37,235 bases of DNA from Oscillospiraceae bacterium (GTDB lineage: Bacteria; Bacillota; Clostridia; Oscillospirales; Ruminococcaceae): assembly GCA_016291435.1 (NCBI GenBank), contig JAEEXH010000021.1:1-37235 (forward strand), read 5' to 3'. The notes below the pieces were generated by a model. It did not search any database, was not told where the DNA came from, and was given only the letters and a program-made list of their open reading frames with translations. The stretch's first letter is position 1, and every line of letters begins with the position of its first letter. A program made the position numbers and the translations under genes. Positions 1 through 37,235 of the stretch are shown one piece after another.

Positions 1-61
1 CAGCTGGGAGAGCATCTGCCTTACAAGCAGAGGGTCACAGGTTCGAGCCCTGTTGTTCCCA
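1..61 (+). tRNA. tRNA-Val (TAC), 5' end cut by the window edge
   Basis: The 3' part of a tRNA is visible: the anticodon loop CTTACAA (anticodon TAC, valine), a T arm ACAGG-TTCGAGC-CCTGT at 37-53, the 3' acceptor strand TGTTCCC at 54-60 and discriminator A61. The 5' acceptor strand and the start of the D arm lie before the window. No CCA is encoded. It is the first visible member of a four-tRNA cluster. Confidence 0.93.
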
Positions 62-69
62 TATAAAAT

Positions 70-144
70 GGCCTAGTAGGTCCGTTGGTTTAGAACGCCG
101 CCCTGTCACGGCGGAGGGCGTGGGTTCGAGCCCCATCCAGGTCG
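70..144 (+). tRNA. tRNA-Asp (GTC)
   Basis: Acceptor GGCCTAG at 70-76 pairs with CCAGGTC at 137-143 with one G-T wobble and one A-C mismatch (75/138). The anticodon loop CTGTCAC carries GTC (aspartate). The T arm is GTGGG-TTCGAGC-CCCAT at 120-136 and the discriminator is G144, as expected for tRNA-Asp. It lies 8 bases after tRNA-Val. CCA is not encoded. Confidence 0.94.
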
Positions 145-164
145 TCGCGTGGATACACGCAAAT

Positions 165-237
165 GCGGATTTAGCTCATCTGGTAGAGCGCCACCTTGCC
201 AAGGTGGAGGTAGCGGGTTCGAGCCCCGTAATCCGCT
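165..237 (+). tRNA. tRNA-Gly (GCC)
   Basis: Acceptor GCGGATT (165-171) pairs fully with AATCCGC (230-236). The anticodon loop TTGCCAA carries GCC (glycine), with a CACCT/AGGTG anticodon stem. The T arm has GCGGG-TTCGAGC-CCCGT. Discriminator T237. Confidence 0.95.
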
Positions 238-243
238 TATCAC

Positions 244-314
244 GGCGCGATAGCCAAGTGGTAAGGCAATGGTCTGCAACACCGTGATCACCAGTTCAAA
301 TCTGGTTCGCGCCT
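244..314 (+). tRNA. tRNA-Cys (GCA)
   Basis: Acceptor GGCGCGA (244-250) pairs with TCGCGCC (307-313). The anticodon loop CTGCAAC carries GCA (cysteine). The T loop is TTCAAAT and the discriminator is T314, typical of tRNA-Cys. It is the last gene of the tRNA cluster and is followed directly by a terminator. Confidence 0.95.
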
Positions 315-318
315 TCTG

Positions 319-354
319 AAAGTGCTCTGACGAAAGTCAGGGCACTTTTGTTTT
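319..354 (+). terminator. Rho-independent terminator of the tRNA cluster
   Basis: A 13-bp stem (319-331 with 336-348, one T-G wobble) closed by a GAAA tetraloop is followed by TTTTGTTTTG. It sits 4 bases after tRNA-Cys and ends the tRNA transcript before the next promoter. Confidence 0.93.
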
Positions 355-364
355 GCCCTTTTTC

Positions 365-393
365 TTGACATTCCAGTCTGCATATGATACAAT
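365..393 (+). promoter_or_regulatory. Sigma-A promoter of the HD-GYP/BMP operon
   Basis: TTGACA (365-370), 17-base spacer, TACAAT (388-393). A start site near 400 gives a leader of about 55 bases to the ATG at 455. Confidence 0.85.
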
Positions 394-454
394 AAAAGTA
401 TAATTTTTGTATGAAGCGCGGGTGACCGCATGGGGATATATCGGGAGAGGGACT

Positions 455-3400
455 ATGATGCAGAAAAAACAGCTTCGCTCATTTCTGATCAGCACGGCAG
501 CAATGCTTCTGTGCATCCTGATCAACTGCTTCGGCAGACAGTTTGCATCTGCCTACAATCTGCCGGGCAGGCTTGATTCCTACGGCACATTTTTCGCTGC
601 CTATGCGTTCGGACCTGTGCCCGGTGCCGTGGTCGGCACGGCGAGCAATCTGGTGCTCTCCTTCTCACGCCCTTCCGCCGCTGTATACAGCATCGTGAGC
701 GTGTTTCTCGGGCTGAGTGTCGGCTGTTTTGCACGGAAGAAATATTTTGAAACGGTCTTTACTTCCATGACCGTTGCCGGTGCCGTGACCTGCGGGGCAG
801 CAGTGCTGGCATCTGTTCTGAATGCGGCGCTGAATGATTTCAGCACCGGCAATCTCTGGGGTGACGGCGTGCGCGATTTTCTCTGCGAGATGGGTCTAGC
901 GAAATTTCCCGCTATGCTGATCGGCGAGCTGTATCTGGAATTCCCGGATAAACTGCTGACGGTGCTTGTGCTCTATGCGCTGATCCACCTGAGCCGGCAT
1001 TTCCGCAACAGGCGGCGCAAGTATCGCGCTTACCCCGTGAAGGAGCTCTCCGTGATCCTTGCTGCCGGGATCTGTGCCGCAGCGACGGCTCCTGCTCATA
1101 TACTGACGGCAGAAGCGGCTGAGGAGAGCATTGCTTACATCCAGACGGTCTACAACGGCGAGAACGGGCTTCTCTGCGGGCATGCGAATGCGATTGCGGA
1201 GACTTCTGACGGTATCCTCTGGATCGGCACCTATGCAGGACTCTACCGATACAACGGCGCGGTGTTTGCACACATGGACGGGATGGATGCCGTGCGCAAT
1301 GTCAACTGCCTTTACACCGACGACGAGGGACGACTCTGGGTCGGCACAAATGACAACGGTGCTGCCATCGTGATCAATGAGGAGATTGTCGCGAGCGTGA
1401 ATTCGCAGAGCGGTCTGCCGTCTGATTCGATCCGCTCCATCGTGCAGAGTGAGAACGGTGATTACTATATCGGGACCTCTGCGGGTCTTGTGACGGTGCG
1501 GCTTGAAATGGGCATTTCTGTTCTCGGCGAGATCGAAGATACCGGCTATGTCAGCTGCCTTTCCGCTGACCGTGAGGGGAATGTCACCGCCGTGAATTCC
1601 GAGGGGCGGCTCTTTCTGATCCGCAGCGGGCATGTCATCACTTCGCTGGATACCGTCAACGGACAGAAACCGACCTGCTGCTGCTTCGGCGCGGACGGCA
1701 CGCTGTATGTCGGAACGGACAAAGGCTGGATTGCTGAATATTCGCTTTTTGACGGCGGCTTCACGCGCACAGAAATGCGGCAGTGCAGCGGTTTGACGAA
1801 GATCAATCATATCTATTTTGACAGCAGCGGCAAGGAATGGATCTGTGCAGATAACGGCATCGGCTATATGAACAGCAAGGGCGTATTCGCCCGGCAGGAG
1901 ACCGGCGATTTCAACCATTCCGTCGAGAATATGAGCGAGGATTATCAGGGCAATCTCTGGTTTGCCTCCTCCCGTATGGGGCTTCTGCGCCTGCTTCGCT
2001 CTCCTGTCACCGATGTTTTCGCCGATGCGGGTCTCAAGCCCTGCGTGGTCAATTCAACCGCGATCTATCACGGAGTGCTCTATATCGGCGCGGATGACGG
2101 CCTGCGCATCGTGAATACTGAGAAGCGTGTCCCGGTTGAGAATCACCTGACTGAGCTTCTGGAGGGCAGCCGTATCCGCTGCCTGTATACTGACGATAAC
2201 GGGCATCTCTGGATATGCAGCTACGGCGCGGGGCTGGTATGTGTTTCCTCCGGCGGCACCGTGACCAATTATTCCGAGGAGATCTACGGGCTCGGCAGCC
2301 GCGTGCGTGTCTGCACAGAGCTTTCGGACGGGACAGTTGCCGCTGCCGGCTCGACCGGTCTTTTCTTCCTGCGCGGCGGGAAAGCGACTGCGCAGTATCT
2401 CTACGGCGAATCCTTCGGCTATGCGCCCGTGCTCTGCATGCTGGAAGCTGAGGACGGCACACTCTATGCCGGCACCGACGGCGACGGCATCACAGTTATG
2501 CGGAACGGCGAGGTCGTGCAGCGTCTCGGGCGAGAAGACGGGCTCACCTCCGGCGTCATCCTGCGCATGGTTTCAGACCCCGAGGACGGCAGCATTTACA
2601 TCGTCACTTCCAACAGCATCTGCCGTATGGCGGACGGTACGATCACGCAGCTCCGCTTTTTCCCGTATTCCAATAACTATGACATGTTCATCGGTGAGGA
2701 CGGCAGAGTGTTTGTGACCGGCAGCGCGGGTGTCTATGTGATGAAAAAGAACGCCCTTCTGAACAGCGCGTCGCCGGAATACACCCTTCTGAATTCACAG
2801 ACAGGTCTTGTCTGCGCGCTCACGGCAAATGCCTGGAATGCCCTTGATCAGGCGGGGAATCTCTATCTCTCCGCCGACCACGGTGTGTTTGTCATCAATC
2901 TGAAGCGGTATCTTCTGAAGCAGACTGCATACCGGCTTTCGATCCCCGAGGTGCACATCGACGATCAGTCTTCACGCATTATGCGCGGCACCGATCTTCA
3001 CATAGACCGCGGCGCCGCAAAGGTCGAATTCTTCCCTGAGATCATCAACTATACGCTTGAGGATCCTGTGATTTCCTATTACCTTGAAGGATTTGACACC
3101 GGCTGGAAGGATATTCGCCGCAGTGAGCTGAAATCTGTGCCATACACCAATCTGAAGCCGGGGAATTACAAGTTCCGGCTTGCAGTCCGGGACGAAGACG
3201 GCAGTCTGCTTGAGGAGACCGTGCTCAGTCTCACAAAAGAGAGTGCGATTTATGATAACGCATGGTTCCGGTACTATATGATTGTTGTCGCCGCAGTCTT
3301 TGTCGGCTGGCTGACATGGTTCATCACGCGCACACAGATGCAGCGCACGCTGGAGCTCCAGAAAACAAAGCTCGCGATGGCAATGCAGCAGCTCCAGATG

Positions 3401-4009
3401 GGCAATGAAACGATCCTTGCAATCGCGAAGACCGTTGATGCGAAGGATGTGCGTACAAGCAAGCATTCGCAGCGCGTCTCAGATTATTCTGCCATGATTG
3501 CCGCGGAGTACGGCTTCACAGAGGAGGAGCAGGAAAATCTCCGCAAGGCGGCGCTCCTGCATGACATCGGCAAGATCGGCATTCCCGATTCCGTGCTGAA
3601 CAAGCCTTCCCGTCTGACCGATGAGGAATATGCCGTTATGAAAACGCATGTCACAAAAGGCGCAGAGATTCTCAAGGATTTCACTTTGATCGAGCATGTG
3701 GTCGAGGGCGCACGCTATCATCACGAGCGCTATGACGGCAAGGGCTATCCGGAGGGGCTCTCCGGCACAGATATTCCGCTTTACGGCAGAATCATTGCGA
3801 TTGCAGATGCCTTTGATGCGATGACCGCAAACCGTGTTTACCGCAAGAAGCAGGATTTTGAATATGTGCTCGGCGAGCTCCGGCGCGGGCGGGGCACACA
3901 GTTTGATCCCGAGCTGCTTGATATTTTCCTGCGGCTGATCGAGGAGAAGAAGATCGACATTGAAGCGCTCTACCAGGCGCCTGCCGGGGAGGAGGCTGAG
4001 AACACATGA
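455..4009 (+). CDS. Membrane sensor with S-component-like domain, Reg_prop propeller, Y_Y_Y and HD-GYP c-di-GMP phosphodiesterase domains
   Basis: A 1184-residue putative cyclic-di-GMP phosphodiesterase. Residues 1-190 hold several membrane segments; the pattern LDSYGTFFAAYAFGPVPGAV resembles ECF-transporter S components. About 225-840 are two-component-regulator propeller repeats (LWIGT, LWVGT, LWICS, LYVGT), followed by a Y_Y_Y domain (about 854-925), a membrane helix (936-958) and HD-GYP (about 993-1145). The HD pair is H1036-D1037 (LLHDIGKIG) and the GYP motif HHERYDGKGYP is at 1089-1099, so the catalytic centre looks intact. The propeller probably faces outside and signals through the helix to the cytoplasmic HD-GYP domain. 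An in-frame TTG at 407 is rejected because ATG455 has the ribosome site GGGAGAGGG 3 bases upstream. The stop overlaps the next gene by 4 bases. The ligand is unknown; the S-component label is an inference. Confidence 0.9.
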   Translation: MMQKKQLRSFLISTAAMLLCILINCFGRQFASAYNLPGRLDSYGTFFAAYAFGPVPGAVVGTASNLVLSFSRPSAAVYSIVSVFLGLSVGCFARKKYFETVFTSMTVAGAVTCGAAVLASVLNAALNDFSTGNLWGDGVRDFLCEMGLAKFPAMLIGELYLEFPDKLLTVLVLYALIHLSRHFRNRRRKYRAYPVKELSVILAAGICAAATAPAHILTAEAAEESIAYIQTVYNGENGLLCGHANAIAETSDGILWIGTYAGLYRYNGAVFAHMDGMDAVRNVNCLYTDDEGRLWVGTNDNGAAIVINEEIVASVNSQSGLPSDSIRSIVQSENGDYYIGTSAGLVTVRLEMGISVLGEIEDTGYVSCLSADREGNVTAVNSEGRLFLIRSGHVITSLDTVNGQKPTCCCFGADGTLYVGTDKGWIAEYSLFDGGFTRTEMRQCSGLTKINHIYFDSSGKEWICADNGIGYMNSKGVFARQETGDFNHSVENMSEDYQGNLWFASSRMGLLRLLRSPVTDVFADAGLKPCVVNSTAIYHGVLYIGADDGLRIVNTEKRVPVENHLTELLEGSRIRCLYTDDNGHLWICSYGAGLVCVSSGGTVTNYSEEIYGLGSRVRVCTELSDGTVAAAGSTGLFFLRGGKATAQYLYGESFGYAPVLCMLEAEDGTLYAGTDGDGITVMRNGEVVQRLGREDGLTSGVILRMVSDPEDGSIYIVTSNSICRMADGTITQLRFFPYSNNYDMFIGEDGRVFVTGSAGVYVMKKNALLNSASPEYTLLNSQTGLVCALTANAWNALDQAGNLYLSADHGVFVINLKRYLLKQTAYRLSIPEVHIDDQSSRIMRGTDLHIDRGAAKVEFFPEIINYTLEDPVISYYLEGFDTGWKDIRRSELKSVPYTNLKPGNYKFRLAVRDEDGSLLEETVLSLTKESAIYDNAWFRYYMIVVAAVFVGWLTWFITRTQMQRTLELQKTKLAMAMQQLQMGNETILAIAKTVDAKDVRTSKHSQRVSDYSAMIAAEYGFTEEEQENLRKAALLHDIGKIGIPDSVLNKPSRLTDEEYAVMKTHVTKGAEILKDFTLIEHVVEGARYHHERYDGKGYPEGLSGTDIPLYGRIIAIADAFDAMTANRVYRKKQDFEYVLGELRRGRGTQFDPELLDIFLRLIEEKKIDIEALYQAPAGEEAENT

Positions 4010-5211
4010 AACGGGATCTGATGCATGTGCTGGCAGCGTTCCTTGCAGCCGTGATCGCGCTTGCGGGCTTCGGTGTCCGGCATTTCTACCGTGCATCGCA
4101 TCAGGCGGAGCAAAAGAAGCTGAAAATCGGCTTTGTGCTCGACGGCGACGACAGCACGGCGTACACGGCGAATTTCATGCATGCCGTCAATCAGCTCACG
4201 GCATATTTCGGCAGCCGCATCGAAACGACCGAGCGGTTTCAGGTGCCCTACGAGGCAGCAGAGCGCGTGATCGGAGCGCTTGTTGATGACGGCTGCTGCA
4301 TGATTGTAACCAATTCCTACGGTTACTGTGAAGCTGCAAAGCGTGCAGCCGAGCGGTATCCTTCGGTGCAGTTCTGTCAGGCGACAGGCGACAATGCGAA
4401 TACGGCGCCGGTGCTCCCGAATTATCATACATTCATGGGCAGAATCGCGGAGGGCCGCTATGCCTGCGGCGTGGTCGCGGGGCGAAAGCTCGCTGCGATG
4501 ATCGAATCCGGCGAGGTCACGGCAGAAGAAGCAGTGATCGGCTATGTTGCGGCATTCCCCGTCCCGGAAGTGATCTCCGGCTATACGGCATTCCTGCTCG
4601 GGGCGCGTTCACAGTGCCCGGAGGCTGTCATGCGCGTGCGGTACACAAACACATGGTCAGATTACGCGGATGAAAAACGAGCCGCCGAGAAGCTGATTTT
4701 AGCCGGATGCCGTTTGATCGCGCAGCACTCCGATACGATCGGTCCGGCGCTTGTCTGCGAGAATACGGCAATCGGGTATCGGGTCTATCATGTCGGCTAT
4801 AACCGCGATATGACTGATGTTGCGCCGACTGCTTCTCTGATCAGTGCACGGACGGACTGGTCACCCTATCTGATTGCAGCGGCTGAGGCGATCCTTTCCG
4901 ATGGACGGATCGAAAATTTTGCGGGCGCTTCCGTGCACGGGAATGATGCAGGCGGCGGCTTTGCAGAGGGCTGGGTCAGCCTCTATCAGCTCAATGAAGC
5001 GGCTGTTCCGTCAGACTGTGATGCGCTGCTCCGCGAAACGGTGCAGGCGCTGAAAGAGGGCAAGGTGCAGATCTTCTCCGGGGAGTATACCGGCGTCGAT
5101 CCGAATGACGCTTCCGATGTGTATGATCTGCGCACGCCGTACCCCGAGAATGCGGTATCCTCCGCGCCGACCTTCCATTATGTTCTGCGTGATGTGATCA
5201 CCGTAGATTAA
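4006..5211 (+). CDS. BMP-family (PnrA/Med-like) substrate-binding protein with N-terminal membrane anchor
   Basis: A 401-residue protein. One hydrophobic anchor (about 7-24) without a lipobox cysteine is followed by a type 1 periplasmic-binding fold starting KLKIGFVLDGD, with BMP-family features (YGYCEAAKRAAERYP, FMGRIAEGRYACGVVAG, IGYVAAFPVPEVISGYTAF). Known BMP proteins bind nucleosides for ABC uptake or, in the Med group, act in regulation. No permease or ATPase gene is near. Its ATG overlaps the stop of the HD-GYP gene (ATGA), so the two are translationally coupled, and I infer that it presents a ligand to that sensor rather than serving transport. It ends in a hairpin shared with the convergent zinc-ribbon gene. 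Confidence 0.85.
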   Translation: MKRDLMHVLAAFLAAVIALAGFGVRHFYRASHQAEQKKLKIGFVLDGDDSTAYTANFMHAVNQLTAYFGSRIETTERFQVPYEAAERVIGALVDDGCCMIVTNSYGYCEAAKRAAERYPSVQFCQATGDNANTAPVLPNYHTFMGRIAEGRYACGVVAGRKLAAMIESGEVTAEEAVIGYVAAFPVPEVISGYTAFLLGARSQCPEAVMRVRYTNTWSDYADEKRAAEKLILAGCRLIAQHSDTIGPALVCENTAIGYRVYHVGYNRDMTDVAPTASLISARTDWSPYLIAAAEAILSDGRIENFAGASVHGNDAGGGFAEGWVSLYQLNEAAVPSDCDALLRETVQALKEGKVQIFSGEYTGVDPNDASDVYDLRTPYPENAVSSAPTFHYVLRDVITVD

Positions 5212-5224
5212 TAGCACAGAAAAC

Positions 5225-5260
5225 AGCCGCAGGCCTGAGATACCTGCGGCTGCTTCTTAT
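5225..5260. terminator. Bidirectional terminator between convergent genes
   Basis: A 9-bp perfect stem, AGCCGCAGG (5225-5233) with CCTGCGGCT (5243-5251). It is followed on the plus strand by TGCTTCTTATT and on the minus strand by GTTTTCTG. It serves the BMP gene and probably the opposing zinc-ribbon gene. Confidence 0.8.
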
Positions 5261-6480
5261 TCTGCCGTTTCATTCGGATCAACAAGGATGATCTTCGGAG
5301 AGGAGTACGGATCCTCTACACGGAAGGTGACATTGCCGTCTGCGATCATGCGCTGCCATTCCGTCTCTGAGCATTCGACTGTCTCCGTCTTGTTCTTGTA
5401 ATCGAATTCGACGAAATATACTATCTCGCGGTTTGATTCGCGTTCTTTCTCGCCGAGAAGCAGCTCGCTGTATTCCGGCGTTTCCGCGGAGGTGCCGCTC
5501 GCCGTGACCGTGCGGGTATCGACCCATTCATCATATTCGTAGTAATACTTTTCACGCGGCTCTGTGGCGTAGATCGGCTCGTCGTAATACTCCGTTTCGT
5601 AGTGGAGCGAGATCACAGGCGGCTGCCCGATCATCAGCATCGTGTTCCCGAGCCCGAAGACACCGAACTGACCGTTTCCGTAGTCATCCCATCCGCCGCC
5701 GTCGTCCCAGCCGCCGCCGTCATCCCAGTCCCAGTCGTTGTCGTTATCATCATAGTCATCGACCCAGACCTCACGGGAGCGCCGCTCGTAGTGATCAATA
5801 TAGGTATAGTCCTCGATCTGCGTGCGGAGCAGCCGTGCGTCATCGGGGAGCGTCCAGTCGCTGCCCTCGAAGGTCTTGAGCTCCTGTACATAGATTCTGG
5901 ATTCCCAGGTCGCCTGCGCAAGATCAGCGGTACGCACCTTTTTCGATGAGATGCTGCTTGCGATATTCACGATCAGGCCAATGAGGAAGAGAACCGCCAT
6001 GATCAGAAGGAAAATGCAGCAGCAGGCGTTTTGCTTCCAGAATTTCTGGAAGAAATTCAGCTTCTCCTGCGGTTTCGCCGGATTGACGGAAGGCTCAGGC
6101 GGCTTGACATCCTTGTAGTTTTCCTCACTCTCGGCGCGCACGGCACCGCAGTATACGCAGGTCTGTGCATTGTCGTCATTCTGCTGTGAGCAATAGGGGC
6201 AGATCCAGTTCTGATGCCCGATGCGCACCGCAGATTCGCCGGAGACCTCATCGACAAATTCCACGAGATCATCACGCAGATAGAATTTTACATTGCGGTC
6301 TCTCGCGTGCCCGCACTGCGCGCATTCATGATGATCGCCGCGGATGCCCTTGGTGCCGCAGTACCGGCAGTCCCAGTAGCCCCAGCGGTTGCGCTTCTTT
6401 CCGCATTTCGGGCAGACGAATGTCTCGCCGCTGATATTCGGATTGCCGCATTTCGGGCAGTTCCAGTTAGAGTGTGCCAT
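5257..6480 (-). CDS. Triple zinc-ribbon membrane protein with acidic WDDGGG segment, function unknown
   Basis: A 407-residue protein. Three four-cysteine zinc ribbons are seen: C8/C11/C23/C26, C38/C41/C53/C56 and C94/C97/C108/C111. A single membrane helix follows (about 151-175, preceded by a CCC), and then a C-terminal domain of about 230 residues with an Asp/Trp/Gly-rich stretch (WDDGGG repeated) and many Tyr/Glu. The ribbons probably lie in the cytoplasm and the acidic part outside. The start at 6480 is chosen because GGGAGGG lies just upstream; a start at 6543 would overlap the promoter -35 hexamer. I do not recognise a defined function. Zinc ribbons of this kind usually mediate protein contacts rather than catalysis. 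Confidence 0.8.
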   Translation of the reverse strand: MAHSNWNCPKCGNPNISGETFVCPKCGKKRNRWGYWDCRYCGTKGIRGDHHECAQCGHARDRNVKFYLRDDLVEFVDEVSGESAVRIGHQNWICPYCSQQNDDNAQTCVYCGAVRAESEENYKDVKPPEPSVNPAKPQEKLNFFQKFWKQNACCCIFLLIMAVLFLIGLIVNIASSISSKKVRTADLAQATWESRIYVQELKTFEGSDWTLPDDARLLRTQIEDYTYIDHYERRSREVWVDDYDDNDNDWDWDDGGGWDDGGGWDDYGNGQFGVFGLGNTMLMIGQPPVISLHYETEYYDEPIYATEPREKYYYEYDEWVDTRTVTASGTSAETPEYSELLLGEKERESNREIVYFVEFDYKNKTETVECSETEWQRMIADGNVTFRVEDPYSSPKIILVDPNETAE

Positions 6481-6514
6481 GTGTTTCCCTCCCTGCTGTA
6501 TGTTACTTTGCTTC

Positions 6515-6543
6515 ATTATATCACAGAATAACAAAAAACGCAA
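6515..6543 (-). promoter_or_regulatory. Sigma-A promoter of the zinc-ribbon gene
   Basis: On the minus strand: TTGCGT (6543-6538), 17 bases, TATAAT (6520-6515). The leader to the ATG at 6480 is about 28 bases. It lies back to back with the GH5 promoter. Confidence 0.75.
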
Positions 6544-6612
6544 GTACTTGTCCGCGCACTGACCTTTTGTGCTGACTTATATTACAGATCATGCGTATTA
6601 TCTGCATCCCTA

Positions 6613-6641
6613 TTGACAAAACAGCAGGCGGCAGGTATAAT
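6613..6641 (+). promoter_or_regulatory. Sigma-A promoter of the GH5 gene
   Basis: TTGACA (6613-6618), 17 bases, TATAAT (6636-6641), a full consensus match, ending 38 bases before the ATG. Confidence 0.9.
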
Positions 6642-6679
6642 ACATTCATCATCTGAATGATACACAGGGGGAAACATGA

Positions 6680-8029
6680 ATGAAAAGATACAGAATTCTG
6701 AGCACAGCCGCGGCAGGGATGCTCTGTGCAGCTCTGTTGCCTGCACCGCCTGTCTCCGCAGCGCCGGCAATGCGTGATATTTCCACGCGGGAGCTTGTGC
6801 GCGATATGGGGCTCGGCATCAATCTCGGCAATACGCTCGAAGCAGCAGGCGACTGGATCGCGCAGTACGGCGACGGTACGCCGCGTTCCTATGAGACCGC
6901 ATGGGGCAGCCCCGTCATCACGCGGGAGATGATCGAGGGCATGGCGAAGGAGGGCTTCGGCGTTGTCCGTATCCCGGTCGCGTGGTCGAATCTGATGTCT
7001 CAGGACGGAACCTATACGATCAGCAGCGCCTATGACGCCCGCGTACATGAGATCGTGGACTGGACGATTGAAAGCGGCATGTATGCCATCATCAACATCC
7101 ACTGGGACGGCGGCTGGGTCAACGATTTCCCGAAGGACAAAGAGGGGAATCTGTACCGCTTCGGGCATATGTGGGAGCAGATCGCCGGGAGCTTCAGGGA
7201 ATACAGCGACTATCTCGTGTTTGAATCGCAGAACGAGGAGCTCGGCTGGGACAGCATCTGGAACCCGTGGGGCGGCACGAACGGCAAGGCAGAATCCTAT
7301 GCGCTCGTCAACGAGATCAATCAGGCATTTGTGGATGTGGTGCGTGCTTCCGGCGGCAACAATGCCGCACGGCACCTGCTGATCTCCGGCTATAATACCT
7401 CCATTGAGCGCACCTGCGACAGCATGTTTCAGATGCCGCAGGATCCCGCAAACCGCATGGCGGTCTCCGTGCATTATTATTCCCCGGCGGGCTTTGCCAT
7501 TCTGGAAGAGGATGCAGACTGGGGCAAGGCAATCTCAACATGGGGCACCGATCAGGACTATGCCTCTCTCCGCGCAGAGATGGATCAGCTGAAATCAAGA
7601 TTCACCGATCAGGGCATTCCCGTAATCATCGGCGAATACGGCTGCCCGACGAAGAATAAGGAGCCGGAGTCTGTGCGGCGCTTCCTCTCGTCTGTCTGTG
7701 AAGAGGCATATCAGCGCGGGCACTGTCCTGTGATGTGGGCAACACCCGGCGGACACTATGACCGCAGCACATGCAAAATGTACGATCAGGTGCTCCGGGA
7801 AAAGCTCTATGCGATCGGCGGGAAACCCTATGCCCCGCAGAGCGTCCAGACCGATCTCCCCGGTGATGTGAATGCCGATAACGCCGTGACAGCGGCGGAT
7901 GCGGTTCTCTTGCAGCGCTATCTGCTCGGTGAGGATGTGCTCACGGAGCTGCGCGGCGACCTGAACGGCGACGGCAGACTGAACGCAAAGGATCTGACGC
8001 TCCTGAAGCGGATGCTGCTCAATACATGA
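6680..8029 (+). CDS. Secreted GH5 endoglucanase with C-terminal type I dockerin
   Basis: A 449-residue secreted glycoside hydrolase of family 5, expected to cleave beta-1,4-glucan chains and to join a cellulosome. A signal peptide (about 1-27, ending VSA-AP) is followed by the catalytic domain (about 35-380). Visible family motifs: GINLGNTLEA, VRIPVAW (R98), NIHWDGGW (H140), the general acid E186 in SQNEELGW, HYYSP (H265) and the nucleophile E319 in VIIGEYG. A short linker leads to a dockerin (395-449) with two calcium loops, D396-D407 and D427-D438. It has its own consensus promoter and the ribosome site AGGGGGA. No CBM is present. The main substrate could also be xyloglucan or mannan, since GH5 subfamilies differ. 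Confidence 0.95.
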   Translation: MKRYRILSTAAAGMLCAALLPAPPVSAAPAMRDISTRELVRDMGLGINLGNTLEAAGDWIAQYGDGTPRSYETAWGSPVITREMIEGMAKEGFGVVRIPVAWSNLMSQDGTYTISSAYDARVHEIVDWTIESGMYAIINIHWDGGWVNDFPKDKEGNLYRFGHMWEQIAGSFREYSDYLVFESQNEELGWDSIWNPWGGTNGKAESYALVNEINQAFVDVVRASGGNNAARHLLISGYNTSIERTCDSMFQMPQDPANRMAVSVHYYSPAGFAILEEDADWGKAISTWGTDQDYASLRAEMDQLKSRFTDQGIPVIIGEYGCPTKNKEPESVRRFLSSVCEEAYQRGHCPVMWATPGGHYDRSTCKMYDQVLREKLYAIGGKPYAPQSVQTDLPGDVNADNAVTAADAVLLQRYLLGEDVLTELRGDLNGDGRLNAKDLTLLKRMLLNT

Positions 8030-8036
8030 ATATCAG

Positions 8037-8068
8037 AAGGGCGCTGCACGGTCGGCGCCTTTTCTTTA
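8037..8068 (+). terminator. Probable terminator after the GH5 gene
   Basis: AAGG(G)CGC and GCGCCTT form a stem with one bulged G and a loop of about 10 bases, followed by TTTTCTTTATT. It is weaker than the other terminators in the window. Confidence 0.6.
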
Positions 8069-8097
8069 TTGACAATTATGTAAAAAAGAGGTATAAT
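8069..8097 (+). promoter_or_regulatory. Sigma-A promoter of ktrBA
   Basis: TTGACA (8069-8074), 17 bases, TATAAT (8092-8097). Transcription would start near 8104, which rules out in-frame starts at 8026 for the next gene and makes ATG8137 the best choice. Confidence 0.9.
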
Positions 8098-8136
8098 AAT
8101 ACCCGTACAAGTATGACAAAACAAGGAGCATTGATT

Positions 8137-9498
8137 ATGCCGATAGATTCACTGCGGCAGAGGGGCGGCAAAAATGCGAAGCGCCCCCATCCGCGCAATT
8201 CCTTCCGTGTGATCAGCCTCGGGTTCCTTGCGCTGATTCTCTGCGGCGCACTGATTCTGATGCTGCCCATTTCCTCGCAGAGCCGCACCGTGACACCCTT
8301 TGCGGATACGCTGTTCACGGCAGTCTCCGCAACCTGCGTGACCGGGCTCATCGTCCGCGATACCGCAACGCACTGGTCGATCTTCGGGCAGGCAGTGATT
8401 CTGCTGCTCATTCAGATCGGCGGCATGGGCGTCATCACGATCGGGCTGACGATTGCACGCCTTTCCGGGCGGAAAATCGGGCTCTGGTTCCGCGGCATGA
8501 TGCAGGATTCGATCTCCGCGCCGCATGTCGGCGGCATCCTGCACCTGACGAAATTCATCCTGAAAACGACAGCCGCGATCGAGCTGACCGGCGCGCTGCT
8601 CCTCAGCCCTGTGTTCTGCCGCGATTTCGGCTTTGCGAGAGGGCTCTGGTATGCGCTGTTTCACTCAGTTTCTGCTTTCTGCAACGCCGGCTTTGACCTG
8701 ATGGGCGTGCGGGAGCCGTTCTCCTCGCTGACAAGCTACGGGGGGCATATCTATGTGAATGTGATCATTATGCTCCTCATCATCATCGGCGGCATCGGCT
8801 TCCTTACATGGAATGACATCGCAGAGCACAAGGCGAAATTCAGCAAATACTGCCTGCAAAGCAAAATCGTGCTCACAACGACTGCGATTCTGATTTTTCT
8901 CCCGGCGCTCTTTTTCTTCTTCTCGGAGTATGCCGGTGAGCCGATGACGGAGCGTGTGCTGCACTCCCTGTTTCAGTCGGTGACAGCACGCACGGCAGGC
9001 TTCAATACCGCAGATCTCTCGCAGATGCACGAGACCGGCGCAGCACTGATGACCGTGCTCATGCTGATCGGCGGCTGCTCCGGCTCCACAGCGGGCGGCA
9101 TGAAGACCTCGACGGTTGCCGTGCTGTTTCTCGCTGCATTCAGCGTGTACCGCCGCAGAAAGCATGTCGAATGCTACCGCAGAAGACTGCCGGAGGAGAC
9201 TGTGCGCAGCGCAGGCGCGATCCTGTTTATGTATACCGTCCTGTTCCTGACGACCGGCATTGCGATCAGCCTGATCGAATCACTGCCGCTCGTGACCTGC
9301 CTCTTTGAGACGGGCTCCGCACTCGGCACAGCAGGTTTGACGCTTGGTATCACATCATCGCTCTCGCTGCCGTCTCATATCATTCTGATGCTTCTGATGT
9401 TTGCCGGCAGAGTCGGCGGACTGACACTTATTTACGCAGCCCTTTCTACGGGCAGCGAACACGCAAAACTGCCGCTTGAAAAAGTGACAGTCGGTTAA
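8137..9498 (+). CDS. ktrB: Ktr/Trk-type potassium uptake membrane subunit KtrB
   Basis: A 453-residue K+ (usually Na+-coupled) channel-like transporter of the TrkH/KtrB superfamily in the cytoplasmic membrane. Four pore-loop segments with the selectivity-filter glycine are visible: SATCVTGL, SAFCNAGF, TARTAGFN and SALGTAGL. A glycine-rich hinge segment GGCSGSTAGGMKT lies in the second half. The start ATG8137 follows AAGGAG by 8 bases; ATG8113 in the same frame is possible but has no good ribosome site. The gene is followed after 13 bases by ktrA. Shortness and pairing with a single-RCK subunit favour KtrB over TrkH. Confidence 0.93.
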   Translation: MPIDSLRQRGGKNAKRPHPRNSFRVISLGFLALILCGALILMLPISSQSRTVTPFADTLFTAVSATCVTGLIVRDTATHWSIFGQAVILLLIQIGGMGVITIGLTIARLSGRKIGLWFRGMMQDSISAPHVGGILHLTKFILKTTAAIELTGALLLSPVFCRDFGFARGLWYALFHSVSAFCNAGFDLMGVREPFSSLTSYGGHIYVNVIIMLLIIIGGIGFLTWNDIAEHKAKFSKYCLQSKIVLTTTAILIFLPALFFFFSEYAGEPMTERVLHSLFQSVTARTAGFNTADLSQMHETGAALMTVLMLIGGCSGSTAGGMKTSTVAVLFLAAFSVYRRRKHVECYRRRLPEETVRSAGAILFMYTVLFLTTGIAISLIESLPLVTCLFETGSALGTAGLTLGITSSLSLPSHIILMLLMFAGRVGGLTLIYAALSTGSEHAKLPLEKVTVG

Positions 9499-9511
9499 GG
9501 AGGATACCGCA

Positions 9512-10156
9512 ATGAAATCTGTACTCATCATCGGTGCCGGACAGTTCGGTACCCATATCGCAGTGCGCATGAATGAACTCGAATGCGAGGTCATGGCTGT
9601 GGACAGCAGTGAGGAGCGTATCAGCGCGATTCTGCCGTATGTGACCAACGCCCAGATCGGCGACAGCACGAATGCGGAGTTCATGTATTCGCTCGGCATT
9701 CCGGATTTTGATGTCTGCATTGTCACGATCAGCAGCAATTTTCAGAATTCGCTGGAGACGACAGCGCTTCTGAAGGAGCTCGGCGCGAAGCGCGTGATTT
9801 CCCGTGCGCAGAATGATGTGCAGGAAAAATTCTTGCTGCGGAACGGCGCCGACGCGACCGTCTATCCTGAGAAGCAGACAGCGGTTCGTCTTGCAACGAA
9901 CGAAGCATCTGATGCGATCCTTGACTATTTCCAGCTTGGCAGTGACACTGCGATCTATGAGATGCTCGTGCCGAAGGAGTGGGACGGCGAGACCGTGCGC
10001 GATCTGGATATCCGCCGCAAGTATCAGCTCAATATCATCGCAATGCGTGCGGAGAGCAAGCTCACGATGCTGCTGCCGGATACTGTACTGCATACGGATG
10101 ACCGCATTCTTGTCTTCGGCAGCTTTGATGCGCTGAGAAAGTGCTTCCGCATCTGA
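9512..10156 (+). CDS. ktrA: KtrA, single-RCK regulatory subunit of potassium uptake
   Basis: A 214-residue cytoplasmic gating subunit. The N-terminal Rossmann RCK_N domain begins SVLIIGAGQFGTHIA (GxGxxG nucleotide motif), with D31 of VMAVDS as the expected ribose-binding acid and GDSTN at the second strand. The C-terminal half (about 140-214) is RCK_C. In the family this subunit binds ATP/ADP or NAD(H) and forms an octameric ring on KtrB. The ribosome site AAGGAGG is 8 bases upstream. It forms an operon with ktrB and has one RCK unit against two in the TrkA protein encoded at 30454-31806. Confidence 0.93.
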   Translation: MKSVLIIGAGQFGTHIAVRMNELECEVMAVDSSEERISAILPYVTNAQIGDSTNAEFMYSLGIPDFDVCIVTISSNFQNSLETTALLKELGAKRVISRAQNDVQEKFLLRNGADATVYPEKQTAVRLATNEASDAILDYFQLGSDTAIYEMLVPKEWDGETVRDLDIRRKYQLNIIAMRAESKLTMLLPDTVLHTDDRILVFGSFDALRKCFRI

Positions 10157-10166
10157 AATTTGGTGC

Positions 10167-10195
10167 TTGCATTTTTTTCAGAGATATGCTATAAT
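10167..10195 (+). promoter_or_regulatory. Sigma-A promoter of the thiamine operon
   Basis: TTGCAT (10167-10172), 17 bases, TATAAT (10190-10195). Start near 10201, exactly where the riboswitch begins. Confidence 0.88.
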
Positions 10196-10200
10196 AGAAT

Positions 10201-10299
10201 CACAAGGGGAGCTTGTATACAGGCTGAGAGGAAGGCGATTGAGCCTTCGACCCATAACCTGATTTGGATAATGCCAACGTAGGGACATATGCCTTTGTG
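10201..10299 (+). promoter_or_regulatory. TPP (THI-box) riboswitch aptamer
   Basis: The conserved THI-box elements appear in order: GGGGAGC (10206-10212), CTGAGAG (10224-10230), ACCC (10250-10253), then ACCTGATTTGGATAATGCC and the AACGTAGGGA end (to about 10285). CACAA at 10201-10205 can pair with TTGTG at 10295-10299 as a P1-like helix. In this class TPP binding turns off the downstream genes. The aptamer is followed directly by a terminator and by eight thiamine genes, which agrees with transcriptional control. Confidence 0.96.
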
Positions 10300-10302
10300 C
10301 GC

Positions 10303-10340
10303 AAAGGGAGCTGCTATGTTTGGCGGCTCCCTTTTTATTT
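10303..10340 (+). terminator. Riboswitch-controlled terminator
   Basis: AAAGGGAGC (10303-10311) pairs with GCTCCCTTT (10326-10334), extended inward by a T-G wobble and two G-C pairs, followed by TTTTTATTTT. It lies between aptamer and thiS. An alternative 6-bp hairpin, CCTTTG (10292-10297) with CAAAGG (10302-10307) around TGCG, uses the same bases as its 5' arm and can act as antiterminator. Confidence 0.92.
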
Positions 10341-10353
10341 TGGAGGTGAAAGT

Positions 10354-10548
10354 ATGGTAAAGGTCAACGGAGAACAGATGGATCTTGCCGGGAAGACCGT
10401 GGCGGAGATGCTCGCGCAGCTCGGCGGAGAACTGACCCGCATTGCAGTGGAGCGGAACGAGGAGATCGTGCCGAAGGCTGCCTATGCGGAAACTGTTTTG
10501 CAGGACGGAGACACAGTCGAGGTCGTGCGGTTTGTGGGAGGCGGCTGA
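10354..10548 (+). CDS. thiS: ThiS sulfur-carrier protein
   Basis: A 64-residue ubiquitin-like sulfur carrier for thiazole synthesis. It starts MVKVNGEQ and ends in a diglycine tail (RFVGGG), the site of adenylation by ThiF and thiocarboxylate formation. The start at 10354 follows TTGGAGGTG; an upstream in-frame ATG at 10264 lies inside the riboswitch and is rejected. First gene of the thi operon; its stop is one base before the thiF start. Confidence 0.95.
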
Positions 10549-10549
10549 T

Positions 10550-11185
10550 ATGATTCCGACGAAAGAAGAATGGCAAGATGCACTTGCTGCACGGCACGGC
10601 GCTGACTTGCAGGAGAAATTCTCCCGCGCAGAGGTCGTGATCTGCGGGCTCGGCGGGCTTGGCTCAAATATTGCCGTATCCCTTGCGCGTGCGGGCGTCG
10701 GGCATCTGCATCTCATTGATTTTGACCGCGTGGATATCTCGAATCTCAACCGTCAGCAGTATTTTCCGGAGCAGATCGGCACAGAGAAGACCGCGGCGCT
10801 CCGCGAGACGCTTCAGCGTATTGCGCCGTATATCTGCGTCACGGCAGAGACCGTGCGGCTCTCAGAGGAGAATATCCCGCGCCTGCTCGCACCGTATCCG
10901 ATTATCTGCGAAGCCTTCGACAAGGCCGATCAGAAGGCGATGCTTGTGAATACCGTGCTGGAGCAGCTTCCCGCAGCATATCTCATCTCTGGCAACGGCA
11001 TGGCGGGTCTTCGGAGCGCAAACCGCATCGTGACGCGGCGCGTGACAAAGCGCTTTTATCTCTGCGGCGACGGTGAAAGCGACATTGCGGATGGGCTCGG
11101 GCTCATTTCTACACGGGTTGCCGTCTGTGCTGCACATCAGGCAACAACTGTACTGAGACTCATTGCAGGCGAACAGGACGCCTGA
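10550..11185 (+). CDS. thiF: ThiF, ThiS adenylyltransferase
   Basis: A 211-residue E1-like enzyme that adenylates the C-terminus of ThiS. The nucleotide-binding motif GLGGLGSN is at about 28-35, then [17 protein letters not shown], with the expected Asp and Arg for ATP binding. It is the short clostridial form, without a CxxC zinc pair that I can see. The start at 10550 is one base after the thiS stop, so the genes are coupled; longer in-frame starts lie inside thiS and are less likely. Neighbours ThiS, ThiG and ThiH are its pathway partners. Confidence 0.94.
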
Positions 11186-11204
11186 AACAGAAAGGAAGAA
11201 CACT

Positions 11205-11975
11205 ATGGAACAGGACAATCTCATCATCGGCGGGCATGCGTTTCATTCCCGCTTTATTCTCGGCTCCGGCAAATACTCCCTCTCGCTGATTGAAGCGGCT
11301 GTGGAGCATGCGGGCGCAGAGATCATCACATGTGCCGTGCGGCGTGCAAACACCGCCGAGCAGCAGAATATTCTCGACTTCATCCCGAAGGGTGTCACGC
11401 TCCTGCCGAACACCTCCGGCGCACGGAATGCACAGGAGGCAGTGCGCATCGCAAGACTTGCCCGCGAGCTCGGCTGCGGTGATTTCGTCAAAATTGAAAT
11501 CATGCGCGACACGAAGTATCTGCTGCCGGATAACAGTGAGACTGTGAAGGCGACGGAGATCCTTGCAAAAGAGGGCTTTGTCGTGATGCCGTATATGTAT
11601 CCCGATCTGAACACCGCCCGCGACCTTGTGAACGCCGGTGCTGCCGCGGTGATGCCGCTTGCATCACCGATCGGCTCCAACAAGGGGCTTGCGACCCGCG
11701 ATTTCATTCAGATTCTCATTGACGAGATCGACCTGCCGATCATCGTGGATGCGGGCATCGGGCGCCCGTCGCAGGCGTGCGAAGCGATGGAGATGGGCGC
11801 GGCAGCGGTCATGTCGAACACCGCACTTGCGACAGCAGGCGATCTTCCGCTGATGGCGAGTGCATTCAAAAAGGCAGTCGAAGCAGGCAGACAGGCGTAT
11901 CTTTCGGGGCTCGGGCGCGTGCTGGTGCGCGGTGCTTCTCCCTCCGATACGCTGACCGGCTTCCTGCATGACTGA
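11205..11975 (+). CDS. thiG: ThiG thiazole synthase
   Basis: A 256-residue TIM-barrel enzyme that forms the thiazole phosphate ring from deoxyxylulose phosphate, ThiS thiocarboxylate and dehydroglycine. The early motif LGSGKY and the Schiff-base lysine K96 in FVKIEIM are present, as are [14 protein letters not shown] and the phosphate-binding [10 protein letters not shown]. The ribosome site AAAGGAAG is 6 bases upstream of ATG11205. The dehydroglycine is expected from ThiH, encoded next. Confidence 0.96.
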
Positions 11976-11985
11976 GGTGTGCGCG

Positions 11986-13236
11986 ATGGAAAATCAGTTT
12001 TTGGTAGATTCGGAGGCGCTTTCGCCCTCTGCATTAAAACGCAAGCATCAGCTTGAAAATGATCCCTCCTGCCGCACGGATCCGATGGCGTACATGGAGG
12101 GACAGGAGCAGATCCGCTCTGACATCCGCGGGAAGGTCATGTCGCAGGTTGAAAGCTATGACCCTTCCAAATACACCGCGCAGGATGTGCGCCGCGCCAT
12201 GCAGAAGGAAACGCTCTCTCCGGAGGATCTGAAGGCGCTGCTGTCACCCGCTGCGGAGCCGTTTCTTGAGCAGATGGCAGAGCGCGCCCGCATTGAAACA
12301 CGCAAGCATTTCGGCAATACCGTCTATCTGTTCACGCCGCTCTATATCGCGAATTACTGCGAGAATTACTGTGTCTACTGCGGCTTCAACTGCTATAACA
12401 GCATCCGCCGCATGAAGCTCAGCATGGAGCAGATCGAACATGAGATGCAGGTGATTGCGGAGAGCGGCATGGAGGAAATCCTCATTCTGACCGGCGAGAG
12501 CCGTGCGCAAAGCGATGTGAAATATATCGGCGAAGCATGTAAGCTCGCACGCAAATATTTCCGTATGGTCGGCATCGAGATTTATCCTGTCAATGTCGAG
12601 GATTACCGCTATCTGCATGAATGCGGCGTGGATTATGTTACCGTGTTTCAGGAGACCTACGATGTGGAAAAATACGCGGAGCTGCATCTGGCGGGGCACA
12701 AGCGCGTCTGGCCTTACCGCTTTGATGCGCAGGAGCGTGCGCTGATTGGCGGCATGCGCGGTGTCGCGGGCTCGGCGCTGCTCGGGCTCTCCGATTTCCG
12801 GCATGATGCGCTGGCAACTGCGCTGCACATGTACTACTTGCAGCGGAAATATCCGCATGCGGAGATTTCGCTCTCGTGCCCGCGCCTGCGCCCGATCATC
12901 AACAACGGCAAGATCAATCCGCGTGACGTCGGCGAACGGCAGCTTTGTCAGATTCTCTGTGCCTACCGTATGTTCCTGCCCTTCGCGGGAATTACAGTAT
13001 CCTCCCGCGAGAGTGAGCGCTTCCGCAACGGCATCGTAAAGATCGCAGCAACGAAAATCTCCGCAGGTGTCTCGACCGGCATCGGCGACCACGAGAGCAA
13101 GTACAGCGGAAAGGAGGATCGCGCAGGCGGTGACGAGCAGTTTGAGATCAGCGACGGCAGAAGCCTCGGGCAGATGTATGCGGATATGGCATCCGAGGGC
13201 TTGCAGCCTGTGCTGAATGATTACCTCTATGTTTGA
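11986..13236 (+). CDS. thiH: ThiH, radical SAM tyrosine lyase
   Basis: A 416-residue oxygen-sensitive enzyme that splits tyrosine to dehydroglycine and p-cresol. The radical SAM cluster motif is C125-x3-C129-x2-C132 in NYCENYCVYCGF. The C-terminal BATS-type region is complete. ATG11986 is preferred because GAGGTG lies 6 bases upstream; ATG11968 overlaps thiG and has no ribosome site. ThiH instead of ThiO marks an anaerobic lifestyle. Its end overlaps tenI by 8 bases. Confidence 0.95.
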   Translation: MENQFLVDSEALSPSALKRKHQLENDPSCRTDPMAYMEGQEQIRSDIRGKVMSQVESYDPSKYTAQDVRRAMQKETLSPEDLKALLSPAAEPFLEQMAERARIETRKHFGNTVYLFTPLYIANYCENYCVYCGFNCYNSIRRMKLSMEQIEHEMQVIAESGMEEILILTGESRAQSDVKYIGEACKLARKYFRMVGIEIYPVNVEDYRYLHECGVDYVTVFQETYDVEKYAELHLAGHKRVWPYRFDAQERALIGGMRGVAGSALLGLSDFRHDALATALHMYYLQRKYPHAEISLSCPRLRPIINNGKINPRDVGERQLCQILCAYRMFLPFAGITVSSRESERFRNGIVKIAATKISAGVSTGIGDHESKYSGKEDRAGGDEQFEISDGRSLGQMYADMASEGLQPVLNDYLYV

Positions 13237-13834
13237 GATCGTCTGTATCACGAACCGGAAGCTCTGCGCCGATACGGAGCAATTCCTGCGGCGGATTGCG
13301 CAGATCGCGGCGAATAAACCTTCCTGCATCATCCTGCGGGAGAAGGATCTTTCCCCCGAGGATTACTTCACGCTGGCAGGCTCCGTGACAGCAATCTGCG
13401 CAGAATACAGTGTGCCCCTTGTGCTGCACAGCGATCCTGAGACCGCGCTTCGGCTCGGTATCCGTGCGCTCCATATGCCGCTGCCCGCGCTGCGCAGCAT
13501 GCCCGATGATCTGAAACGGGAGTTTCATTCCCTCGGTGCATCCTGCCATTCCGTCGAGGAGGCACAGGAGGCAGTCTCCCTCGGTGCCGACCGTCTGATC
13601 GCCGGGCATATCTTTGCGACTGACTGCAAGCGCGGTCTCCCCGGGCGCGGAACAGGTTTTCTGCGTGCGGTCTGCGGGCGCGTGCAGGTGCCGGTCTATG
13701 CCATCGGCGGCATTGCACCGGAGCGAGTGCCGGAGCTGCACGGAACCGGCGCGGCAGGCATCTGCGTTATGAGCGGTCTTATGGAATGTGAAGACCCCCC
13801 GGCATATTTTGCCGCGCTGAGAAAGGAGTGCTGA
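13229..13834 (+). CDS. tenI: TenI-like thiazole tautomerase (ThiE homologue)
   Basis: A 201-residue TIM barrel related to ThiE. It has ILREKDL near residue 39, HSDPETALRLG in place of the ThiE NDD motif, and GHIFATDCKRGLPGRG, where H127 corresponds to the catalytic histidine known from Bacillus TenI. Known TenI proteins aromatise the thiazole tautomer before coupling and have lost ThiE activity. The presence of a canonical ThiE next door fits this role. The start is 13229 or 13217; both overlap thiH and neither has a strong ribosome site, so translation is probably coupled. Confidence 0.85.
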   Translation: MFEIVCITNRKLCADTEQFLRRIAQIAANKPSCIILREKDLSPEDYFTLAGSVTAICAEYSVPLVLHSDPETALRLGIRALHMPLPALRSMPDDLKREFHSLGASCHSVEEAQEAVSLGADRLIAGHIFATDCKRGLPGRGTGFLRAVCGRVQVPVYAIGGIAPERVPELHGTGAAGICVMSGLMECEDPPAYFAALRKEC

Positions 13835-13835
13835 G

Positions 13836-14468
13836 ATGGACAGAGACAGGCTTTTGCTCTATGCGATTACCGACCGCGCGCTGATCGGCAGCCGCAGCAC
13901 AGAGGATGCTGTGGAATCGGCGCTCAGAGGCGGTGCGCGGATCATCCAGCTGCGGGAGAAGGGTATGCCGCATGATGCGCTTGTTACGGAAGCGAAGCGC
14001 GTGCTGGCAGTCTGCCGCCGATACGGCGCGCTGCTGATTGTCAATGACGATTACCGTGCAGCAATCGAAGCGGGCGCAGACGGCGTGCATGTCGGCATCG
14101 AGGATGCCCCTGTCACAGAAATCCGGGCACTTGCGCCGGAGGGCTTCATCATCGGTGCAACGGCAAAAACTGTTGCGCAGGCACAGCTTGCAGAGCGTGC
14201 AGGCGCGGATTATCTCGGCATCGGTGCGGTGTTCCCGTCCCCGACAAAACCCGGGGCAATCCCGGTTTCTCCGGAAGCCTTCCGGGAAATTGCCGCCAGC
14301 GTTTCGATTCCGTCCGTCTGCATCGGCGGCATCAACGCGGAGAATATCCGGAGGCTCCGCGGCATCGGTGCTGCGGGTGCAGCGCTTGTGTCAGCCGTGT
14401 TTGCAGGTGAGGATATTACAGCGAACACCCGGCGGATGCTGACACTTTGCAGGGAGGTGTTCCGATGA
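13836..14468 (+). CDS. thiE: ThiE thiamine phosphate synthase
   Basis: A 210-residue enzyme coupling HMP-PP and thiazole phosphate to thiamine phosphate. Family motifs: IIQLREKGM, LIVNDDYRAA (Mg2+ and diphosphate binding), GVHVG, IGATAKT at the place of the common GVSAHT, and GIGAVFPSPTK. The ribosome site AAAGGAG is 8 bases upstream and the gene starts just after the tenI stop. It overlaps thiD by 4 bases (ATGA). Confidence 0.94.
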   Translation: MDRDRLLLYAITDRALIGSRSTEDAVESALRGGARIIQLREKGMPHDALVTEAKRVLAVCRRYGALLIVNDDYRAAIEAGADGVHVGIEDAPVTEIRALAPEGFIIGATAKTVAQAQLAERAGADYLGIGAVFPSPTKPGAIPVSPEAFREIAASVSIPSVCIGGINAENIRRLRGIGAAGAALVSAVFAGEDITANTRRMLTLCREVFR

Positions 14469-15274
14469 GCGGCACGAAAATGCCTGCTGCCCTGACGATT
14501 GCGGGCAGCGATTCGAGCGGCGGCGCGGGCATTCAGGCGGACATCAAGACCATGACCGCGCACGGCGTCTATGCAATGAGCGCAGTCACGGCACTGACCG
14601 CGCAGAATACGACGGGCGTTTCCGGCATCATGGAGGTGACTCCCGCATTTCTGGCACAGCAGCTCGATGCGGTCTTCACGGACATTGCTCCGGATGCCGT
14701 CAAGATCGGCATGGTTTCATCTTCGGCACTGATCGCAGTCATCGCAGAGAAGCTGCGGCAATACAGCGCCGGGAATATCGTTGCAGACCCCGTCATGGTC
14801 GCGACCAGCGGTGCGCGTCTGCTTCAGCCGGAGGCGGTCGATACGCTCACGCGGACACTTCTGCCGCTTGCAGCGGTCGTCACGCCGAATATCCCCGAGG
14901 CAGAGATTCTGAGCGGCATGGAGATCCGCTCGCAGGCAGATATGGAATCTGCGGCAGCGGAGATTACCCGCAGATGCGGCTGCGCCGTGCTTCTGAAAGG
15001 CGGGCATGCGCTCAGTGACGCGAACGATTATCTCTATGAACACGGCTGCGGGACATGGTTTTGCGGCACACGCATCGACAACCCGAACACCCACGGCACC
15101 GGCTGCACGCTCTCCAGTGCGATCGCATCGAATCTTGCAAAGGGTCGCACGCTGCCGGAAGCGATCCGCCGCGCAAAGGCGTATCTTTCCGGTGCGCTCG
15201 GTGCGATGCTCGATCTCGGGCACGGCAGCGGACCGATGAATCACGCATTTGCAATCCGCGGAGAATATGAATAA
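14465..15274 (+). CDS. thiD: ThiD HMP/HMP-P kinase
   Basis: A 269-residue ribokinase-fold enzyme that phosphorylates hydroxymethylpyrimidine and its monophosphate. It begins LTIAGSDSSGGAGIQADIKT, the classic ThiD N-terminus, and has the catalytic anion-hole motif NTHGTGCTLSSAIA near residue 215. The start 14465 follows GGAGGTG and overlaps the thiE stop. No thiM is seen in the window. Confidence 0.96.
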   Translation: MSGTKMPAALTIAGSDSSGGAGIQADIKTMTAHGVYAMSAVTALTAQNTTGVSGIMEVTPAFLAQQLDAVFTDIAPDAVKIGMVSSSALIAVIAEKLRQYSAGNIVADPVMVATSGARLLQPEAVDTLTRTLLPLAAVVTPNIPEAEILSGMEIRSQADMESAAAEITRRCGCAVLLKGGHALSDANDYLYEHGCGTWFCGTRIDNPNTHGTGCTLSSAIASNLAKGRTLPEAIRRAKAYLSGALGAMLDLGHGSGPMNHAFAIRGEYE

Positions 15275-15287
15275 AAGGAGCATATGA

Positions 15288-16601
15288 ATGAGAAATTACA
15301 GCACACAGATGGAAGCGGCGAAGAAGGGCATCATCACGCCTGAAATGGAGATCGTCGCAAAAAAAGAATACATCGACCCGGAGGAACTGCGCGAACTTGT
15401 TGCAAAGGGCGAGGTCGCGATTCCGTGCAATGTCCGGCACACAGCAATCTCACCTGAGGGCATCGGCACGAAAATGCGCACGAAAATCAATGTGAATCTC
15501 GGCATTTCGGGTGATGCGAAAAACTATGATGTGGAGATGCAGAAGGTCGCGCTGGCACACAAATTCGGCGCAGAGGCGATCATGGATCTCAGCAATTACG
15601 GCAAGACCAATTCCTTCCGGCAGAAGCTCGTTGCGGAGTCTCCCGCGATGATCGGCACTGTCCCGATGTATGACGCGATCGGCTATCTCGAAAAAGATCT
15701 GCTGGAGATCACCGCAGAGGATTTCCTGCGCGTTGTGCGGGCACATGCCGAGGAGGGCGTCGATTTCATGACAATCCATGCGGGCATCAACCGCCGCGCT
15801 GTGGAAGCATTCATGCGCGAGGGCAGAAAAATGAACATCGTATCACGCGGCGGCTCGCTGCTCTTCGCGTGGATGATGATGACCGGCAACGAAAACCCGT
15901 TCTTTGAGCATTACGATGAGGTGCTGGAGATTCTGCGCGAATTCGATGTGACGATTTCGCTCGGTGATGCGCTGCGCCCGGGCTGCATCGACGATGCGAC
16001 CGATGCAGGACAGATCGCAGAGCTGATCGAGCTCGGTAATCTGACGCTGCGCGCATGGGAAAAGGATGTGCAGGTCATGGTCGAGGGACCGGGGCATATG
16101 GCGATGAATGAGATTGCGGCAAACATGAAGCTCCAGAAGCGCATCTGCCACAATGCGCCGTTCTATGTGCTCGGACCGCTTGTCACGGATGTTTTCCCGG
16201 GCTACGATCATATCACATCTGCGATCGGCGGTGCGATCGCAGCGGCAAGCGGTGCGGATTTCCTCTGCTATGTCACGCCGGCGGAGCATCTGCGCCTGCC
16301 CGATGTCAATGATGTCAAGGAGGGCATCATCGCAAGCCGCATTGCCGCACATGCCGCCGATATCGCAAAGGGTGTGCCGCATGCCCGCGACAAGGACAAC
16401 GAAATGGCAGAGGCACGCCATGCCGTTGACTGGGAGAAGATGTTTGAGATCGCTGTGGACGGTGAAAAAGCGCGTGCGTATTTCGAGAGCACGCCGCCCG
16501 CCGACCGTCACACCTGCTCGATGTGCGGCAAGATGTGTGCAGTCCGCACGACAAACATGATCCTTGCAGGCGAAAAGGTTGAATTCTGCACGGAGAAATA
16601 A
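15288..16601 (+). CDS. thiC: ThiC phosphomethylpyrimidine synthase
   Basis: A 437-residue radical SAM enzyme that rearranges aminoimidazole ribotide to HMP phosphate. Core motifs: [26 protein letters not shown], and a C-terminal cluster motif C410-x2-C413-x3-C417 (CSMCGKMC), with one residue less between the last cysteines than the CX2CX4C often quoted. It is the short form without the N-terminal ThiC extension. AAAAGGAG is 8 bases upstream. Last gene of the thi operon; the hairpin at 16608-16639 follows. Confidence 0.96.
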
Positions 16602-16607
16602 AACAAG

Positions 16608-16640
16608 CGCCCCGGGCTGTATCTGAAAAGCCCGGGGCGT
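16608..16640. terminator. Bidirectional terminator between thiC and the serpin operon
   Basis: An 11-bp perfect GC-rich stem, CGCCCCGGGCT (16608-16618) with AGCCCGGGGCG (16629-16639). The T-rich tail is better on the minus strand (TTGTTTTATT), so it mainly suits the serpin operon, but it lies just after thiC too. Confidence 0.85.
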
Positions 16641-16658
16641 ATTCTGTGCATCTGAGAT

Positions 16659-17951
16659 TCAGGGCTCGCAGACGGTGCCGAAGAAGACCGGCAGATTCGT
16701 CTCATTGTCGAGGATCATGCAGACAAAGGGTCTGTCGAGAATGACATACTTGTACTCAATCTCATCCTCAATCGCTTCGCAGCCGTCTGTCATGACGACA
16801 GCGGTCGCAGCGGCAGCCTTTGTGCCGTCCGCATCAACCTCGATGTGTGTCTTGTGGATGACCGCACCGATCTGCAGCGTCTGATTGGGATCTTTGAGCT
16901 TTGCCATGCGCGAGAAATCTGCACCTTCAAACGCAGAACCCATGCCCATATTTATGAGCGTATTGCTGAGTTCTGTGTTATAGTCAAAGGTGAACTGCGG
17001 GAGACCTGCCTGCACATGTGCACTCTGCGGATTTTGCAGCAGTGCCGTGAGCTCCTCCGCAGACATGGTTTGGAGCAGCTCGGCAGGGGAGAGACCCTCC
17101 TCCGGGAGCAGTGCCGCAAAGGAGTATTTCCCGCCGAGATAGTCCTTTTTGAAGCCGGTCAGGTGTTCAGTCTCATAGTACCAGCCTTCCTCGGAATACA
17201 TCATCTGCACTTTTTTCGCGGTGTGGTCAGCGCAGGTGAAATTGCGCTCCATAATGTCCTCCGGCGCATATTTTGTTGCCCATTTTGCATCAAAGGTCAC
17301 AGCGTTGATCAGATACATGACCTCATCGGGCTTGATCTCATTGAGCAGCTGCGGGATCATATTGTCCGTGCGCTGGCTCACCCAGTTATTGACAGCTTGC
17401 AGCGTGCTGCTGTCAAAGGGCGCTGCATAGGCATCCGCGGCGTAATAGTTCGCGTTGGTCTGTAAAAATTCCGGCAGCACCTCGATGCGTTCCTTGTCAT
17501 CCCGGAACCAGATTGAGTTTGCAGTCAGGAGCTTGCTGTCAGGGGTGTTCTGCTGCGCATTGCGGAGCGTGCAGAGATATTCGTTCAGGTCGGCAATGTT
17601 CGTGCCGAGCACCTGCTCCATCTCTTTCAGTGTGTTGCCGTCCGCGCCGTTTGCAGTCATTGCAAGCGCCTGCATCACAGAATAGGGCGAGAGCAGGAGA
17701 TTGCCGTTCTCATTGGCAGAGGCGGTCTGCGTGAGCAGATTGAGCGCAAATGCGGTCTGTGCCGTGAGAAATGCGTCGTCAGGCGCCTTGCCGGAAACGC
17801 TCTGCGGGGTAATGCCCTCATTGAGATTGGTCGCGTGTGCCGTAATCGTCGAAACGGACTGCGAATTTCCGAGATTCCCGCAGGCAGTCAGATTGCAGAG
17901 CAGCGATGCCGCAACGGCAAGAAGCCCTGTCTTTGTCAGTGTCGGTTTCAT
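16659..17951 (-). CDS. Lipoprotein serpin (serine protease inhibitor), copy 1
   Basis: A 430-residue serpin anchored as a lipoprotein: lipobox LTAC with C24. Serpin signatures include LLLSPYSVMQALAMTANGA, LTANSIWFR, YLINAVTFDAKW, HKTHIEVDADGTKAAAATA and DRPFVCMILDNETNLPVFFG. The hinge (P15 G376, T377, then AAAA) matches inhibitory serpins. Counting from P15 puts P1 at G390 before C391, in an acidic loop about 7 residues longer than in alpha-1-antitrypsin, so the P1 assignment is tentative. The ribosome site GGGAGGT is upstream. It is the last gene of the ECF-sigma operon, 14 bases after copy 2. It probably protects cell-surface proteins from host or rival proteases. Confidence 0.93.
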   Translation of the reverse strand: MKPTLTKTGLLAVAASLLCNLTACGNLGNSQSVSTITAHATNLNEGITPQSVSGKAPDDAFLTAQTAFALNLLTQTASANENGNLLLSPYSVMQALAMTANGADGNTLKEMEQVLGTNIADLNEYLCTLRNAQQNTPDSKLLTANSIWFRDDKERIEVLPEFLQTNANYYAADAYAAPFDSSTLQAVNNWVSQRTDNMIPQLLNEIKPDEVMYLINAVTFDAKWATKYAPEDIMERNFTCADHTAKKVQMMYSEEGWYYETEHLTGFKKDYLGGKYSFAALLPEEGLSPAELLQTMSAEELTALLQNPQSAHVQAGLPQFTFDYNTELSNTLINMGMGSAFEGADFSRMAKLKDPNQTLQIGAVIHKTHIEVDADGTKAAAATAVVMTDGCEAIEDEIEYKYVILDRPFVCMILDNETNLPVFFGTVCEP

Positions 17952-17965
17952 AAGAATACCTCCCT

Positions 17966-19240
17966 TTACTGTACAGAATTCAGAATCCCGATAAAGATCG
18001 GCAGATTCGTTGCGTTGTCAATGATCATGTAGACAAAGGGTCTGTCAAGTGTCACATATTCCACCCGCTCCTGTGCGGGCGCGGCGCTTTTTACCCGCAT
18101 TTCGATCGCGGTTGCAGCCGCAGCTTTCGTGCCGTCGGCGTTCAGCTCGATATGTGTTTTGTGGAGCACCGCGCTGATCATGAGTCCCACGTCCTTGCTG
18201 ATGCCGCTGAAATCCGCTTCATAGGAGAATGCTTTGCCCATTCCCATCGCAATGAGCGGCTGCGAGAGCTCCGTGTCATAGTCATAGCTGAACTCCGGCA
18301 TCTCCGTGACGACCTTGCAGTGATCCGCATTCCAGAGGATGGATTGCAGTGCAGAGCAGTCGGTATCCGCAAGCCATTCCTCCGGCGTGACGCCCTCATC
18401 CGGGAGCAGCGCAGCGAAGCTGTATCCGTCCTGATAGGGCTTTATGAAGCCGTGTACGCGGTCGCCGGCAAGAAATATATGCTCGTTTGCGTGCAGCATG
18501 ACCGCATTCTGTGTGCTGCCGTCTGCTGCGTGAAATTCGCCGTTTTCGTCGATCTGTTCCTTCTGATAGCCGGTCTCCCACTTCGCATCGAAGGCGACAG
18601 CGTTGATCAGATACATCATCGCATTCGGCGGGATGACTTTGATCAGCTCCGGGATCATGCCGTCGGTGTTGTCCTTCACCCAGGTGTTGATATCCGTGAC
18701 AGTGCTCTGATCGAATGCCGCGCCGTAGGCAGCAGCGCCGAACCAGTCGGCGTTCGTTTGCAGAAAATCCTGCTCGACGGTAAAATCCTTTTGATTGCGG
18801 AACCAGATCGAATTCGCGGTGCTGAGCTTTGTATTACCGCGTTCAGAGAGCGATCTGCGGAAAGCGCTGAGCATTTTGTTCCGCGCATCCGACGCATATT
18901 CGGAAAAATCGCCCGAGAGCGTCTTCTCCATCTCCGTGCGGGTGTCGCCGCCTGCGCCGTTTGCGGTCATGGCAAGCGCCTGCATGACAGAATAGGGCGA
19001 AAGCAGCAGATTATTGCCGTCGGCATTCGCGAGCTCCTGCTGTGTGAGCCGCAGCGCGAAATCGGTCTGCTCCTTGAGAAATGCCGAGGTCAGCGGGATG
19101 TCTTCCGCAGCGGTGTTCCCGATAATCTGCCCTGCTGCCATAAGATCGGTCGAGGCGATCTGTGTGCTGCCGCAGCCTGTGAGCGATGCCGCCAGCACCG
19201 TGCATGCGCTGAGCATTGCAATAATCTTGCTTCGTTTCAT
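17966..19240 (-). CDS. Lipoprotein serpin, copy 2
   Basis: A 424-residue serpin, lipobox LTGC with C23. It shares LLLSPYSVMQALAMTANGA, TANSIWFR, YLINAVAFDAKW and the C-terminal DRPFVYMIIDNATNLPIFIG with copy 1, so the two are tandem duplicates that have diverged. The hinge GTKAAAATA is inhibitory. By position P1-P1' is K384-S385, with R382 at P3, which suggests trypsin-like target proteases, unlike copy 1. The start at 19240 has GGGGAGG 10 bases upstream; the ATG at 19249 is too close to it. The preceding gene ends one base upstream. Confidence 0.93.
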   Translation of the reverse strand: MKRSKIIAMLSACTVLAASLTGCGSTQIASTDLMAAGQIIGNTAAEDIPLTSAFLKEQTDFALRLTQQELANADGNNLLLSPYSVMQALAMTANGAGGDTRTEMEKTLSGDFSEYASDARNKMLSAFRRSLSERGNTKLSTANSIWFRNQKDFTVEQDFLQTNADWFGAAAYGAAFDQSTVTDINTWVKDNTDGMIPELIKVIPPNAMMYLINAVAFDAKWETGYQKEQIDENGEFHAADGSTQNAVMLHANEHIFLAGDRVHGFIKPYQDGYSFAALLPDEGVTPEEWLADTDCSALQSILWNADHCKVVTEMPEFSYDYDTELSQPLIAMGMGKAFSYEADFSGISKDVGLMISAVLHKTHIELNADGTKAAAATAIEMRVKSAAPAQERVEYVTLDRPFVYMIIDNATNLPIFIGILNSVQ

Positions 19241-19241
19241 T

Positions 19242-19742
19242 TTAGTCATCCTCCCCGACAATATGGAATTCTGCTTCCCATGTTCCGAAGATCAGGCGAT
19301 ATCTGCCCGGCGTACTGAGCAGGTCTCCGTAGATTGCAATGTTCGCGTCCCAGTCTGTGCCGCTGTGCGCGGGGATCGTCACGCAGCTCTGCGCATATTC
19401 CTCTGCGGATATGTCAAAACAGAAGGTGACTCTTGTGGAGTCTGCAAGCTGCATTTCCGCATCGTAGATCGAAATAGCGGCTTCCTCGTTCGTGCTGTTA
19501 TACACATGAAAGCGGACAGTCTTTGCGCCGACCGGGTACATGCGGTATTCCGGCTGAAAGCTGAGTGTGCCCTGCGGCATCAGATCCCGGATGGGGTGCG
19601 GCTGTGTCTCGATCGTGCAGATCGGTTCGTCTATGCCGTACAGATCACTTGGAATGCACTCAACCTTCTGGAAATAACGATACCCTGTGATCGCGGAGAA
19701 CAGCGCAGTCAGCACCGTCAATACTCTGTAAGGGATGTGCAT
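19242..19742 (-). CDS. Membrane-anchored Ig-like domain protein, function unknown
   Basis: A 166-residue protein. An N-terminal hydrophobic segment (about 6-22) is followed by an extracytoplasmic beta-rich domain (about 50-160) with the pattern VRFHVYNST, ISIYDAEM, VTIPAHSG and PGRYRLIFGTWEAEFHI. The same succession appears in the C-terminal domain of the upstream anti-sigma-like protein (LLVTNPN, YTIAAGES, PAGSYRISC, AEFTVEE). The domain resembles bacterial Ig-like or BsuPI-type folds by eye only. ATG19742 follows GAGGAAAA and is one base past the previous stop; longer in-frame starts run antisense-free but overlap that gene. Confidence 0.75.
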   Translation of the reverse strand: MHIPYRVLTVLTALFSAITGYRYFQKVECIPSDLYGIDEPICTIETQPHPIRDLMPQGTLSFQPEYRMYPVGAKTVRFHVYNSTNEEAAISIYDAEMQLADSTRVTFCFDISAEEYAQSCVTIPAHSGTDWDANIAIYGDLLSTPGRYRLIFGTWEAEFHIVGEDD

Positions 19743-19743
19743 G

Positions 19744-20466
19744 TCAGTTTTCCTCCACTGTAAATTCCGCTGCGGTGCTCGGCTGATCCATGCAGGAGAT
19801 GCGGTAGCTGCCGGCCGGCAGGGGGCTCTGCATCTGATACTGCGAGAGCCGGAGTGTGATGCGGATGCTTTCCCCGGCAGCGATCGTGTATGCGCTTGCG
19901 GCGGCGCTGCTCTCATCGGCGGGCGCGGGCATGATCGCCATTCCGCTGCCGTCCGGGTCAGTATACTCAATGCAGAATGTGTCTGATCCGACGATAACCG
20001 GCTCCACATTCGGGTTTGTGACAAGCAGCACGATCTCTGCGGTATCGGCTGTGACCGGTTCAGCAAGCTCCAGCGTGAGCGGCAGAAGCTCGTCGTTCAG
20101 ACCGTCTGCACCGCCGGTCAGGGTATTGGCAGGAGCGGTTGCGGCTTTGTTGTCCGCGCCGTTGTATCCTTCCTTTGCCATGTCTTTGTCAATTGTCGGC
20201 GGGTCTCCAAGGATTGCATCCTCTGCGCCTTGAACACACTCGGCGCCGTCGCTCAGGCTGTCACCGGTATATGATCCCAGTGTTGTGTTTTCGAGTTTGA
20301 CTGCGGACTTCGGTGTCTGCATTTTCCAGATTCCGAATGCGCCGAAGCAGAGGCAGAGCGTCAGCATGCCTGCCGTGGCCTGCTTTACGCGGGTGCGCTG
20401 CTTTTGCTGATATACTTTGCTGCGGCGGAGCACCTCCGCCTCGAAGGCTTCATTTGATTGTCTCAT
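19744..20466 (-). CDS. Putative anti-sigma factor with extracytoplasmic Ig-like domain
   Basis: A 240-residue single-pass membrane protein: a short basic cytoplasmic part (1-30), a membrane helix (about 31-48), a low-complexity stretch and a C-terminal beta-rich domain (about 125-238). It starts directly after the sigma factor stop codon, the usual place for an anti-sigma gene, and AAAGGAGGAG lies in the sigma gene end. No zinc-binding HxxxCxxC anti-sigma motif is present and the cytoplasmic part is very short, so the role is inferred from position and topology. The outer domain resembles the product of the next gene. Confidence 0.65.
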   Translation of the reverse strand: MRQSNEAFEAEVLRRSKVYQQKQRTRVKQATAGMLTLCLCFGAFGIWKMQTPKSAVKLENTTLGSYTGDSLSDGAECVQGAEDAILGDPPTIDKDMAKEGYNGADNKAATAPANTLTGGADGLNDELLPLTLELAEPVTADTAEIVLLVTNPNVEPVIVGSDTFCIEYTDPDGSGMAIMPAPADESSAAASAYTIAAGESIRITLRLSQYQMQSPLPAGSYRISCMDQPSTAAEFTVEEN

Positions 20467-21006
20467 TCAGATCTCCTCCTTTGATAAGAGGTCTCTCAGG
20501 GCTGCTTTTGCGCGGTAGAGCAGGTTATCGACCTGCTTTGCGCTTTTCTTCATGATGCGTGCAGTATCCGCATAGGAACGCTCCTCGAAGTAGACAAGGT
20601 GCACAGCAATCTGCTGATCCTCGGGCAGCCTGTCAATGGCCGCGTGCAGGCGCCGGTGTTCCTCCTTGCGCAGAACATGCTCCTCGAGATCTGTCTCATC
20701 ACGGAGCAGCTCTGCTTCGTCGATCGGCACAGTCTGATGCCGTTTCTTATGCCGGAGCCAGTCAAGGGCTCTGCTCCGCGCAACCATAAACAGATAGGTG
20801 CGCAGGGAGGATTTGAAATTATAGCGGTGCGGGTGAACGATCAGATCCATGAAGACATCGGCTGCAATATCCTCCGCAGCACAGATGTCATGCACATATC
20901 GCTGAATAAAGAATGTGACCGGATCGCGGTATTCCGAAAGTATTTCTGAGAATGCCGCCTTGTCGCCGTTGAGATAGCGCCGGTAGCTGCATGCGTCCTG
21001 TTCCAT
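20467..21006 (-). CDS. ECF-type RNA polymerase sigma-70 factor
   Basis: A 179-residue extracytoplasmic-function sigma factor. Region 2 (about 20-95) includes AEDIAADVFMDLIVHP and SSLRTYLFMVARSRALDWLRHKKR; region 4 (about 115-175) includes IDRLPEDQQIAVHLVYFEERSYADTARIMKKS and VDNLLYRAKAALRDLL, a helix-turn-helix for the -35 element. AAGGAG is 7 bases before ATG21006. It heads an operon with the anti-sigma-like gene, an Ig-like protein and two serpins. No sigma-A-like promoter is visible upstream, in contrast to nearly all other units here, which fits autoregulation. Confidence 0.93.
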   Translation of the reverse strand: MEQDACSYRRYLNGDKAAFSEILSEYRDPVTFFIQRYVHDICAAEDIAADVFMDLIVHPHRYNFKSSLRTYLFMVARSRALDWLRHKKRHQTVPIDEAELLRDETDLEEHVLRKEEHRRLHAAIDRLPEDQQIAVHLVYFEERSYADTARIMKKSAKQVDNLLYRAKAALRDLLSKEEI

Positions 21007-21030
21007 GTGGTACTCCTTATGATCCCGGGA

Positions 21031-21045
21031 TGAAAGCTGCTTTCA
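21031..21045. repeat. Perfect inverted repeat in the leader of the ECF sigma gene
   Basis: TGAAAGC and GCTTTCA flank a single central base, 25 bases before the sigma-factor start. It may be an operator or an mRNA hairpin near the ribosome site. A TGAAAC element, similar to ECF -35 boxes, lies 12 bases further upstream (minus strand, 21062-21057), but no matching -10 is clear. Confidence 0.5.
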
Positions 21046-21158
21046 TTAGGGTATACGTTTCAGCGGGTGAATTTCCTTATGATTTCCAAAACATTGTGAA
21101 AACTATACAAATCAAGAAAACATGTTATGGAATATATGTAGAAAAACTTTGGATTCTA

Positions 21159-21187
21159 TTGCAATTTATTCCAATTTGTGTTACAAT
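21159..21187 (+). promoter_or_regulatory. Sigma-A promoter of a candidate small RNA
   Basis: TTGCAA (21159-21164), 17 bases, TACAAT (21182-21187). No plus-strand gene follows; a terminator lies about 80 bases downstream. Confidence 0.7.
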
Positions 21188-21193
21188 ACGAAT

Positions 21194-21276
21194 GAACATG
21201 AATTCAAACCCTCTCCAATTGAATTCATAAACCCTCTCTATTCGAGCCGTCCTGTTTCAGGGCGGTTTTCTTTTTA
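21194..21276 (+). ncRNA. Candidate anti-Shine-Dalgarno small RNA of about 83 nt
   Basis: A free-standing unit of promoter plus intrinsic terminator in a region where both flanking genes are on the other strand. ATGAATTCAA (21198-21207) and TTGAATTCAT (21219-21228) are exact reverse complements, giving a 10-bp hairpin whose 11-base loop holds CCCTCTCC. A second CCCTCTC (21232-21238) lies in the single-stranded linker. The terminator stem is CCGTCCTG (21247-21254) with CAGGGCGG (21258-21265), then TTTTCTTTTT. The CU motifs are complementary to Shine-Dalgarno-like sequences, as in csRNA-type regulators. Ends are estimates; I know of no named family that it matches. Confidence 0.55.
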
Positions 21277-21309
21277 TTATAGCACAGCCGTGTGCGGAAC
21301 GCAATATCC

Positions 21310-21348
21310 GTATAAAAAGAAAATCGCCGGACAGCAGAGCTATCCGGC
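21310..21348 (-). terminator. Terminator of the phosphofructokinase gene
   Basis: On the minus strand GCCGGATAGC (21348-21339) pairs with GCTGTCCGGC (21335-21326), one T-G wobble, a 3-base loop, followed by GATTTTCTTTTTAT. Confidence 0.88.
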
Positions 21349-21394
21349 ACAGAAAGGAAAGAGGTTACCATATGAAAATAAGTGGTAAGCAGGT

Positions 21395-22606
21395 TCAGAA
21401 ACGGAAATGCTTTGGCATTCCGTTCTCCATTACAGGCAGCACTTCACCCTGAATGAGCGGCAGGAAATAGCTGATCGCTTCATCGGAGATCTGGTTGCCT
21501 GCGGGAGTGATCCACGCCTTCGGGAAGGTGCGGATGTAGTTTGCAGCGTCTTTTGCTGCCATATCGGAAAAGGTGATGCGGTATTCCGCGGAATTGTCAT
21601 CGCGCTGCATGGTCACCATTCTGCCGGTGAGACCCTGCGCCGCGAGGGTAACTGCATGTCTGCCGCACGCCGCTGCTTCGGTGAGATCCGTCGCGGAGGC
21701 GAGGTGAGAGGAGCAGCGCTGCATGACATTCAGCTCAACCGAGCGAACCTTGCAGCCGATTTCACTGCGCACCTGATTTTCGAGATATTTGCCGATACCG
21801 GAGAGATAGGCGTGCCCGTAGGCATCGCTGACGCCGGATCGGAAGAGGTCTGCGTCCGGGGGCGTCACACCCTCAGAAACTGCGCAGATCACACTTTTAT
21901 GCGTTTTCATAGCCTCGCGCACATCATTGAGGAAGCCTTCGACGGTGAATTCACCCTCCGGCAGGTAGATAAGCTGCGGAGCAGTCTCGCCGTTTGCGCG
22001 GAGAAGGCAGGAAGAAGCGGTGAGCCAACCTGCGTCTCGCCCCATGATCTCACAGATCAGCACGGAGGGGACACAGTAGACAGCGCTGTCGCGGATAATC
22101 TCGGAAAGCGTCATCGTCAGATACTTGACAGCGGAGCCGAAGCCCGGTGTATGATCTGTGCCGGTGAGGTCGTTGTCGATTGTCTTCGGCACACCGATCA
22201 CTCTGATCGGGCTGTTCTGCTCTGCGAGCCAGCCGCTGAGCTTTGCGACGGTATCCATGGAATCGTTGCCGCCGATATAAAGGAATGCGTCGATCCCATG
22301 CTTTTCAAGAATCGCACGGACTTTTTTGTAGATTGAATCATCCTGCTGCGGATCCGGGAGACGGAACCGGCAGGAGCCGAGCGCAGTTGCCGGGGTGCGG
22401 CAGAGAAGCGCACGGTTATCTGCATCTGAGAGTGACTTGTCAAGGTCTATGAACTGCTCGTCAAGCAATCCCTGTATGCCGTGCAGTACGCCGAGAATCT
22501 CCGTATGCGTATGGCTTCTGAGCTCGCAGGCGGCTTCATAGACACCGACGAGGGAAGCATTGATCGCACAGGTAGGACCGCCGGACTGGGCAACGGCAAA
22601 ACGCAT
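21395..22606 (-). CDS. pfp: Phosphofructokinase, probably pyrophosphate-dependent
   Basis: A 403-residue PfkA-superfamily enzyme of glycolysis. The N-terminus has AVAQSGGPTCAIN. The donor-determining positions are GGNDS (112-116, D115 where ATP enzymes have G) and PKTIDND (140-146, K141 where ATP enzymes have G), the pattern of diphosphate-fructose-6-phosphate 1-phosphotransferases; D144 is the catalytic base. N114 in place of the usual D of GGDDS is a small deviation. MGRDAGWLTA is also typical. AAAGGAG precedes ATG22606. Single-gene unit, divergent from the AraC-type gene. Assignment of PPi as donor rests on these residues only. Confidence 0.88.
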   Translation of the reverse strand: MRFAVAQSGGPTCAINASLVGVYEAACELRSHTHTEILGVLHGIQGLLDEQFIDLDKSLSDADNRALLCRTPATALGSCRFRLPDPQQDDSIYKKVRAILEKHGIDAFLYIGGNDSMDTVAKLSGWLAEQNSPIRVIGVPKTIDNDLTGTDHTPGFGSAVKYLTMTLSEIIRDSAVYCVPSVLICEIMGRDAGWLTASSCLLRANGETAPQLIYLPEGEFTVEGFLNDVREAMKTHKSVICAVSEGVTPPDADLFRSGVSDAYGHAYLSGIGKYLENQVRSEIGCKVRSVELNVMQRCSSHLASATDLTEAAACGRHAVTLAAQGLTGRMVTMQRDDNSAEYRITFSDMAAKDAANYIRTFPKAWITPAGNQISDEAISYFLPLIQGEVLPVMENGMPKHFRF

Positions 22607-22665
22607 GACTTTCGCTCCTTTATGTTTGCAGAATATGAATAAAATATGTCATTGGAACTATATAC

Positions 22666-22694
22666 AGTATACATGATTACGCGAAAAAAGTCAA
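22666..22694 (-). promoter_or_regulatory. Sigma-A promoter of pfp
   Basis: Minus strand: TTGACT (22694-22689), 17 bases, TATACT (22671-22666), with a leader of about 52 bases. Confidence 0.85.
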
Positions 22695-22848
22695 TCGTTT
22701 TTGCGGATTTCGGCGCAATGGATAAGGATTGCAGTATATTTTGGATTTCTCCATTCGCTTTGTCAATAGAAATGGAACATTCTTGCTCTGCAATGTCTGA
22801 ACTTGCTTTTCTACATCCGAAAAAGCCGATTTCTGCGATATGGAGAAT

Positions 22849-22890
22849 ATCATCTGACAGTTGCAGTGCATCATATGACAGTTCGGGTGC
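22849..22890 (+). repeat. Two tandem 21-base direct repeats, likely regulator binding site
   Basis: Two adjacent 21-base copies, 22849-22869 and 22870-22890, differ at 3 positions and share ATCAT-TGACAGTT and the GTGC end. They end 15 bases before the -35 box of the AraC-type gene. Direct half-sites two helical turns apart are the usual target form of AraC-family proteins. Confidence 0.7.
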
Positions 22891-22905
22891 TGATCGGAAA
22901 AACAC

Positions 22906-22934
22906 TTGCATTTGTCGGAAAAATGATGTATAAT
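22906..22934 (+). promoter_or_regulatory. Sigma-A promoter of the AraC-type gene
   Basis: TTGCAT (22906-22911), 17 bases, TATAAT (22929-22934). The leader is about 28 bases. Confidence 0.87.
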
Positions 22935-22968
22935 AACTCTGTAATTCTTGACAGCACGGAGGAACTGT

Positions 22969-23730
22969 ATGTTATACCGCATTCAGATTGTAGATACCTC
23001 GGGCGGCGACCACAGCGCCTTTGCCGCTATGCCGGTATGGAATAAGTGCGGCTTCGGGATCGCAGGGCAGCTTCGCGGCATCCGGGAGGCTGTGGATTCT
23101 GCCGTCAAACAGCAGTGCGATCTGCTGGTCTGCATGAACCGCCAGCCTGATCTTCCCGCAGCTGAGCTTCTGCGCCGTCTGGCACGCCGCCGCCGCACGA
23201 TCCCGACGCTGGTGGTTGCACAGAATGACGATTCCGTGCAGATGCGGGAGTGCTTTCTGCTCGGCGCGCTCGATTACCTGACAGAGCCCGTAAAGGAGAC
23301 GGATATCCGTGAAGCGCTGATGCGCGCGGCGGAGATCCTCGGAAAGCATGTTGCCCGCGTGGAATATATGATCGCACTGGAGCGCTCTGTTGCTCCGCTC
23401 CCGAATAATAAAGATACTGCGCAGCTTCTGAAAAAGCTCCGTTCCTTTCTGCTCGAGGTGCAGGGTGTTGCCGCGACCACAGAGCTTGCTGCTGACTATT
23501 TCGAGCTGAACCGCGATTATTTTGCGCGCTGGTTCAAGACGCGCCTCGGTGTGAGCTTCAGCAAATTTTATCGCGGCTTCCTGATGGAATACGCGAAGCT
23601 GCTGCTGCTTTCCGGTCACTATCGCGTGCAGGATGTGAGCCGTCTGGTCGGCTTTTCTTCCGTGGATTACTTCACAAAGCTCTTCCGCAGCACAACCGGG
23701 AAGAATCCTTCTGAGTTTCGTTCACACTGA
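22969..23730 (+). CDS. AraC-family regulator with degenerate receiver-like domain
   Basis: A 253-residue transcription regulator. Residues 1-120 follow a response-regulator receiver fold (CDLLVCMN, TIPTLVVAQNDD, LGALDYLTEPV), but the phosphoacceptor aspartate position is M56 and the conserved lysine is E106, so phosphorylation is unlikely. Residues about 150-250 form an AraC double helix-turn-helix: FELNRDYFARWFKTRLGVSF and VQDVSRLVGFSSVDYFTKLF, ending KNPSEFR. ATG22969 follows GGAGGAA. Located divergently from pfp, with direct repeats in front of its own promoter, so it may control itself and pfp. The signal is unknown. Confidence 0.88.
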   Translation: MLYRIQIVDTSGGDHSAFAAMPVWNKCGFGIAGQLRGIREAVDSAVKQQCDLLVCMNRQPDLPAAELLRRLARRRRTIPTLVVAQNDDSVQMRECFLLGALDYLTEPVKETDIREALMRAAEILGKHVARVEYMIALERSVAPLPNNKDTAQLLKKLRSFLLEVQGVAATTELAADYFELNRDYFARWFKTRLGVSFSKFYRGFLMEYAKLLLLSGHYRVQDVSRLVGFSSVDYFTKLFRSTTGKNPSEFRSH

Positions 23731-23862
23731 GGCTTTTTACCGGATTCCGATATGAGCGCACAACTGTATTTCTGGCACGGACAATTTGACATACCGTTTT
23801 TCTAGGAAATACGAGGTCAGAAATTTCGTGCAAAAAACCTGAAATATATGGCAAAATATAGA

Positions 23863-23891
23863 TTGACAAAACTCTGACAATGTTGTAAAAT
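23863..23891 (+). promoter_or_regulatory. Sigma-A promoter of gdhA
   Basis: TTGACA (23863-23868), 17 bases, TAAAAT (23886-23891), 49 bases before the ATG, in an AT-rich 210-base gap without other features. Confidence 0.85.
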
Positions 23892-23940
23892 AATTGTGGG
23901 CGATTTATGTCCTATTCTATTTTGTAAGGAGTTTTGTGTT

Positions 23941-25293
23941 ATGGAATTGAAGAATGCGTATCTGAAGTCCGTCTATGAGCAGGTTGTCAAGCGCAACCCG
24001 AACGAGCCGGAATTCCTCCAGACCGTCGCAGAGGTGCTCTCCACCATCGAGCCGGTCATCGAGCAGAGACCTGACCTCGTTGAGGCGGGCGTCATTGAGC
24101 GCCTGGTCGAGCCGGAGCGTCAGATCATCTTCCGTGTGCCGTGGGTCGATGACAACGGCAAGGTGCAGGTCAACCGCGGCTACCGTGTGCAGTTCAACTC
24201 TGCAATCGGTCCGTACAAGGGCGGCCTCCGTTTCCAGAGCAATGTTTACATCGGCATCATCAAGTTCCTCGGCTTCGAGCAGATCTTCAAGAACTCCCTG
24301 ACCTCCCTCCCGATGGGCGGCGGCAAGGGCGGTTCCGACTTCGATCCGGCTGGCAAGTCTGATGCAGAAGTCATGCGTTTCTGCCAGAGCTTCATGACTG
24401 AGCTCTTCCGTCACATCGGCCCGAACCTCGACGTTCCGGCTGGCGACATGGGCGTCGGCGGCAGAGAGATCGGCTACCTGTTCGGTCAGTACAAGAGACT
24501 GAAGAACGAGTTCTCCGGCGTTCTCACCGGCAAGAACATGGAGTTCGGCGGCTCCCTGATCCGTCCTGAGGCAACCGGTTACGGTGCTGTCTACTATGTT
24601 GAGAATATGCTCGACTACTTCAAGGATTCCATCAAGGGCAAGACCATCGCGATCTCCGGCTTCGGCAATGTTGCTTGGGGTACTGCGAAGAAGGCAGCTG
24701 AGCTCGGTGCAAAGGTTGTCACCCTGTCCGGCCCGGACGGCTATGTCTACGATCCGGACGGCGTCATCACCGAGGAGAAGATCAACTTCATGCTCGAGAT
24801 GAGAGCAACTGATCCGATGCATGTCAAGCCGTATGCTGACAAGTTCGGCTGCGAGTTCTTCCCGGGCGAGAAGCCGTGGGGCAGAAAGGTCGACATCATC
24901 ATGCCGTGCGCACGTCAGAACGAGGTGCTCGAGGAGGATGCGAAGAAGATCATCGCAAACGGCATCAAGTACTATGTTGAGGTCTCCAACATGCCGACCA
25001 CCAACGAGGCAATCGCAATGCTGAAGGAAGCAGGCATCATCGTTGCGCCTTCCAAGGCTGTCAACGCAGGCGGCGTTTCCGTCTCCGGTCTTGAGATGTC
25101 TCAGAACTCCATGCGTTACAACTGGACCGCAGAAGAGGTCGATCAGAAGCTGAAGACCATCATGGCAAACATCTTCAATGCAAGCATCGAGGCTGCAAAC
25201 AAGTACGGTCTCGGCGATGACCTCGTTGCAGGTGCAAACATCGCAGGCTTCCTGAAGGTTGCTGAGGCAATGAAGGCACAGGGCTGCGTGTAA
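23941..25293 (+). CDS. gdhA: Glutamate dehydrogenase, NADP-type
   Basis: A 450-residue enzyme making glutamate from 2-oxoglutarate and ammonia. Motifs: GPYKGGLRF, LPMGGGKGGSDFDP with the catalytic lysine, VPAGDMGVGGREIGYLFGQYK, and the Rossmann motif SGFGNVAWGTA. Length and sequence fit the hexameric anabolic NADPH class. TAAGGAG lies 9 bases before ATG23941; in-frame starts upstream begin at the -10 region. Codon use is strongly biased (ATC, AAC, GTC/GTT, AAG, GAG), typical of a highly expressed gene, in keeping with ammonia being the main nitrogen source of ruminal and gut cellulolytic bacteria. Confidence 0.96.
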   Translation: MELKNAYLKSVYEQVVKRNPNEPEFLQTVAEVLSTIEPVIEQRPDLVEAGVIERLVEPERQIIFRVPWVDDNGKVQVNRGYRVQFNSAIGPYKGGLRFQSNVYIGIIKFLGFEQIFKNSLTSLPMGGGKGGSDFDPAGKSDAEVMRFCQSFMTELFRHIGPNLDVPAGDMGVGGREIGYLFGQYKRLKNEFSGVLTGKNMEFGGSLIRPEATGYGAVYYVENMLDYFKDSIKGKTIAISGFGNVAWGTAKKAAELGAKVVTLSGPDGYVYDPDGVITEEKINFMLEMRATDPMHVKPYADKFGCEFFPGEKPWGRKVDIIMPCARQNEVLEEDAKKIIANGIKYYVEVSNMPTTNEAIAMLKEAGIIVAPSKAVNAGGVSVSGLEMSQNSMRYNWTAEEVDQKLKTIMANIFNASIEAANKYGLGDDLVAGANIAGFLKVAEAMKAQGCV

Positions 25294-25321
25294 TCTCAGC
25301 TCAGGTTTAATCGTGCAAAGC

Positions 25322-25358
25322 AAAGACCCGATCGGTGATCCGACCGGGTCTTTCTGTA
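25322..25358 (+). terminator. Terminator of gdhA
   Basis: AAAGACCCG (25322-25330) pairs with CGGGTCTTT (25345-25353), with an inner TCGG/CCGA helix after one mismatch, followed by CTGTAT. Confidence 0.8.
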
Positions 25359-25372
25359 TCTGCGGGCATGGA

Positions 25373-25407
25373 AAACGGCTCGGATCATCGTCTGATCCGA
25401 GCCGTTT
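25373..25407. terminator. Bidirectional terminator of the SGNH/MBOAT unit
   Basis: A 15-bp perfect stem, AAACGGCTCGGATCA (25373-25387) with TGATCCGAGCCGTTT (25393-25407), with TTTTCC beyond it on the minus strand and TTTCTGTTATTT on the plus strand. It lies 3 bases from the SGNH stop codon and backs up the gdhA terminator. Confidence 0.88.
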
Positions 25408-25410
25408 CTG

Positions 25411-26376
25411 TTATTTCACGATTGCATTTGCCATGAGGAATTCATCCCATGTCTGATAGTATTTCGCGAGCGGGTGTGTGCCGTCATGCGTATATTCCGC
25501 ACCGAGCGCACCGCTTGCATCATCAAACACAGGGTTGACATCAAGGTAGAAGACAGATTTTCCGTCTGCATAGGATGCGGTTGCCTCATTGAAGCTGTTG
25601 ATCTGCGTGTTGTTGACCACAGCATCCGTGGAAGAGCGGCTCTGTGCAACATGCAGGTTTGCTTCGATAAAGAGGATCGCGTCCGGCTGCGCTTTGCGGA
25701 TCTGATCGACGATCTCCTTATATTTTTCAAGCGTTGCTGTGCGGTTGTTGCCGATCTCGTTGATGCCGAGCATGAGATAGATCTTGCCGAACTTGCGTGA
25801 CGCAAGGAGCTGTGCGAAGGAGAGATTCTTGCTGTTTCCGACCTCGCTCTTGGAGGTGTTGACCTTATAGGTGCTGAGACCGACGGTCGCGAAGTATTCC
25901 GCGCCTTCAATCGGTGCATAGTTTGCAAGCCCGACCGTGCGGGAGTCTCCGACAAAGAGCGCGTCATTGAAATAGCCGTCCGGCGCCGGGACAAATCCTG
26001 CCTGCGTCAGTCCGTTTGCCTGAGGCGCGGTGGTTGTCTCGGCTGTTGTTGTCGTTGTCGCAGCCGTTGTTGTTTCCGCGGCAGGCGTCGCCGCAGTTGT
26101 CTGATCCGTATTCAGCGGGACGGTCGTATCTCCGGGAATCAGCGCACCGGGTGCAGTGGTTGTATCTGGGACGAGGTAAGGCTCTGATGCGGTTGTAGTA
26201 GTCGTTTCGCCCGGCAGCTCCGCAACAGAATCGCTGACCGGGGGGATATCCTGCGGGGGATCGTCCTTTGCGACCGCATTGTTCCAGATAAATTTTTTAC
26301 CGCTCCAGAGGAAAATAATGCAGAGCACGATCGCGATGACCGAATTCCGGACCTGTCTCTGTTCTTCAGCAGTCAT
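25411..26376 (-). CDS. Membrane-anchored SGNH/GDSL hydrolase
   Basis: A 321-residue protein: an N-terminal membrane helix (about 12-27), a long Thr/Pro/Ala-rich linker (about 40-122) and a C-terminal SGNH domain (about 137-321). Block I is FVGDSRTVGL with S145, block III GINEIGN with N206, block V HDGTHP with D298 and H301, so the triad is complete. It is an extracellular O-acyl esterase or acyltransferase. It is directly downstream of an MBOAT gene; such pairs acylate surface polysaccharides, as in AlgI/AlgJ or DltB/DltD-like systems. ATG26376 is preferred to ATG26385 because AAGGTG is 10 bases upstream. Confidence 0.87.
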   Translation of the reverse strand: MTAEEQRQVRNSVIAIVLCIIFLWSGKKFIWNNAVAKDDPPQDIPPVSDSVAELPGETTTTTASEPYLVPDTTTAPGALIPGDTTVPLNTDQTTAATPAAETTTAATTTTTAETTTAPQANGLTQAGFVPAPDGYFNDALFVGDSRTVGLANYAPIEGAEYFATVGLSTYKVNTSKSEVGNSKNLSFAQLLASRKFGKIYLMLGINEIGNNRTATLEKYKEIVDQIRKAQPDAILFIEANLHVAQSRSSTDAVVNNTQINSFNEATASYADGKSVFYLDVNPVFDDASGALGAEYTHDGTHPLAKYYQTWDEFLMANAIVK

Positions 26377-26392
26377 ATTTGTCATTCACCTT

Positions 26393-27796
26393 TCAGAATT
26401 GGAAATACATAAACGGATTGTTCATGCCCTTGTAGAGGCAGTAGCATGATCCGCCGAGGATGGCGAGCATCAGAGCTGCTGTCACATAGGGCGCATAAGG
26501 GTGCTTCGATCTGCGCAGCATTCTGTAGAGATTCTGCGGAGCGGCCGTGCAGAAGAGCAGCCCGAGGATCAGAAATTTTCCGTAAGAGTGGAAATAGTTG
26601 ACATAGTCATTTTTCATGAGCACCTCACCGCCGATGCCGAAGAGCCGTCCGATGAAGATGCCGACCTGTTTGAGATCGGTGATCGCAAAGAGCGCCCACG
26701 AAACAGGAATCCAGAAGATCATGTAGAGATGTGCGATGCCTTTATGTGCACTGAGCCATTTCCCGAGACCTGCTTTTTCGACGGCGAGCAGGCAGAAGAG
26801 GAGCATGCCCCAGAGGATGAAATTCCAGTCTGCGCCGTGCCAGAAGCCGGTCAGCGTCCAGACAACGAACATGTTGAAATACATTCTCTGCTTGCTGCAA
26901 CGATTGCCGCCGAGCGGGATATAGACATATTCACGGAACCAGCCGCCGAGGGTCATGTGCCATCTGCGCCAGAATTCCGTCATCGAAGTCGAGAGATACG
27001 GGTGATTGAAGTTCTGCGGGAAATGGAATCCGAGCATGAGACCCATGCCGATTGCCATTTGCGAATAACCTGAGAAATCGAAATAGAGCTGCATGCTGTA
27101 AGCGAAAATGCCCATCCATGCAGCGGGTGTTGAGATAGACTCGTAACCGACCGCTGCCAGATCGTTCCAGAGATAGCTGAGCATGTTTGCGAGCATGACC
27201 TTGCGGCCGAGACCGATGATAAAGAGAAACAGACCGTCTACAAATTCCTTCTTCCGCACTCTGCGGTCATGCAGCTCCTTTTGCACATCGGAGAACCGCA
27301 CGATCGGACCTGCGATGAGCTGCGGAAACATAAGGATATATGTGCCGAGGTCGATGAGGCTGTATTCGGCGCGGACCGTGCCGCGGTAAACATCAATCAG
27401 ATAGGAGGCAATCTGGAATGTAAAGAAGCTGATGCCGAGCGGCAGCACAAGATGTGTCAGCGGGAGATTGACAAGCGGCAGATGATTCAGATTCTTGATG
27501 AAGAAATCCGTGTATTTGAACACAAACAAACAGCCGAAATCCCATATGAGACCGATCATGAGCCATAGCTTCTTCTGCGGGCGCTTTTGCTCCATGAGCA
27601 AGCCGAGCACCCAGTTCACGACAACGGAAATGAGAATCAGATAGAGATGAAACGGCGTCTGCATCGCGCCGTAGGCATAGAATACGATGCTGAAAAAGAG
27701 CAGAACGAGATTACGTTCTTTTTTGCGGGCAAGTGCATATACGATGAGGCAGAACGGCAGAAACCAGAATAAGAAGTGAAAGCTGCTGAATACCAC
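26393..27796 (-). CDS. MBOAT-family membrane O-acyltransferase (AlgI-like)
   Basis: A 467-residue polytopic membrane protein with about ten helices. MBOAT signatures: FDFSGYSQMAIG, NHPYLSTSMTEFWRRWHMTLGGWFR-type core (residues spread over about 268-293), YIPLGGNR and FWHGADWNF with the conserved histidine. These enzymes pass acyl groups across the membrane to polysaccharides. The start codon is GTG at 27796, with AAGGAGG 8 bases before it. It lies 23 bases after the CDF gene and 16 bases before the SGNH gene, which is the likely acyl-transfer partner. Confidence 0.92.
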   Translation of the reverse strand: MVFSSFHFLFWFLPFCLIVYALARKKERNLVLLFFSIVFYAYGAMQTPFHLYLILISVVVNWVLGLLMEQKRPQKKLWLMIGLIWDFGCLFVFKYTDFFIKNLNHLPLVNLPLTHLVLPLGISFFTFQIASYLIDVYRGTVRAEYSLIDLGTYILMFPQLIAGPIVRFSDVQKELHDRRVRKKEFVDGLFLFIIGLGRKVMLANMLSYLWNDLAAVGYESISTPAAWMGIFAYSMQLYFDFSGYSQMAIGMGLMLGFHFPQNFNHPYLSTSMTEFWRRWHMTLGGWFREYVYIPLGGNRCSKQRMYFNMFVVWTLTGFWHGADWNFILWGMLLFCLLAVEKAGLGKWLSAHKGIAHLYMIFWIPVSWALFAITDLKQVGIFIGRLFGIGGEVLMKNDYVNYFHSYGKFLILGLLFCTAAPQNLYRMLRRSKHPYAPYVTAALMLAILGGSCYCLYKGMNNPFMYFQF

Positions 27797-27819
27797 CTGA
27801 TACGCCTCCTTGTGCTTTT

Positions 27820-28950
27820 TTATTCGTCTTGGCTTTCGCTGAAATCGCGGTCAACATTGATGTGGAACTGGTAGTCGGGGAATTCCGCGGAGAGCCGTTC
27901 GCGCAGGGCGTTTACGGTGCTCGCGGGATCCTGCTCTTCAAATGACAGGATGATGTCGAAGGAAACTGCCTTTGTGCCGGTATCGGCATAGAAGCCGTGC
28001 ATCTGCATGATCTGCGGATACTCCTCGGTAAGCGTCTTTGCAGCCTGCTTGATCGCCTTTGCGGATTCATCGCTGGTGTTTTCTGCATAGACGCCGACGG
28101 TGAGGATGACGCCGAATTCCATATAGATCTGCGGGACGATGCGTCTTGTCAGTGCATCCATCTCGCGGACAGTCATATTGTCGTCAAGCTCGACATGCAC
28201 CGAGCCGAACCATTCCTCGGGGCCGTAGCTGTGGAGAATGAGGTCATAGGCACCGTGAATCTCCGGGTAGGCGTTCAGCCGCTCCTTGATGTTGTTGGTG
28301 AGCTCGCTTTCTGCGCGGGAGCCGATGATGTGATCGACCGTTTCGCGCAGCAGCTCGATGCCCGCCTTGATGATGAACACTGAAATCAGTGCACCGAGGA
28401 TGCCTTCGAGCTTCCAGCCGAGTGTGAGATTCAGCACAGCGCCGATCAGCGCGGAAAAGGAGATGACGGAATCCATGAGGGCATCTTCGCCGGATGCCGT
28501 AAGCGATCCCGAATGCAGCTCTTTGCCCTTTTTCTTGAAATACTGCCCGAGCAGCAGCTTTGCTCCGATGGAAGCGATCAGAACGATCAGCGTGACGGCG
28601 GAATAATTTGTCTCCTCCGGGTGCAGAATCTTATCGACGGATTCTCTGAGCGAGGTGATACCCGCGAGCAGCACGATGATAGAGATGATTGACGCGGTGA
28701 TATATTCGATTCTGCCGTGCCCGTAAGGATGCTTGCGGTCCGCGGCTTTTCCTGCGAGCTTCGTGCCGATGATTGTGATGACCGATGACATGGCATCGCT
28801 CAGGTTGTTGACGGCATCAAGCACAACGGAAATAGAATTTGCGACCAGACCTGCCGCTGCCTTGAAGGCGGAAAGCAGCAGATTCGCGAAAATGCCCCGC
28901 CAGCTGACCTTTACAATCTCGTCGGTTCTGGGCGAACGTTTTGCAGCCAT
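27820..28950 (-). CDS. Cation diffusion facilitator (CDF) metal efflux protein
   Basis: A 376-residue transporter. Six membrane helices (about 15-200) contain LDAVNNLSDAMSS (first metal-site helix, N where many have H), RKHPYGHGRIEY, and GEDALMDS; a cytoplasmic C-terminal domain (about 205-285) has HSYGPEEWFGSVHVELD, followed by an extra alpha/beta extension to the end. Substrate is a divalent metal such as Mn, Fe or Zn; not decided by the sequence. The start at 28950 follows AGGTG; a start at 28980 would fall at the transcription start. First gene of a likely three-gene unit. Confidence 0.92.
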   Translation of the reverse strand: MAAKRSPRTDEIVKVSWRGIFANLLLSAFKAAAGLVANSISVVLDAVNNLSDAMSSVITIIGTKLAGKAADRKHPYGHGRIEYITASIISIIVLLAGITSLRESVDKILHPEETNYSAVTLIVLIASIGAKLLLGQYFKKKGKELHSGSLTASGEDALMDSVISFSALIGAVLNLTLGWKLEGILGALISVFIIKAGIELLRETVDHIIGSRAESELTNNIKERLNAYPEIHGAYDLILHSYGPEEWFGSVHVELDDNMTVREMDALTRRIVPQIYMEFGVILTVGVYAENTSDESAKAIKQAAKTLTEEYPQIMQMHGFYADTGTKAVSFDIILSFEEQDPASTVNALRERLSAEFPDYQFHINVDRDFSESQDE

Positions 28951-28985
28951 TAAAAACACCTGCTTTCGCTGATTTACCATTTCAC

Positions 28986-29014
28986 ATTATAACACGGTTT
29001 ATGAGAAATGTCAA
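28986..29014 (-). promoter_or_regulatory. Sigma-A promoter of the CDF-MBOAT-SGNH unit
   Basis: Minus strand: TTGACA (29014-29009), 17 bases, TATAAT (28991-28986), a full consensus match. No further promoter or terminator is seen in the two short gaps downstream. Confidence 0.9.
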
Positions 29015-29092
29015 AGGATACGCAGCATTTCCGTAATCTTTGCCAAAAATTCCGTATCTGCGTGTTTGTTTTTCAAGCTGGCAGCAAGACGG

Positions 29093-29121
29093 TTGACAAT
29101 CCCCGGAAATCATGGTATACT
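29093..29121 (+). promoter_or_regulatory. Sigma-A promoter of the small membrane protein gene
   Basis: TTGACA (29093-29098), 17 bases, TATACT (29116-29121), 30 bases before the ATG. Confidence 0.87.
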
Positions 29122-29151
29122 ATATGATATAACGAAAGTGAGGGATGCAGT

Positions 29152-29403
29152 ATGGGGTTTCAGCTTCCGCAGATTCCGCATCAGGACGGGCTGCAAAAGT
29201 TCTTTGCGTGGGTGCAGATGCTCTTGTTTCTGGGGCTGCTGATTGCACTGATCTATGCGGTTTTCCGTCTGACGGCAAACTGGTTTCTGCGCATTCTCGG
29301 TATTCTTGCCGCATATGCGGTCACGGCGCTGTTCACATATCTTGTGCTGCGCCCGCTCTGCATGTATATCGAAGCGTGGATCCGCCGCAGGAAAAGCAGA
29401 TAA
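29152..29403 (+). CDS. Small membrane protein of unknown function
   Basis: An 83-residue protein with two hydrophobic helices (about 20-40 and 47-68) joined by a short turn, and a basic tail IRRRKSR. It has its own strong promoter and the ribosome site GAGGGA before ATG29152, which makes it a real gene despite its size. No family is recognised. It forms a single-gene unit bounded by a 17-bp hairpin. Confidence 0.8.
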   Translation: MGFQLPQIPHQDGLQKFFAWVQMLLFLGLLIALIYAVFRLTANWFLRILGILAAYAVTALFTYLVLRPLCMYIEAWIRRRKSR

Positions 29404-29405
29404 AA

Positions 29406-29448
29406 AACGCAGACCGTTCCCGGGGTTATGGCGGGAACGGTCTGCGTT
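29406..29448. terminator. Strong 17-bp hairpin after the small membrane gene
   Basis: A 17-bp perfect stem, AACGCAGACCGTTCCCG (29406-29422) with its complement at 29432-29448. The T-run lies on the minus-strand side (TTTTTTA), while the plus side has only ATTCAG, although the neighbouring gene is on the plus strand. It can act in both directions. Confidence 0.75.
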
Positions 29449-29605
29449 ATTCAGAGGAAAGGTTTGAAGAATGGTAATTCACATCTTGCCTTTATTATAC
29501 AGTGCGATTATTAAAATAACCTGAATAATACCTTTGTTTCGTGTGAAATCCATGTTAAATTTATCGGCAGCGTGCATCCGGCGCATACCTGCGGGGCTTG
29601 CAGCA

Positions 29606-29634
29606 TTGACATTCGACCTGTTTTGTGGTATGAT
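29606..29634 (+). promoter_or_regulatory. Sigma-A promoter of the phosphatase-trkA-trkH-patatin unit
   Basis: TTGACA (29606-29611), 17 bases, TATGAT (29629-29634), 46 bases before the ATG. Confidence 0.85.
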
Positions 29635-29680
29635 ATAGAATGATTTGAAACATGCTGTCTGAGATTACAGAGGAGTCGAT

Positions 29681-30409
29681 ATGAAGCTGATCATTGTCCG
29701 GCACGGCGACCCTGACTATGTGCACGATACGCTGACAGAACGCGGAAAGCTGGAAGCGAAGCTCGCCGCAGACCGTCTTGCAGCGCATGATTTTGCTGCG
29801 ATTTATGTTTCGCCGCTCGGGCGCGCACAGGATACCGCCCGATTTACGCTTGACCGCCTTAAGCGCACAGCGGAGACGCTGCCGTGGCTGCGGGAATTTG
29901 AAGCCCCGATCCAGCATCCCGATACCGGCGACCGCCGTGTTCCGTGGGACTGGCTCCCGGGCGTCTGGACGGCAGAGCCGCGGTTTTATGATAAGGACAG
30001 ATGGAGCGAGCCCGATGCGATGCAGGCAGGCGGCGTCGGTGCCGAAGCAAAGCGCGTCTTTGAAGGGCTGGATGCCCTGCTCGCAGAGCATGGCTACCGC
30101 CGCGAAAACGGCTGGTACCGTGCAGAGCGGCCGAATACGGATACGCTGCTGTTCTTCTGCCATTTCGGTGTGGAGTGCGTGATGCTCTCGCACCTGATCG
30201 GGGTTTCGCCGATGATCCTCTGGCACGGATTCTGTGCTGCGCCGACTGCCGTGACAGTCGTGACCACGGAGGAACGGCGTGAGGGAATCGCGTCGTTTCG
30301 CATCAATACGTTCGGTGACACGGGGCATCTGTATGCCGCGGGGGAGGAACCTTCCTTTTCAGCACGCTTTTGCGAAATGTATTCACTCGCCGATCAGCGG
30401 CATGACTGA
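29681..30409 (+). CDS. Histidine phosphatase (phosphoglycerate mutase-like) family protein
   Basis: A 242-residue cytoplasmic enzyme. The catalytic RHG motif is IIVRHGDPDY (R7-H8-G9), followed by LTERG and SPLGRAQDTA (second arginine) and FFCHFG with the second catalytic histidine H161. It is more likely a phosphatase than a mutase, since the sequence departs from GpmA; the substrate is unknown. GAGGAG precedes the ATG. It is the first gene of a probable operon with trkA 44 bases downstream. Confidence 0.88.
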   Translation: MKLIIVRHGDPDYVHDTLTERGKLEAKLAADRLAAHDFAAIYVSPLGRAQDTARFTLDRLKRTAETLPWLREFEAPIQHPDTGDRRVPWDWLPGVWTAEPRFYDKDRWSEPDAMQAGGVGAEAKRVFEGLDALLAEHGYRRENGWYRAERPNTDTLLFFCHFGVECVMLSHLIGVSPMILWHGFCAAPTAVTVVTTEERREGIASFRINTFGDTGHLYAAGEEPSFSARFCEMYSLADQRHD

Positions 30410-30453
30410 TTTGCGCCTGATCGTGCGGGATTGCTTTAGGAGGAAACTGTACT

Positions 30454-31806
30454 TTGAATATTATCATCGTGGGGTGCGGGAAAGTCGGCAGAGTGCTGAC
30501 GCAGCAGCTTGTCGAGGGCGGTCATAATGTTACCGTCGTCGATACGATTGCGGACAAGGTAAACACTGTTGCTGAGCGCTATGACATTATGGGCGTCATC
30601 GGAAACGGCGCCACGCACGCAACGCTTCAGGAGGCAGGCATCGACAATGCAGATCTGATGATCGCAGTCACTGGCTCCGATGAGCGCAATCTGCTCTGTT
30701 GCCTGATCGCGAAAAAGGCGGGCTGCCAGACCATTGCGCGTGTCCGAAGCCCGCAGTACAGCGTTGAAGCGCCGTATCTGAAGGATGAGCTCGGTCTTGC
30801 AATGGTCATCAATCCCGAGCAGGCTGCTGCACAGGAGATTGAGCGTGTTCTGCGCTTCCCCTCCGCGATCAAGGTCGATACCTTCGGGCAGGGACGCATC
30901 GAGATGCTGAAATTCCGTCTTCCGGAAGATTCTCCGCTCTGCGGCATGGCAATCCATGAGCTTTCATCAAAGCTGCACTGCGATATTCTGGTCTGTACGG
31001 TCGAGCGCGGTGAGGAAGCCTATATTGCAAAGGGTGATCTCGTCTTTCAGGAGCGCGACGTCATTTCCATCATCGCAGAGCCGAAGGCAGCGTTCACCTT
31101 CTTCCGCAAGATCAACTACAAGGCACAGCCGGTGCATGATGTGCTGATCGCCGGCGGCGGTGATATTTCCGAGTATCTCTGTGAGCTGCTCGAAAAGGAC
31201 GGCATTGCGGTGACGGTTATCGAGAAGGATGCCGTACGCGCGGAATACCTCTCCGAGGTGCTGCAAGGCACGACTGTTGTGCATGAAGACGCGGTCTCGC
31301 AGGATGTGCTCATGCAGGAGAATATCGACAAGCGGGAAGCATTTGTTGCGCTCACGAATTTCGATGAGGAAAATATCCTGCTGTCGCTCTTTGCGAAGTC
31401 TGTCAGCCATGCAAAGATCATCACGAAGATCAACCGTATCGACTTTGACAGCGTGATCGGGAAGCTCGATCTTGACACGATTATCTATCCGAAGAGCGTC
31501 ACGTCTGAGAATATCATCCGCTATGTCCGTGCGATGAAAAAGACGATCGGCACCAATCTCGAAACGCTGTATACGCTGATCAAAGGGAAGGTCGAAGCGG
31601 CTGAGTTCATTGTGAAGAAGCAGTCCGAGCTGACTTCTGCGCCGCTGATGAATCTGAATCTCAGGGAGGGCGTACTGATCGCAGCGATCATCCGAAGGGG
31701 GAAGGTCATTCTTCCCCGCGGCGGAGACAGCATCATGGTCGGCGATTCTGTTGTGGTCGTGTCTGATCTGATCGGTCTGCATGATATGACCGAAATCCTG
31801 CGCTGA
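30454..31806 (+). CDS. trkA: TrkA, double-RCK potassium uptake regulator
   Basis: A 450-residue cytoplasmic NAD(H)-binding gating protein with two RCK units: the first begins NIIIVGCGKVGRVLTQQL with VVDT at the acid position, the second VLIAGGGDISEYLCELL near residue 229 with VIEKD. RCK_C domains follow each. The start codon is TTG at 30454, with TAGGAGGAAA at a good distance; no ATG is suitably placed. It forms a pair with trkH 21 bases downstream and is distinct from the single-RCK KtrA at 9512-10156. Confidence 0.94.
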   Translation: MNIIIVGCGKVGRVLTQQLVEGGHNVTVVDTIADKVNTVAERYDIMGVIGNGATHATLQEAGIDNADLMIAVTGSDERNLLCCLIAKKAGCQTIARVRSPQYSVEAPYLKDELGLAMVINPEQAAAQEIERVLRFPSAIKVDTFGQGRIEMLKFRLPEDSPLCGMAIHELSSKLHCDILVCTVERGEEAYIAKGDLVFQERDVISIIAEPKAAFTFFRKINYKAQPVHDVLIAGGGDISEYLCELLEKDGIAVTVIEKDAVRAEYLSEVLQGTTVVHEDAVSQDVLMQENIDKREAFVALTNFDEENILLSLFAKSVSHAKIITKINRIDFDSVIGKLDLDTIIYPKSVTSENIIRYVRAMKKTIGTNLETLYTLIKGKVEAAEFIVKKQSELTSAPLMNLNLREGVLIAAIIRRGKVILPRGGDSIMVGDSVVVVSDLIGLHDMTEILR

Positions 31807-31827
31807 GCATTTTGTAAGGAATAAAGT

Positions 31828-33261
31828 ATGAATATCCGAATGACGGTATATATCCTCGGGCTGCTGATGATGTTTGAAGCTGTTTTCATGGCAGTGCCCT
31901 CTGTGACAGCGGTGATTTACCATGAACAGCAGCTCTGGCTTTTTGCCGCAATCGCGCTCTTCTGCCTGATCTGCGGCTGGCTGATGACGCTTGCGAAGCC
32001 TGAGCGGAAGAATCTCTCTGCGCGTGACGGCTTCCTGATCGTTGCGCTGAGCTGGATTGTGCTCAGTGTGTTCGGTGCGCTGCCGTTTTATATTTCCGGC
32101 TGTATCCCGCACTTTGTCGATGCGCTGTTTGAGTCGGTCTCCGGCTTCACGACGACCGGCGCGAGCATTCTGCATGAGGTGGAATCTCTCCCGCGCTGCA
32201 TGCTGATGTGGCGCAGCTTCACGCACTGGGTCGGCGGCATGGGCGTGCTGGTGTTTATCATGGCGTTTCTGCCGATTTCCGGCGGCCAGAACATGTATCT
32301 GATGAAAGCGGAGAGCCCGGGTCCCTCTGTCAGCAAGCTGGTGCCGCGTGTGCGCACGACCGCGATCTGGCTTTACGGCATCTATTTCGTGCTGACGCTC
32401 ATTGAGTTCATTCTGCTTGCCTTTGGCGATATGAGCGTGTTCGATGCGCTGAACATTGCGGTTGCGACTGCCGGTACAGGCGGCTTTGCGGTAACCAATG
32501 CAAGCATGGGCTCCTATACGCCCTATTCGCAGGTCGTTGTTACGGTCTTCATGATTCTTTTTTCCATCAATTTCACCAGCTATTTCCTGCTCCTGAAAAA
32601 GAAGCCGAAGGAATCGTTCAATACCGAAGTGAAGGTGTTTCTCGGAATCGTGACATTTGCGATCGTGACAATTTCGCTGGATATCCGTCACATGTACCGG
32701 ACCGTATCTGAGACAGTCCGTCATGCTGCATTTACCGTCGGGTCGCTGATCTCCACAACAGGCTTTGGCACCGAGGATTTTGACCGCTGGCCTTCCTATG
32801 CCCGCACGCTCCTTGTAATGCTGATGTTTATCGGCGCCTGCGCAGGCAGCACGGGCGGCGGCATCAAGGTCTCCCGCATCGTGATCTTTTTCAAGAATAT
32901 GCACAATGAGCTGCGTGTGATGACACATCCGCGGCAGGTGAAAAAGGTGAAGATGGACGGGCGGCAGGTTGAAGGTGAGGTAATCCGAACAATCCATGTC
33001 TATCTTGCCTGTTATCTGCTGACCTGTGTGGTATCCATCCTGATTCTCTCGCTGGACGGACACGATCTGACGACCAACTTCACGGCAGTCGTTGCCACGC
33101 TCAACAACATCGGTCCGGGTCTCAATCTTGTCGGACCGACCTCGAATTATGACGTATTTTCAACCTGCTCCAAATGTGTGCTGATCTTTGACATGCTTGC
33201 GGGACGACTGGAGCTGTTCCCGATCATTCTGCTGCTTTCCCCGGCAACATGGAAGAAATAA
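31828..33261 (+). CDS. trkH: TrkH potassium transporter
   Basis: A 477-residue K+ transporter with the full TrkH set of membrane segments. Four pore loops: SGFTTTGAS, ATAGTGGFAV, STTGFGTED and LNNIGPGLN; the gating loop is GACAGSTGGGIKVSR. TAAGGA is upstream of ATG31828. It works with the TrkA protein encoded just before it. The patatin gene follows after 19 bases without a terminator. Confidence 0.95.
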   Translation: MNIRMTVYILGLLMMFEAVFMAVPSVTAVIYHEQQLWLFAAIALFCLICGWLMTLAKPERKNLSARDGFLIVALSWIVLSVFGALPFYISGCIPHFVDALFESVSGFTTTGASILHEVESLPRCMLMWRSFTHWVGGMGVLVFIMAFLPISGGQNMYLMKAESPGPSVSKLVPRVRTTAIWLYGIYFVLTLIEFILLAFGDMSVFDALNIAVATAGTGGFAVTNASMGSYTPYSQVVVTVFMILFSINFTSYFLLLKKKPKESFNTEVKVFLGIVTFAIVTISLDIRHMYRTVSETVRHAAFTVGSLISTTGFGTEDFDRWPSYARTLLVMLMFIGACAGSTGGGIKVSRIVIFFKNMHNELRVMTHPRQVKKVKMDGRQVEGEVIRTIHVYLACYLLTCVVSILILSLDGHDLTTNFTAVVATLNNIGPGLNLVGPTSNYDVFSTCSKCVLIFDMLAGRLELFPIILLLSPATWKK

Positions 33262-33280
33262 GAGGAGGCACTCACTGAAA

Positions 33281-34135
33281 ATGGAACCGAAAACAGGACT
33301 CATATTGGAGGGCGGCGCGCTGCGCGGGCTCTTCACGACCGGCGTGATTGATGTGCTGATGGAAGAAGGCATCCGTCTTGACGGTGTGGTCGGTGTTTCT
33401 GCCGGCGCGACCTTTGGCTGCAACTATGTCACGCATCAGATCCGCCGACCGCTGCGGTACTGCGTCAAGTATGCAAAGGATCCGCGTTTTTGCAGTGTGC
33501 GTTCACTGGTGAAGACCGGCGACATGTACGGCGCGGAATTCTGCTATCACACGATCCCGGAGCAGCTGGATGTGATCGACAATGAGACATTCGTGAAGTC
33601 CGGCATCCCGTTTTACTGCGTCGCAACCGATGTGCGCACAGGCCATGCGGTCTATCACCGCTGCCGCACTTTGCTCGGCGATGATATTGAGTGGATCCGC
33701 GCATCGGCTTCTATGCCGCTTGCATCGAAAATCGTTGAGGTCGGCGGCTATGCGCTGCTCGACGGCGGTGTCTCCGATTCGATCCCGCTGCGGTATTTTG
33801 TCCATAAGGGCTATACGCGCAACGTGGTCGTGCTGACACAGCCGCCCGGCTATCAGAAGAAACCGAATTCGATGATGCCGCTGGTGCGCAGCACTTACCG
33901 CAAATATCCGGCTCTTGTGCGTGCAATGGCCAAACGGCATATCGTCTATAACCGTCAGCTCCGCACGGTTGCACAGGCAGAGGAGGACGGCACCGCATTT
34001 GTGATCCGTCCGCCGGAAAAGCTCGCAATTACGCATATCTCGCATGATGAAGAGGAAATGCGGAAGGTGTATGCGGCGGGCAGGCAGACGATGCTTGCGA
34101 AGCTGCCTGAGCTTCGTGCATTCTTAGGAATATAA
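33281..34135 (+). CDS. Patatin-like phospholipase
   Basis: A 284-residue lipid acyl hydrolase. Features: the oxyanion loop EGGALRG (10-16), the nucleophile elbow GVSAG with S40, and the second member of the dyad D161 in LLDGGVSDSIP. It has no signal peptide and is of the RssA/YjjU-like bacterial group. GGAGG is 12 bases before ATG33281. It is the last gene of the phosphatase-trkA-trkH unit and ends at a strong hairpin. The natural lipid substrate is not known. Confidence 0.9.
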   Translation: MEPKTGLILEGGALRGLFTTGVIDVLMEEGIRLDGVVGVSAGATFGCNYVTHQIRRPLRYCVKYAKDPRFCSVRSLVKTGDMYGAEFCYHTIPEQLDVIDNETFVKSGIPFYCVATDVRTGHAVYHRCRTLLGDDIEWIRASASMPLASKIVEVGGYALLDGGVSDSIPLRYFVHKGYTRNVVVLTQPPGYQKKPNSMMPLVRSTYRKYPALVRAMAKRHIVYNRQLRTVAQAEEDGTAFVIRPPEKLAITHISHDEEEMRKVYAAGRQTMLAKLPELRAFLGI

Positions 34136-34138
34136 AAC

Positions 34139-34177
34139 AAGCACCCCGCAGTTCGTTTAAGGAACTGCGGGGTGCTT
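34139..34177. terminator. Bidirectional terminator between patatin and GH9 genes
   Basis: A 16-bp perfect stem, AAGCACCCCGCAGTTC (34139-34154) with its complement at 34162-34177. TTTA follows on the plus strand and GTTTTATA on the minus strand, so it closes both convergent units. Confidence 0.92.
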
Positions 34178-34187
34178 TTATGTTTTG

Positions 34188-36485
34188 TTACGCTTTTGCT
34201 TTGATCGGCATTTCGGCCTCGGTGTAAATACCTGCAAGGAGCTTGAGCAGAATGCCAAGATCATCCATGCCGACGCTGTTGTCTGCATTGAGATCAGCGT
34301 TGTTCTTGCCCTCGACACTGAGCTCTGAGCCTTCTACGCTTGCAGCTGCCTTTGCGAATGCCACGCCGTCCGCGAGCTCGACCATACCGTTGCAGTCCAC
34401 ATCGCCGTAGTGGATGCGGGACTGTGTGCCGTTCGATGTGGTGGTCGTTGTGGTTGTAGATTCCGTTGAGGTAACGGGATTTGTGGAGCCGCCCGGAGCA
34501 GGGGAAGCGCTGATGCTGCCCTTGCCTTCGGTGCCGTCCGGCTCAATGCCGTAGACCAGCGTGCCGTTTTCGTAGACAGGGATATACTTTGTCTTTGTGC
34601 CCGATTCGCTGTCGCCGGTGAGCCCCTGTGCGGAATAATCGTTCGTGCCGTCCCAGCCGGAGCCGTAGTTCGGATACACGAGCGCCAGAATGATCTCGCA
34701 CTGATGATGTCCCTCGGAGATTGGGAGCATGGCTCTGCCGTCCGGGAAAGTGATCTCGATATAGTAAATATCGCCGTCATAGTGCTGGACGCCGGAGATC
34801 TTCGCAGGTGTGACGCCGGAATACATCGTGGACTGATCGCGGTCGCAGCGGAGCACAACATCCTCCGGCTTGACGCCGGCCTTTGTGAGTTCGCTGAGAT
34901 CCATATAATACCGCATCGAAAGATTGTCCACCACGCGCGCCGGCCATGCAGTGTGGTTCGTCATGCGCATGTGAACCGTAGAGCCGGAAGCGGTGTGAGC
35001 GACCGATGCTTCGACATAAAGCTCGTCATCGCGGGTATCGGGATAGGGGAATGTGGGATCGGTCTTTCCGCCGTATTCAGAGACCATCTTGCAGAGCAGC
35101 GCTGTATATGCAGCATTATAGTCCGTCGCGACCTCATTGTTGATGTAATTGGAGCGGTCGTCTTCATAGGAGCCGGTCTGTGTCGGGCCGCCGACCAGTG
35201 CGCCGTAGAGCATATGGCGGTTGTCTGCCGGTGTCTTCTCCGCATTTTTCCAGGAGCCGTGTGCCGTGCGGTGATGCGGATTATGCGGTGCGCCGTCACA
35301 GTATCCGACCACATACACCTGTTTTTCGGGATTGTCGCCGAAGCAGAAGCTGATCTGCTTTTCATACATTGCCTTATAGTCACTGTAACTGGAATCGTTC
35401 TTGAAGAGCTTATCGCAGGCGACTGCGGTGAGGAAGCCGATGCCGGTCGCATAGCGGAGGCAGCCCCATGTGCCGACATAGCGCAGACCGCCCGGCACCT
35501 GATCGTTCGACTTCAGCCAGTAGTCGAGGTGCTTCTTTGCCTGCGCGATCCACTCCGCGTCGCCGGTGTTGATCGCATAGAGCAGTGTGCCGCCCTGCTG
35601 CACGTCGTCCCAGCACTGGCACCACGAATATTTCAGAACATCCTGACCGAGCTCCTTGCCGAGGTTCGGGATGAAATCCTTTTTCGCCTTGTCGAGATAA
35701 GCCTTGTCCTGGGTTGCTATATAGAGCCAGTTTGCGCACCAGAACAGCTCATCGTAGAAATGGCTGGAAGGATAGAAGTTATTACCGTCGGAATCCTTGT
35801 AGGTTGCATCGCTGCGGTCGGCATCTGCCATCTTGAAATAGTTGACCGCATGCTCCAGATAGCCGTCCAGCACGCTCTGCGAAACCTTGCCCTTCAGCGC
35901 GCAGTAACCGGCAGCGAGCGCAGCACCCATTTCCGCGGTGACAGCAGAGCAGTCTCTGCCTTCAAGATGCCCGCGCGCCGTTGTGACGCCCTGCTCCTCC
36001 ATGCCGTATTCATAGAGCTCCACAGGTCCCCACCATCTGTGATCCTCCTTGCCGTTTCCGACCTGATAGATGACGGAATCGCCGAGATCGCAGGCTGCAA
36101 GATAGTCGAGCACCCATTTGAGGTTGTTGACATAGTTTGTCATTTCGCCGCATGCCTCAACGCCGTCGCCGTATTCATAGAGACCCCATGCGAGCATGGC
36201 AGCGGAGTAGCTCATCGGCAGATTGAACTTGACATGGTCACCGGCATCATACCAGCCGCCGTCCACATCATCATCGACATTGGAATCGCCCTTCCATTCG
36301 ACGCGGTTCCAGTCCGGTAGCTTGCCCGCCTGCTGGCACTCATAGAAATAGAGCGACATTTGCAGGGCTTTTGCATAGTTGATGTCCTCTGCCGCGGAGA
36401 CAGGTGCTGCGGAAAGCGGTACCGCACTCAGGAGCATCATACTGCCGAGCACACAAGCCGCAGCGCGTTTTCCTCTTTGTTTCAT
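34188..36485 (-). CDS. Secreted GH9 cellulase with CBM3-like module and C-terminal dockerin
   Basis: A 765-residue cellulosomal endoglucanase. A signal peptide (about 1-32, VSAAE) leads to a GH9 domain (about 35-475): DGGWYDAGDHVKFNLP with D80 and the catalytic base D83, NPHHRTAHGSW, and the acid E451 in NNEVATDYNA. A CBM3c-like module follows (about 490-640; LYVEASVAHTAS, MRYYMDLSE, YSAQGL), then a Thr-rich linker (about 672-690) and a dockerin (694-765) with calcium loops D695-D706 and D731-D742. GH9-CBM3c enzymes are typically processive. The start 36485 follows GAGAGGGG; an upstream ATG at 36506 has no ribosome site. Confidence 0.95.
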   Translation of the reverse strand: MKQRGKRAAACVLGSMMLLSAVPLSAAPVSAAEDINYAKALQMSLYFYECQQAGKLPDWNRVEWKGDSNVDDDVDGGWYDAGDHVKFNLPMSYSAAMLAWGLYEYGDGVEACGEMTNYVNNLKWVLDYLAACDLGDSVIYQVGNGKEDHRWWGPVELYEYGMEEQGVTTARGHLEGRDCSAVTAEMGAALAAGYCALKGKVSQSVLDGYLEHAVNYFKMADADRSDATYKDSDGNNFYPSSHFYDELFWCANWLYIATQDKAYLDKAKKDFIPNLGKELGQDVLKYSWCQCWDDVQQGGTLLYAINTGDAEWIAQAKKHLDYWLKSNDQVPGGLRYVGTWGCLRYATGIGFLTAVACDKLFKNDSSYSDYKAMYEKQISFCFGDNPEKQVYVVGYCDGAPHNPHHRTAHGSWKNAEKTPADNRHMLYGALVGGPTQTGSYEDDRSNYINNEVATDYNAAYTALLCKMVSEYGGKTDPTFPYPDTRDDELYVEASVAHTASGSTVHMRMTNHTAWPARVVDNLSMRYYMDLSELTKAGVKPEDVVLRCDRDQSTMYSGVTPAKISGVQHYDGDIYYIEITFPDGRAMLPISEGHHQCEIILALVYPNYGSGWDGTNDYSAQGLTGDSESGTKTKYIPVYENGTLVYGIEPDGTEGKGSISASPAPGGSTNPVTSTESTTTTTTTSNGTQSRIHYGDVDCNGMVELADGVAFAKAAASVEGSELSVEGKNNADLNADNSVGMDDLGILLKLLAGIYTEAEMPIKAKA

Positions 36486-36532
36486 AATAATCCCCTCTCG
36501 TAACATGTTCGGCGCGTCCGCCGTATAATTAC

Positions 36533-36561
36533 AGTATACGCCATTTCGGGGGAATTGTCAA
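36533..36561 (-). promoter_or_regulatory. Sigma-A promoter of the GH9 gene
   Basis: Minus strand: TTGACA (36561-36556), 17 bases, TATACT (36538-36533), with a leader of about 40 bases. Confidence 0.87.
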
Positions 36562-36590
36562 GAGATTTGCCGCTGCTTCGCGAAAAATAC

Positions 36591-36619
36591 TTGCATTTCA
36601 CGGGCGCTTGTGGTATAAT
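36591..36619 (+). promoter_or_regulatory. Sigma-A promoter of prfC
   Basis: TTGCAT (36591-36596), 17 bases, TATAAT (36614-36619). The leader is about 90 bases, without a structure that I recognise. Confidence 0.85.
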
Positions 36620-36713
36620 AGAGAAGTTATGCGGCAAATATGATGCAGGGAGTGAATGACCGATGTAACGCGCAGCCTTACGAAGACCGATCATTACACA
36701 TTGGAGGATACAG

Positions 36714-37235
36714 ATGTTTACCACAGAAGAAGAAATCCGCCGGCGCCGTACCTTTGCGATCATCTCGCATCCGGACGCCGGTAAAACGACACTCACAGAA
36801 AAGCTGCTCCTGTACGGCGGTGCGATTTCGATGGCAGGTGCCGTCAAGGGCAAGAAGAATGCCCGTCACGCTGTCTCTGACTGGATGGAGATCGAGAAGC
36901 AGCGCGGTATTTCCGTCACATCGTCCGTCATGCAGTTTGAATATGACGGCTGCTGCATCAATATTCTCGATACCCCCGGACACCAGGACTTCTCCGAGGA
37001 TACCTACCGCACGCTCATGGCAGCCGACGCCGCAATCATGGTGATCGACGCTGCAAAGGGCGTTGAGCCGCAGACCCGCAAGCTGTTCAAGGTCTGCGTC
37101 ATGCGGCATATCCCGATCTTCACCTTCATCAACAAGATGGACCGTGAGGCGCGCAATCCCTTTGATCTGCTCGATCAGATCGAGAATGAGCTCGGCATCA
37201 AGACCTATGCCGTCAACTGGCTGATCGGCTGCGGT
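36714..37235 (+). CDS. prfC: Peptide chain release factor 3, 3' end outside the window
   Basis: The first 174 codons of a translational GTPase that recycles RF1/RF2 from the ribosome. It begins [23 protein letters not shown]-binding motifs: SHPDAGKTT (G1), RGISVTSS (G2 switch), DTPGH (G3) and NKMDR (G4). The early switch pattern [20 protein letters not shown] is specific for RF3 rather than EF-G or TypA. TTGGAGGA is 6 bases before ATG36714. The frame stays open to the window end. Confidence 0.96.

Follow-up and report, generated by a model that had tools for sequence, protein, structure and literature searches.

Comparative evidence for a small RNA family in Ruminococcus whose CU-rich motifs match the ribosome sites of cellulase genes

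Ruminococcus is a main cellulose degrader of the rumen and gut, and little is known of how its cellulases are controlled. The stretch of DNA analysed here (37,235 nucleotides, hereafter the window) contains a plus-strand promoter followed closely by an intrinsic terminator, and both flanking genes, which encode an ECF sigma factor (20467-21006) and a phosphofructokinase (21395-22606), lie on the minus strand, as the initial annotation had stated. The annotation read this arrangement as a small RNA presenting two CU-rich anti-Shine-Dalgarno (anti-SD) motifs. The locus raises the question of whether it belongs to a conserved regulatory RNA and which genes such an RNA would control. We found the observation itself to be right and beyond chance.

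The promoter (TTGCAA-17-TACAAT, 21159-21187) and the terminator stem (21244-21268) are both present, and so are the perfect 10-bp hairpin (21198-21207 with 21219-21228) and the two CU motifs described for it, CCCTCTCC in the loop and CCCTCTC in the linker. The features of the candidate, which we term sRNA-1, are given below in the coordinates of the window.

21159-21164, plus strand: -35 hexamer TTGCAA, ungapped up to the -10 hexamer in the 21 aligned family members
21182-21187, plus strand: -10 hexamer TACAAT (TATAAT in most relatives, in the context TGcTATAAT)
21194-21274, plus strand: predicted sRNA-1 transcript of about 80 nt, its 5' end placed from the -10 hexamer and its 3' end from the terminator
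21198-21207, plus strand: 5' arm of the 10-bp hairpin, from the fold and from covariation in relatives
21209-21216, plus strand: CU motif 1, CCCTCTCC, in the hairpin loop
21219-21228, plus strand: 3' arm of the 10-bp hairpin, from the fold and from covariation in relatives
21231-21238, plus strand: CU motif 2, ACCCTCTC, in the single-stranded linker (CCCTCTC at 21232-21238)
21244-21268, plus strand: intrinsic terminator stem-loop, of the ACCGTCC..GGGCGGT type in most relatives

The terminator stem is followed by TCTTTTTATT. The promoter matches the consensus at 9 of 12 positions, carries TG ahead of the second hexamer and looks like a sigma-A promoter. A 6-kb scan gave 11 promoter-like sites compared to 4.3 in shuffled sequences and 8 terminator-like sites compared to 6.2; neither the promoter nor the terminator of sRNA-1 thus stands out by itself, and the case rests on conservation. 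For the predicted RNA (21194-21276) the folding energy is -24.2 kcal/mol, compared to -11.1 kcal/mol (sd 2.55) for shuffled sequences (z = -5.1), and none of 200 shuffles folds as well. The claim that no open reading frame lies here holds for the transcript and not for the DNA: a mechanically called ORF of 88 aa (21122-21388, plus strand) spans the site but begins ahead of the promoter, and no closed ATG ORF of more than 10 codons is contained in the transcript predicted for any of the 21 family members. On these grounds sRNA-1 is best read as non-coding, and a small-ORF reading was rejected.

A BLAST search with 151 bases across the genus gave clear relatives in a few genomes. We ran a covariance model built from four sequences (R1) over 30 genomes of the genus (Ruminococcus), which gave matches in 26 of them at E values up to 1, and after reading these matches we accepted members on the promoter, the CU hairpin and the terminator. 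This places sRNA-1 in 21 of the 30 genomes (G000, which is the genome of the window, G002, G003, G004, G006, G007, G008, G009, G010, G013, G014, G015, G016, G019, G021, G023, G025, G026, G027, G028 and G029), with no acceptable match in the remaining nine. The R1 scores of the members lie between 93.9 and 24.8 bits, and all but two of the 21 have E <= 5.1e-5; the weak ones, G008 (25.8 bits) and G023 (24.8 bits), were accepted on promoter, hairpin and sigma neighbour, and G008 scores 49 bits with model R2, which was trained on G008. The models were built without the MAFFT alignments A1, A3 and A4, in which loop or linker was misplaced. The searches run gave one sRNA-1-type copy per genome. The covariance search in relatives, by which the annotation had proposed to check the RNA, supports it, the hairpin and at least one exact CCCTCTC being kept in the 21 members. 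Matches within the genus that were judged false on reading are L059, L068, L069 and weak ones in G001, G005, G018, G020 and G022. As a separate observation, in locus L062 (G001:C44), from a genome without sRNA-1, a gene end precedes CCCCCTCTC..ACCCTCTT and a strong terminator, an arrangement that may be chance (E 0.175).

Next to the conserved motifs, the hairpin stem varies. Among the 21 members, 17 distinct 5' arms surround the same loop motif; the stem is GAATTC-like in some genomes and reads CCTGAACCG, CAAGCGCC, CGGGAGC, GGGATCCGG or CGGCCCCGG elsewhere. Alignment A6 (20 distinct rows), whose fitting to the structure inflates covariation counts, has 30 cells changed on both sides (9.9 in shuffles) and gives a covariation score of 0.319 (0.157 in shuffles), neither value being reached in any of 500 shuffles. 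Unlike these measures, the count of pairs showing such a double change (6, all within the 7-pair hairpin) is reached by 97 of the 500 shuffles. Sliding the partner by 1-3 columns lowers the proportion of paired cells in A6 from 92.2% to 32-58%. An exact CCCTCTC is found in the linker of 19 members, in the loop of 16 and at least once in each of the 21 RNAs, a retention that partly reflects how the members were found, since R1 and R2 include the CU motifs; the stem changes, unlike the motif retention, are no product of the search models. Across the family, the predicted promoter, terminator and CU motifs are kept and the predicted hairpin stem is rewritten with compensatory changes. Collectively, the comparison supports sRNA-1 as a conserved small RNA family with two putatively exposed CU anti-SD motifs.

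Searches reaching beyond the accepted members gave no further convincing one among the loci read. R2 gave matches at E <= 0.05 in 79 of 317 genomes of the family, with top scores in G000 (73 bits), G010 (62 bits) and G008 (49 bits) and a best score of 36.6 bits among the others; none of the 17 loci outside the genus that were read carries both a CU loop and a linker motif, and what they hold is plain terminators, gene ends, tRNAs and coding sequence. When 297 family genomes were searched with an exact pattern, nine matched, eight of them outside the genus, where the matches look like chance by their letters (one, L032, was read). A pattern scan of a named genome collection returned 28 stretches, of which 11 are from Ruminococcus, Oscillospiraceae or Clostridia bacterium; among the other 17, the two that were read (L070 and L082) have no such hairpin and the rest were judged chance by their titles. 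A multi-copy CCCTCT(T/C)TCCTTACCCTCTC element, read in four loci (L338, L339, L346 and L351), looks unrelated.

The locus offers a further constant, the divergent sigma factor gene. The features on that side of sRNA-1 are as follows.

20467-21006, minus strand: ECF sigma factor gene, divergent partner of sRNA-1 (Sigma70_r2, Sigma70_r4_2)
19744-20466, minus strand: candidate anti-sigma factor gene that follows the sigma gene (a single hydrophobic stretch seen by eye; no Pfam hit)
21054-21080, minus strand: ECF-type promoter-like pair ATAAGGA-N16-CGTA upstream of the sigma gene, from the alignment
21093-21112, no strand: imperfect dyad ATTGTGAAAACTATACAAAT (TTYGT..ACAAA), possible regulator site
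21137-21143, plus strand: TGTAGAA, possible regulator site 15 nt above the -35 hexamer, ungapped in the 21 aligned members

The pair ATAAGGA-N16-CGTA is presumably an ECF promoter, judged by the general ECF consensus. The intergenic region between sRNA-1 and the sigma gene is conserved in blocks in the 21 aligned members, and the dyad appears in relatives in such versions as TTTGTGAGAACTCACAAA and TTCGTCATTATGCACAAA. The sigma gene is divergent to sRNA-1 at 21 of 21 loci, its product being 60-82% identical to the protein of the window, and the nine genomes without sRNA-1 hold no close ortholog (best match at most 41%, three genomes without a match at E 1e-8). With a pairing at every locus and no close ortholog in the nine, the RNA and the sigma gene co-occur. 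The conserved upstream region and the lock to the divergent ECF sigma gene suggest that sRNA-1 synthesis answers a signal linked to this locus. Separately, an inverted repeat TGAAAGC-T-GCTTTCA lies just above the sigma gene start (21031-21045) and recurs in most of the 21 aligned genomes; it is a candidate operator or mRNA hairpin.

Which genes would the CU motifs meet? Both complementary sites named in the initial annotation are real.

36492-36499, minus strand: predicted target, the GAGAGGGG ribosome site of the GH9-CBM3 cellulase gene (read from 36499 to 36492)
443-451, plus strand: possible target, the GGGAGAGGG ribosome site of the Reg_prop/HD-GYP gene

As background we used a 390-kb sample of G000 together with the window, in which our own script called 305 genes with a ribosome site, their starts included. 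GAGAGGG serves as the ribosome site of 1 of the 276 called genes outside the window and of 2 of the 29 inside it (the GH9 and HD-GYP genes), and canonical AGGAGG sites precede 36 of the 305. Across G000, GAGAGGG followed by ATG (N3-12) occurs at 51 places, two of which are the minus strand of sRNA-1 itself, compared to 21 for the reversed pattern. The corresponding counts for GAGAGGG-N4-10-ATG are 23 compared to 14 in G016, 31 compared to 12 in G010 and 23 compared to 21 in G002, so that by count there is no excess in G002; many of these places fall inside genes. The ORFs that follow and have at least 60 aa or are open-ended number 83, of which 42 were picked by eye and 39 scanned against Pfam. 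GH48, GH9, GH5 or dockerin domains were found in 18 of the 39 scanned site-bearing genes of the four genomes (4 of 12 in G000, namely GH48 and three GH9; 4 of 8 in G002; 4 of 9 in G010; 6 of 10 in G016), a share that is favoured by leaving out the MSQKL protein as probably mobile and constrained by overlap. This multi-copy family (MSQKLxVPHPRKKIDxTTLIV; L143, L164, L168, L173, L190 and L209) has GAGAGGGGCGAGAAG before its start, overlaps the preceding reading frame and is probably mobile. Further site-bearing genes with secreted-looking N-termini encode a BNR protein, which by resemblance we take to be GH74, a DUF5620 protein, and LRR and LTD proteins; for a pilin-like protein, 12 bases are predicted to pair with the sRNA-1 linker. 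A MalK-type ABC ATPase and a GGDEF protein of G000 bear the site as well. Separately, a phosphofructokinase gene of G016 (L200, G016:C46) has a GAGAGGGG ribosome site; in the window such a gene adjoins sRNA-1 instead.

GH48 provides the strictest test of the site. The gene is present in 28 of the 30 genus genomes, and in all 28 GAGAGGGG lies 8-10 bases before the ATG (Fisher p ~1e-38 against the 276 background genes, the orthologs not being independent). The GH48 leader, ACGAGAGGGGAAAAAAGAATG, is near letter-identical across the genus and is also kept in the nine genomes without sRNA-1, which is the chief objection to sRNA-1 as the reader of this site. We note separately that the leader ACGAGAGGGGAAAAAAGAATGCAATTCAAGAA (L247 and 27 other loci) is near invariant beyond the need of a ribosome site alone. 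The GH9 genes of G000 bear the site in 3 of 8 cases (Fisher p = 6e-5; 2 of 7 without the gene of the window, p = 0.0016), and since the leaders of these genes differ outside it (for example TTTTTGAGAGGGGGAATTTCAAATG and TTACGAGAGGGGATTATTATG), the 8-mer is what they share. The other five GH9 genes have different ribosome sites, three of which, GGGAGGG, could pair with one G-U. Predicted duplexes of sRNA-1 with six GAGAGGGG leaders of G000 have energies of -14.3 to -14.5 kcal/mol, compared to a background median of -7.9 kcal/mol, and the energy of the GH48 leader is matched by 4 of the 305 background genes, the GH9 and HD-GYP genes of the window among them. The eighth base of GAGAGGGG is left unpaired by the usual A before the CCCUCUC of sRNA-1.

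The longest exact match to sRNA-1 in the window belongs to the HD-GYP gene (GGAGAGGG). BLAST of the first 501 residues of its product against the site-bearing ORFs from G002, G010 and G016 gave no partner, and no HD-GYP or Reg_prop domain was found in 27 scanned ORFs of these genomes (first 120-500 residues). With the N-terminal part thus lacking a partner in three relatives, a conserved cyclic-di-GMP link is unsupported, and in G000 this gene may be an additional target. The annotation had suggested that the RNA might tie signalling to cellulase expression: its HD-GYP partner is not conserved in the three relatives, and the cellulase half of the proposal is well supported by the GH48 and GH9 sites and by the GH5 and dockerin genes of relatives.

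A second CU-rich RNA, RNA-2, was first seen through a weak R2 match in G012 and a search for CCCTCT-N5-30-ACCCTCTC. It is 161-217 nt long as predicted and shows, in order, a TATAAT box, a hairpin with CCCUCU in its loop, the linker ACCCUCUC, a hairpin with AUGCCGGUACACAU (in G024 an A replaces the first C) and a terminator. Its copy in the genome of the window is the following.

L344:515-675 (G000:C73), minus strand: RNA-2 in G000

We found RNA-2 in 11 genomes, eight that also carry sRNA-1 (G000, G003, G010, G014, G023, G026, G028 and G029) and three of the nine that do not (G012, G020 and G024). The linker is identical in all 11, which follows from the search pattern: all members but one were found by a pattern demanding ACCCTCTC, so that motif retention in RNA-2 wholly reflects the search. 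In the consensus fold, 9 of 21 predicted pairs show compensatory changes, seven in the GGUACAC hairpin and two in the terminator; the CU hairpin is missing from this consensus because the alignment is poor there, and it rests on single-sequence folds. Six RNA-2 loci gave no Rfam match. A homologous gene lies on the other strand within 1.6 kb upstream at 5 of the 7 longer RNA-2 loci, being by eye the nearest gene in three, and its G023 copy reads, again by eye, like a LacI-type sensor. The loop of RNA-2 is able to pair with AGAGGGG and so also takes in the final G, which sRNA-1 leaves free. To judge from sequence, RNA-2 is an unrelated predicted RNA of the same paired CU design as sRNA-1. Neither RNA was found in G001, G005, G011, G017, G018 and G022, RNA-2 having been sought by one exact pattern. 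Elsewhere, loci L372 (G014:C25) and L373 (G028:C567) show at about 300-345 two CU motifs (CCCTCTCTTATTATTACCCTCTC) and a terminator-like repeat after the end of a dockerin-like gene, possibly a third CU RNA from the 3' UTR of a cellulosome mRNA, or chance.

Building on what the sequences hold (the RNA family, its covariation, the motif conservation, the shared ribosome site and the genomic pairing with the sigma gene), we think it likely that sRNA-1 is a trans-acting RNA that pairs with cellulase ribosome sites and lowers cellulase synthesis. Under this hypothesis, sRNA-1 would have a sigma-A type promoter and a terminator to itself, and CCCUCUC, presented once in a closed loop and again in the open linker, would give it two landing sites for GAGAGGG. 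In the cell, each could pair over 7-8 bases with the GAGAGGG(G) of GH48, several GH9, GH5 and dockerin genes, and a duplex about 7-11 bases before the start codon would keep the 30S subunit off. We infer repression as the expected sign, because such pairing blocks initiation in LhrC, where it was shown, and in the csRNAs, where it was proposed; when sRNA-1 is made in answer to its presumed signal, cellulase synthesis would thus go down.

The closest rival is a broad anti-SD RNA that pairs weakly with many purine-rich sites, the cellulases merely keeping a strong and unusual site for efficient translation. It would account for the GH48 genes that keep GAGAGGGG in the six genomes where neither RNA was found, for the one-G-U pairing of GGGAGGG sites and for unrelated site-bearing genes (TetR, radical SAM, M16 peptidase, Mob and Rce1-like). 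However, the exact 7-mer is rare (the 1 in 276 given above) and concentrated in unrelated cellulase families, and the common AGGAGG shares only the GAGG core with the complement of CCCUCUC, and the median background duplex is -7.9 kcal/mol; we hold this alternative to be unlikely, though a serious one.

Much less probable is that the RNA acts in cis, as leader or attenuator for the gene downstream. That gene is by reading Orn/Lys/Arg decarboxylase-like and on the same strand at 12 of 21 loci, but in G000 it is the phosphofructokinase gene on the other strand, and neither gene was found within the other eight loci, some of which end at a contig end. The distance to the decarboxylase-like gene varies, the terminator is the stable fold in single-sequence predictions, and the fixed partner is the divergent sigma gene at all 21 loci, so that we rejected the leader reading. 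We likewise give hardly any credence to a functional minus-strand transcript, a GGA-containing RNA titrating a CsrA-like protein: the minus strand does show GGAGAGGG in the loop, and a GGA between loop and linker in 16 of 21 members, but this GGA is missing from the other five (G003, G004, G019, G021 and G029), CCCTCTC is kept in all 21, and it is on the plus strand that the promoter and terminator are conserved.

Taken together, the best reading is a cellulase regulon that bears its ribosome site as a mark and whose translation is blocked by CU-rich RNAs. With its exposed stretches matching cellulase ribosome sites, sRNA-1 probably adjusts the digestion of plant fibre by acting on protein synthesis. 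We put at about even chances the wider proposal that GAGAGGGG is a regulon-wide translational operator read by at least two unrelated RNAs, sRNA-1 at the ECF sigma locus and RNA-2 beside a LacI-like gene in several genomes; if so, different signals could each raise or lower GH48, GH9 and GH5 synthesis jointly, with no transcription factor in common. If true, small RNAs acting on one common ribosome site would account for the joint control of unlinked cellulase genes and offer a handle on fibre digestion, and the enzyme regulon would be defined by its SD sequence and not by a DNA operator.

How does sRNA-1 compare with known systems? At the Rfam 15 gathering score the whole window gave only four tRNAs and a TPP riboswitch, and nothing at sRNA-1; the riboswitch lies at 10195-10304 on the plus strand (59.2 bits) and the tRNA genes within 1-314 on the plus strand, at the left end of the window. 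A lax scan returned LhrC (RF00616) at 20.6 bits (E 0.95), far below the gathering threshold of 110, as the only small RNA family among the weak matches overlapping sRNA-1 on its strand. A partial literature search found no small RNA for cellulases in Ruminococcus or other cellulosome bacteria. Control of the Clostridium cellulolyticum cellulosome is, like that proposed here, post-transcriptional, and concerns the cellulosome subunits; it works by selective RNA processing and stabilisation (PMC4423207), and neither a trans-acting RNA nor a common ribosome site is indicated in the available part of that report.

The csRNAs of streptococci, which belong to the CiaRH regulon, are described in the available part of the source as short intergenic RNAs of 87-151 nt with stretches complementary to ribosome sites, whose pairing is proposed to block initiation (PMC8186281). 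sRNA-1 shares such stretches and the intrinsic terminator. Its length of about 80 nt, with both ends predicted, comes close to that range. It differs in its one copy per genome in the searches run and in its 21 aligned upstream regions, where by eye no TTTAAG-N5-TTTAAG CiaR repeat occurs. LhrC1-5 of Listeria monocytogenes, as far as the available text describes them, have a stem-loop A with a CU motif, a single-stranded CU stretch and a terminator; the redundant CU motifs pair with the SD region and block initiation, and expression depends on LisRK (PMC4132741). sRNA-1 repeats this order: the hairpin loop holds CCCTCTCC, and the linker ahead of the terminator holds CCCTCTC. Unlike LhrC, it uses CCCUCUC rather than UCCC, lacks a third CU motif in its terminator loop, which reads TTT, occurs once per genome in the same searches, has an ECF sigma gene as its neighbour and has cellulases as predicted targets. 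The resemblance to csRNAs and LhrC that the annotation drew therefore extends to layout and not to membership, and sRNA-1 was rejected as an LhrC, csRNA or other Rfam member by score or missing features. It has the general marks of a trans-encoded anti-SD RNA, namely its own predicted promoter and terminator, a predicted non-coding transcript and a conserved unpaired motif complementary to the ribosome sites of unlinked genes. By analogy, sRNA-1 would work like LhrC mechanistically without being a member by score and features, and what is new is the putative RNA family itself, its pairing with an ECF sigma gene, a cellulase regulon that its ribosome site apparently marks, and the fit of two unrelated RNAs to this mark.
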